From positions 1 through 41,252 of IMG/VR virus record IMGVR_UViG_3300021961_000006: a stretch of DNA of 41,252 nt; one strand, given 5' to 3'. Below are positions 1 through 41,252 of the stretch, piece by piece. Below the pieces are notes generated by a model. It did not search any database and was not told the DNA's origin. It worked only from the letters and a program-made list of their open reading frames with translations. The position numbers and the translations under genes were made by a program. The stretch is from a virus. Within the stretch, counting starts at the first letter, position 1. The number at the start of each line of letters is the position of its first letter.

Positions 1-127
1 GCCTACCTCTAGCTGGACTCCTGTGATGTAGAAGGTATTACCAGATGTGGCAAGTAAATTTGTTTGACCTGTAGCAGCAAGAAAGACACCGCTTGCCCAT
101 GTGCCAGAAGTACTTTGATATGACGAT
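1..127. repeat. Left copy of 127-bp identical contig-end repeat
   Basis: Bases 1-127 are identical to 41126-41252. The copy lies inside a fibre coding sequence, and joining the two ends keeps one reading frame open. The simplest reading is the overlap an assembler leaves when a circular or terminally redundant genome is closed; 127 is a common largest k-mer size. It is unlikely to be the true phage terminal repeat, which in T7-like phages is noncoding and lies next to the terminase and early genes. Confidence 0.95.
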
Positions 128-741
128 CCTGCTCCAATACTAAAGTCACAATACATTCCATTTCCATTTGTGGTATACCATGTTCCAGTAGTAGCACCAG
201 TAATTGTTACCGTTTTAAACTCCCAAGTGTTTACTGAATCAATTGTGTATGCAACTGGAAACGAGTAACTGGCAGTACTATCGATAATCGTAAAAGAGTA
301 AGTGCCAGCAACGCTTGCTTTTACCCAAAAAGAAACAGTTACTGATTTTGCAGATGCACCTCCCCACGCTAAGTCTGCTACGTTATATCCCTCGATCATT
401 TGCCGAACAAAACCATACTGCGTTGAACCAAGACTTGCATCTGCTGTTCCAACAGTAATTTTTAATGAATTTTGAAACCCAGAATTTGACGGAACATCGG
501 TTGATTGTTGCATAGTAAGTGTGCCATCTGAGTTATCTGCACCTTTCCAGCGATCTACGCCCCAAACTTCAGCGTTATCCACACTTACACTAGCACCCGC
601 ATTTCTCTGGTCAATCCGCATATCACCATTAATGATCCTGTTCTTGCCCATAGTGTTATAGGCAGTAGGCGTAGTACCATTGATCGTGGTTGTGTTTCCC
701 GCACTCGAATCTACAATCGCGTCTACTTTAAGTGTGCTCAT
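1..741 (-). CDS. Tail fibre/receptor-binding protein, N-terminal part (gene split by contig ends)
   Basis: Starts at ATG 741 (MSTLKVDAIVDSSAG), with AAGGA seven bases upstream and an ATGA overlap with the preceding gene. The 247 codons reach base 1 in frame. The N-terminal region carries the motif NRIINGDMRIDQRNAG, and the part ending at the window edge carries TFYITGVQLEVG, both of which I recognise from marine phage fibre proteins with a carbohydrate-binding-like beta-sandwich. After circularisation the protein continues with SVATEFERRPYGTELELCKR, encoded from 41125 downward, giving about 370 aa. The motif running unbroken across the junction is strong evidence for circularity. Probable role: distal adhesin or fibre component. 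The exact receptor cannot be inferred. Confidence 0.85.
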   Translation of the reverse strand, partial: MSTLKVDAIVDSSAGNTTTINGTTPTAYNTMGKNRIINGDMRIDQRNAGASVSVDNAEVWGVDRWKGADNSDGTLTMQQSTDVPSNSGFQNSLKITVGTADASLGSTQYGFVRQMIEGYNVADLAWGGASAKSVTVSFWVKASVAGTYSFTIIDSTASYSFPVAYTIDSVNTWEFKTVTITGATTGTWYTTNGNGMYCDFSIGAGSSYQSTSGTWASGVFLAATGQTNLLATSGNTFYITGVQLEVG

Positions 742-1043
742 GAGTTATCCTTCGGATATTTATTTTTGACGGCTTGAATAAGAGCAGCCATCTCAGCAGG
801 AAAAACACCAGCGTGGAACAACGCATCGAGTTGATCGCCAATTGGGGGATACTCTGATGCGCGACTACGTTGATACGCTTTAGCGTCATATTCAGCTTGG
901 AGTCTTGCAACCTCAGCATTAATCTCTGCTGCTGTCGGTTGTGGATTATTTACGTCATTCCAAATAAGTGTTTCATCAAGAACCGCCCAATCAGAAGTTG
1001 GACATAAAGACGTTAGGGCTTCAGATAAAGTTATATCAGTCAT
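738..1043 (-). CDS. Small phage tail-associated protein (fibre-assembly type)
   Basis: 101 aa starting MTDITLSEALTSL. The start at 1043 overlaps the previous stop as TAATG; a longer in-frame ATG at 1058 lies inside the upstream gene. The C-terminal half contains YQRSRASEYPPIGDQLDALF, a motif I know from many small proteins encoded next to tail fibre genes in marine phages and of no firmly assigned function. It overlaps the next fibre gene by ATGA, so the two are probably translationally coupled. No membrane segment or signal peptide is visible. An assembly or chaperone role is inferred only from position. Confidence 0.8.
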   Translation of the reverse strand: MTDITLSEALTSLCPTSDWAVLDETLIWNDVNNPQPTAAEINAEVARLQAEYDAKAYQRSRASEYPPIGDQLDALFHAGVFPAEMAALIQAVKNKYPKDNS

Positions 1044-1702
1044 TACGCTACTTCCCATACTTCGATAAATGATTCATTGACATTCCATTGATTTATGTAA
1101 AGAGTCCCAGAGCCTTGATCTTGCATAGCTGCTGAAAAGATAAAACCTCTAGTTGCACCATTAGTATTTGAAAATGATCCAAACGCTTGAGTACATATTG
1201 TTCCAGCTGTGCTAGTAGAATCTTGCGCTACCATGTTTCTAGCTATTCCTGTTCCGGGAATATTTGATGTGCCACCATATTGATAGGCGAAACTATTTCC
1301 TGTTGTACTGGTATGCACACTAATGATCATGTCACCTCGTCCACCAGATGCCCCATTACTATGTGCATAGCCACCCCATACTGCTCTTGCATATAAAGTG
1401 CTGTTCGTTAATTTGGGAGTAATGCCGACTTCAACAACATGCTTCCACACATCGTATGCACTATGAGTCCAGCTTGCGGTTCCAGTAAGTTTATTAGCAA
1501 CGTATTGAACTACGCTGCCTGCTGGCATTCTTGCGGAAGCAATAGTTCCAGTTAAATTCCCAGCAGCTAAGTTTGAAATATCACTCAACACCGTCCCAGT
1601 TTCATCCGGTAACGTCAAAGTCCTATCGGTGCTCGTATTAGGAGCAGCAATCGTGAGTGTTCCCGTGCCGCTTGCGTTTGGGGTTAAAGCGATCTTAGAC
1701 AT
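1043..1702 (-). CDS. Tail fibre-like protein, 219 aa
   Basis: The N-terminus, MSKIALTPNASGTGTLTIAA followed by NTSTDRTLTLPDETGTVL, is a recurrent fibre module in marine phages. A Gly/Ser/Thr-rich, beta-strand-like C-terminal half follows (STTGNSFAYQYGGTSNIPG, ending NESFIEVWEVA). Its ending resembles that of the 199-aa protein at 2093-2692 (NNYMIIYEVEQ), which suggests related C-terminal beta domains in two separate proteins. It overlaps the upstream gene by 8 bases and the downstream one by TAATG. Probable structural protein of the adsorption apparatus; the receptor is unknown. Confidence 0.8.
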   Translation of the reverse strand: MSKIALTPNASGTGTLTIAAPNTSTDRTLTLPDETGTVLSDISNLAAGNLTGTIASARMPAGSVVQYVANKLTGTASWTHSAYDVWKHVVEVGITPKLTNSTLYARAVWGGYAHSNGASGGRGDMIISVHTSTTGNSFAYQYGGTSNIPGTGIARNMVAQDSTSTAGTICTQAFGSFSNTNGATRGFIFSAAMQDQGSGTLYINQWNVNESFIEVWEVA

Positions 1703-2093
1703 TCGCTATCTCCGTTTCTTTTGCATTGATAACCTCACGCATCAATTTGCGGTGGCTAAGAATGTCTAGGTATTGATCTGACACATCGAGACCGTTGAGA
1801 TTTAATTCAGCTATCTTCACGACAACCCAATCGGTTTCAGCTAGTAGCTTCTTGGCTTGCTCGATGTTGGCCTTGAGTGGCTCTTTCGCGACTAACTCAT
1901 CATATTTAGCTTTTACTTGAGACCAAGTAACCCCAAAGTCGCTAGGATTAGATGAAAGTTCAGCTCGATCATTTACATCAACCCCAATAACTTTTTTGAA
2001 CATAGAGTTAAATTCTGCTTCATTTGAAGGTTCTCCCGTGAGAGTCCATTCATTAATCGATAGCGCATTTAAAGCATCAGCTATTCTGGTCAT
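1695..2093 (-). CDS. Small tail-fibre-associated protein, possible assembly chaperone
   Basis: 132 aa, mostly charged and helical. The segment KLLAETDWVVVKIAELNLNG recalls the end of fibre-assembly-type proteins, which often contain LLAxTDW near a list of charged helices. It lies between two fibre-like genes and overlaps both (TAATG at 2093 and 8 bases at 1702), so it is a member of the fibre cassette. I recognise the motif but not a named family; a chaperone role is inference. Confidence 0.75.
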   Translation of the reverse strand: MTRIADALNALSINEWTLTGEPSNEAEFNSMFKKVIGVDVNDRAELSSNPSDFGVTWSQVKAKYDELVAKEPLKANIEQAKKLLAETDWVVVKIAELNLNGLDVSDQYLDILSHRKLMREVINAKETEIANV

Positions 2094-2692
2094 TATTGTT
2101 CTACCTCATAAATAATCATGTAATTATTTGTAGATGCTCCATATCCATTTGCCCACCAGCTGTTAGCTTCGTAACTTGTTGCATTAGCTTTTCTGATTTC
2201 TGTAAAGTAAGTATGTGTAGCAGTAGAAGCAGCTGTATCTACACCAACAATTGGATTTACAAACTGCCATACAGATCCAACATTACCGTCATGCCCTACA
2301 TAATATTGTCTTGATATGGTTGAACTTGATGGGGCTGATCTAGCAATTCCAAAATCAAGTCGGGCGTGAGTTGATGGTGACCTAGCCAAAAATTGACAAA
2401 CTACAATGACTAATTTGTTTCCCGTTGCTTTGGGAGTGATTGACGCACTAAGACCTGTTGCGGTAAAAGATACTGAGTCACCAGATCCAGAACTAGTGTA
2501 GACATTAGTAACTACATCTACCACCCTACCCGAAGGCATTGTTACGGTATTTCCGCTTAAATCTATTGCCGTCGGTAGTTTTGAAACCGTAACTGCATTT
2601 GCTGCAATCATATCGGTATCAACAATACCATCTGGTAAGCCACCTACGCTTACGCCACTTATTGTTCCATCACCATTAATCGTAATAGCCAT
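2093..2692 (-). CDS. Tail fibre-like protein, 199 aa
   Basis: Begins MAITINGDGTISGVSVGGLP, continuing DGIVDTDMIAANAVTVSKL, an N-terminal module seen in many marine phage fibre proteins. The rest is beta-rich with many Ser/Thr/Gly and ends NNYMIIYEVEQ. The ATG directly follows the stop of the main tail fibre gene (TAA then ATG), so it is expected to be translated with it. Probably an accessory or distal fibre subunit that contributes to host recognition. Confidence 0.8.
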   Translation of the reverse strand: MAITINGDGTISGVSVGGLPDGIVDTDMIAANAVTVSKLPTAIDLSGNTVTMPSGRVVDVVTNVYTSSGSGDSVSFTATGLSASITPKATGNKLVIVVCQFLARSPSTHARLDFGIARSAPSSSTISRQYYVGHDGNVGSVWQFVNPIVGVDTAASTATHTYFTEIRKANATSYEANSWWANGYGASTNNYMIIYEVEQ

Positions 2693-4798
2693 TTAAATCA
2701 CCACCCATCGTGAGCCAGTTGGAATCGTCACCGTTACACCCGAGTTAATTGTGATCGGGCCAGTAGACATTGCGTTCTTATTTGATGTCAGCGTGTAGTT
2801 AGTCGTGACGGTTTGATCGTTCTCGTAGAACACGCCATCCGATCCACCACCGCTTGCACCACCGCCAATCGATCCCCAGGCTGATCCGTTGTAACCCTCA
2901 AAGCTAGTTAGGTCAGAGTTGAATCGAATGTAACCAGCGGAAGGTGATCCATCACGCTGTGCAGTTGTGCCACTTGGTAATGCGCCAGAGCCGGTAGCCG
3001 CAGTCTTTGCGACAGTATCTGCAACCGTTGCAAGACCCGCTTCGGCAGCCGTTTGGTTAATCCACTTCGATGTACCTGAGTCATACGCCATGACTTCGTT
3101 GTCAGTCACTGACGTTACCGTTACATCAGTTATGTCATCGATAACGGTACTATTTAAAGTAAACGTACCGAACGCTACGACATACAGCTCATCATTAACC
3201 GCTGCACCTGAAGCCAGGACAATAGACGTTCCGCTTGTAGCTGTGTAATCACTTGGATCAAGGTGAACACCATTAAGGTAGACATCAATATATCCAGCGT
3301 CATACGCCAGGGTATTGCCATTAGCATCTGCCCCAGAGAATGTTGTTTGACTTGCAGTTGCTACATACTTAAATCGATCAGCCGTACCATTGACGGTAGA
3401 TCCCATCGAGATAAACCCAGTGCCGTCATAAACTTTTGCTGAGTTATCTGTAGTGTTGAAGTACATATCTCCAGCTTGTAGAGCAGATCCGTCTGCTCGA
3501 GTAGATGGAGCTGATGCACTTGGTCCGTACCAAATGTCACCAAAGTTACTAATATCAACAATGTTATTAGCAGCGGTCACAATCTCACTGTTAATCCCAG
3601 CGAGGTTTGATAAACCGCTGGTTAGCGTTGTGCCGTCCTCGAGGTCAGCCAAGAGCTGAATGTCAGAAGATAGTCCTGATACCACGCCTATGTCGGCAGC
3701 ATCACCAGCCACTGCTGTTACATCAGCCGCAATACCAGCAACAGTATTGATGTTAGTTTGATTCGATACTGTTGGTGTCAGTTGATACCAAGTGGTATTT
3801 CCAAGGTCATAGACCTTCATCACATTGTTTGTAGTATCAAAGTAGAGAGCACCATCTTGTAGTGCATCACCATCATTATCTACTGAAGGGTTGCTGGCCT
3901 TTGCACCAAGGTATGCATCATCAAAGTTATCTGCATAAGCTGCTGCTGCACTTGCGCTCGATGCCGCAGAAGTTGCACTACTAGCGGCTGCGGTTGCACT
4001 ATTAGCAGCATTAGTTTCCGAAGTGGCTGCTGCGGTCTCACTCGAGGCTGCATTAGTTGCGCTCGAAGCTGCATTAGTTGCACTTGTGGAAGCATTAGAT
4101 GCTGAAGATGTAGCACTGGTGGCAGACGTGGCTGCACTAGATGCTGACGTAGCTGCGTTAGTTGCTGAAGTAGATGCAGCAGATGCACTTGAGGCTGCTG
4201 AAGTTGCGCTGGTCGAAGCATTGGTAGCTGATGTAGCTGCACCAGATGCAGATGTAGATGCACTTGTAGCAGAGTTAGATGCATTAGTAGCCGAAGTTGC
4301 AGCGTTAGTTGCTGAGGTTGCTGCGGCTGCTGCCGATGCTGCTGTACTATTTATGGCAGATGTGTAAGTAGCTTCAATCCAGGATTTAGTTGTAGCATCC
4401 TGGGCATCAACCGGATCTGCAACATTAGAGATCCTACGGTTCTGGGCATCAAAGATACCACTGGTATTCTGTGCAATCGTTTGTCCAACCGCATCATCTA
4501 CCTCTTGTGCAGTGTATAGGTTGAACAACGAGAGCAGATCGAGGTCACTCTCAAGAAGAGCCGAGCCATCCGTAAAGTCAACTAAGGCTGCATCTTTTGG
4601 AGTTTCTCTTCGGATCTCCACCGTAGTGCTCGAAGCAGGAGCAGATGCAAGCTGTACCGTGCTACTGTTCAGAAACGAGAAACTTACTGCACTCCCATCC
4701 ACTTTGACTGAGATGTGATCTTGGTCAATGTAAGGAAAAGAAAATGCATAGTTAGTAGTCGTTCCATCACCTGTGTAATAAACGTAACTATAAGGCAC
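2693..4798 (-). CDS. 17: Tail fibre protein, T7 gp17 type
   Basis: 701 aa, against 553 in T7. The start is GTG at 4798 with GGAG about ten bases upstream. Residues 1 to about 100 (YYTGDGTTTNYAFSFPYIDQ, VEIRRETPKD, LLESDLDLL) match the T7 gp17 N-terminal tail-attachment domain. Residues about 145-300 are an Ala/Ser/Thr/Asn-rich heptad tract (repeats like SATNAAT), expected to form a trimeric coiled rod. Two similar blocks follow (ADGSALQAGDMYFNTT and DGDALQDGALYFDTT). The last 45 residues carry TTNYTLTSNKNAMSTGPITI, ending GSRWVVI, a C-terminal module common in marine phages. It is the first gene of the fibre cassette and follows a terminator. The N-terminus docks on the tail; the C-terminus presumably binds the host surface or another fibre. 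Confidence 0.9.
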   Translation of the reverse strand: MPYSYVYYTGDGTTTNYAFSFPYIDQDHISVKVDGSAVSFSFLNSSTVQLASAPASSTTVEIRRETPKDAALVDFTDGSALLESDLDLLSLFNLYTAQEVDDAVGQTIAQNTSGIFDAQNRRISNVADPVDAQDATTKSWIEATYTSAINSTAASAAAAATSATNAATSATNASNSATSASTSASGAATSATNASTSATSAASSASAASTSATNAATSASSAATSATSATSSASNASTSATNAASSATNAASSETAAATSETNAANSATAAASSATSAASSASAAAAYADNFDDAYLGAKASNPSVDNDGDALQDGALYFDTTNNVMKVYDLGNTTWYQLTPTVSNQTNINTVAGIAADVTAVAGDAADIGVVSGLSSDIQLLADLEDGTTLTSGLSNLAGINSEIVTAANNIVDISNFGDIWYGPSASAPSTRADGSALQAGDMYFNTTDNSAKVYDGTGFISMGSTVNGTADRFKYVATASQTTFSGADANGNTLAYDAGYIDVYLNGVHLDPSDYTATSGTSIVLASGAAVNDELYVVAFGTFTLNSTVIDDITDVTVTSVTDNEVMAYDSGTSKWINQTAAEAGLATVADTVAKTAATGSGALPSGTTAQRDGSPSAGYIRFNSDLTSFEGYNGSAWGSIGGGASGGGSDGVFYENDQTVTTNYTLTSNKNAMSTGPITINSGVTVTIPTGSRWVVI

Positions 4799-4811
4799 TT
4801 AAATGTTCTCC

Positions 4812-4839
4812 AAAAGAAAACCCCAGGGGAGACCTGGGG
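4812..4839 (-). terminator. Rho-independent terminator after the gp16-like gene
   Basis: On the minus strand a 7-bp GC stem CCCCAGG/CCTGGGG with a 5-base loop is followed by TTTTCTTTT. It lies between the internal virion protein D stop and the tail fibre start, so it can end or attenuate structural transcripts before the fibre cassette. Confidence 0.85.
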
Positions 4840-4851
4840 CTTGATACTTAA

Positions 4852-7800
4852 TTAATATGGTTTGAAATTCTTAATTGGGTCTTGTTCTGATCGTTTAGAT
4901 TCTTCTATGGATTTATCAATCATCTCTTTTTGCTCTCCGAGTAATATCTCCATAGCCGCTGTCCTTACACCCTTTTCTCCATCTAAATAATCTCTAATTT
5001 CATCTACGATATCACCTTTGTTTTTCCTAGTTCCGGTGGCTGTTGGCTTAGAAACAATCGCATATAACCCAATTAACGGGTTTAAACTTTGATAAATTTC
5101 TTGATATCTATCATAGAGTGTTTTTGTACCATCCGCAGTCATCACGGTTCGTAAATCTAAACTAGGGATTTCTGGATGTTTGACTCTTGGTCTAAGTGTC
5201 AAATCTGTTGTTTTTGAAAGATCATCTAAAAACGAAAGAACTAACAACTCTTCTTTAGATTTACCTCTTGCTCGTTCTTCAGGGCTTTCAGTCGCAAAGA
5301 AATCAAAGACCACTCCACCTGGAACCATCTGCCTACGATTACCTAAAATATCATAAGAGAATGAGGTTTTGATTGGCCTTCCATCAATGTTAAGAACAGC
5401 TTCAACAGGTTGAACAAAACTAGATTCTATTACCTGCGAAAAAGATTTTGGATCTCTAATATATGGATCGTTATCTTTAGCCCATTTGCGAATAGTATTG
5501 GGTATAACTAAATTAAACTTGTCCCGTAGCAAACGCATAATTGCATCGTCACTACTTTCTGGATCAGCTAAAATGCTGCCGTATTTTTCAAGTTGATTTA
5601 ATCCTTCAAACAATCCCGCATCTTTAACAGCCCTGGCAATTGACATAATGCCAACATTGATTTGATCTAAATATTTCTGATAAGCAGCGTCAGCAACAAA
5701 CTCACCTTGAGCTCTTCTCAGATCCAGCATCTTCATACCATCAAAAGCATTTGCATTGATTTTGAATCCAGTCGCTAACGGATCAAAGTTTCTATAAGAC
5801 CAGGTAGACCCATCATCAAATTTAATTGTGTAGGGTTGTGGCTTATCTGTATCTCTACGATTTTTTACTTGATCGTAGTTAGAGTATTCCCCTCCACCTG
5901 TTATTTCGCCGTTAGCATACTTTACAAAGAAGTATCCAGCTAACGCCTGAGACATCAAGGCTTCCCCTCGAGCTCTCATCTGACGTTGGACTCCGTTCTT
6001 GCCTTGTAAATCTGCCAAGAATTTAGGAGCTAGTATTTGCACTCCTGGAGTTAATCTAATGCCCTCTTCAAATACTCGAATAGGAGTTCGTAAGAAGAGC
6101 TGACCAGTTGTTAATTTGAGCCAGCCGTTATTTCTAAACGCATCATCGGCTGATTTAGCAAGTGTTGAAGCTGTGCCATCACCGGAGAAGTTTCTCTTGT
6201 ATAAAACATCTCTGACAAAGTTGAGGGCTTCCTCATCTTTACCCATGCGAAACAAACCAGCGTCTTTTTCATAACCAAGTTTTGCAAGTAATCCTTTGTC
6301 AGCCGCCAGTTGTTTCTCAACCCAATCAAAAAGTTCTTTGCCTTCTAATCCTCGGTTTAATCCTTTGGATATTATTGGGTTAATAAGGTCATCACCTTTG
6401 ACTCCCTCAAATGCTTTTTCCATTGCATCTTCAGTAGCCTTACGCACAAAGGCATCAAACTCTTTCCCTTGTAAGCCCTTTTCAGCAGCTTCGATTGCGG
6501 CATTACCTGCGGCTCTTCCTGAGATAAACGATGCATAATTGATTTGCGACATGAACTCATCAGTCGCATTAAGCATCCTTGGGAAGAACCTAATAGCTCC
6601 TCCAATCTTACCCTGGAACGCAGAACCACCTTCTAAGATACGGTTGGTATCTCTAGTGAGAAGGGATTGCTCATACTTAAACGCTTCAATAGCAGCTTTA
6701 AAAGCAGTCTTAGCGTTTAGGCCCATTGCCTTGTACGAAGCATATGCCTCTATTCTAGTTGCTTTTTCTAGTGGGTTATTCAGTAAGGCTTTAATCCCTG
6801 GAATTAATAAGGTTTTAGTTCCTGATGGGATCGTATTCATGATCAAAGTTTTAACAGTGAACACGTTCGATATTGCCCACTCAGTTGCTTTCTTCATGAT
6901 GCTTGCTTTTTCAGGAGCAAACTGACTTTCAATAGCATCGATGGTGCGTTGTTTTTGAGCAGTTAGCTTTGCTGCCTCATTTAAATTACCATCTTTAATA
7001 GCTTGATTTATTTGTGACTCATATTGCTTTTTAATTGTGTTAACTTTGTTAGCACTCTGAGCTTTCTCTGAGAGTTGAACATAAAGCAATTTTGCTTCAT
7101 CCATTGAGATGTTGCCATCTTTCATGAGCTGTTCAACAGTAGGAACTCTTACAAAATCATTTTCTTGTAGAGCTCTTAAACCAAACCCTAGCTTATAGCC
7201 AAACTCTTCATATGTTTTTTGAAGAGCTATTTGACGATCTTCTAGTTTCTCAAGTTCTGCTCTAGCGGCAATAGACTCATTTGATTTAGTTACATCGTCA
7301 TCAAGAGTTTTAATTTTCTCTTTTACTTTTAAAATCTCACCATCGATCTCTTCGAGGTATTTTCCAATACCTGATTGAACAATGTCACGCTCTTCAGGTT
7401 TTAGAGACCGACCAACGATTACTTGGGTTTCAGAAGCCTCAAGTTTTTTTAGAACATCAATAAGGATGTCCGTATCCATTTGGCGTAATTGATCTGCAAC
7501 CTGAGCTCCCTCTTGAGCAAGCTCATCAAGGCTTCGAGGACCATCAGCTTTAGACACATCCTTAAGTGGTACATCTAATACTTGACCATCTGCTGTTCTT
7601 GCGGCTGGAGGTGGTCCAATAAAGTCGAGCTTTAATTGTTTAAATTCATTATCGAGCTCTGTGCTATAGCCTCGTTTTGGATCATTGATAAGGTCATCAA
7701 TAGCTTTATTTGTTTTACTATTTTGTACCGTGTTAAGTAATCCACCAAACGCAAAATCAGCACCTGTTCCGAGGATAATACCACCACCAACACCAATCCC

Positions 7801-8673
7801 GGTTTTGAGCAATAATCGACCGGAATCAAATTCCTTCATTCGACCTGCGGATATCTCAATGCTTTGGCGTAAGGTATCATCAGCAGCCATCATCATGCCA
7901 CCTTCGACACCTGCGGTTAACCCTGAGCGTCCTAGGGACTGTAAGAGCTTTGCTCTAAGTGTAGCTTTGGCTGCTTGCTTTGTAACAAACTTACCCCAGA
8001 ATCCAGCACCAACAGTACCTATACTGGCCCATGTAGTTGGATCTGTAACTAGCCCTTTTCCAAACCTCCAGAATCCTTCCCAGGAATAATCCGTATTGTC
8101 ATAGGTATCCATCATCCACAAAAACGCTTCTTTTGTTTTCTGGTCAGCGTTCAATACATAGGATGTCATGTATGCCATAGCGGGGAGGTTGTAGTTAAAC
8201 CACCCCATAATGTCCTTGCCATACTCAGCAATTTCCTGGTTGCTACCTAAGACTTGCCCTTGGTTCATCATGGAATAAACCATGCTACTTGCATCAAGCC
8301 AATCTAAGTCTTGATCGAGTTTTCCTGGATCAACATCTTTTCTTACAAGAGCAAAAGGTTTGTACTGAAGATACTCTGGTAAGTTTTCAAAGTTAGGTTC
8401 TTTAACAGTTACCTCGACGTTATCAACAGTAATCTCATTTGAGGGGGTTTCTTGTGAAACTACATCTGTAGTGACATTTTGTACGGCTGCTTCAGGACTT
8501 ACCACATTATTGTTTTGATCTGGCAAGCCCAACTCAGAGGAGGTTAAGTTGGCATCTTTTTTGATAGGTTGTTCTTGAGAAACTAAACGGCCCTTTTCCC
8601 ACCAGTTTTGTTGAGCAGGGTCTTTTGCATCTACAACATTTCCTTGCTCATACCAGTTTTCTTGAGTAGCCAT
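4852..8673 (-). CDS. 16: Internal virion protein D (T7 gp16-like)
   Basis: 1273 aa, close to T7 gp16 (1318), directly downstream of the gp15-like gene and upstream of the fibre gene, which is the gp16 position. The N-terminus repeats a short motif (NWYEQGNVV, then NWWEKGRLV) and then has acidic linker sequence. Residues about 220-310 contain Gly/Ala-rich hydrophobic stretches (VGAGFWGKF, GIGVGGGIILGTGADFAFG) that could insert into membrane during ejection. The middle is Lys/Glu-rich helix, and the rest is long and helical. I do not see the N-terminal lytic transglycosylase (SLT) motifs of T7 gp16. Expected role: core protein ejected to form the DNA channel across the envelope. Family assignment rests mainly on size and order. 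Confidence 0.85.
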   Translation of the reverse strand: MATQENWYEQGNVVDAKDPAQQNWWEKGRLVSQEQPIKKDANLTSSELGLPDQNNNVVSPEAAVQNVTTDVVSQETPSNEITVDNVEVTVKEPNFENLPEYLQYKPFALVRKDVDPGKLDQDLDWLDASSMVYSMMNQGQVLGSNQEIAEYGKDIMGWFNYNLPAMAYMTSYVLNADQKTKEAFLWMMDTYDNTDYSWEGFWRFGKGLVTDPTTWASIGTVGAGFWGKFVTKQAAKATLRAKLLQSLGRSGLTAGVEGGMMMAADDTLRQSIEISAGRMKEFDSGRLLLKTGIGVGGGIILGTGADFAFGGLLNTVQNSKTNKAIDDLINDPKRGYSTELDNEFKQLKLDFIGPPPAARTADGQVLDVPLKDVSKADGPRSLDELAQEGAQVADQLRQMDTDILIDVLKKLEASETQVIVGRSLKPEERDIVQSGIGKYLEEIDGEILKVKEKIKTLDDDVTKSNESIAARAELEKLEDRQIALQKTYEEFGYKLGFGLRALQENDFVRVPTVEQLMKDGNISMDEAKLLYVQLSEKAQSANKVNTIKKQYESQINQAIKDGNLNEAAKLTAQKQRTIDAIESQFAPEKASIMKKATEWAISNVFTVKTLIMNTIPSGTKTLLIPGIKALLNNPLEKATRIEAYASYKAMGLNAKTAFKAAIEAFKYEQSLLTRDTNRILEGGSAFQGKIGGAIRFFPRMLNATDEFMSQINYASFISGRAAGNAAIEAAEKGLQGKEFDAFVRKATEDAMEKAFEGVKGDDLINPIISKGLNRGLEGKELFDWVEKQLAADKGLLAKLGYEKDAGLFRMGKDEEALNFVRDVLYKRNFSGDGTASTLAKSADDAFRNNGWLKLTTGQLFLRTPIRVFEEGIRLTPGVQILAPKFLADLQGKNGVQRQMRARGEALMSQALAGYFFVKYANGEITGGGEYSNYDQVKNRRDTDKPQPYTIKFDDGSTWSYRNFDPLATGFKINANAFDGMKMLDLRRAQGEFVADAAYQKYLDQINVGIMSIARAVKDAGLFEGLNQLEKYGSILADPESSDDAIMRLLRDKFNLVIPNTIRKWAKDNDPYIRDPKSFSQVIESSFVQPVEAVLNIDGRPIKTSFSYDILGNRRQMVPGGVVFDFFATESPEERARGKSKEELLVLSFLDDLSKTTDLTLRPRVKHPEIPSLDLRTVMTADGTKTLYDRYQEIYQSLNPLIGLYAIVSKPTATGTRKNKGDIVDEIRDYLDGEKGVRTAAMEILLGEQKEMIDKSIEESKRSEQDPIKNFKPY

Positions 8674-8705
8674 GAAAATTTATGTCCTTATTAGATATCT
8701 TTAAA

Positions 8706-10472
8706 TTATTCAGTAGTGGCATTAGGAACAACTCGAGTTGCACCATCCGGCCCTACATAATAACTACCTGGGGGAAGTGTACTTAGCTGCTCTGGAGTAG
8801 TGACAATATATGCCTCAACTTGTTTGCCATCGATAAGTTTTGGAACCGTAAGTAATTTATTTTTGATCTCATTAATAGGAACTAACTTTCCAGGATCATT
8901 CTCAAGGCTTTGTTCAAGTACTTCCCCACGTTTGCGAATATCGAGCAGTGGTAGCAATGTATTGTTTGCTGCTTCAGCAGCCGCCCTAGCAAATTTTCTT
9001 TTTACATGGGCAGGAGGTGGCATATCTCCTCCAGTTTGACTCATATAAGCCTGATAATATTCCATATAAGTGTCTTCAAACACACTTATAGCATTGTTAG
9101 CCCGTATTAAATTGTCACCAGTTAGTTTTGTATTTTTCCTAATTTCATTTACGGTAACAGCAACATAATCACCATAAATTGCCGTAACAGTTGGATCTTC
9201 AAGAATATCTAATCCAGCTTGTATACTCTCAACTTCATTGAGCAGAGCGGCACGATCTGTTGGATTAATTCCTGAAGCACTCATAATTTTTTCTATGAGA
9301 TAGGATTGACTAGAAGGGATCCCAGACACCGCCAAACTTTTTGTTAATTCCGATTTTAGTTTTAGTGAATTTCTTTTACTAACATCGTCTGCAACAACAC
9401 CTGCATTTTGTAATGAACGAAGGTATGTGATTGAGTCAGGATCATTTTTGTACTTTTGATATAAAATACTTAATTCTTTTTCACCAAATCCATTATTTGC
9501 AAAAGCCTGGGTAATATCTATTTTATTGTTTCGCGTTGTAGTTTCTCGCGCATCTTTGTCTAATGACTTTCGATAATTGTATAACGAGATGTTATTACTA
9601 ACGATTGCAGTTTTAGTTTTTTCTAGTTTTGTTTTAATTTCACTATTTAAGGCCCAATCAGGAATACTATCCAGTAATTCTGTGGAGCCTAGTTCCAATG
9701 CTTTGGATTCTACTGCTTCAAAAATTAGTTCTTTTCTTCGTAAGTTAGAAAGTCCATACCATTTTCCGGTAGTCTCATCATGAGATTTAAGATCATCTAT
9801 CTTTAATCCAATAGTCCTATTTACTGCTCGTGTCTCTGGATTAGTAACAAAATCTTCAACGATTAAATTATTACGAATATGCTCACTAAACGATTGCTCA
9901 TTTTTTTCAATCATAAACTTGGCACGTTCAGCAGCCCAAGTTTGTGAGTATTGAGTGTATAAATTTTCTATGGCTGTTCCAACACCGCCATAATAAAACT
10001 CATTAGATTTATCAATCTGAGAAAGTACTTTTTGTCTACCATCCTCAAGAGCCTGATCTAATAGTGTTTTATCATTTTTGATAGAAGGATTTCCCTGTAT
10101 TGAATCAATAACAGGTTGTATTAATTCTCGTCCGCGCTCTATCCCGAGCTGTTCAATTACCTTATATTTTATAGAAGGAACTAATTCAGGATGTAGCTCA
10201 CCTAATTGTGCTTTAGTTACATCTCCGTTATTGAAAGAATCTCTTGCAGATTGAACATAAAAATCTAGTTTTTCTGCTTGTTCTTTTTCACGTCGAGCCA
10301 GTTCTTTGTCTCTGGCTTGATCTATAAGAGTAGCAGTAGCACCAAAAGTCTCAGCTAATTGCCAAGCCTGTGCCGCACTGTTCATGTTGGGAGTAATAGC
10401 CGAGACACTAGGTAGCCGTACACTCTGCAATCCGGTAGATGCAGACTTATATTCAACTTGTTTCCTTGCCAT
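8706..10472 (-). CDS. 15: Internal virion protein C (T7 gp15-like)
   Basis: 588 aa, shorter than T7 gp15 (747). Almost entirely charged alpha-helical sequence with no obvious enzyme motif and no signal peptide. An early segment, AEKLDFYVQSARDSFNNGD, and the C-terminal PPGSYYVGPDGATRVVPN are characteristic of the protein as read, but I cannot tie them to a catalytic domain. Synteny (gp14-like, this gene, gp16-like) makes it the inner-core and ejection protein equivalent to gp15. RBS: AAGGG eight bases before the ATG. Confidence 0.8.
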   Translation of the reverse strand: MARKQVEYKSASTGLQSVRLPSVSAITPNMNSAAQAWQLAETFGATATLIDQARDKELARREKEQAEKLDFYVQSARDSFNNGDVTKAQLGELHPELVPSIKYKVIEQLGIERGRELIQPVIDSIQGNPSIKNDKTLLDQALEDGRQKVLSQIDKSNEFYYGGVGTAIENLYTQYSQTWAAERAKFMIEKNEQSFSEHIRNNLIVEDFVTNPETRAVNRTIGLKIDDLKSHDETTGKWYGLSNLRRKELIFEAVESKALELGSTELLDSIPDWALNSEIKTKLEKTKTAIVSNNISLYNYRKSLDKDARETTTRNNKIDITQAFANNGFGEKELSILYQKYKNDPDSITYLRSLQNAGVVADDVSKRNSLKLKSELTKSLAVSGIPSSQSYLIEKIMSASGINPTDRAALLNEVESIQAGLDILEDPTVTAIYGDYVAVTVNEIRKNTKLTGDNLIRANNAISVFEDTYMEYYQAYMSQTGGDMPPPAHVKRKFARAAAEAANNTLLPLLDIRKRGEVLEQSLENDPGKLVPINEIKNKLLTVPKLIDGKQVEAYIVTTPEQLSTLPPGSYYVGPDGATRVVPNATTE

Positions 10473-10481
10473 TATTATCCC

Positions 10482-10994
10482 TTATCCTGTGGGGTTTCTG
10501 CGTCTAGCGTCATCTATAGTGGTCCCAATACGCAAAGCGGTCCCAAGATAATCAGGTCGCTTTACTGGAGGGATTGAGTTAATCGCACTCGCAGTTTTTG
10601 CATAGTTATTGTAGAGGTCAGCATTAATAGCTTGATCACGACGAAGATAATTAACTTCGGTATTCACATTATCTCTTCCAGCCTTGGCATCAATGTCAGC
10701 CAAGAGTGCATCTACAGACATACCAGACACACCGCTCTCACCTGCAGCGACTGTAGCTGTAGCTTTGGCAGACCTCGCTGCCATATTATTTACAAGCTGC
10801 TGTTCTGCTGCGTTCTGTGATTCCGCAATCTTTTCAAAATTTGCATTAGCCTGGTTGTATCGATAGGCTTGCATTTGAGCATTGTATGCTTGTTGATTAG
10901 CCCTGCGTTGCTCACTAGCTGCCTGTTGCTGCTGTATCAAGCCAACAGCGGATGAAGCTATAGACAGCATGGTCAATGTTGTCGGTTCACACAT
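10482..10994 (-). CDS. 14: Internal virion protein B (T7 gp14-like)
   Basis: 170 aa (T7 gp14 is 196). The N-terminus MCEPTTLTMLSIASSAVGLI is hydrophobic and followed by a Gln/Ala/Asn-rich helix (QQQQAASEQRRANQQAYNAQ), as is typical of gp14-like ejection proteins, which form the outer-membrane pore. The motif SGVSGMSVDALLADI follows. It sits between gp13-like and gp15-like genes. No catalytic residues are expected. Confidence 0.85.
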   Translation of the reverse strand: MCEPTTLTMLSIASSAVGLIQQQQAASEQRRANQQAYNAQMQAYRYNQANANFEKIAESQNAAEQQLVNNMAARSAKATATVAAGESGVSGMSVDALLADIDAKAGRDNVNTEVNYLRRDQAINADLYNNYAKTASAINSIPPVKRPDYLGTALRIGTTIDDARRRNPTG

Positions 10995-10997
10995 ATA

Positions 10998-11471
10998 TTA
11001 TCTCTTCATAAAAAATCGGTGAAATGGCTCCCCATCAATTCCATGTGGGGTAGGCTCACAAATGGTAAACCCTAGCCATTTAAGCCAATGAATGTGTTTC
11101 TTGTTACCAACCCAGATGTAATTCTCTAGGTAATCATAAGCGTCTAGCATCGCTCCTGTGATGGTCCTACAGTGCTCTACAAACTCTCTTCGGACTGACC
11201 CTAGGAGATCCGTAGATAGCATCCAGGGGCATCCATATTGTCCACGGATACCACCACAGCCGAACACTAAGATAATCTTGTCTCCAAGCCATGCTGAGTA
11301 ACAAGCATCCGAAACAGCGTATGAATAGAGCAGGGCATCTTGAGGAGCCAACCCACTGGAGTGGGAGATTTCCTCAAGGTCTGCCTGTCGTAAATGTTTA
11401 GCTAGTAATATACAGTCATCTCGGGATGCTTCCCGGATAACAGGATTACATTCCCTTACTTCTCTTGACAT
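10998..11471 (-). CDS. 13: Internal virion protein A (T7 gp13-like, GNAT-like fold)
   Basis: 157 aa from ATG 11471 (MSREVREC), chosen because GGAAGGA lies five bases upstream; the longer frame would start further inside the tail tubular B gene. The segment YDYLENYIWVGNKKHIHWLK plus WLGF closely matches T7 gp13 YDTLWNYVWVGNTSHIRFLK. The arrangement resembles an acetyltransferase-like fold, as in gp13, and ends with EPFHRFFMKR. In T7, gp13 is needed for virion assembly but is largely absent from mature particles. It overlaps gene 12 by 26 bases. Confidence 0.8.
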   Translation of the reverse strand: MSREVRECNPVIREASRDDCILLAKHLRQADLEEISHSSGLAPQDALLYSYAVSDACYSAWLGDKIILVFGCGGIRGQYGCPWMLSTDLLGSVRREFVEHCRTITGAMLDAYDYLENYIWVGNKKHIHWLKWLGFTICEPTPHGIDGEPFHRFFMKR

Positions 11472-13803
11472 ACATTCCTTCCCAGTCCGCACTTAGCAAA
11501 GCTGACGGAAGGGGGGAGTCATTGATAATCGTCACAACAACCTCAGTATTCTGAGCTAGTACGGGGAACTTAAATATCCCATCTTCTAAATTAACTGTAC
11601 CTATGACAGTCGAGGATAGACCCACGGTCTTACCTGCAAAGATGTAGCTATAAGTAGATCGAGCTGTAGGTGTAACTTCAGCTTTGAAATACCCTGTATC
11701 AGAGTAGTTGATAGCCATGTTACGCACCTGGAGTCTACCCGCTGTATCTGACTTCTGGGCATTTCCAGCTTGAACCTTAATAGTCACAGGACTGAAGGTG
11801 TATCGCTTGCTGTACTTACGCCCGATTATCAAATCATTATTAGCGTAGTTACCAGCGATCCTGGCTCCACCAGCGGTGGGCTCGAGGTCAACCAAGATAC
11901 CAGCCTTCAGGGTTTGTCCTGTAGCTACGACACCTTGCCATTCTCCATCTGTTAAATCACAGGGGAGATCAGCTATATCTATGTTGCTATAGGTTCCATC
12001 AAAGGTGATATCAGCACCAGCAATCGTAACCTTACGATCTAGGTGTACTGTGTATGGTTCGTTAGCTCCGATATCCTCGATAGCTACTGACATCTTCTCC
12101 AGGTAAACTCCGTCCGATCTTTGAACAACCATAATCATATCAGACAATATGAAGTCTACATTCAGGATGTCATCACCATCATCAAACACCCATTTAGACC
12201 ATGAACTCTGGAGCTTCTCATTGTTACTCCAATAGAACTTATAGACGTATAGGGATGATGTATCTTCCTGGGATAGAACTGACAGGATGTTATTGTTTAA
12301 TCCTGCTGCAATCTTAATGATGTTCTTAGGAATATAACTAGGTACATGTGAGGTTATATCAGCGGCATCATTAGTGCCAGCTACCTCATCAATCGTAAAA
12401 TATTCACGGACACCGGAGTATTCCCCACGGTCAACCGCAAAGTAAATGTTGTTACCGAAACCAACAGGCTTTGCGCTTGTATTGGTTTCAAACTCTGTAG
12501 ATTGCTTGATAGCTACTGTACTTGGAGTTAGTAAATCTTGCTGAGTATCAACCACAAACTGAGTTTGAGCTGAGAACAACAGGAGCTGACGGTTATACGG
12601 AATAGCATGAATAAGGTTCGATACCTTTGTGTGGCTGGCCTGGACATCGATGACTTCTGAATCCAGGAGCTCCGTCACGGTAGTGCGATAGAAGTTAAAG
12701 AACTCTGCCGCCTCGGACATAATGACACCTTCGTCAGAAAGGAAACCTAAGCGGTTCCTGTAGAAGAAGATATCAGTAATTGTACTGCCTACGAAAGATG
12801 GATCTGGGTTTAGATCAATAGAGCCTACAGTCCTATCAGACCAACTGGCCTCACTAAACGTAAACGTACCATCAGCATTACGCACAAGGGTATGTGGCAT
12901 GGTACTAGCAGTGAACCCTAAGAGTTCATTAGGCTTGATTGTTTCTTTCCAAGCACCTGTACCAGTCGAATCAAACTCGACATAAAAGTTATCAAAGCCA
13001 TTGTTTTTATCACCAACGACTTCAACATTAAATCCATCAACACCAGCATTCGCTGGAAGATCACTAAACTTTTGAATCTGATCTTTAAGGGCAGTCATTG
13101 CCCCGTTGTTAAAACCATCCTCTGCTTTAATCGTAAAGTCGCTTGAGCTTCTCGAAATATGAATAATTGAGCCACTTCGACTAAATGAAAATCCACCACC
13201 CCATGCCACCAATCCATTGTAGAGCTGTGTAGCAATATAATCAGTTGAGATGTTCGCGGTATGTGAAGCTGTAGATCCGTCAGGTGTGGTGTATGTACCT
13301 CGAGTAGTACCGTCAATAACAACATTGTAGGTCTTACCGTAGTTACCTGCCTTGACGTTAATAAGTGCTTCGTAAGGACGATTGGTTGATCGATCTGATC
13401 GTTGAGTGACTTGAGTTGTCTTGTTTACGATAAATGTATAATCCGCAACCGTGACAGCTCTGAACGCAGTGGAGGGAGTAGTAGCAGTTAGGTAACCTGT
13501 ACCATCTGGAAATGAAACTGTTTTCTCATTACCATTTAAATCGAATACTTGTAGGTCACCATTGGTAATAACAACAACATATTGCTCGTTGCTATCCCTG
13601 TTAATTGTATGAACGTAAGCATCTCCAACGCTACCATTAATAATCTTTTTGAGATGCTTCGTAGGAGGCCGTTTCCTCAATCCTTGAGAAGTGGTACTTA
13701 GCCCGTTCTCTTGAGTTTCAGCTTGAGAAGAGAGTCGGAGAGTAAACGGCTGCTGAGAAATACCATTCACCAAATTAGGAATGGAAGAAGAAACTAAGGC
13801 CAT
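11446..13803 (-). CDS. 12: Tail tubular protein B, nozzle (T7 gp12)
   Basis: 785 aa, almost the T7 length (794). It starts MALVSSSIPNLVNGISQQPF, the typical gp12 opening (xPNLxxGISQQP), followed by LSSQAETQENGLSTTSQGLR and KRPPT. Internal landmarks include FFYRNRLGFLSDEGVIMSEA, conserved in nozzle proteins. It forms the tail nozzle attached to gp11 and binds the fibres. It follows gene 11 with a two-base gap. Confidence 0.95.
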   Translation of the reverse strand: MALVSSSIPNLVNGISQQPFTLRLSSQAETQENGLSTTSQGLRKRPPTKHLKKIINGSVGDAYVHTINRDSNEQYVVVITNGDLQVFDLNGNEKTVSFPDGTGYLTATTPSTAFRAVTVADYTFIVNKTTQVTQRSDRSTNRPYEALINVKAGNYGKTYNVVIDGTTRGTYTTPDGSTASHTANISTDYIATQLYNGLVAWGGGFSFSRSGSIIHISRSSSDFTIKAEDGFNNGAMTALKDQIQKFSDLPANAGVDGFNVEVVGDKNNGFDNFYVEFDSTGTGAWKETIKPNELLGFTASTMPHTLVRNADGTFTFSEASWSDRTVGSIDLNPDPSFVGSTITDIFFYRNRLGFLSDEGVIMSEAAEFFNFYRTTVTELLDSEVIDVQASHTKVSNLIHAIPYNRQLLLFSAQTQFVVDTQQDLLTPSTVAIKQSTEFETNTSAKPVGFGNNIYFAVDRGEYSGVREYFTIDEVAGTNDAADITSHVPSYIPKNIIKIAAGLNNNILSVLSQEDTSSLYVYKFYWSNNEKLQSSWSKWVFDDGDDILNVDFILSDMIMVVQRSDGVYLEKMSVAIEDIGANEPYTVHLDRKVTIAGADITFDGTYSNIDIADLPCDLTDGEWQGVVATGQTLKAGILVDLEPTAGGARIAGNYANNDLIIGRKYSKRYTFSPVTIKVQAGNAQKSDTAGRLQVRNMAINYSDTGYFKAEVTPTARSTYSYIFAGKTVGLSSTVIGTVNLEDGIFKFPVLAQNTEVVVTIINDSPLPSALLSADWEGMYVKRSKGM

Positions 13804-13805
13804 AA

Positions 13806-14399
13806 TCAGTACCGTTGAATTGCTCGATAAACAGAATAGTTGCCAGTAAGGATGTTGTAATCCCCGGTCAAACCTTCAGCCTTCTTAAGGGCAGTCAGGG
13901 CATCCCTTTCGTCAACCGCAGTGAATTGGTACAGAGCATCTGAACCAACAGTCCTCGCTTGGAAGACCCGTGCTGCTCTTACTGTAATGTAATGACGAGC
14001 CGTCTCAGGGAGATCCGTGAACGGCAGTAAGATCACCATGTCAACCTTGAGGGACTTGGTGAATTCGTATGTATGTGTTTTACGATTGTATAGACGAGCT
14101 CCACGTTGAGCCACATCTGTATCTTTATCTTCCTCTACCGTATCCACATGGAGACAGTTAGAGGGTAATGAAATCTGGTTTGTATAAGTAGCTGGGGTAA
14201 GGGTAATTCCCTTATCCGTATTGAAGTGCCAGCCCTTCGCCTGGACCGCACGATTGACTTCCGACAGCGTAGTCTGGGCTGTTACTGCATCAGCCACCGC
14301 AGCTCCTGCTTCCAAAGAAGAAATAGGAGATTCGCCTATTACAGCAAGTATGGTGTTCACAGCCTCTAGTTCAGAGGTCGGTGTCAGTACAGTAGCCAT
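13806..14399 (-). CDS. 11: Tail tubular protein A, adaptor (T7 gp11)
   Basis: 197 aa (T7 gp11 is 196). The opening LEAVNTILAVIGESPISSLE, then TLSEVNRAVQAKGWHFNTDK, is diagnostic of the gp11 adaptor, as is the later ETARHYITVRAARVFQ. The protein forms the dodecameric adaptor ring beneath the portal. The gene is the first after the capsid terminator, as in T7, where gene 11 follows the T-phi terminator by read-through. Confidence 0.95.
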   Translation of the reverse strand: MATVLTPTSELEAVNTILAVIGESPISSLEAGAAVADAVTAQTTLSEVNRAVQAKGWHFNTDKGITLTPATYTNQISLPSNCLHVDTVEEDKDTDVAQRGARLYNRKTHTYEFTKSLKVDMVILLPFTDLPETARHYITVRAARVFQARTVGSDALYQFTAVDERDALTALKKAEGLTGDYNILTGNYSVYRAIQRY

Positions 14400-14413
14400 G
14401 TATTATCCATAAA

Positions 14414-14447
14414 TAAAAAAGGGACCCCTGATTACTCAGAGGCCCCT
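14414..14447 (-). terminator. Strong rho-independent terminator after the capsid gene (T-phi equivalent)
   Basis: On the minus strand AGGGGCCTCTGA pairs with TCAGGGGTCCCT (12 bp, two G-U pairs) around a GTAA loop, followed by TTTTTT. The position between capsid and gene 11 is that of the T7 T-phi terminator, which lets capsid be made in excess over tail proteins. Confidence 0.95.
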
Positions 14448-14460
14448 AGGGTTACATCAA

Positions 14461-15411
14461 TTAGACAGCACCAGTTGCCAATTCAATAGCACACTCTGGG
14501 CGGAGGATTCCGTGACCCATTGCGTACTTAGCAACCATGAGCGTACCTTGACGGCGAATGTCGTACTCAGACTCCATTGCGAGGTCGAGTAGCTTAACCG
14601 TACCAACCGCTTCTTTCTGCATTACAACAGCAACCGTAGTAGCTGCATTAACAGCATACTGAAGATCAGAGTCACCAGCTAAAACGCCAGTAGACACGTT
14701 AGTAGAAGGAATATGGTTAGAAGGAACAATGGTCAGACCAGCAATACGGAAGACTTTACCTTCTGAGTACACACCAGATCCACCCCAGTCTTTGTTCAAG
14801 ACATCGGTGTTTTGAGTAAGTGCATAGTACTGAGCTGGACGAACAAACGCATAGCGATCAGTTTCAGGTACATCTTTCTCATCAAACGTCTGAGCAGCCT
14901 CGAAGAGAGCAGCAATCAGAGTAGCTGTAGTCGATGCCATTGTAGCATCAGTGATACGAGCACCACCGTTGCCACCAGTAACTGTAGCAGAAGCACGAGC
15001 AGCCAAGATAGCTGTGTTAAATAGGTGCTTGTCAGCAGTTACTGCAAGAGCTTCACCGAGCTTCTTGCTGTAGTTAGCACGAACATCGTAGTGGTTCTTT
15101 GCTTCGTCGATGTTAGCAATAAATGTGTGAGCGATGAGAAGATCATCAATCGTGATCACTCGCTCTGCGTGGTTCATTGCAGTACCAACGATTTCAGAAC
15201 CAGGAGTGTGGTACTCAGCAGAGAAGTTACCTGTTACAGGGAACTGAGCTGACTTACCATTGCTGATGGTTCGCACCATGTGCTTGTCCATCATTACGTT
15301 CTTTTCAGCAAATGCAGTGAGAACCTCACCAGCAAATACTTTTAGAAACAAACTATCTACGTCACCTGAGCCATTTACCTGACCGAGACGAGATACAGTA
15401 GCGTTAGCCAT
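14461..15411 (-). CDS. 10: Major capsid protein (T7 gp10A type)
   Basis: 316 aa (T7 10A is 345). MANATVSRLGQVNGSGDVDS, then LFLKVFAGEVLTAFAE, is the classic opening of T7-like capsids. The HK97-fold region includes GKSAQFPVTGNFSAEYHTPG, ending ILRPECAIELATGAV. AAGGA is present about ten bases before the ATG. The gene is bracketed by hairpins upstream (15412-15584) and by a strong terminator downstream, so its transcription can be adjusted separately. I see no obvious slippery frameshift site giving a 10B form. Confidence 0.97.
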   Translation of the reverse strand: MANATVSRLGQVNGSGDVDSLFLKVFAGEVLTAFAEKNVMMDKHMVRTISNGKSAQFPVTGNFSAEYHTPGSEIVGTAMNHAERVITIDDLLIAHTFIANIDEAKNHYDVRANYSKKLGEALAVTADKHLFNTAILAARASATVTGGNGGARITDATMASTTATLIAALFEAAQTFDEKDVPETDRYAFVRPAQYYALTQNTDVLNKDWGGSGVYSEGKVFRIAGLTIVPSNHIPSTNVSTGVLAGDSDLQYAVNAATTVAVVMQKEAVGTVKLLDLAMESEYDIRRQGTLMVAKYAMGHGILRPECAIELATGAV

Positions 15412-15584
15412 GTTAAATACATCCTTGTGAATGAGTAAAAGAAAGTAAGCTCTCTAAACTCACACACACAGACACAACAGGATTATCCTCCGCAGAGGGT
15501 CAAGTAGTTGTGTGGTAGTTCGTAAAGCGTCACCACCGCGTAGAGACGCAGTGTGGTGGGGGAAGGCCCACAAGGGGCCATTCC
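15412..15584 (-). promoter_or_regulatory. Capsid leader with three hairpins, no gene
   Basis: The 173 bases between scaffold and capsid contain, in minus-strand order: GGCCC(CTTGT)GGGCC, then CACCAC...GTGGTG enclosing GCGT(CTCT)ACGC, then CCTC(TGCG)GAGG. None has a long U-tract. They could be RNA-processing sites (T7 late mRNAs are cut at hairpins) or stabilise the capsid message. I do not find a good match to the phage promoter motif described at 27250 here. Confidence 0.55.
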
Positions 15585-16370
15585 TTATAAGATATTAGAT
15601 CGTCCGAGCTTTTGCTGAACCCGTGCTCTAAACGCTGGGTCAGTCTTATACTCTTCCGTTGCCATATCTTTAGTTAGTTGCGCTACAGACTCATAGATAT
15701 CACCTGCACTAGGAGCAGCAGTGTTGCCTCTCATAAGTGTAGGTTCATTAGGTCTCGCCGCAGCAAACTTCTGGTATACACCAGCTACGGCAAGTTGAGC
15801 CTGATCTTTGTTACCAGAGTCTACCGCAGCATTGTACACAGCGATCTCACTAGGACTGAGGTTTGCCTTAGCCCATGTAACCATCTCTGTGAATTGCTGA
15901 TCTCCTCCAGCAACGGCTTTCACCTCGGACTCGTATAAAGACGCAACGGCCTTTTGACCTTCGATGTATTGGTCAACGATGTTCCGTGGATAACCAGCTT
16001 TTTCTAACTGCTCATATGACGTAGCAGATAGCTCACCTTTATCATAAAACTCGTTTGAGTAATCCTCGAGGTTCAACCCTTTAGACTCAAGAGCTTCGGC
16101 AACTTCATCCTGGGACGGAGCTGCTTTTTCTTCAGTTGTTTCTTTAGGTTTGCCTAACTTAGACTCGAGCTCTGAATAGGCTTTCGCTAGTTCTTCCGGC
16201 GATTTAAATTTCTCAGGAAGCCACTGAGGTCGTTCATCAGAACTCTCCAGGTTATCCTGATTTCCAGCATCACTAGGCTGACTTGCAGCCTCAGCTTTTG
16301 CCACCATCTCTTCAACATATTTTGGATCTTCTGCTTCTTGCTGTACAGGTACAGTAACTTTATCTACCAT
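15585..16370 (-). CDS. 9: Capsid assembly scaffolding protein (T7 gp9-like)
   Basis: 261 aa, acidic and Glu/Ala/Lys-rich, like other T7-type scaffolds (T7 gp9 is 307). The start is taken as ATG 16370 (MVDKVTVPVQQEAEDPK), which overlaps the previous stop as TAATG; an in-frame ATG three codons earlier is also possible. The N-terminal third is disordered and acidic, and it contains the segment RPQWLPEKFKSPEELAKAYS, a hallmark of podovirus scaffolds. The C-terminal FRARVQQKLGRSNIL is basic, as expected for the capsid-binding end. Position between portal and capsid fits. Confidence 0.9.
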   Translation of the reverse strand: MVDKVTVPVQQEAEDPKYVEEMVAKAEAASQPSDAGNQDNLESSDERPQWLPEKFKSPEELAKAYSELESKLGKPKETTEEKAAPSQDEVAEALESKGLNLEDYSNEFYDKGELSATSYEQLEKAGYPRNIVDQYIEGQKAVASLYESEVKAVAGGDQQFTEMVTWAKANLSPSEIAVYNAAVDSGNKDQAQLAVAGVYQKFAAARPNEPTLMRGNTAAPSAGDIYESVAQLTKDMATEEYKTDPAFRARVQQKLGRSNIL

Positions 16371-16537
16371 TAGAACCATTCAACCTTTAATCCGAAAGAC
16401 GAGGTATAAACTCGAGCTCCGGGTTTTTGTTTATTTTCTGAGACCTTCTCTTCAGAATCCACCTGGGACTCTTCTTTTTGAGAAGAGACCTCAGGTTTTT
16501 TCTGCTTTGAAGCCTCAGGCTTTTTAGCCTTGGGCAT
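16370..16537 (-). CDS. Lys/Glu-rich 55-aa protein between portal and scaffold
   Basis: A 55-residue frame (MPKAKKPEASKQKKPEV..., ending ARVYTSSFGLKVEWF) starts at ATG 16537 inside the end of the portal gene and stops with TAATG at the scaffold start, so it exactly fills the gap between the two. Composition is extremely Lys/Glu/Ser/Pro-rich and probably disordered, with a short hydrophobic C-terminus. T7 has no gene here. It may be a minor virion or assembly factor; I do not recognise a family. Tight coupling on both sides is the main evidence that it is real. Confidence 0.7.
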   Translation of the reverse strand: MPKAKKPEASKQKKPEVSSQKEESQVDSEEKVSENKQKPGARVYTSSFGLKVEWF

Positions 16538-18131
16538 TTTCTAATCCATCCATCATTGCTTGAACTGACTCAGGATCAACGCCGCCATTCATTTCCAAGC
16601 CTTGTTGAGCTAATTGCCCCATTTGGTTCACGGCTGGGCCGGTTCCCTTATCTACGACTTGCGACATCATAGCTTGTTGTTGAGCCATCATCATTTCTTC
16701 TTGAAGTTCTTCCTCGGATTTTACCAGTCCCTTCATGTCTATACCTAAGGCGGCTCCAGTGCGGAGCAGAGCATCGGACTTAACAATCTCAGGAGGAAGT
16801 TGAGCGATAGAAGCCGCAGCTTCAAAGAACATTTGGAGTTTGCTCAGATCGTTACCTCTACCAAGAGCTTCCAATCCAGTAACTATGACTGGCTGGACTA
16901 CCCCCTCTGGTAATGTTGGTAAGCGTTTCTGACGCTCCATTTGGAACATCAACCTCTTAACGAGAGGCAATTGAAATTCCTGACTAAGGATTGAGTAGAT
17001 ACCCCCCAGGGCAGACTCAAGCTCATTAGCCATATAACGAATCTCTTCTGCTGTTACTCTCTCACCACTACGCTGAACAGCGGAGTTTAAGAGGAACGCA
17101 AAAGAAAGACGTTCGTTAATCTGTGTGACTGTTTCCAGGGAAACCCTAAAGTCGTTGTACTTTTGTAGCTGGATAGTGGATACATCCGTAGCCATACCTT
17201 CTACAAAAGCACCATTGTCAGACTCAGCAAGTTCTGCCATGTCGGTCACACCATTAGGATTGACCAAAAACAGAACTTTAGATGCAGCCGCAGAACCTTC
17301 TACGATTGACTGAGTGAGACCCTCGAGTGACTTAAGATCACCTAGGTACTCTTCAACATATCCTCGACCATAGTCTTCACCGTCAATCTTGGTGAAGCGA
17401 ACAGGTATCCAAGGAGATTTATCGAGTGGGTATGATCCTTCGCTACTAGGTATACGAATACCTTTCACTTCTTGATATACCTTCCACTTATTATCTGCTC
17501 GATAAACGTGTGTGAAGAGATCAACATTCTTATTTCTGGTAGATGAATCTTCATTCATCTTACCTAAGACCATTTCCTTTACTTTATCATCCAGTGTCTC
17601 CACGGAAACACTTTCTTTGGTAATGATCTCGAGGACGTTACCCATTGGGTCACGCCTTACAACAAATCTATCTAACCGGAATACTCGAACACCACCTTCT
17701 TTAGGTAGATACAGGAGTACATTTCCGGTAACGAGAAGCTGCTTAAGAGCTTCAAATCCACCCACCCTGATAGCCGATGCTTCAACTTCATTCATGATTG
17801 ACCGTTCAATCCGGTTCAATCCTTCTTCAACCTTTGCTCTCATACCCTCTTGTTGAGTTAATTCCTCGAGAGCAAAGTCATCTATACTAAGACGAAAGAA
17901 GGGAGCATTGGGGGGAAGTAAAGCGATCAAGAGCTTAGAGGCGAGATTGTTTACACCTCTAGCTCCGATGCCTTGCCACGGCGTTAGCAAACGCGAGTGG
18001 CTTGAATGAGTGTCGCGGGTTAATAAGGATGGGATGGTTAACTCAGCGCAGTCCCGAGCTCGATCAAGAAACGGTTGTCTCCGTGTCTCAAGCTGGGCAT
18101 AGACTGCACCGCACGTCATATTGTAGTCCAT
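16524..18131 (-). CDS. 8: Portal (head-tail connector) protein, T7 gp8
   Basis: 535 aa, essentially the T7 length (536). The region LTPWQGIGARGVNNLASKLL, followed by IALLPPNAPFFRL, is the family signature, and RSGERVTAEEIRYMANELES is also typical of gp8-like portals. The C-terminal end is Gln/Met-rich (EEMMMAQQQAMMSQ). It forms the dodecameric DNA channel at the head vertex and docks the terminase during packaging. Confidence 0.97.
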   Translation of the reverse strand: MDYNMTCGAVYAQLETRRQPFLDRARDCAELTIPSLLTRDTHSSHSRLLTPWQGIGARGVNNLASKLLIALLPPNAPFFRLSIDDFALEELTQQEGMRAKVEEGLNRIERSIMNEVEASAIRVGGFEALKQLLVTGNVLLYLPKEGGVRVFRLDRFVVRRDPMGNVLEIITKESVSVETLDDKVKEMVLGKMNEDSSTRNKNVDLFTHVYRADNKWKVYQEVKGIRIPSSEGSYPLDKSPWIPVRFTKIDGEDYGRGYVEEYLGDLKSLEGLTQSIVEGSAAASKVLFLVNPNGVTDMAELAESDNGAFVEGMATDVSTIQLQKYNDFRVSLETVTQINERLSFAFLLNSAVQRSGERVTAEEIRYMANELESALGGIYSILSQEFQLPLVKRLMFQMERQKRLPTLPEGVVQPVIVTGLEALGRGNDLSKLQMFFEAAASIAQLPPEIVKSDALLRTGAALGIDMKGLVKSEEELQEEMMMAQQQAMMSQVVDKGTGPAVNQMGQLAQQGLEMNGGVDPESVQAMMDGLENAQG

Positions 18132-18142
18132 CCCTTATTGCC

Positions 18143-18355
18143 TTAAGTAGTTGGAATATTTAACCCAGACCCTTCAGTCCCGGTATTTGGGGTGGCTGCC
18201 AAGTCAACTCGGAGCTTCCTTCGACCCCGAGTACGACCCATTGCATCATCCTGCTTTGCTTCATCTTTAACTGTATTGAGCACAGGAACTGGTGCAGGTG
18301 GAGCTGGGGCGGGAGGTGGAGGAGGAGCGGGTGATCTACTACGTCCTAAACACAT
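18143..18355 (-). CDS. gp7.3-like small virion/tail protein, Pro-rich
   Basis: 70 aa. The N-terminal third is a Pro/Ala tract (RSPAPPPPPAPAPPAPVPV). The C-terminal third, MGRTRGRRKLRVDL...GSGLNIP, resembles the end of T7 gp7.3 (GRKRARAGGKKSLSV...GGGINI) in the order of basic residues, Leu-x-Val and Gly-x-(I/L)-N-I. T7 gene 7.3 also lies immediately upstream of the portal gene and encodes a small virion protein needed for adsorption. The similarity is short, so the assignment is by motif plus position. Confidence 0.7.
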   Translation of the reverse strand: MCLGRSRSPAPPPPPAPAPPAPVPVLNTVKDEAKQDDAMGRTRGRRKLRVDLAATPNTGTEGSGLNIPTT

Positions 18356-18356
18356 A

Positions 18357-18563
18357 TTATTTTCTCTCCAAAACTGTTTTAGTTTGATTATTAAAAGTAC
18401 TTCTCAAAAAACGAATTACGGAGATTTGCCCCTGCTTAAATCTAATCTCATCAACCGAATCTTTTGTATCCGGCATTAAGTCTGGGAATCGAGTTTCTAA
18501 TTCTTCCAGTAAATCCTTGGAAATCAAAGGGAATTTACGAGAGGCACTACTGGTTTTAACCAT
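18357..18563 (-). CDS. Conserved small protein at head of structural block
   Basis: 68 aa, MVKTSSASRKFPLISKDLLE..., with the segment LETRFPDLMPDTKDSVDEIR and a basic C-terminus. It is the first gene after phage promoter 18572-18586, whose end merges with the AGGAG ribosome binding site. Small proteins of this kind precede gp7.3/portal in marine T7-like phages, but I know no function. Probably soluble, with no membrane segment. Confidence 0.75.
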   Translation of the reverse strand: MVKTSSASRKFPLISKDLLEELETRFPDLMPDTKDSVDEIRFKQGQISVIRFLRSTFNNQTKTVLERK

Positions 18564-18571
18564 TTAGTTCT

Positions 18572-18586
18572 CCTATTGAGCAACTT
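18572..18586 (-). promoter_or_regulatory. Putative phage RNA polymerase promoter before the structural genes
   Basis: Minus strand AAGTTGCTCAATAGG matches the consensus AGGTTGCACAGTAGG (from 36346 and 27250) at 12 of 15 positions, and is followed by AGAAC as at 36346. It lies in the gap between the RNR gene and the structural operon, which is where a late promoter is needed. Confidence 0.6.
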
Positions 18587-18609
18587 ATTGTGAAAAAATT
18601 TGCATATAA

Positions 18610-18625
18610 CCAATTACTTAATTGG
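18610..18625 (-). repeat. Inverted repeat at the RNR stop codon
   Basis: CCAATTA(AG)TAATTGG, a perfect 7-bp inverted repeat covering the RNR stop codon. A T-run (ATTTTTTC) comes about nine bases later, so it is at best a weak terminator just upstream of the late promoter; it may instead be a protein site. Confidence 0.4.
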
Positions 18626-20584
18626 ACATGCACCCGTTGCACACTCGTCATTCTCTAGTTCAATCAATGAGTTACTGTCATCGAGGGAGATTGGCTGAAG
18701 AGTTGAAGCATATGCTTCGTATACCTCTTTAGTAACAACCTCTTGTGGAAGATATAAATACCCAAGATCCTTAGCTGACTTAGTAGGATCAGCTCTAAAT
18801 AAGAAACTTACACCAACATAATTATCCCAGTTGTCTAACAACCAATCGATGATTGCTGGTACTTCATCAACCGAGTAACTAATCGTGGCTGATACATTCT
18901 GCTGACACCATGATTTCATCAGCATCTTGTATCGCTCGAGCTGCTCTATTGCTGTCTCGAGGTTTACCTCAAGTTCCTTCCCGTCCTTCTCGACTCGATC
19001 AAACGGAACATCCATCCACTGTACTGGGAATGTAATTAGCACTGCATCTGGGTCACTAGGATTCTCTATCACCTTATAGCCTGAGGCCCTACACAAGGGG
19101 ACCAACGGATCATGCTTAGAGAAGTTCACATTGTTAAAGATGTAGCGTCCTAGAGGCTTGTGGAGGCCCTCAGGGGTATCCATGATCTTACTTACAGTGC
19201 CACTAGGTTTGATGGTGGTGACGTTCTTAGGCCGAGGAAGACCTAGCTCATCAGCCATAGAGTATGCACCTGCGGTAGCGGTACGCTTGAGGTCCTCATA
19301 GTCATATGGAGATAAGTCAGGTCTACGAACTACACCTGTAATACCTACACCACATAAGCGAAGGAATTCATTATTAAGATGCCATGCTTCTTGAAGGATG
19401 CCATCTCGAAGATTGACACAGGTCTGCCTGTAATTTGCTCGAGCTGCTACCTCGATAGCTCTGCGTAGAGCATATGAGTTACCTTTGAATTTACCTACGT
19501 CAATTTCTGTAAGGTTACAAAAAGAGCGGTTGGATAATAAAATTTCCGCGCACGGGTTTACACCTTTAAACCAAGGAGCTCTTTTAGATGCAGCCTCGGC
19601 ATTGATAAATCCTGGCTCTGAACCTCCTGCCTCTACCATCAAGTGAAAGATGTGCTCGAGGTCTTTCTTTGCTGGCTTATGCTTAAACAACAGCGAGTTG
19701 TTTGACTGAGCGCGTTGGATGTTATGTTCCCAATAGTTTTTCTTAGCTACTGCAAACTCTTCCCATTCATCTTCACCATAGTTAAACAAAGCAATCTCTG
19801 CGGATCTCCGAGAAGATAGAACTGTGCCTAGCCAGTTTACAATGTCCAGGATATCAATCCTTTGAAGCAGACTACCTGCTCTTTTGTTGAGGATTTCTGT
19901 GATAGCTGTGTATGCTTTAGCTATTGCCTCATCGCCTGAGGATATCCATCCGTAACCTTTAAGCCTGTCACCTGCAGGGCGGATCTGAGAGAAGTCCAGG
20001 ACAAGTTCATCGGCTGGGTAGGGGTGAGCTAAGAGCTTGCCTACAGATTTAGCCCAAGCCTCCGCAGAGTCTCCAACTGTGATCGTCCAAACTCCATTCT
20101 GAAATGTTTCTTGGTTGTGCTCAACACCACCTTTGGAATCCCTCGTGGATCTAACCACAGTTACTTTTTTAATTGGTTTACTAAAACCAGTAAGAGCTCC
20201 AATGATAGGACGAAAGCCTACACCACAGCCCTGGAGAAGTAGCCAGAGTACATCAACTACATCCTGTACATTTTCAACGTGAGTAAATGAGCAATTAAAT
20301 TGTGAGGCTTCTCGCTTCTTAGATACTGAAGTTCCTCCTAGCCACAGCGTTCTACCTGCTGTTAGCATCTTACGCTCGAGCATCAAGGTGCGTAGTTCTT
20401 CTAGTTCTTCTAGCTCCTTAGTGTTTAGTTCTGCGTTCTTAGCTCTCTCCCATAGCCACTGTTGGTGACTAATAACTCGGGCTACTGTTTCTTCCCAAGT
20501 CTCAAATATTTTTCCTTCTTCGTCTTTTGGTCGGTTGTACGTTCGTCTTGTTATGAGCTGCGCTCTCAGGGAAAAGTCTGTCAT
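18614..20584 (-). CDS. nrdJ: Ribonucleotide reductase, class II monomeric (adenosylcobalamin-dependent)
   Basis: 656 aa from ATG 20584 (MTDFSLRAQL); an upstream in-frame TTG is less likely. It reduces ribonucleoside triphosphates to deoxy forms for phage DNA synthesis. Seen: active-site pair Cys in SQFNCSFTHV, the loop NPCAEILLSNRSFCNLTEID with the radical Cys and Glu of NPCxE, and a C-terminal CATGACPIK with the CxxxxC redox pair that recharges the active site in the Lactobacillus-type monomeric enzyme. No NrdB-like partner is encoded, which fits class II. It needs host or environmental B12. The start overlaps the upstream small gene by 83 bases. Confidence 0.93.
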   Translation of the reverse strand: MTDFSLRAQLITRRTYNRPKDEEGKIFETWEETVARVISHQQWLWERAKNAELNTKELEELEELRTLMLERKMLTAGRTLWLGGTSVSKKREASQFNCSFTHVENVQDVVDVLWLLLQGCGVGFRPIIGALTGFSKPIKKVTVVRSTRDSKGGVEHNQETFQNGVWTITVGDSAEAWAKSVGKLLAHPYPADELVLDFSQIRPAGDRLKGYGWISSGDEAIAKAYTAITEILNKRAGSLLQRIDILDIVNWLGTVLSSRRSAEIALFNYGEDEWEEFAVAKKNYWEHNIQRAQSNNSLLFKHKPAKKDLEHIFHLMVEAGGSEPGFINAEAASKRAPWFKGVNPCAEILLSNRSFCNLTEIDVGKFKGNSYALRRAIEVAARANYRQTCVNLRDGILQEAWHLNNEFLRLCGVGITGVVRRPDLSPYDYEDLKRTATAGAYSMADELGLPRPKNVTTIKPSGTVSKIMDTPEGLHKPLGRYIFNNVNFSKHDPLVPLCRASGYKVIENPSDPDAVLITFPVQWMDVPFDRVEKDGKELEVNLETAIEQLERYKMLMKSWCQQNVSATISYSVDEVPAIIDWLLDNWDNYVGVSFLFRADPTKSAKDLGYLYLPQEVVTKEVYEAYASTLQPISLDDSNSLIELENDECATGACPIK

Positions 20585-20786
20585 AGTTCTCAATTATAAA
20601 TTCTAGGTAATGTTTTGCTTTTTCAAAATCTTCAACGCCCCCTTTGTAGGGAGCGCGAAGAACGTACTTGATGATATTGCCTTGCCAAAAATTTAAACCC
20701 CAGGACTCGATGATATCCCAGGGTTGCATTGGACTTACTGCACGGTAGTGACTTCCAGCGACTTGGCGATCACGGGAGGTTGCCAT
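20502..20786 (-). CDS. DUF3310-type small protein
   Basis: 94 aa. The core DRQVAGSHYRAVSPMQPWDI, then IESWGLNFWQGNIIKYVLRA, then EDFEKAKHYLEFIIENYDRL, fits the DUF3310 family found in many phages, where it is linked with nucleotide metabolism but has no settled biochemistry. A good ribosome site (GGAAGG) precedes ATG 20786. The last residues are strongly basic (PTKRRRRKNI). It overlaps the exonuclease gene by 52 bases upstream and RNR by 83 bases downstream, unusually long overlaps for this genome. Confidence 0.85.
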   Translation of the reverse strand: MATSRDRQVAGSHYRAVSPMQPWDIIESWGLNFWQGNIIKYVLRAPYKGGVEDFEKAKHYLEFIIENYDRLFPESAAHNKTNVQPTKRRRRKNI

Positions 20787-21529
20787 AAATTCACCTTCCT
20801 TTTATTGCGGTCATAATCTTCAGCTCGGCAAATACGAGCCACCCTTGCTTGAACCAAAGCCTCATCTTCACTCAAGCCAGCCTTATCGTAGGCTTGAACT
20901 ACAATTTCCCACATCGCATGAGGGTTAAATTCATGGTTAGATAAAGGCTCTAAAAGTTTCTGAGCTTTAACTGGACCACACCCAGGACACCCTGAGTACC
21001 CATCAGTGCTATCACCAGTAAGTGTTTGGATCATATGGTGGTAGTCAGCTAATGCTTTAGTGATGAAAAAGAATTCGTTGTGATTAAAGTTGTAGTGTCT
21101 ACCGGGGATAGTTTTAAAATCCTTATCGATAGAACATACAATCTTTTCACCAGGGACTAGCTTATCATCAGTAGCTAAGATACCTAGAACATCATCACCC
21201 TCGAGTTCATCTCGGATAAAACACTTGTGTCTTTCGGCGGCATACTCGCGCAGATACGGTAGAAGCATTGGCTTCCGCACGTTTGCACGATTAGCTTTGT
21301 AAGTAGGGAGGATCGCTTTACGCCAGTTCTCTTTGTCAGAGAAGGCTAAGATTGTGTTATCACACTTAGTAGCGTCTTCAATATTCTCAAGTATAGAATC
21401 GAAATGAGCTTCAGCATCTTGTTCAAATGCATGTAATGTCCATAGCCCATCTCCCCAGTTTACAGGAGCTTCTGCTGATATAGCTGCTTGGTAAGCCAAA
21501 ATGTCCGCATCAATTAGGGCGGTCAGCAT
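20735..21529 (-). CDS. 6: 5'-3' exonuclease (T7 gp6-like)
   Basis: 264 aa (T7 gp6 is 300). The N-terminal ALIDADILAYQAA gives the first metal-binding Asp residues of the PIN/FEN nuclease fold. RDELEGDDVLGILAT and CSIDKDFKTIPG supply further acidic metal ligands, and TDGYSGCPGCGPVKAQKLL is the helix-hairpin-helix DNA-binding turn. Roles: removal of RNA primers, host DNA breakdown and supply of nucleotides, which pairs naturally with the downstream RNR. AAGGA precedes ATG 21529 by eight bases; the start lies 20 bases within the upstream gene. Confidence 0.93.
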   Translation of the reverse strand: MLTALIDADILAYQAAISAEAPVNWGDGLWTLHAFEQDAEAHFDSILENIEDATKCDNTILAFSDKENWRKAILPTYKANRANVRKPMLLPYLREYAAERHKCFIRDELEGDDVLGILATDDKLVPGEKIVCSIDKDFKTIPGRHYNFNHNEFFFITKALADYHHMIQTLTGDSTDGYSGCPGCGPVKAQKLLEPLSNHEFNPHAMWEIVVQAYDKAGLSEDEALVQARVARICRAEDYDRNKRKVNLWQPPVIAKSLEVTTVQ

Positions 21530-21860
21530 ATAGTATTTCCTTAAAATAATTTAAAAGATTTGGATTGTTTCTCAACGCATAGATCAATGCAGTTGATAAG
21601 GTTCTCACCATACGTTCTTCAACGTCATCCGAGTTATCCGCACACAGTCCCATGTGATACCAAAGGACATGCATGATCTCGTGTAGGAAAGTATCAGCTT
21701 CCTCGAGAGGGATCTGATTACCTTTCACTTGAATGATGAAATTGTTATGGCAAGTAGAACCATAGTCATCATCATCGGATTCTACTTTATCGGGAAACGT
21801 AACTTTATAAGTGCGACCCATGAATGTGAACTCAGTAGGTCTTATACGTTTGTATTTCAT
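21510..21860 (-). CDS. Small HExxH (zincin-like) protein
   Basis: 116 aa. It contains FLHEIMHVLWYHMG, a HExxH zinc-binding helix, followed by Glu residues in DDVEERMVRTLSTAL that could be the third ligand. The N-terminal half looks like a beta-sheet (FTFMGRTYKVTFPDKVE, NFIIQVKGNQIPLEEADT). Small single-domain proteins of this shape are encoded in other T7-like marine phages near DNA polymerase; no substrate is known to me. It overlaps its upstream neighbour by ATGA and the exonuclease by 20 bases, so it belongs to the replication operon. It may be a peptidase or a degenerate zinc fold. Confidence 0.8.
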   Translation of the reverse strand: MKYKRIRPTEFTFMGRTYKVTFPDKVESDDDDYGSTCHNNFIIQVKGNQIPLEEADTFLHEIMHVLWYHMGLCADNSDDVEERMVRTLSTALIYALRNNPNLLNYFKEILYADRPN

Positions 21861-22069
21861 ATACGCCCTTCGTCTCGAAGATGTGCAATACCTTCCTCAG
21901 TTACTCTCCAGAACCTACCAAATTCATTAGGTGACTCGCGGGTAGTAATCAGTCCCATGCTTGCAAGAGCTGCAATTTCTTTTGCATGGTATCGAGAGAA
22001 CTCAGAGCTGACTGTGTATGGGGTTAGGTAGGTGGTTCGTAGTACATCAAATATATTCTCCGTGTGCAT
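21857..22069 (-). CDS. Small winged-helix-like protein
   Basis: 70 aa, MHTENIFDVLRTTYLTPYTV..., ending GRFWRVTEEGIAHLRDEGRI. The pattern helix, then KEIAALASMGLITTRES, then RFWRVTEEG reads as a winged-helix DNA-binding domain (recognition helix plus beta wing). The start overlaps the DNA polymerase stop (TAATG) and the end overlaps the next gene by ATGA. It could modulate replication or transcription; family assignment is by shape only. Confidence 0.7.
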   Translation of the reverse strand: MHTENIFDVLRTTYLTPYTVSSEFSRYHAKEIAALASMGLITTRESPNEFGRFWRVTEEGIAHLRDEGRI

Positions 22070-23850
22070 TAATGTGTTTCTCCCCAGTGCTTACCCTTCT
22101 TAGCTTCACCAGCTAAGGGGCAGCGGAAGTTAAAGTGTTCACCTGATTTAGTGACACACGCCGTAGCAGTTTCCATTACAGTCTCAGCGATCTCCTCATT
22201 GCGACAGGCGATCTGAACTTCATCATGAGACCAAGCACAGAAACAGTAATCACCATCCCACCCATGCACGAATCCCTGGGCTTGAAGATCATCCTCGAGC
22301 ATGATGAGCCACTGCTTACACAAGATAGCTCCGGCTCCCTGGAGCAATGTGTTAAGACTAGAGTGTTCACTTCGGCAATAGAGTTGCCGACCATCGAGAC
22401 CTAGAAGGTATCCACGTTTTGATGCTGTACCCACAGCGTCTCTTAGTTTCTTCAATGCTGGAATCTTACTGAAGAATTTATTCTTGATCGCTTTACCAGC
22501 CCTCGCATCTTTACCAATGATCGATCCGATCTTGGCATCACCAGCTCCGTAAGCCAGAGCATAGATAAAACTTTTTGCGGCTGCCCTTGTGGGTAAGCCT
22601 GCGGCTTCCTGGTTCATCGTATGGATGTCACCAGTTAAGAGGACTTCTCCGTACTTTCCTCCGTCCCACTTTGCCATGAAGTGAGCAAGGCAGCGGAGCT
22701 CGAGGCCGGAGGCATCGGCTGCTGCGAGGACCCATCCTTCTGGGACTGTGAAGAGGGATCTACATTCCATGCCATAAGGAGCATTGGCACTTGGGACTTG
22801 ACTGATGTTTGGGTATGCGTGTGTTGCTCGCCCAGTAACCGCGCCATTTGTGTTGATCGACCCATGTAACTTCCCATCCTTCACGAGCTTAAGCCACGCT
22901 TGATCACCCTCAGCTAACTGCCCGATTCTCTTTTGGATCATCAGGTATTCACCAATGAGCTCACAAGGTGGATAGTCCAACTGACTGATTACCTTTTCGT
23001 CTACCTTTGGTTTTCCTCCATCGGTAAACTCGGTAGGCTCCCAGCCGTACAAGTCAATCAAGCGATCCGCTATGTGATCTCTTGAGTTGGGGTTGAACTC
23101 AACAGTCTTAAATCGTTTAACAGGTACACCCTTGATATATCCCTTTGCTTTGTTATCTCTGGCAGGGATAAAGTCAGGTAGCTGTACCTCCCACGATTTA
23201 AAAATATCTTTCAGCTCTCGCTCGATGTCAGCTCTACGCTGTGCAAGTTTACTGTACAGATCGGCAGCAGCAGATTCATTAAATACAAATCCATTACGCT
23301 CCTGCTTTGCCATTAGCCAAGCAATGTTGTGCTCGAGCTCGATAGCCTGTTGAGAATATTCTTTACTTACAATTTTGTTATAGAGAGTGAGAGTGACCTC
23401 TGTATCCTGGACACAGTAGTCAATCATCTCTTGCGTACATACATCCCAAGGTCCAGTGAAGTCTCCCTTGAAACACTTCAATCTATGACCCCACGCCTTC
23501 AAGCTGTGAGAACCAAAAAGTTTGGTAGGGAGCACTTCACGTTTCATTAAGTCAACATCCTGCTCCTTGATTGCTGCCCAGATAAGTCTGGTGCAAACCA
23601 GAGTATCAAGTACTTTGGTTTTATCTGGCTCGAACCAGGGGTGCAGTTTCTGAATTGCAGGGATGTCAAACTTAATTACGTTGTGACCTGAGATGAGATC
23701 AGCTTCCAATAACATTTTAATGCCGAGGTTTATTTCACCCTTCTGGAATACTGTTACTTCATTTGTATCTATCTCTCTTAAAACTAAACAGTGGATCGTA
23801 GTTAGCTCGTCAAGTAATCCATCTGTTTCAATATCAAATATATATTTCAT
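22069..23850 (-). CDS. 5: DNA polymerase, family A (T7 gp5 type)
   Basis: 593 aa (T7 gp5 is 704). The N-terminal proofreading exonuclease begins MKYIFDIETDGLLDE with the DxE catalytic pair and includes LISGHNVIKFDIPAI (Exo II) and YCVQDTEVTLTLY (Exo III). Polymerase motif A: LAAADASGLELRCLAH. Motif B: RAAAKSFIYALAYGAGD, with Tyr at the position equivalent to E. coli PolI Phe762 (Tyr526 in T7). Motif C: WSHDEVQIACR. I see no clear thioredoxin-binding loop, and no thioredoxin is encoded. It works with the primase-helicase and SSB encoded upstream. Confidence 0.97.
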   Translation of the reverse strand: MKYIFDIETDGLLDELTTIHCLVLREIDTNEVTVFQKGEINLGIKMLLEADLISGHNVIKFDIPAIQKLHPWFEPDKTKVLDTLVCTRLIWAAIKEQDVDLMKREVLPTKLFGSHSLKAWGHRLKCFKGDFTGPWDVCTQEMIDYCVQDTEVTLTLYNKIVSKEYSQQAIELEHNIAWLMAKQERNGFVFNESAAADLYSKLAQRRADIERELKDIFKSWEVQLPDFIPARDNKAKGYIKGVPVKRFKTVEFNPNSRDHIADRLIDLYGWEPTEFTDGGKPKVDEKVISQLDYPPCELIGEYLMIQKRIGQLAEGDQAWLKLVKDGKLHGSINTNGAVTGRATHAYPNISQVPSANAPYGMECRSLFTVPEGWVLAAADASGLELRCLAHFMAKWDGGKYGEVLLTGDIHTMNQEAAGLPTRAAAKSFIYALAYGAGDAKIGSIIGKDARAGKAIKNKFFSKIPALKKLRDAVGTASKRGYLLGLDGRQLYCRSEHSSLNTLLQGAGAILCKQWLIMLEDDLQAQGFVHGWDGDYCFCAWSHDEVQIACRNEEIAETVMETATACVTKSGEHFNFRCPLAGEAKKGKHWGETH

Positions 23851-23872
23851 TCCGTCCCTATCGACTGGATTG

Positions 23873-24073
23873 TTATTTAACTAAAACGTACCTCGCGTAT
23901 CTTTGGTGGGTTACAGGGTGACGCTTGTGTACGGTCTTGATGTTGTAACCAAGCTGTCGTAACTCACTAATACGTTTCGTCAGGCTTTGAATTGAATACT
24001 CAATAATTGCCTCACGTTGAGAGATACTCCGCGCTCTCTTAAGATGAGTCAGGATCTGATCATGTTGAGTCAT
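23873..24073 (-). CDS. Small helix-turn-helix protein (HTH_39-like)
   Basis: 66 aa: MTQHDQILTHLKRARSISQR, then ISELRQLGYNIKTVHKRHP, then QRYARYVLVK. The order (helix, turn, recognition helix RISELRxxGYxI, then a final aromatic beta strand) is that of the small HTH_39-type domain often seen in phages. The start overlaps the primase-helicase stop as TAATG. A DNA-binding role in replication or regulation is likely; the target is unknown. Confidence 0.8.
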   Translation of the reverse strand: MTQHDQILTHLKRARSISQREAIIEYSIQSLTKRISELRQLGYNIKTVHKRHPVTHQRYARYVLVK

Positions 24074-25677
24074 TAGAACTCTCCTTGTTTAGTTTCATCT
24101 TTAAACACATCAGGCTCAGTTGTTTCCGAGAGTCTGCCTGTCTCTTTATCATACGCGAGATAGCCAGCGATCCCGGTCTCACCAGAGAACCTGTTCTTTA
24201 AAACTCGAAGTGTTGTGAAGTTTGGATTATCACCTTGTTGGTCACGCTCCAGGGAAACAACCATATCACTTAGTTGTGCTATTGCATGGCTACCTCTGAG
24301 TTGATGGAGTCCTGTTTGAGCTCCACGCTCATGGCCTTTGTCACCCTCGGGTCTACGCAAGTGACTGACTAGGAACATACCAGCACCTGTCTCCTCAACT
24401 AATGTACGAAGATAGGTCATGGCGTTATCAATTAATCTGCGTTCGTCACCATCCCCCAAACCACTAACTATTAATGACAAGTGATCAATTACAACCCAAT
24501 TGCAGCCACAACCACGGACCAAGTACCTAACCCTGGAAATAAGATTTTCAATACTACTGCTGCCCCAATGATCATAAAGAAAGCAACGACCATTTCCCAC
24601 AGTATGATCAAAGCTATCTTTGATATCGGCATCACTCACACCATCCCTACTTAAATGAAGTGGTTTGTTTAGATGAATACCCATGAGACCCAGAGCTGTA
24701 CGCTTAGGGTTCTCCTCGAGCATGATCATACCCACAGTCTCACCTCGATTGAGTAAGTAATAGGCAAGCTCTCGAACTACCGCAGACTTACCAGTGCCTG
24801 ACCCAGCCGTAATCGTCACGAGTTCACCGCGTCGACAACCTCTCGTGACACGACTCAACCCCGCCCAGGGATACGGGACGGCTGTAACCAGGTCTTCTTT
24901 GGACACCTCTGTCCAGAGGTCTTCCCCGGAAATGATGCCGTCAGGTCTATAGGTCTTGGCGTTCCAGATACTCTGGATAATCTCTTGCTCTCTCCCTGCC
25001 TGGAGCATTTCGTTTGCATCCTTAAGGGGGAGGGCAGCGATCTTAGCCTTACCAGGGGAAAACAATTCAGCGCACTCTCGTGCTGCCTGTTGCCCCGGCT
25101 CATCCTGATCAAACATCAAAATTAATTCATCAAAATTATCGTAGTAGTCGAAGCACTTTTGCATATGCTTCTTCGCACCTTGAGCACCATTAGGAATACT
25201 GACACAAGGCCAACGATTGTTTTGACTTTGACTTATAGAGAGACAATCAATCTCTCCCTCGCACACAACAAGTTTCTTACCTCGATCCCACAGACGGGAA
25301 CCAAAGGGCAGAGCCTTGGTGATATCCCCGAGAATCTTAAAGTCTTTCTCGGGAGTGCGAACTTTCTGTGCAACTAGCTTACCTTGCCTGTCATAGTAAG
25401 GAGCTATCTGCACGAACTGGTTACCCAGTGAACCTACTGTGTATCCAAATTTCCTACACGTTTCTTCGGTGATCCTTCGCTTGTGTAGTGGCTTGACTTC
25501 ACCTGATATTAAAACGCCATGTTTCTTAGTAGGGACCTCTTCAGTTACCGTGTCCCCTGATGATGTATATGTCTCACAAGAGAAGCAGTATTGATGCCCG
25601 TCATCATAGATACTATTAGCATCTGAAGATCCACATTGAGGGCATGGTACATGTCTTATAAATTTGCTTTCTTGCAT
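24073..25677 (-). CDS. 4: Fused DNA primase-helicase (T7 gp4 type)
   Basis: 534 aa (T7 gp4 is 566). Zinc-binding primase head: C12, C15, C31 and C34 (CPQC...CFSC). TOPRIM domain: KLVVCEGEIDCLSI and LILMFDQDEPG. Helicase, RecA-like: Walker A TAGSGTGKSAVVREL near residue 290, Walker B NWVVIDHLSLIVSG, and the DnaB-type segment LRGSHAIAQLSDMVVSLERD. It unwinds the fork and lays primers. AGAGG sits four bases before ATG 25677. The gene starts just after a strong terminator, so it depends on read-through or an unseen promoter. Confidence 0.97.
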   Translation of the reverse strand: MQESKFIRHVPCPQCGSSDANSIYDDGHQYCFSCETYTSSGDTVTEEVPTKKHGVLISGEVKPLHKRRITEETCRKFGYTVGSLGNQFVQIAPYYDRQGKLVAQKVRTPEKDFKILGDITKALPFGSRLWDRGKKLVVCEGEIDCLSISQSQNNRWPCVSIPNGAQGAKKHMQKCFDYYDNFDELILMFDQDEPGQQAARECAELFSPGKAKIAALPLKDANEMLQAGREQEIIQSIWNAKTYRPDGIISGEDLWTEVSKEDLVTAVPYPWAGLSRVTRGCRRGELVTITAGSGTGKSAVVRELAYYLLNRGETVGMIMLEENPKRTALGLMGIHLNKPLHLSRDGVSDADIKDSFDHTVGNGRCFLYDHWGSSSIENLISRVRYLVRGCGCNWVVIDHLSLIVSGLGDGDERRLIDNAMTYLRTLVEETGAGMFLVSHLRRPEGDKGHERGAQTGLHQLRGSHAIAQLSDMVVSLERDQQGDNPNFTTLRVLKNRFSGETGIAGYLAYDKETGRLSETTEPDVFKDETKQGEF

Positions 25678-25687
25678 GTTACCTCTG

Positions 25688-25715
25688 AAAAAAAAATGGG
25701 GACCCGAAGGTCCCC
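25688..25715 (-). terminator. Strong rho-independent terminator between amidase and primase genes
   Basis: On the minus strand GGGGACC(TTCG)GGTCCCC is followed by A and nine T's. The TTCG tetraloop makes this a very stable hairpin. It lies after the amidase stop and would divide the SSB-endonuclease-amidase transcript from the primase-polymerase genes. Confidence 0.95.
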
Positions 25716-25734
25716 TAACTCACGGGAGGAAAAG

Positions 25735-26187
25735 TTACGGAGTAAACATAAGTCCTACTGACACCATCCAATCTTTTACATCGAATGATGGGCAAGCCTT
25801 TTTTACATCCGGGAAATCTCGATGCCCTTGAATTATAGCATCGGGATATTTTTCTTCTAGCTTCACGAGCAATCCTTGAAGCGAAGAGAATTGCTCATCT
25901 GTAAAATTGTTTTCAGGTACGTTAGGGTCATCTTTAGAAACCCCTCCCACCATACAAATGCCGACCGATACACTGTTGAAGTCAGCAACATGAGCTCCGA
26001 CTACATCGTCAGGTCTGCCTTCCTCAACAGTTCCATCACGTTTAATGACGTAATGGTAGCCGATAGCTAACCAGTTCTTAGCTCGATGCCATCGGTCTAT
26101 CTCAGCCTTTCCAATATCCATATGTGGTCCAGTTGCTGAACAGTGAACCGCTATGTATTTAGTTGACTCCCTCTTTTTAAAATTCAT
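25735..26187 (-). CDS. 3.5: N-acetylmuramoyl-L-alanine amidase/lysozyme (T7 gp3.5)
   Basis: 150 aa (T7 gp3.5 is 151) from ATG 26187 (MNFKKRES), preceded by GGAGA; a TTG six codons earlier is less likely. Seen: KYIAVHCSATGP with the first zinc His, NWLAIGYHYVIKRDGTVEEG, and IIQGHRDFPDVKKACPSFDV with the second His and the Cys ligand. It cuts the amide bond of peptidoglycan. In T7 it also binds and inhibits the phage RNA polymerase, which may apply here. It overlaps the endonuclease gene by four bases. Confidence 0.95.
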   Translation of the reverse strand: MNFKKRESTKYIAVHCSATGPHMDIGKAEIDRWHRAKNWLAIGYHYVIKRDGTVEEGRPDDVVGAHVADFNSVSVGICMVGGVSKDDPNVPENNFTDEQFSSLQGLLVKLEEKYPDAIIQGHRDFPDVKKACPSFDVKDWMVSVGLMFTP

Positions 26188-26621
26188 TTGCTCTCCAGCA
26201 GCCAAGCTGGGGGTACGGTCTTGTCTGCAAATTGAAAGTTATTTTTGGTACACCAGTCAGCATAGGTAGTTGCACTACGCTTGCTAATCTTGGTGCGACT
26301 ATTGGAGAAAACGAATCTGATATCTAAATCGGGATGTTGTTTCTGGATCAGTAAATGTTTCTGCCTATCCGCTGTTACGAACCGTCCCTTAGTTTCAATA
26401 ATGATTCCATTCTCTAATACAAAATCCGGGGTGTACTTTGAGCTACGAGCTGGCTTCGTATAGTTGATAACCATTTGCTCAAAGGTGAACCTCACCCCTT
26501 TCGAGGTGAGCTCCCCAGCTATTGCTTCTTCGAGGCCAGATCGAAACCCATACTTCAGTCCGACCTGAATTTTAGAAGTCCTCTTCAGCGACCTCTTCTT
26601 CGTAGTTGTCTTGACTTTCAT
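26184..26621 (-). CDS. 3: Endonuclease I, Holliday-junction resolvase (T7 gp3)
   Basis: Frame closely related to T7 gp3 (149 aa): FRSGLEEAIAGELTSKGVRF, KYTPDFVLENGIIIETKGRF, DRQKHLLIQKQHPDLDIRFV and the FADKTVPPAWL tail. Catalytic residues of T7 (Glu20, Glu35, Asp55, Glu65, Lys67) all have counterparts, including PDF and ETK. It resolves branched replicative DNA and helps degrade host DNA. The start is uncertain. ATG 26621 gives 145 aa and a 50-base overlap with SSB, while a non-ATG start nearer the SSB stop would give a length closer to that expected from the T7 alignment. Longer in-frame ATGs up to 26693 overlap more. Confidence 0.93.
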   Translation of the reverse strand: MKVKTTTKKRSLKRTSKIQVGLKYGFRSGLEEAIAGELTSKGVRFTFEQMVINYTKPARSSKYTPDFVLENGIIIETKGRFVTADRQKHLLIQKQHPDLDIRFVFSNSRTKISKRSATTYADWCTKNNFQFADKTVPPAWLLESK

Positions 26622-27189
26622 CCTTGAAGTTATTGTCCTCGGCTTCGTAACCATCCTCTTGTTTGAAGCCATAGGATGAAGCGTTACTTCCACCAGTAAA
26701 CTCTACCAGTTTAAGAATTTGCACAGCTTTCATTCGGAGAGATAAACCTGCTCCGACTGTAGCGGTGTAGTAAGGTGCAACTTGGAAAGAGACTTTGATT
26801 TTAGACCCACCCCCTACATTCGGTGGATCACTCAGTGGTTTACCCTTCGCATCGAAGAGAGCAATCTTCTGATCAAACGTATCACCTGACCGCAGTTTAA
26901 CTTTGGCTTTGGTTTTAAATTTGAACGTCACCTTGCCAGCATCCTCATCAACTTCATAAGGACTCGGGCCTGCCTTGATCTTCTTACTTGGGTTATCCTT
27001 CTTGGCCTTAGCCATTGAACGCTCGTACTGTTCGTCCAAGAGGTTGATCATCTCTTGAGCATCAGCCGCGTTTAGTTCGAGATTGACTTTGAATACACCA
27101 TCAGCATCGAACTTAGTGTCCGGGGTTACAAGCCACGGATACTGAGCAATCCCAGCAGGGGTAGTGAAACTTGGATTATCCGATTTCAT
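26572..27189 (-). CDS. 2.5: Single-stranded DNA-binding protein (T7 gp2.5)
   Basis: 205 aa (T7 gp2.5 is 232). The OB-fold body includes FKFKTKAKVKLRSGDTFDQK and SKIKVSFQVAPYYTATVGAG, typical of gp2.5. The end is highly acidic (EEEVAEEDF) with the terminal Phe that in T7 contacts DNA polymerase and helicase. AAAGGA precedes ATG 27189 well. It is the first gene downstream of the phage promoter at 27250. Confidence 0.95.
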   Translation of the reverse strand: MKSDNPSFTTPAGIAQYPWLVTPDTKFDADGVFKVNLELNAADAQEMINLLDEQYERSMAKAKKDNPSKKIKAGPSPYEVDEDAGKVTFKFKTKAKVKLRSGDTFDQKIALFDAKGKPLSDPPNVGGGSKIKVSFQVAPYYTATVGAGLSLRMKAVQILKLVEFTGGSNASSYGFKQEDGYEAEDNNFKDESQDNYEEEVAEEDF

Positions 27190-27249
27190 ACTGATCCTTT
27201 AAAAACATAATTAAAAAAATTAACCTCCTTACCTAAGGTTCCCGTATAT

Positions 27250-27266
27250 CTACTGTGCAACCTAAT
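27250..27266 (-). promoter_or_regulatory. Putative phage RNA polymerase promoter before SSB
   Basis: Minus strand ATTAGGTTGCACAGTAG, identical over 17 bases to 36346-36362. It resembles the SP6 promoter ATTTAGGTGACACTATAG in spacing and most bases. It lies in the 104-base gap between RNA polymerase and SSB, about 60 bases before the SSB ATG. Confidence 0.75.
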
Positions 27267-27293
27267 GTGAAACAGTTGTAGATGTGGAACGGT

Positions 27294-29837
27294 TTAGGCA
27301 AAGCAGTACCGTGAAGCCATCACACCAGAAATCTCCAGGGTTCCAGCATCAGGTATGGGAGGTACAGTCTCTTGGTTCTTTTCGGTGAGCTGAGTTACTA
27401 GCTCATTCTTAAAGTCCCCAAGGACATCCACGGTTTCATAGAGCTCAATGAAAGACTCTCGAACGATACGAAACATATCTTCCGTGTCACCTGCGGTGGT
27501 TCCGAAGCTATCATGGATCATCGCAAAGTTACTGAGTCCTTCCTGGGCCGCACGAACTACCGTGAGCATCATGTGAGCTGCATCACAAGAGTGTACAAAG
27601 TTAGGAGCTATGCCCTGGGCTTGCTTCCTCCTGTCTAACTTGTCCAGGTCCTTGTACATAGTAAGCCATACAAGGTCACCTGAGATTGCAGTCTTCACTC
27701 TTCGCGCTGTCACATCCTTGTAAGCCTGAACAACAGGGAACCCTACAGGATTAGTCCAGCGCACTGGGAGTTGTTCGGAGGCAGCAATCGAGGCAACCCG
27801 TTGCAACCACTTCATTGCTTCGGATGCTTTGATCAATGTCTCGGAAACAGAATCCCAAATCTTTTTAGCGAGGTATGTCGCAGCGAAGTACCCATCGTGG
27901 TGAAAGGGGAAGACCACATCCGGGTCCTTCTCTGCGGCATATTTAGCTGGGTTAATAATATCTTCCATGAGCTGCTCCCTGAATCCGTACTGCTTAGATC
28001 CATAGGGCAGGGTCATAACACTACGCTTGGTAGTCTTGCGAGTGATCCCGAAGTCTGTCCACTGTTGGGCTAGGCTCTTCGTTCCCTGGACAATGTATGC
28101 TTTACCTTCTTCGGTGTGGCGCACAGTGTCTTCAGTCCCATTTACGAGATCATCCTGGACCATCGTGATAACCTTGTCGGCTACTCGCTGATACACATCC
28201 GCAGGTAGATCCTTAGGTGTAAGGTTAACAGCATCACCACCTACTTCATCACGAAGCATGGCACTAAAGTGCTGTACCCCTGAGCAACTACCATCGAGAG
28301 CGATGGGAATCTTGGACACGAAGTCATCTCCGTGTTCACAGTATCCTTTCCACTCAAAGCAGAACGCCAGGAATTGCCAGGGCTTATCGATCTCGAACCC
28401 ACCTACCTCAGTACACCACCCACGATTATCGAAGGGGTTATCTGCGATAGCTAGTATCTCATCCTCATGATCCTGGACCCATATCACTCGCTCCTCGAGG
28501 GTACACTTGTCGTTCCCTGCTACGTTAGAGCCGTGAATAGCTAGCCACTTCCAACCCTCTGAGCCCAGGGGTTTACCATTGGCAAACCTAAGCAATGCCT
28601 TTTGGTAATCAGGACCTTGAGGGTTGAGGTGAGGGACCGCATAGATCCGACCTCGGAAGTCTAGCTGGTAGGGGAAGAAGATACGTCTGAATTTTTCATA
28701 CCTACGAGCAATGTTAATCGAGAAGTTAAATGCTACTCGCTTGCCAGAGATCGTCAGGTTATGCATGTGTCGCTTGGCGGCTTCAATGCGGTATGCCTTG
28801 CGAGCCTCGGCGTTACTCTCGATATCCTTGGGTCGAAGAGGGAGCTCCACCCCACTCCTCGGTGGCATCCCTGCGATGGTAGATCCATTGTCCCAGAGCT
28901 CCGACATTATGCTGAGGATCTGACTGTTGATCTGCCATGCGGTACGCTGGAGTTGATTGATAGCCTCATACACGATGGGCATATCAACATGAGCGAGCTC
29001 CTCCAACACAGGCCCTGAAGTTTTCACGAGATGTAGAGGGCGAATGTTCGTAGAGATATATCCACCGTCGAATGGGTTAGTCCAATCCCGAGGCTGTACC
29101 ACCATAGGCTCATGCACTGGGCGGAGCATGGCGGTAGCCTCAGTCTTCTTCTCGATCCACTCCAGGGTTTGAGGTAAAGCCTTGACGTACTTGTTACTCG
29201 TGGTCTTGCCTGACTTTTGATGGATGATCTCCACCAATTCCAAGCAACCCATCATTACATCGAGCATCTTCATGCCAACGTGGAGCTTATCAACCCGACT
29301 CCACTTGGTCCAATCGTCCACCCTCGAAGACCTACGGATAGCGTAGGCTCGCTTGTAGTGGTAGCTGGTGCGCTTCTTAGCCCCAGACACAATGCTGTCG
29401 TAAGACTTGCGCTCCTCGGATCGGATGCCAGAGAACCTGAGCTCATCCTCGATGGCTGTACCAATGGTGACTGCAACGTACTGCAAGGTTCGCACTGAGC
29501 TGATTCCCTGGAGCACAGACTTGAGGGTCATGAACGCGAGAGTAGTCTCGTCCATGTCCTTGACCAAGTGCCATGCAGTTGCCTTGATCCCAGACTTACC
29601 CGACTCACACTCAGCCTTCCAAGCTACGATAGCTTTGGCGAATGTCTCGAGTCGATGCTTGAGGACCGTCTGACCATACGGTGTACCGTCCTCTCGCTGT
29701 CCAGATTTAGCGTTCGCAATTTCTTTCAGAAACCTCTCGGCTCCTCGATTCGTCATGTCTTCCTCCAAAGAAATCTGGAGGTCCATGAGATCGTTGGTGT
29801 CACGATTCGCCACTATTTCTGTCCCTTTCATTTTCAT
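27294..29837 (-). CDS. 1: Single-subunit DNA-dependent RNA polymerase (T7 gp1)
   Basis: 847 aa (T7 is 883). ATG 29837 (MKMKGTEIVA) is chosen because AAAGGAG lies eight bases upstream. Catalytic motifs: IALDGSCSGVQHFSAMLRDE (Asp537 of T7), TKRSVMTLPYGSKQYGFREQ (Lys631/Tyr639 helix), IAPNFVHSCDAAHMML and FAMIHDSFGT (Asp812). The C-terminus ends RYCFA, matching the T7 FAFA end that forms the active-site foot. It transcribes the middle and late genes from the GGTTGCACA-type promoters. Its own leader carries such a motif, which would give autoamplification. The region upstream holds a palindrome and a tRNA. Confidence 0.98.
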   Translation of the reverse strand: MKMKGTEIVANRDTNDLMDLQISLEEDMTNRGAERFLKEIANAKSGQREDGTPYGQTVLKHRLETFAKAIVAWKAECESGKSGIKATAWHLVKDMDETTLAFMTLKSVLQGISSVRTLQYVAVTIGTAIEDELRFSGIRSEERKSYDSIVSGAKKRTSYHYKRAYAIRRSSRVDDWTKWSRVDKLHVGMKMLDVMMGCLELVEIIHQKSGKTTSNKYVKALPQTLEWIEKKTEATAMLRPVHEPMVVQPRDWTNPFDGGYISTNIRPLHLVKTSGPVLEELAHVDMPIVYEAINQLQRTAWQINSQILSIMSELWDNGSTIAGMPPRSGVELPLRPKDIESNAEARKAYRIEAAKRHMHNLTISGKRVAFNFSINIARRYEKFRRIFFPYQLDFRGRIYAVPHLNPQGPDYQKALLRFANGKPLGSEGWKWLAIHGSNVAGNDKCTLEERVIWVQDHEDEILAIADNPFDNRGWCTEVGGFEIDKPWQFLAFCFEWKGYCEHGDDFVSKIPIALDGSCSGVQHFSAMLRDEVGGDAVNLTPKDLPADVYQRVADKVITMVQDDLVNGTEDTVRHTEEGKAYIVQGTKSLAQQWTDFGITRKTTKRSVMTLPYGSKQYGFREQLMEDIINPAKYAAEKDPDVVFPFHHDGYFAATYLAKKIWDSVSETLIKASEAMKWLQRVASIAASEQLPVRWTNPVGFPVVQAYKDVTARRVKTAISGDLVWLTMYKDLDKLDRRKQAQGIAPNFVHSCDAAHMMLTVVRAAQEGLSNFAMIHDSFGTTAGDTEDMFRIVRESFIELYETVDVLGDFKNELVTQLTEKNQETVPPIPDAGTLEISGVMASRYCFA

Positions 29838-29868
29838 ATAGTGAACTCCTTTAGAACTTAAACTGTTC

Positions 29869-29882
29869 CTCTTGTGCAACCT
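29869..29882 (-). promoter_or_regulatory. Putative phage promoter in the RNA polymerase leader
   Basis: Minus strand AGGTTGCACAAGAG, 12 of 14 matches to the AGGTTGCACAGTAG motif, ending about 32 bases before the RNA polymerase ATG. It would let the polymerase transcribe its own gene. Confidence 0.6.
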
Positions 29883-29897
29883 TTTCGTTAAAAAATT

Positions 29898-29909
29898 TTT
29901 ACCGGTAAA
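29898..29909. promoter_or_regulatory. Perfect 12-bp palindrome TTTACCGGTAAA
   Basis: TTTACCGGTAAA lies between the tRNA and the RNA polymerase promoter motif. A perfect palindrome in a short leader is a reasonable operator for a dimeric regulator controlling the polymerase gene, or an integration-related site. No second full copy was noticed. Confidence 0.4.
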
Positions 29910-29928
29910 TTATTTTGAACCTTTTCAG

Positions 29929-30015
29929 TGGTGTGGGCGACAGGACTCGAACCTGCACTCCGTATATGGAAGAGGGTTTTAAGCCCTCTGTGTCTACCTA
30001 TTCCACCACGCCCAC
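29929..30015 (-). tRNA. tRNA-Leu (anticodon UAA), full length with CCA; likely attP core
   Basis: Minus strand 87 nt. Acceptor GTGGGCG/CGCCCAC, seven perfect pairs, discriminator A and encoded CCA. D-arm region GGTGGAATAGGTAGAC, as in bacterial tRNA-Leu. Anticodon arm GAGGG-CTTAAAA-CCCTC gives anticodon TAA. Class II variable arm TCCATATACGGA. T-arm GCAGG-TTCGAGT-CCTGT. It sits in the gap between integrase/HNH and RNA polymerase, where podoviral integrases of cyanophages and pelagiphages have a tRNA-Leu-derived attP. A complete tRNA, not just a 3' part, means that it could be functional, supply the host after integration, or both. Confidence 0.95.
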
Positions 30016-30038
30016 AATTCCTTTTAAGAGTATTGAGA

Positions 30039-30128
30039 TGTCACTGACTACGATAAATCAATAACTTAAGAGGAAACCACTGACAGTTCTGTCACAGTTA
30101 CCTGTCACAAGCTGTCACCCTGTGTCAC
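30039..30128. repeat. TGTCAC repeat array, candidate integrase arm sites
   Basis: TGTCAC occurs at 30039, 30090, 30103, 30113 and 30123; the last four are spaced 13, 10 and 10 bases, about one helical turn. An inverted half TGACAG lies at 30081. The array fills the gap between HNH gene and tRNA, the expected place for integrase arm-type or excisionase sites next to attP. The final copy overlaps the end of the HNH gene. Confidence 0.6.
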
Positions 30129-30664
30129 GGCATATCGGGCCATTCCCGATTACCCTTACTAAGGTTTAACTGACTATCCAACAATTGTAGATTAGCCCAA
30201 GTGTGCAATCCACAAACTCTGTCTGACCTTAACGGAACAATATGATCTACAGAAAAACCAAATTGTCCTGCTTTCTCATACATAATTTGTATTAAATCCT
30301 GTTCTTGCTCAAACCACCCAGGAATTGCTTTTATTTTTTGACAACTATAAATAGCTTTGTAAGCACGGCTTTTTTCCTTATTGTTTTGATACCATTTCCT
30401 AGCCGCAACCTTTTTTTGATCCCTAACTTTTTCTAATTGTAAGGGAGTCATGTTTTCTACCAGCTTATATTTCCGATTGAGTTCTTTTGCTTTCTCTCGA
30501 TGTCTAGTTCTGTATGTTTGTTGATATATCCTTTTTTTAGATTTGTTTTTCGCAGCCCATTCTCGATTCCTTTGTAATTCTTTTTCTTTATTTTTTTTAT
30601 AGTAAAGTCTTCGAGCCTCACGCCGTTTTTCTAGTTGTTCCTCAGTCATAGTCTGTTTGATCAT
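30125..30664 (-). CDS. HNH endonuclease (free-standing)
   Basis: 179 aa. The first 110 residues are a highly charged Lys/Arg/Glu helical region (EKRREARRLYYKKNKEKELQ), probably DNA-binding. The C-terminus has the HNH motif FSVDHIVPLRSDRVCGLHTW followed by NLQLLDSQLNLSKGNR, with His, Asn and final Asn/His-type residues in order. It overlaps the integrase stop by ATGA. The gene is visibly A+T-richer and more Lys-rich than the integrase before it, which suggests acquisition as a homing-type nuclease. It might also help processing or host-genome attack; target unknown. Confidence 0.88.
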   Translation of the reverse strand: MIKQTMTEEQLEKRREARRLYYKKNKEKELQRNREWAAKNKSKKRIYQQTYRTRHREKAKELNRKYKLVENMTPLQLEKVRDQKKVAARKWYQNNKEKSRAYKAIYSCQKIKAIPGWFEQEQDLIQIMYEKAGQFGFSVDHIVPLRSDRVCGLHTWANLQLLDSQLNLSKGNREWPDMP

Positions 30665-31707
30665 GAGTTCACAACCTTTAGTTCTACTTTACGGAAGCTC
30701 TCCAGGGCTTCCTTACCTTCTCTTAGTTTAGCAGGAGCAAGGTGCATGTACCGAGAAGTGGTGAGGGGAGTCGTGTGACCCATCCACTCCTGGATAAACT
30801 GAGCTGACTTGTCCTGCATCGCCAAGCGTGAGGCACAGGTATGTCTCAGCATGTGGATCACAAACTGAGGGTCATCTGCCTTACCCATAGCTTCGCGCAG
30901 GGTATCCCAGTGCATCCTGATCTTGTTCTCAGTGAACTCATCGAAGAGCTTGTCGTTATGTCTGCGCTTCATGATGATCTCATGCACTCGGTCTGTCGCA
31001 GGGACAGCTCGAGCTCTCGAGGTCTTGGTCTCGTCAGGGTGTAGGTGCAACATACCCTCACGGTACTCACGAACCTTGAACGACATGAGCTCCCCCCTAC
31101 GGAAGCCTGTATCGATAGCGCAGATGATAAAGTCTCGTAGATTCAGAAGGCCCAAATGCTCGGCCTTGTTGAGAACCTCGAGCTCTTCCTCAGCGTTCAA
31201 CCAACGTACCCTGTGAGTCCCATTTGACCTACGCTTGATCCTCGGCATGGCCTCGATCCAGCCCTCATCAGCGGCTGTTTTGAGGAGCATCGAGAGAGCC
31301 GAGAGTTTCTTGTTGATTGTAGCTCCAGTATTCCCGAGGTCTTCCATCTCTTCGATGAGCTCTCGGATAACTTGGGTCGTGACCGCTGAACACAACGTAT
31401 CTTCACCCAATGATTTCATGACCCGCTCGGCTGCCTTGGTACTTGCGTCACTCTTACGCTGAGACCATGCGTCACGGCATGTGAGCCTGTAGGCTGAACG
31501 CAAAGTGTGATCTAGGGGGTGACCATAGGCCCTGTCCCTTGCGTGTCTTACAGGGCGTTCTGAGGGCTCTAGGATACCCTTGCGAACTAAGGTCTCCCTT
31601 TGCTCCGCAATCTTGGCTTCCTCCTCGGTATTAAAGCTCTGCCTGTAGCGGTTAGGACCACTACCAACAGAGGCCATGTACTTGTTACCTCTTTTGTAGA
31701 TTGGCAC
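30661..31707 (-). CDS. int: Tyrosine-family site-specific integrase
   Basis: 348 aa from GTG 31707 (VPIYKRGNKYMASVG), chosen because AGGAG lies five bases upstream; a longer in-frame extension would overlap the regulator gene entirely. Order: N-terminal arm-binding region, SAM-like core-binding domain about 80-165, catalytic domain from about 170. Catalytic set (numbered from the GTG): R203 in TGFRRGEL, K228 in DETKTSRAR, H285 and R288 in HMLRHTCASRLA, H311 in WMGHTTP, Y320 in TSRYMHLA. Complete, so probably active. It should recombine the phage tRNA-Leu site with the host tRNA gene. It overlaps the MarR-like gene by 23 bases, consistent with shared control. Confidence 0.95.
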   Translation of the reverse strand: MPIYKRGNKYMASVGSGPNRYRQSFNTEEEAKIAEQRETLVRKGILEPSERPVRHARDRAYGHPLDHTLRSAYRLTCRDAWSQRKSDASTKAAERVMKSLGEDTLCSAVTTQVIRELIEEMEDLGNTGATINKKLSALSMLLKTAADEGWIEAMPRIKRRSNGTHRVRWLNAEEELEVLNKAEHLGLLNLRDFIICAIDTGFRRGELMSFKVREYREGMLHLHPDETKTSRARAVPATDRVHEIIMKRRHNDKLFDEFTENKIRMHWDTLREAMGKADDPQFVIHMLRHTCASRLAMQDKSAQFIQEWMGHTTPLTTSRYMHLAPAKLREGKEALESFRKVELKVVNS

Positions 31708-32029
31708 GAGTTTCTCCTGTGAGTTGTTCAACAAAAGCTCTTCCCTTGGGGGTGAGCTCAATGATTTTCTTACGGCGTTCCATAGGGTCCTCCGTAGCAA
31801 TCACTAAGCCCAAACCCTTACGGTTATGAGCCACGGGTTTACTGAAGTTGCTGACGTAGCGAGAAGCCGAAGCCATCCCTACGCCAGCTCTATCAGCTAA
31901 TTCTTTTAGGCTTAACCCTTCGTTCTGGGCGATCAGCAACAGGCAATGGGCCTGAGCCATCGGCATGTCGGAGTCGATCTCCCTCAGTTTCGAGAGAAAC
32001 CCTAGACCTTCACGGATAGACAGCATCAT
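31685..32029 (-). CDS. MarR-like winged-helix regulator upstream of integrase
   Basis: 114 aa (two adjacent ATGs, 32029 and 32026; the second has the better spacing to AGAGG). A winged-helix core is seen: MAQAHCLLLIAQNEGLSLKE, then LADRAGVGMASASRYVSNFS (recognition helix), then the wing GLVIATEDPMERRKKIIELT and PKGRAFVEQL, which is the MarR signature DPxxRRxKxxxLTxxG. It heads the integrase transcript and has an inverted repeat over its promoter, so autoregulation is likely. With no CI- or Cro-like gene visible, this is the best candidate for the lysogeny switch. The effector is unknown. Confidence 0.88.
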   Translation of the reverse strand: MMLSIREGLGFLSKLREIDSDMPMAQAHCLLLIAQNEGLSLKELADRAGVGMASASRYVSNFSKPVAHNRKGLGLVIATEDPMERRKKIIELTPKGRAFVEQLTGETRANLQKR

Positions 32030-32070
32030 AACCTCTTTACTCTGTTACAAATAAACTTAAACCAAAACAC

Positions 32071-32083
32071 GATTACAATAATC
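32071..32083. promoter_or_regulatory. Inverted repeat over the -10 box, candidate MarR operator
   Basis: GATTACAATAATC: perfect 5-bp arms (GATTA/TAATC) with a 3-base spacer, covering the -10 of the promoter at 32075-32102. This geometry would let a dimeric MarR protein block transcription of itself and the integrase. A related half-site ATAATC lies at 32105. Confidence 0.55.
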
Positions 32084-32102
32084 CCCCCCTCGAAAGTGTC
32101 AA
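32075..32102 (-). promoter_or_regulatory. Sigma70-type promoter for MarR-like gene and integrase
   Basis: Minus strand: TTGACA (32097-32102, a perfect -35), 16-base spacer, TATTGT (32075-32080, four of six for the -10). It ends about 45 bases upstream of the regulator ATG. It indicates host RNA polymerase control of the lysogeny module. Confidence 0.65.
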
Positions 32103-32138
32103 GGATAATCAATTGTTCCTGTAATGGAACTTTTTCGG

Positions 32139-32175
32139 CGTACATCTCGTATCGCCATAACCTGACGTACATCTC
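32139..32175. repeat. Direct repeat CGTACATCTC (two copies)
   Basis: CGTACATCTC at 32139-32148 and 32166-32175, 27 bases apart. Close by, GTTCC(TGTAAT)GGAAC at 32115-32130 forms an inverted repeat followed on the plus strand by TTTTT. Both lie upstream of the sigma70 promoter in the 154-base leader. Possible activator sites or a terminator remnant. Confidence 0.45.
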
Positions 32176-32183
32176 ACTGCCTC

Positions 32184-32366
32184 TTAACTAGGTTCTGTAA
32201 TGTTTAGAATACCTTCACGGAGATTCTGCCGCAGTGTTTCGGCGAACTGAGCGGCTAGGACAATACTGAGACTATCGTAAACGCAATCGGTAATCCCATT
32301 AGTGTCCCATTTGACACCATGATGTATTCCGTCTGGAGTGTCTTCCAAATAGATGATCACTTTCAT
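32184..32366 (-). CDS. Hypothetical 60-aa protein, last of early block
   Basis: MKVIIYLEDTPDGIHHGVKW, then DSLSIVLAAQFAETLRQNLR. It reads like a small alpha/beta protein with an amphipathic C-terminal helix, and is acidic overall. An AGG lies about 12 bases before the ATG, so the ribosome site is weak. It follows the 58-aa gene in the same direction and ends before the lysogeny leader. No family recognised; an early-expressed accessory role is inferred from position. Confidence 0.65.
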   Translation of the reverse strand: MKVIIYLEDTPDGIHHGVKWDTNGITDCVYDSLSIVLAAQFAETLRQNLREGILNITEPS

Positions 32367-32409
32367 AAAACTAACTACCTAAAAAATAATTAAAGCAAGT
32401 AAAAAATTT

Positions 32410-32586
32410 TCAACTTACTTTTGAGTTCACCCATTGGAGTAACAAAGGGTGGGCTTTGAGTTTAATCTGTTTATCAGAAATATATTTAAATGCCTTGGAT
32501 TCCCGAGGCCCTAATGCAGGAGCTCGAGCCCTGGAGCGGCGAGGGTTCGGTGATCGGTTGGTAGGCCAAGGCCATTCATGCTTCAT
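32410..32586 (-). CDS. Hypothetical 58-aa basic protein
   Basis: 58 codons from ATG 32586: MKHEWPWPTNRSPNPRRSRA, then a basic region and KYISDKQIKLKAHPLLLQWV. AAAGGG sits six bases before the start, and the start is three bases past the previous stop, both of which support it. The N-terminal half is Arg/Pro-rich and perhaps nucleic-acid binding, the rest helical. No family recognised. Confidence 0.65.
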   Translation of the reverse strand: MKHEWPWPTNRSPNPRRSRARAPALGPRESKAFKYISDKQIKLKAHPLLLQWVNSKVS

Positions 32587-32589
32587 GCG

Positions 32590-32817
32590 TTACCCTTTCG
32601 TGTAGCCGTGCGGATTCGACCAAAAAACCCCGCGATTCTCGGCCTCTGACGTAGCAACAACAAACCTACGCCGAGCCCTGCGGTACTGATCGACGATTTT
32701 ATCGTCTTTAGTTTCGGTTATGTGGAGCCCCTCCATCTCGCGGATGAGCCCCGCAATGTACCGCGAGAGCTCATCATCGGATAGGCTATGGATTGTAAGC
32801 ATTTCAGGGTCAGTCAT
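32590..32817 (-). CDS. Hypothetical 75-aa acidic protein
   Basis: From ATG 32817 (MTDPEMLTIHSLSDDELSRY), overlapping the previous stop by ATGA; the frame stays open upstream but those codons lie inside the neighbouring gene. The sequence is a charged helical domain (YIAGLIREMEGLHITETKDD, YRRARRRFVVATSEAENRG). Cytoplasmic. Not recognised; the order suggests translational coupling with the membrane peptide before it. Confidence 0.7.
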   Translation of the reverse strand: MTDPEMLTIHSLSDDELSRYIAGLIREMEGLHITETKDDKIVDQYRRARRRFVVATSEAENRGVFWSNPHGYTKG

Positions 32818-32945
32818 ATGAGCGAACCCATCGCCAGCACAATCCACAACACAAGGTAAAACGCTACCGCCCCGAGCACACACACGATCCAAAAGAATGG
32901 ACCGCCTTCGTCCATCTTATCGTCGAACCAATCTCTATTTTTCAT
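32814..32945 (-). CDS. 43-aa single-pass membrane peptide
   Basis: MKNRDWFDDKMDEGGPFFWI, then VCVLGAVAFYLVLWIVLAMG: a charged N-terminal segment then one long hydrophobic helix (about residues 17-38) and almost no tail. AGGGGGG lies just before ATG 32945. It overlaps the genes on both sides (11 bases upstream, ATGA downstream). A membrane-acting early peptide, perhaps modifying the host envelope or a toxin or inhibitor; function not inferable. Confidence 0.7.
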   Translation of the reverse strand: MKNRDWFDDKMDEGGPFFWIVCVLGAVAFYLVLWIVLAMGSLI

Positions 32946-33162
32946 ATACCCCCCTATTAAAAATTACGGATCTATCAAAAAACCTCATCGTTAGCCTACC
33001 TTCAGAGGCCCAAATGCTAGTGACAATCAGTTTTTTGGGTTCAAATTCGAGCTTAATCTTCTCTGGCCTCGGTTTTTCGAGGTTTCGAGATAACCACCGC
33101 AGGTAGGGCCATAGGTTGCTCGGATAGTGGCCCATAATCGAGATTTTCGTTTTCATGCTCAT
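32935..33162 (-). CDS. Hypothetical 75-aa basic protein overlapping the HExxH gene
   Basis: The frame ends at 32935 and is best started at ATG 33162 (MSMKTKISIMGHYPSNLWPY) with AAAGGG about ten bases upstream. It would then overlap the 33053-33406 gene by 110 bases in another frame; a shorter start at 33135 is possible. Residues include YLRWLSRNLEKPRPEKIKLE and GRLTMRFFDRSVIFNRGVYE. The stop overlaps the next gene's start, typical of coupled phage genes. Unrecognised. Confidence 0.55.
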   Translation of the reverse strand: MSMKTKISIMGHYPSNLWPYLRWLSRNLEKPRPEKIKLEFEPKKLIVTSIWASEGRLTMRFFDRSVIFNRGVYEK

Positions 33163-33406
33163 ATAAAAAAGCCCTTTCGATATAGATTGCATGGCGTTCC
33201 CGTTCGATCCATTCGCGGCGAGTCTTAGCAGGCCCCCATTTCTCATAATCGCAGGCGTGTACTAGCTCATGAGCGATTACAGGGGCCGTTATCATATCCG
33301 GCCGAATGTACACCACCCCATCGAGGAAAAAAGTTGCGTTCGATGGGTTTATGATCGTGTTCGGGTAACAGTTAAACATGGCTAAAAACGCGAGTATCTT
33401 TTGCAT
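33053..33406 (-). CDS. Early zincin-like protein (HExxH), 117 aa
   Basis: MQKILAFLAMFNCYPNTIIN gives a hydrophobic N-terminal segment (possible membrane anchor or signal). Then APVIAHELVHACDYEKWGPA has HExxH plus a downstream Asp, and WIERERHAIYIERAFLYEHE supplies Glu residues for a third ligand. This is the layout of small zinc metallopeptidase-like proteins. It is the second HExxH protein in the genome (see 21510), but the two are not obviously related in sequence. It is encoded among early genes, so cleavage of a host protein is conceivable; no target known. Confidence 0.75.
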   Translation of the reverse strand: MQKILAFLAMFNCYPNTIINPSNATFFLDGVVYIRPDMITAPVIAHELVHACDYEKWGPAKTRREWIERERHAIYIERAFLYEHENENLDYGPLSEQPMALPAVVISKPRKTEARED

Positions 33407-33445
33407 TTTTAAAACCTCCCATTTATAAATTACCGCTACATCCTA

Positions 33446-33476
33446 AGACGGCCCGAGGTGGGCCGTTTCGCCGTCT
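33446..33476. terminator. GC-rich alternative hairpins in the early block
   Basis: ACGGCCC(GAGGT)GGGCCGT at 33448-33466 forms a 7-bp stem. AGACGGC at 33446-33452 can instead pair with GCCGTCT at 33470-33476. The two stems exclude each other. There is no U-tract, so it may be an RNA-processing or attenuation structure in the 92-base gap between two early genes. Confidence 0.45.
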
Positions 33477-33498
33477 ACGGCTCGTCAGTTAGGCTTTA

Positions 33499-33675
33499 TT
33501 AACTCTCAAGATATGCGATCAGTTTCTTTCGCGGGATACATTCGAGAAGCTCGTAAACGTATTCGATTTCTTCGTCGTATTCGATACGTTTTAAAACTTT
33601 GTAAATTAGGGAATCTTTGGGGTGCTCGGGTAAATCTTCGGGCAGTTTCCATTTATCAAACTTCTCATTTTCCAT
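33499..33675 (-). CDS. Hypothetical 58-aa acidic protein
   Basis: MENEKFDKWKLPEDLPEHPK, then DSLIYKVLKRIEYDEEIEYV, ending LECIPRKKLIAYLES. The start ATG 33675 overlaps the previous stop as TAATG. Strongly acidic and helical, with a Tyr/Glu repeat, resembling small phage inhibitors that mimic nucleic acid only in composition. No family recognised. It is real on frame, coupling and composition. Confidence 0.7.
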   Translation of the reverse strand: MENEKFDKWKLPEDLPEHPKDSLIYKVLKRIEYDEEIEYVYELLECIPRKKLIAYLES

Positions 33676-33860
33676 TATGCGACCTCCTGCTCATTTAAAT
33701 CTTCGAGGGCGTAATCGATACAAAGGGAAAACCCCGAATACTCGAACGGAATATTTTTCTCTTTTAGGATTGAGTCGACAACCTCCGCGATTTTATTGCG
33801 GGTTTTTGTGTCGAGCTCGGTATCTAGTACGAGAAAAGAATCGGCTTTTATATGGATCAT
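33675..33860 (-). CDS. Hypothetical 61-aa protein
   Basis: MIHIKADSFLVLDTELDTKT, then RNKIAEVVDSILKEKNIPFE, then YSGFSLCIDYALEDLNEQEVA. It looks like a compact alpha/beta domain ending in an acidic tail. ATGA overlap with the membrane peptide before it and TAATG with the next gene, so it is a mid-member of an early operon. Unrecognised. Confidence 0.75.
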   Translation of the reverse strand: MIHIKADSFLVLDTELDTKTRNKIAEVVDSILKEKNIPFEYSGFSLCIDYALEDLNEQEVA

Positions 33861-33964
33861 GCGGCCCCCTTATAGATTGCAAAAATGAACACGCCCGAAA
33901 CGATCCCAATTAACAGGACCGAATAAACAAGCGACATAAACCAGTCACAAATAATTTCACGCAT
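33857..33964 (-). CDS. 35-aa membrane peptide
   Basis: MREIICDWFMSLVYSVLLIG, then IVSGVFIFAIYKGAA: nearly all hydrophobic, one membrane helix with a Lys near the end. AGGGAGG is seven bases before ATG 33964, a clear ribosome site. Overlaps the previous gene by eight bases and the next by ATGA. Short membrane peptides are common in phage early regions; no function can be given. Confidence 0.7.
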   Translation of the reverse strand: MREIICDWFMSLVYSVLLIGIVSGVFIFAIYKGAA

Positions 33965-34142
33965 GATTCGCCCTCCCTAGAAACAAAGAAACTAATTCAC
34001 CGTGTTCGGTTTTCCCTGTACCGCATAAAAAGCCGTCACTTGTTTTATTTACCGAGATTAATTCCACCCACCCCCACCGCTCGGTGTATCCCCGTTTTTT
34101 TAGGTTTGGATAATTAGGAAAATGTTCGCGTTTTTGTGTCAT
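33957..34142 (-). CDS. Hypothetical 61-aa basic protein
   Basis: MTQKREHFPNYPNLKKRGYT, then ERWGWVELISVNKTSDGFLC, ending HGELVSLFLGRANHA. AAAGGG six bases before ATG 34142 supports the start. Aromatic and basic N-terminal half with beta-strand-like rest. Not recognised. It is transcribed with the Cys-rich gene upstream of it (36-base gap). Confidence 0.7.
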   Translation of the reverse strand: MTQKREHFPNYPNLKKRGYTERWGWVELISVNKTSDGFLCGTGKTEHGELVSLFLGRANHA

Positions 34143-34178
34143 ATTTTCACCCTTTCAACATTTGAATATGTGGAACGA

Positions 34179-34925
34179 TTAGGCCGCACGTTGGGCTATG
34201 TAACGGCTTTTCGTGTAACCATGATTGATTATCGCAATTGATCCTTTACGCCCTGCGGCTATGCCATTGCAGGCCCCGCATTCCGCGCATTGGATCTTTT
34301 TGCCAGCTTCATCACTTGCAGGACATGCGGCCTCTTTGAGCTCGAGGGGTTCATCCGCAAGCCGTACTCGAAACGTGCGCCAGCCGCTCGAGCGAGCGAG
34401 GGCCATTTCCTCGGGTGTATCGGCGGAGGCCATACAATGACGCTTTAAAAACTCGCGATCTAAATTGGATAGTTTTGGGTTCGCCCATTGATGGGTGTAG
34501 CCGGTGTTTCCTTTGGCATGACGTAACAGGCGGAACCATACGAGGGCAGGGACCGCCGCAGGATCGCCATAGGTCCCGAGGCGAACCATTCGGCCTCTAC
34601 TTTCTTCGGCTGTAGTCTTTCCTAGATAATCGACGGGATATTTTCCGGCTTCGTAGGATTTAAATACCATCGTTGGGCCTTGTGCTGTCACGACATAACA
34701 GGCCCCACCATTCGCAGGGCGGTGTTTGCAATCCCCGCATATAGATTCATCGGCCCCCGTTTTTTGATTAGTAGTGGGGCGTTCGCCATTATCCGCGAGA
34801 ATGTACGTTTGGATCATATCGCCCGTTTTTCGGTTGCTCGATCCGGTTAGCGCAATAGCGACAATAGGTTTTCCGTCGAGTAGCGAGGGACCCTTATAAA
34901 TTATATATCCGGTAGGTTTTTTCAT
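34179..34925 (-). CDS. Cys-rich conserved phage protein, possibly DUF7227-like
   Basis: 248 aa, the largest early protein. The N-terminal third has beta-strand sequence and then SICGDCKHRP...GGACYVV (CxxC...C). The middle has VRLGTYGDPAAVPALVWFRL. The C-terminal part has AACPASDEAGKKIQCAECGA followed by CNG (C, CxxC, xxC). I recall the CxDC...CY and RLGTYGDPAAVP patterns from a family of phage proteins, labelled DUF7227 as I remember, but I cannot check that. At least seven Cys arranged in two clusters imply a metal site (zinc or an iron-sulfur cluster). AAGGA lies about ten bases before the ATG. Function unknown. Confidence 0.8.
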   Translation of the reverse strand: MKKPTGYIIYKGPSLLDGKPIVAIALTGSSNRKTGDMIQTYILADNGERPTTNQKTGADESICGDCKHRPANGGACYVVTAQGPTMVFKSYEAGKYPVDYLGKTTAEESRGRMVRLGTYGDPAAVPALVWFRLLRHAKGNTGYTHQWANPKLSNLDREFLKRHCMASADTPEEMALARSSGWRTFRVRLADEPLELKEAACPASDEAGKKIQCAECGACNGIAAGRKGSIAIINHGYTKSRYIAQRAA

Positions 34926-34980
34926 GATGTTGTTTCCTTATTGGTAGATTTTAGGAAACGAGGGGCGAACCCCCCGCAAA

Positions 34981-35247
34981 TTAAAATAAAACTCGTTTGA
35001 TGCTTTTCGGCGTGTTAGCCCTCGAGCCGTAAAACACAATTGCCATATCTCGCAGGATCTTTTTCGCGGCTCGGATTGAGTAATTAATTGGGATGAATTC
35101 ATCCGCCAATTTATTCTCTATCTTCTCAATGCGAATTGGATACTGCACAAATATGCACTGCGTCCACTTTCGGCCCCGCTCGATAACGAGGGCGTGACGG
35201 TGTTCGCAGGATTCTTTGCGGTGTAGAAATGTTTTAACTATTTGCAT
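34981..35247 (-). CDS. Hypothetical 88-aa early protein
   Basis: Started at ATG 35247 (MQIVKTFLHRKESCEHRHAL), because AAGGGG lies nine bases upstream and the longer frame would run into the preceding peptide gene. Contains RGRKWTQCIFVQYPIRIEKI and a basic helical C-terminus (YSIRAAKKILRDMAIVFYGS). His/Cys residues near the N-terminus (CEHRH) could bind a metal, but there is no clear motif. Not recognised. Confidence 0.7.
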   Translation of the reverse strand: MQIVKTFLHRKESCEHRHALVIERGRKWTQCIFVQYPIRIEKIENKLADEFIPINYSIRAAKKILRDMAIVFYGSRANTPKSIKRVLF

Positions 35248-35261
35248 ATTGTGGCCCCTTA

Positions 35262-35342
35262 CTATGAACAAAAAACTTGCAATAAAAAAGAAATCGCAAG
35301 GGATCCAACCAGCAAATAAAAAGGGAAGTGTGAGAGTTTCAT
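35262..35342 (-). CDS. 26-aa hydrophobic peptide, first early gene
   Basis: MKLSHFPFYLLVGSLAISFL, then LQVFCS: a single membrane helix. AAAGGAAA eight bases before ATG 35342 is the reason to accept so short a frame. It is the first frame after the noncoding region 35343-35778 and so probably the first early product; a leader peptide is an alternative. Confidence 0.5.
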   Translation of the reverse strand: MKLSHFPFYLLVGSLAISFLLQVFCS

Positions 35343-35778
35343 ATCGTGTTTCCTTTCGTTTTGTAGTTTATCGAAATGTCACGATTAAAAACTTAACATG
35401 AAACAATTCCAAAAGTAAAACAATTTTTGATCTGTAAGTGTGGCATGGGTGCAACAGGTGCCACCCTGATGATGGGCTCGAGGTGGGCTTAGGGTGGGCT
35501 CGAGGTGTACCCCCGAGAAAAAAACGACTGATACAAAAACCCACAAACACGAACACAAACGAACGGCTCGAGCTCGAGGGCCTGCATTGGCTCGATATGC
35601 TCGAGAATAGATATTTAATCCGTTGGAACGCTAGGTAAATAAAGGGTTTTTGGTGGGTTCGTGACAGTTCATTGTGACACATACCCCCACCCCCCTATGA
35701 TCGCGCATAGAGTCGCAGGGGCCTACGGGGGGACTTCGCACCAGTCACCCCCGCGTTACCCTTTTCAGATTTTTGTAA
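35343..35778. other. 436-bp noncoding region with CTCGAG cluster and repeats
   Basis: No convincing gene. It holds five CTCGAG sites (35477, 35499, 35567, 35573, 35600) with two copies of GGGCTCGAGGTG, an inverted repeat GTGGCA...TGCCAC around 35443-35467, GTGACA twice 13 bases apart (35661, 35674), and a strong hairpin at 35727-35752. It lies between the end of the late genes and the start of the early genes. A clear sigma70 promoter was not found. Likely contents: early control, the junction of physical ends, or a packaging site. Confidence 0.6.
35727..35752. terminator. GC hairpin at the end of the late region
   Basis: GGGGGGACT(TCGCACC)AGTCACCCCC, about a 9-bp stem with one bulged base. 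It has no U-tract on the minus strand, so it may be an RNA-end or DNA-processing hairpin rather than a simple terminator. It follows the small membrane-protein gene at 35779. Confidence 0.5.
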
Positions 35779-35970
35779 CTAAACTTTTTGACTGACCCAA
35801 GGTTTCCCCAGGACCCACCAAAGAACACCCATAGCCACCCCGGTCATCCAGGGCTCACCCAAGGTCTTATCTGCGTATGCAGCAGCTACACCTACGAGAA
35901 CCATGAGTACATACTTGTTACCTGTAAGTACTTCCTTCAACATCATTAGTACATCTTTAATCATATCCAT
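35779..35970 (-). CDS. Small membrane protein after terminase (gp19.5-position)
   Basis: 63 aa: MDMIKDVLMMLKEVLTGNKY, then VLMVLVGVAAAYADKTLGEP, then WMTGVAMGVLWWVLGKPW. An amphipathic start and two hydrophobic helices. T7 gene 19.5, a small membrane protein, occupies this place between the terminase and the right end, though sequence similarity is not evident. AAGGAG about ten bases before the ATG. A holin-like or envelope role is possible, with a better holin candidate at 38336. Confidence 0.7.
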   Translation of the reverse strand: MDMIKDVLMMLKEVLTGNKYVLMVLVGVAAAYADKTLGEPWMTGVAMGVLWWVLGKPWVSQKV

Positions 35971-35998
35971 AAAGATATAACTCCTTATTAAGAAATAG

Positions 35999-36062
35999 CC
36001 CTAGGAGCCTCGTAGAAGCCCTACAAGCCACGCAAAGGGTTGACCCTAGGGTTACCCCTAGG
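35999..36062. repeat. Three CCCTAGG repeats in noncoding DNA
   Basis: CCCTAGG at 35999, 36044 and 36056, with the near-repeat GGGTT(ACCC) between them, in the 133-base gap between two small genes. Part of the same repeat-rich zone as 36303-36335. Nothing else is visible in this gap. Confidence 0.5.
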
Positions 36063-36103
36063 TTGTCCTTTAGATTCGATTGTAGAGCCTTTAAAAGCCC
36101 TGT

Positions 36104-36235
36104 TTAAAACATGAAGATAATTCTGATAATGAATACATCGACTACCAGCATAGAGTAACCCTCAGGGTTATCCTCAGCTCCTATCAGTTCTATGCCTATA
36201 GCACACCCTGATATAAAAGAGAGCACACAGTTCAT
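36104..36235 (-). CDS. 43-aa small membrane-associated protein downstream of phage promoter
   Basis: MNCVLSFISGCAIGIELIGA, then EDNPEGYSMLVVDVFIIRII, ending FMF. An N-terminal hydrophobic segment, a short acidic turn and a hydrophobic C-terminus. AAGGA lies eight bases before ATG 36235. It is the first frame after the promoter at 36346-36362 and sits within the putative terminal region. I have an impression of similar tiny proteins (IGIEL...VDxxxxRIxF) in T7-like phages but cannot name the family. Confidence 0.6.
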   Translation of the reverse strand: MNCVLSFISGCAIGIELIGAEDNPEGYSMLVVDVFIIRIIFMF

Positions 36236-36302
36236 CTAAGGTGTCCTTAAGTTATCTTAGGTATATATCTTTATATTTACTTATATATTAACTTATAAAG
36301 AG

Positions 36303-36335
36303 ACCTATAGTTTACCTATAGTTAACCTTTAGTTC
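36303..36335. repeat. Tandem 11-bp repeats, T7-like terminal-type
   Basis: ACCTATAGTTT / ACCTATAGTTA / ACCTTTAGTTC, three tandem 11-base units. T7 has arrays of CCTAAAG-type repeats next to its terminal redundancy; these have the same CCTxxAG core and lie in the corresponding place. Confidence 0.65.
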
Positions 36336-36345
36336 TCCCTTACCC

Positions 36346-36362
36346 CTACTGTGCAACCTAAT
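36346..36362 (-). promoter_or_regulatory. Putative phage promoter after large terminase
   Basis: Minus strand ATTAGGTTGCACAGTAG, identical over 17 bases to 27250-27266, followed by GGG. It would drive the 43-aa and 63-aa genes and transcription across the genome-end region. Confidence 0.75.
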
Positions 36363-36381
36363 TATAAGATATTGATAATTA

Positions 36382-38064
36382 TTACCTTATTGATGAGTTA
36401 CTTCCCATCCAGGTCTTTTTCTTAGGTTTAGAACCTAAGGCATTGTTTACAAAGGCTCTTAGTTCTTTGTCTAAGAACTTTGTCTTAATAGCAGAGGCTG
36501 CTTTGTCTTGGTCTTTAGCCATGTGCTCGACCCAGTACCCTACAGCCATAGCTAGGGCATCTAACCTATCGTCATGGATCAATGATCCTCTGTCTCTGGT
36601 TAGTCTAGTTAGCTGGTAGAAGAGGGAGTACTTAACATCCTTAGCTGACTCAAAGTCATCATTAATTAACTTCTGGTCAACTATGAGCCTATGGTTAGAT
36701 ATGACAGGCTCGAGGGTGTCTATAATCCTGAGCTCCTTCTGAGAGCTATGCTTAACCTCTTCGATAAGGCATCTGTGGTGCTTCGACATGATAGGGGTGA
36801 GGAGCTTGGTGTACATACCGTCACCAAAGTTAGCCTCGACTATCACATGGTTCACCTGATGCTTCTTAGCGAGCCTCGAGAGAGTCTCCAAAGTCTGATC
36901 TGAGTAGCCACCCATAAGTCCACCACAGGCCACTAGGTAGAGATTACCAGCTAGTACCTTGATAATGGCGTAGCCAGTTTCATCCAAGCCTCGACCTGAG
37001 GGGTCGATAGACATGACACAGCCTGTATACTCTGTCATATCGTCAGAGTGCCACATGGGTCTGTAGTATCTGTCTCCAGTAAGGGCTACGTTAGGGATAT
37101 CATTGACCACGAGCTCCGGGGCAGCAGCCCAGGCTAGCTTACTATGGCCCATCTCGGGGTTCAGGTTCATGATCATAAGGTCCTGGACCTTCAGAGGATA
37201 CCTATCCGCGTCACTTAAGCTAGTATCGAGCTGGAACTGTAGAGCAAATCCAGCTCTACCGTAGGATGCCCTACGTTCCATAAGGTCTTCCTCAGAGAAT
37301 CTCCTGGGATCTGTAGGTTTTCCTACGTTATCTGGAGAGTTCTCGAGGTCTATGCTGATCTTAGGGGCTAAATTACCTCTGTAAGAGAGTATTTTAGGTA
37401 TCTCAGGGTAAAGAGCAGGCCAGATGCGAGTCTCATACCCTCGTTCTGTGAGGGCATTGTACAGTGACATCTCGAGCTGGGGAGTCCCAAGGTAGATAAT
37501 CCGAGAATTCTCCAGGGGTTTCAACACAGAGTCGAACTCTTTGACAAGCTCAGAGAGCTTATCCCTCATCATTTGAGTAGCAGAGTTCCCTGGAGTCTCG
37601 ATATCGTCAGCTACGATAATGTCAGCACGAGATCCTGTGAGCTGACCTGTGATACCCACGGACTTTACCGAGGGAGAGTGGTCAGCAATGGCAGGACCCA
37701 CATCAAAGGCTATGACAGAATCCCTCTGTCCTTCCTTGGGTCGGAGATGTTGTAAGAGTTCCATCTCGTTAATGAGCCTTTTGACGAACGTGGAGAACGC
37801 ATCGGCCCGTTCCTTCGACGCTGAGACAACCAAAATCTTTTTTTGCGGGTCATTCAGTAGTGTCCAGATAACAAATGCTGAAGTTAAGAATGATTTACCT
37901 ACGCCTCGGAAAGCCTGAATCATAGAACGCTTAGGGCCGTACTGTAGGTACTGACAGATGTCATATTGTACAGGGGTTGGCTCTGGTAGATTCAGGTGTT
38001 TCCAGACGATAAACGCAAATACTCGAAAGTCTGTTAGGACTCTCGATTGATCATTAGTAGACAT
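36382..38064 (-). CDS. 19: Terminase large subunit (T7 gp19)
   Basis: 560 aa (T7 gp19 is 586). Seen: Walker A region SMIQAFRGVGKSFLTSAFVI, Walker B region SRADIIVADDIETPGNS (acidic pair), and coupling segment SRIIYLGTPQLEMSLYNALT. Nuclease domain with MSIDPSGRGLDETGYAIIKV (first Asp), HVIVEANFGDGMYTKLL, and IHDDRLDALAMAVGYW (last Asp pair). It drives DNA into the prohead and cuts concatemers. It follows terminase small by eight bases and is followed by noncoding DNA, as in T7. Confidence 0.97.
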   Translation of the reverse strand: MSTNDQSRVLTDFRVFAFIVWKHLNLPEPTPVQYDICQYLQYGPKRSMIQAFRGVGKSFLTSAFVIWTLLNDPQKKILVVSASKERADAFSTFVKRLINEMELLQHLRPKEGQRDSVIAFDVGPAIADHSPSVKSVGITGQLTGSRADIIVADDIETPGNSATQMMRDKLSELVKEFDSVLKPLENSRIIYLGTPQLEMSLYNALTERGYETRIWPALYPEIPKILSYRGNLAPKISIDLENSPDNVGKPTDPRRFSEEDLMERRASYGRAGFALQFQLDTSLSDADRYPLKVQDLMIMNLNPEMGHSKLAWAAAPELVVNDIPNVALTGDRYYRPMWHSDDMTEYTGCVMSIDPSGRGLDETGYAIIKVLAGNLYLVACGGLMGGYSDQTLETLSRLAKKHQVNHVIVEANFGDGMYTKLLTPIMSKHHRCLIEEVKHSSQKELRIIDTLEPVISNHRLIVDQKLINDDFESAKDVKYSLFYQLTRLTRDRGSLIHDDRLDALAMAVGYWVEHMAKDQDKAASAIKTKFLDKELRAFVNNALGSKPKKKTWMGSNSSIR

Positions 38065-38072
38065 GAAGTAAC

Positions 38073-38339
38073 TTAATTAGCTTTCCTAATTGGATAAATG
38101 TTTCCATCGTCCTCAAACACAGGGAGATCCGCTAGGCCAGCCAGAGGTGTCCCCTGGACAGCTATAGCCTCAATCTTATTGTCTTTAAGGAACTGACGAG
38201 CAACATTGAGAATGGCTGCTGGAGGAGGGATGACCTCTCCAGTATCCTTATCGGTATAGGGGCGGGTAATGGCATCCCTTAGCACATTGGCTAAGGTTCC
38301 ATGTAGTTCCCCTAAATCCTTTTCTTCGGCTTTACTCAT
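38073..38339 (-). CDS. 18: Terminase small subunit (T7 gp18-like)
   Basis: 88 aa, one residue from T7 gp18 (89). Content: LGELHGTLANVLRDAITRPY, then AAILNVARQFLKDNKIEAIA, the latter being the segment shared by podoviral small terminases. The C-terminal LPVFEDDGNIYPIRKAN is also typical. It recognises phage DNA for packaging. Overlaps the holin gene by ATGA and precedes the large subunit. Confidence 0.92.
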   Translation of the reverse strand: MSKAEEKDLGELHGTLANVLRDAITRPYTDKDTGEVIPPPAAILNVARQFLKDNKIEAIAVQGTPLAGLADLPVFEDDGNIYPIRKAN

Positions 38340-38737
38340 TTAGTAACACCCTTCATTTTCTCAAAGGTTCTCAATCCAGCCATACCAAGCATTGCAAAGG
38401 TGAGCTCGAGGAGCCCATCAGTGTTAATGACCGGAGGAACAACATCGAGATGATTTACAGCGATGACCCATTTGACCATCTCATTACCAACAAACTGCCA
38501 CCCCAGGCCGATAGCACAAAGCCAACCTATAGCTGGCCTCCAGCCAGCCACAAAGACTGACCTGTGTTGAGCCTCAGCTTGATTGGTAGCAATCTGTGCC
38601 ATGTTAGCTGCATTGGCTGCTTCGACGAGTTTCATCTCCATCTCAGCTTTAGCTTTAGCAGCGGCATCTTTATCGGGTATGAATTTGTCAACGATATCCA
38701 TCGCTTTAGGTAAAAGCGCAGATAGTAGCGGGAGCAT
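38336..38737 (-). CDS. Holin of the 3-TM type
   Basis: 133 aa. A charged N-terminal Ala/Lys/Glu helix (KDAAAKAKAEMEMKLVEAAN) precedes SVFVAGWRPAIGWLCAIGLG, a motif strongly typical of the 3TM_holin family, then further hydrophobic segments (WQFVGNEMVKWVIAV, LLELTFAMLGMAGL). It should form the membrane lesion that releases the amidase. AGGAG lies six bases before ATG 38737. The position next to the terminase genes is that of T7 lysis gene 17.5. Confidence 0.88.
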   Translation of the reverse strand: MLPLLSALLPKAMDIVDKFIPDKDAAAKAKAEMEMKLVEAANAANMAQIATNQAEAQHRSVFVAGWRPAIGWLCAIGLGWQFVGNEMVKWVIAVNHLDVVPPVINTDGLLELTFAMLGMAGLRTFEKMKGVTK

Positions 38738-38746
38738 AAAGTTCTC

Positions 38747-38935
38747 CTAAAGTTTAGTCATAAGGGAGACTGCAAGCCCTACGATAATGAGAGTTGATCC
38801 CATAATGAGAGCCTCGAGTCTCCATAGTCTTTTCTCTAATGCACCCAGCTTCTCTTGCACTGAGATGTAACGCACAGCACACTCCCTTTCGTGGGCATCA
38901 AGTTGTGCTTGAGTGTCCATTGGTTTAACAGTCAT
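38747..38935 (-). CDS. Coiled-coil plus membrane-anchor protein, possible lysis accessory
   Basis: 62 aa. MTVKPMDTQAQLDAHERECA then a helical stretch with heptads (VQEKLGALEKRLWRLEALIM), then one membrane helix (GSTLIIVGLAVSLMTKL). The layout (coiled coil before a C-terminal TM) is that of small hemolysin/XhlA-like or antiholin-like proteins often encoded beside a holin. Function inferred from position; it could also act with the fibre cassette. Confidence 0.8.
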   Translation of the reverse strand: MTVKPMDTQAQLDAHERECAVRYISVQEKLGALEKRLWRLEALIMGSTLIIVGLAVSLMTKL

Positions 38936-38955
38936 TGTTTTTATTATTCCTAAAA

Positions 38956-39147
38956 CTAAGCAGTTAAATAAGTTAGCTCTCGAGTAAAGAGCTGCTTCTT
39001 CGCATTGGTTTTACCTTTGCGGAACCGCCTCCGTTGAGAAGCTGATAGCTTTTTTCTTTTGGGGATTGGTTTAACTTTTTCAGCGAATTTCGTTCGCTTG
39101 GTATTACTATTTGAGGGGGTGACTTTAGTAGACTTAGGCTTCGGCAT
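38956..39147 (-). CDS. Small basic Lys/Arg-rich protein
   Basis: 63 aa from ATG 39147 (MPKPKSTKVTPSNSNTKRTK), inside the end of the previous gene. Very basic: RKKLSASQRRRFRKGKTNAK. The longer frame would begin with a non-ATG codon at 39162. Possibly nucleic-acid binding. Not a recognised family. The ribosome site is weak (GAG well upstream), so coupling with the upstream gene is likely. Confidence 0.65.
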   Translation of the reverse strand: MPKPKSTKVTPSNSNTKRTKFAEKVKPIPKRKKLSASQRRRFRKGKTNAKKQLFTRELTYLTA

Positions 39148-39382
39148 ATAGTGAATCAACAATACTCTTTAACTCATCTACCGTTGTAGCAGCGTCAATG
39201 TTAGTTTGAATAGTTGCATACTTATCTCTGATAACCTGTCGAGCAGCTTCAGCTACAGTAGCGTCATTGCCGGGAATCTGCTTCATAATTACTTCATCAA
39301 GCGGAGCAAACTCTTTAGATCTAGCGTCTCTACGTTTATCGTGAGATATAGTTTTAGCTTTATTAAGGTTGACTGTTATCAT
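39134..39382 (-). CDS. Small fibre-cassette protein with VNLNKAKxIxHDKRR motif
   Basis: 82 aa. MITVNLNKAKTISHDKRRDA, then RSKEFAPLDEVIMKQIPGND. I know the opening VNLNKAKxIxHDKRRxAR from small proteins next to fibre genes in marine phages, often as the C-terminal half of an assembly-type protein whose N-terminal half is the previous gene. Here the two are separate overlapping frames (20 bases). Helical, no membrane segment. Confidence 0.75.
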   Translation of the reverse strand: MITVNLNKAKTISHDKRRDARSKEFAPLDEVIMKQIPGNDATVAEAARQVIRDKYATIQTNIDAATTVDELKSIVDSLYAEA

Positions 39383-39674
39383 TGGCTACCTCTAATACAG
39401 GTTTTGGTGGAGCTACATAATCAGGATGTTGTGGATCAGTAATAAACATATTGTGTTCACCACCTATTCCATCGGGATTGGTTAAGTCAGCTTGCCACGC
39501 CTCACGAAATGTTCTATCCGCAGGAACATCATTTACACTAATAATCTTATAGGGCTTACCAGACGGTACGTCTTTAATAGCAATAGCATCTATACCATGC
39601 TCATCAAGTGCTTCTTGCGATGGGGAAATTACTGCTACTCCGCCTTCATCTGTTTCATAAATTATTCTTTGCAT
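39363..39674 (-). CDS. Small fibre-cassette protein, assembly type
   Basis: 103 aa. The core is PYKIISVNDVPADRTFREAW, then QADLTNPDGIGGEHN, a motif common in small tail-associated proteins of marine phages. The N-terminal MQRIIYETDEGGVAVISPSQ has strand-like sequence. AGGA is eight bases before ATG 39674. Together with the next gene it may form a two-chain version of a fibre-assembly protein. Chaperone role inferred. Confidence 0.75.
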   Translation of the reverse strand: MQRIIYETDEGGVAVISPSQEALDEHGIDAIAIKDVPSGKPYKIISVNDVPADRTFREAWQADLTNPDGIGGEHNMFITDPQHPDYVAPPKPVLEVANDNSQP

Positions 39675-39683
39675 AATAATGTC

Positions 39684-40577
39684 CTATCTATGTACAACTA
39701 CAAAACCAACTACAGGATCTGATGCTCCACGGACAGATACTTCCGAGGGAGTTGCTGTAAAATACCGAACTCTAGTATTACTGGTTGCTTGTGCAGCAAC
39801 AACTTCACAAGTAACGTTTACTTGCCCTGCTGTGTTTGTATCATGCCGTGTAATTGAAGTAGTGTAATAGGTATCTGGCATTGATGTAGAAAAATTAATG
39901 GAAAAGTCACCTGTTCCATTATCAGTAATACTACTCACATTTCCATTACCAATAATTGAATTTGATGTTCCATTCCATTGTACCCATGCTCGACAACCGT
40001 ATGCAGTAGCTGCTGATCCGTAACCTGAGTTGAATTTAAGGTTACCAGAACTGTCGATACGCATACGTTCTGAACCATTTACTACAGCTCCCAAATAAGA
40101 ACTAGCACCTACATATACATAGTTATTACCGTCACGTTTGAAAAATCCTGTGCTACTTGCTATATCTCCAGTTACATCTAACTTACTAGTAGGACTACTA
40201 GTACCAATACCTACGTTACCACCATTAGTAATAGATACTAAAGGATCAGCAGTATATTCAGGCGAATAAAATCTTAGTGCATTTCCATTATCTGCTCTAA
40301 TACTAAAATCATATCCACCAGCGTTAATAAACTTAACGTAAGTATCTGCACCACTTAGTTTTATATTGCCAATTACATCTAATTTTTCTCCAGGACTAGC
40401 CGTACCAATACCAACGTTACCTGTAGTCGTAATGTTGTAACTCTGACCATCTAAGTTACCACCTAACTGCGGTGTAGTGTCGTTTACTAAATCAGGTGCA
40501 GGGACATTATCTAAATTAGCAGTATTAACGTCACCATTAGCATCTAAAAGATCCGCTAGGTTTCTTGATCTACTCAT
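39684..40577 (-). CDS. Tail fibre protein with NVGIGT repeats
   Basis: 297 aa. It opens [20 protein letters not shown] (a common fibre opening) and has [15 protein letters not shown]. Two copies of NVGIGT(A/S)SPxxKLDVxG(N/D)I follow, at about residues 54 and 118, a repeat typical of beta-helical fibres. The end is beta-rich ([20 protein letters not shown]). It is a structural or adhesin protein of the cassette; overlaps the 56-aa gene by ATGA. Confidence 0.85.
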
Positions 40578-40744
40578 GGGGTCACCTCATCCGCAGGTTC
40601 AGGCGTGTTGCCTTCAGCTAACCACTCAAGATATTCTTGGTAGTCTGTGTTGTCTGGATCGAAAGGAATGCAAGCGTTGTCTGAAATACGAAGGACAGCT
40701 TCTACTTCATTAGTAATTTCGTTTGGTTGTGTAAATTTGTACAT
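40574..40744 (-). CDS. 56-aa conserved fibre-cassette protein
   Basis: 56 codons from ATG 40744: [20 protein letters not shown], then [20 protein letters not shown], then [13 protein letters not shown]. [27 protein letters not shown] is a motif I recognise from many small proteins located next to fibre genes. The start is ten bases after the fibre stop and the end overlaps the next gene by ATGA. No membrane helix. Role unknown. Confidence 0.8.
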
Positions 40745-40753
40745 TATTAATTC

Positions 40754-41252
40754 CTACAATTCTGCGTCAAATTTCATAAACTTATTAGTTCTATATTGTG
40801 CAACGTGTCCTGCTGAAGCACTTGTTACATTACAATTAGTAATCTGAGCAAAGTATGCTCCTTGAGCAGAACCAGAAAAATTAACAGCACTAGCACTAGA
40901 AGTTGTACCAGTAACACTATTACTTTTATTACTAATAGTAATTGATGCAGTTGTTAAACTAAATGTTGGAGTTGTTCTCATTTCTGGTTGAAAAACTAAA
41001 GAGTTTTCAATAGAAGAAGCAGAGTTATACATTCCATACACACCAGCACCTTGAAACTGTAGATAGCGTTTACACAATTCTAACTCAGTGCCATACGGTC
41101 TGCGCTCAAACTCAGTGGCTACAGAGCCTACCTCTAGCTGGACTCCTGTGATGTAGAAGGTATTACCAGATGTGGCAAGTAAATTTGTTTGACCTGTAGC
41201 AGCAAGAAAGACACCGCTTGCCCATGTGCCAGAAGTACTTTGATATGACGAT
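40754..41252 (-). CDS. Tail fibre/receptor-binding protein, C-terminal part (continuation of gene at 1-741)
   Basis: In frame from the right window edge: fibre motif GVQLEVGSVATEFERRPYGT, then ELELCKRYLQFQ, then a beta-rich domain with SAQGAYFAQITNCNVTSASA, ending KFMKFDAEL. Bases 41126-41252 repeat 1-127, so the C-terminal unique part runs 41125 down to the stop at 40754 (123 residues). VATEFERRPYGTELxLCxRY joins the carbohydrate-binding-like domain to the tail piece in many marine phage fibres. Confidence 0.85.
   Translation of the reverse strand, partial: SSYQSTSGTWASGVFLAATGQTNLLATSGNTFYITGVQLEVGSVATEFERRPYGTELELCKRYLQFQGAGVYGMYNSASSIENSLVFQPEMRTTPTFSLTTASITISNKSNSVTGTTSSASAVNFSGSAQGAYFAQITNCNVTSASAGHVAQYRTNKFMKFDAEL
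41126..41252. repeat. Right copy of 127-bp identical contig-end repeat
   Basis: Exact copy of bases 1-127. Removing one copy gives a circular map of 41,125 bp in which the fibre gene starting at 741 continues uninterrupted at 41125. Confidence 0.95.

Follow-up and report, generated by a model that had tools for sequence, protein, structure and literature searches.

Clustered CTCGAG palindromes at a probable T7-type terminal-repeat junction of an uncultured temperate-type phage

Gene content and setting of the palindrome cluster

The window, that is, the whole stretch of DNA analysed, is a 41,252-base IMG/VR record of a T7-like phage whose genes lie on the minus strand. It contains genes for a single-subunit RNA polymerase, a family A DNA polymerase, a T7-type primase-helicase, endonuclease I, SSB, the connector, the capsid and the terminase, together with a temperate gene set composed of a MarR-like regulator (31685-32029), a tyrosine integrase (30661-31800) and a tRNA-Leu (29929-30015) located before the RNA polymerase. 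The regulator gave a score below the Pfam cut-off and was assigned to PHROG 9665, transcriptional regulator, with an E value of 2e-21. The tRNA-Leu was not informative as a pointer to the host, its best match being 84% over part of the gene. A ribonucleotide reductase gene (18614-20593, minus strand) is found inside the DNA metabolism block.

The region under study is bordered by the terminase large subunit gene (36382..38064, minus strand), the final large late gene before the junction, and by the first early ORF (34981..35271, minus strand), which encodes 96 aa and showed no family match. The terminase large subunit shares 93% identity with those of the contigs L002/L003 and 65% with DNA maturase B of Bordetella phage BB8. 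The sequence-only reading had placed five CTCGAG sites in noncoding DNA between the late end and the first early gene; two minus-strand features, the terminase end at 36382 and the early ORF start at 35271, agree with this placement, and no supported gene was recognized in the interval. The plus-strand frame 35438-35638 and the overlapping minus-strand frame 35368-35682 gave no Pfam match, and tblastn searches outside the window returned weak echoes only, in the nearest relative, with best E values of 0.045 and 0.032, respectively. The plus-strand frame, whose conservation as a protein had been named as the outcome that would overturn the proposal of a binding cluster, was thus not found to be a conserved protein, and a protein-coding origin of the sites was rejected, neither a family assignment nor a convincing homologue having been obtained. 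A 63-aa ORF (35779-35970, minus strand) with a membrane-spanning look by eye adjoins the terminal repeat described below on its late side; the relative L082 lacks it and carries a different 85-aa ORF in its place.

All five CTCGAG sites were confirmed at exactly 35477, 35499, 35567, 35573 and 35600. In the interval 35272-36381 the five observed copies compare with 0.095 expected under a first-order Markov model, and if the 45 sites of the genome were scattered randomly, the probability of at least five falling in some 129-bp span would be 0.00046. The clustering is therefore beyond chance, even given the 45 genome sites. The copies at 35567 and 35573 form a single tandem, CTCGAGCTCGAG, and those at 35477 and 35499, spaced by 22 bp, are both units of a single 11-bp repeat array; since one tandem and one array account for four of them, the five sites do not represent five independent events.

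The probable terminal-repeat junction and its relatives

Comparison with characterized phages identified the region as a probable T7-like concatemer (terminal-repeat) junction, with packaging cuts and a short-repeat array. It lies between the terminase gene and the first early gene, as does a T7-type junction. The left cut motif ACAAAAATCTGA, followed by 7 nt and the start of the terminal repeat (35752..35776, minus strand), matches those of Escherichia phage T7 (NC_001604) and of Rhizobium phage Pasto (MT708545). With the cut marked by a slash, the left junction reads AAAAATCTGA AAAGGGT/AACGCG in the window, AAAAATCTGA GTGACTA/TCTCAC in T7 (own record) and AAAAATCCGA GACACTG/AACTCG in Pasto, so that the window shares with T7 the motif AAAAATCTGA, from which 7 nt lead to the start of the predicted repeat. 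On the opposite side the right cut motif ATCAGTCGTTTTTTTC is located at 35517..35532 (minus strand), and the repeat would end just before its ATCAGT. The right junction is GGTTTTTGT/ATCAGTCGTTTTTTTC in the window, TCTGTGTCCCT/ATCTGTTACAG in T7 (edge letters TCCCT/ATCTGTTACAG) and CTCTCCCT/ATCTGTTTCACC in Pasto (edge letters TCCCT/ATCTGTTTCACC). T7 is cut before ATC(A/T)GT; the window has the motif at the corresponding place, and its cut was positioned by this correspondence. The motif ATC(A/G/T)GT is present in 17 aligned junctions, and the motif-to-motif distance was 206-286 bp in the 17 aligned loci, the window included.

The left cut of the window was placed by the rule derived from T7 and Pasto, 7 nt after the motif. 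From both motifs, the 7-nt rule and the spacing in the aligned junctions, we infer a direct terminal repeat (DTR) of 225 bp running from 35757 to 35533 (35533..35757, minus strand), homologous to the DTRs of T7, Pasto and Pseudomonas phage LUZ100 (OP329100) and present once in this record. The physical ends of the genome very probably coincide with this repeat. When the right cut motif was reduced to its 15-base core and used as a query, only the known relatives of the junction were recovered, other matches having been set aside on account of flanks that looked unrelated. A 127-bp end overlap in the BB8 record was not accepted as a mapped DTR; a word length of 127 is widely used in assembly, and the overlap may be an assembly remnant.

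T7 shares with the window the motif AAAAATCTGA followed by 7 nt and the cut, the DTR, the second cut before ATC(A/T)GT and, immediately beyond the DTR, an array of 7-base repeats, followed by host promoters. In T7 the copies of CCTAAAG or CCTAACG occur at +15, 28, 41, 53, 66 and 79 after the DTR; this CCTAAAG-type array beside the DTR bears the name SRL. The two junctions differ in the length of the DTR (160 bp in T7, 225 bp, as inferred, in the window), in the repeat, with a core CCTAAAG and a period of 12-13 in T7 against CCTCGAG/CCTAAGC and a period of 11 in the window, and in the lack of CTCGAG at the T7 junction. Pasto is a T7-like phage with an integrase, reported to lysogenise (PMC10134795), and both of its cut motifs match those of the window; a terminal repeat of 271 bp was predicted for it by PhageTerm. 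Its array units are, however, GCACCCATCGGC-like, and it has no CTCGAG cluster. LUZ100 has the same temperate gene set as the window (PMC10134795), that is, an integrase, a MarR-like regulator and a tRNA-Leu before the RNA polymerase, as well as an annotated DTR of 244 bp in the same place and CCTCAAG units near it. These units precede the DTR, unlike those of the window. Against the junction proposed here, the annotated boundary departs by 11 nt from the T7 rule, and ATCAGT is missing at the right end. The closest relatives found, the IMG/VR contigs L082/L003 (terminase 93%), have the same layout and an identical right cut motif ATCAGTCGTTTTTTTC, but differ in the array unit, GATACCCCAAC, also repeated at 11 bp, and in having neither any of the three CTCGAG sites of the DTR nor a genome-wide CTCGAG excess.

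Read in the sense of the phage, the proposed order is the terminase gene, a cut motif, the 225-bp repeat from 35757 to 35533, the second cut motif, the array from 35507 to 35475, an early promoter and the early genes. A possible host-type early promoter at 35395..35423 (minus strand) is a weak match, suggested by its position and by the counterparts TTGTAA-17-TATAAT in L005 and TTGCAA-17-TACAAT in L006 at the corresponding place; a sigma-70 scan of the window gave no match at 35395..35423. During packaging, both motifs would serve as cutting sites in head-to-tail concatemers, and copying of the repeat would provide each linear genome with it at both ends. In T7-like phages, concatemer cutting is described as sequence-specific and as falling where the right repeat ends (PMC3350473).

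The short-repeat array and the sites inside the predicted terminal repeat

The array adjoins the right cut motif on the early side, just outside the DTR, and is composed of three 11-bp units, CACCTCGAGCC CACCCTAAGCC CACCTCGAGCC (35475..35507, minus strand), which include the CTCGAG copies at 35477 and 35499; only three units are clear in the window. The self-match at a lag of 11 gave P = 0.002 in the window array and P < 0.05 in 14 of 15 loci, and an 11-bp periodicity was mostly absent inside the DTR (P < 0.05 in four of the 15 loci on the right side and in three on the left). The commonest 7-mer of the arrays is CCTCAAG, with 24 copies in eight of the 15 loci, and the two outer CTCGAG sites represent the form that the array unit takes in this phage, CCTCAAG being its form in relatives. 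As CCTCAAG is not palindromic, the palindrome is not what the array keeps. In the closest relative the only CTCGAG in 10 kb is found at the array start, where the T-run of the cut motif precedes it by 11 nt, against 13 nt in the window.

The remaining three sites, the tandem at 35567 and 35573 and the copy at 35600 (35567..35605), occupy the last 75 bp of the DTR. None of them is found in L082/L003, and we read them as lineage-specific DTR sequence in a phage whose whole genome is CTCGAG-rich. The alignment check suggested by the sequence-only reading, on whether the palindromes are kept, therefore spoke against a retained cluster both in the closest relative, with one CTCGAG in the region, and in the distant relatives with their non-palindromic array core. 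The element of this slot that is conserved is a small dyad, GGATTAAATATC (GGATTAAATATCC), at 35610..35621 (minus strand), whose arms covary across relatives (GGAT..ATCC, GCGAT..ATCGC, GAGAT..ATCTC). Other dyads are found in the slot, or in the DNA just past the cut motif, in relatives, for example CTGTN8ACAG in L005, L017, L027 and L059. This LexA-like sequence lies near the right cut motif in these four loci and in L009, is absent from the window there, and was counted nine times in 65 kb of terminal regions against seven times in 381 kb elsewhere, related loci being counted repeatedly.

The array units are spaced by about one helical turn, and the array could offer a stretch of multiple binding sites to the packaging or end-forming machinery beside the cut. 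We regard this predicted binding role as evenly balanced between being right and wrong; the literature consulted contained nothing on what the T7 short repeats do, nor any test of DNA binding by such arrays. The proposal of a protein-binding cluster was thus upheld in part, a packaging role being in keeping with the location at a T7-type junction, but not for the palindromes as retained binding sites. Packaging or end formation is the most likely role of the region.

Genome-wide excess of CTCGAG and other explanations of the cluster

The whole window contains 45 CTCGAG against 7.8 in dinucleotide shuffles (expectations 7.8-12), and its coding DNA 36 against about 14-14.5 in within-gene synonymous shuffles, an excess of ~2.5-fold. 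GAGCTC behaves similarly, with 36 copies in the whole window and 34 in coding DNA against 14.2 in synonymous shuffles (~2.4-fold), and CCWGG reaches 72 against 44 (1.6-fold) in coding DNA; of all the palindromes tested, these three show the largest upward deviations. The window avoids many others, and AAGCTT, AGATCT, TTCGAA, GGTACC and CCATGG are absent from its coding DNA. The excess of CTCGAG over codon expectation is thus genome-wide, as in a highly iterated palindrome (HIP-like). Codon preference alone was rejected as its cause, since the shuffles retain 14 copies against the 36 observed, and no correlation with neighbouring GC3 was seen beyond that of the shuffles. At 33 conserved Leu-Glu/Glu-Leu pairs in six genes, CTCGAG or GAGCTC is used 18 times in the window and never in the closest relative, and CTCGAG does not rank with the most over-represented palindromes in any relative locus above 9 kb. 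The lack in the relative would follow from a difference in host restriction, the excess in the window would not, and among the proteins scanned, which cover part of the ORFs, no phage methyltransferase or defence gene explaining the excess was seen.

It is a tenable, if tentative, explanation that the cluster is a local peak of this excess, imposed by the host or by some other selection, and that the palindromes have no local function. The whole-genome and coding counts, the use at the conserved pairs and the lack of any relative with such an excess are in its favour; the local density is nevertheless far above the genome average (P 0.00046), two sites are accounted for by the repeat array, and the excess is not seen in most of the remaining noncoding DNA. 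As regards the three inner sites, this explanation is compatible with that by a terminal-repeat junction.

It is improbable that the three sites within the DTR fold into a hairpin that serves in forming the ends there. The CTCGAG copies are able to pair mutually, a fold of -13.5 kcal/mol was predicted for the last 105 nt of the DTR, and some relatives have strong folds at this place (z -2.3 to -3.4). The z value is, however, only -1.7 (not significant) in the window and +0.3 in the closest relative, so that the fold is neither significant nor conserved, the conserved element being instead the small dyad, and a hairpin function was rejected.

It is still less probable that a repressor encoded by phage or host silences the early genes with CTCGAG as its operator, the five sites being its binding cluster. 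The palindromes are clustered upstream of early genes, the phage has the temperate gene set, with its MarR-like regulator, integrase and tRNA-Leu, and some relatives have other dyads, such as the LexA-like one, in the same slot. Against this, three of the five sites are missing in the closest relative, that is, the palindromes are not kept in close relatives as those of a repressor operator would be, 36 of the 45 CTCGAG lie within genes, most of those compared having been reached by synonymous change, and the clustered site upstream of the RNA polymerase is instead GTGACA, with five copies within 90 bp (30039-30128). One further GTGACA lies in the early leader (35377), and two GTGACA/TGTCAC within the DTR (35661 and 35674; 35660..35681, minus strand) are candidate phage-regulator sites; GTGACA is also found at corresponding places in L082. 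Sites on either side of the polymerase promoter have been proposed as targets of a MarR-type protein in temperate T7-like phages (PMC10134795). From this proposal, the placement of GTGACA and its presence in L082, GTGACA would seem a better operator candidate than CTCGAG for the MarR-like regulator. It is likewise very unlikely that CTCGAG, along with GAGCTC, has been selected as an iterated palindrome recognised by a DNA-binding or DNA-modifying protein of host or phage, the junction being its densest cluster and marking the genome ends.

The CTCGAG cluster is real and its setting ordinary, a T7-type "end of genome" junction in which the palindromes are not the conserved feature, and the window is a further example of an already known type of terminal junction. 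Sequence alone allowed the probable ends of this uncultured temperate-type genome of a T7-like phage to be placed, and the alignments indicate that a diverse clade shares both cut motifs of T7 and an early-side array of short repeats. Within this clade the array repeat changes, CCTAAAG with a period of 12-13 bp giving way to CCTCAAG with one of 11 bp, and the recurrence of arrays with a changing repeat makes the role of the array testable by comparison. The excess of one palindrome across the genome, against its absence at the Leu-Glu pairs of the closest relative, poses a small question on host restriction or selection.
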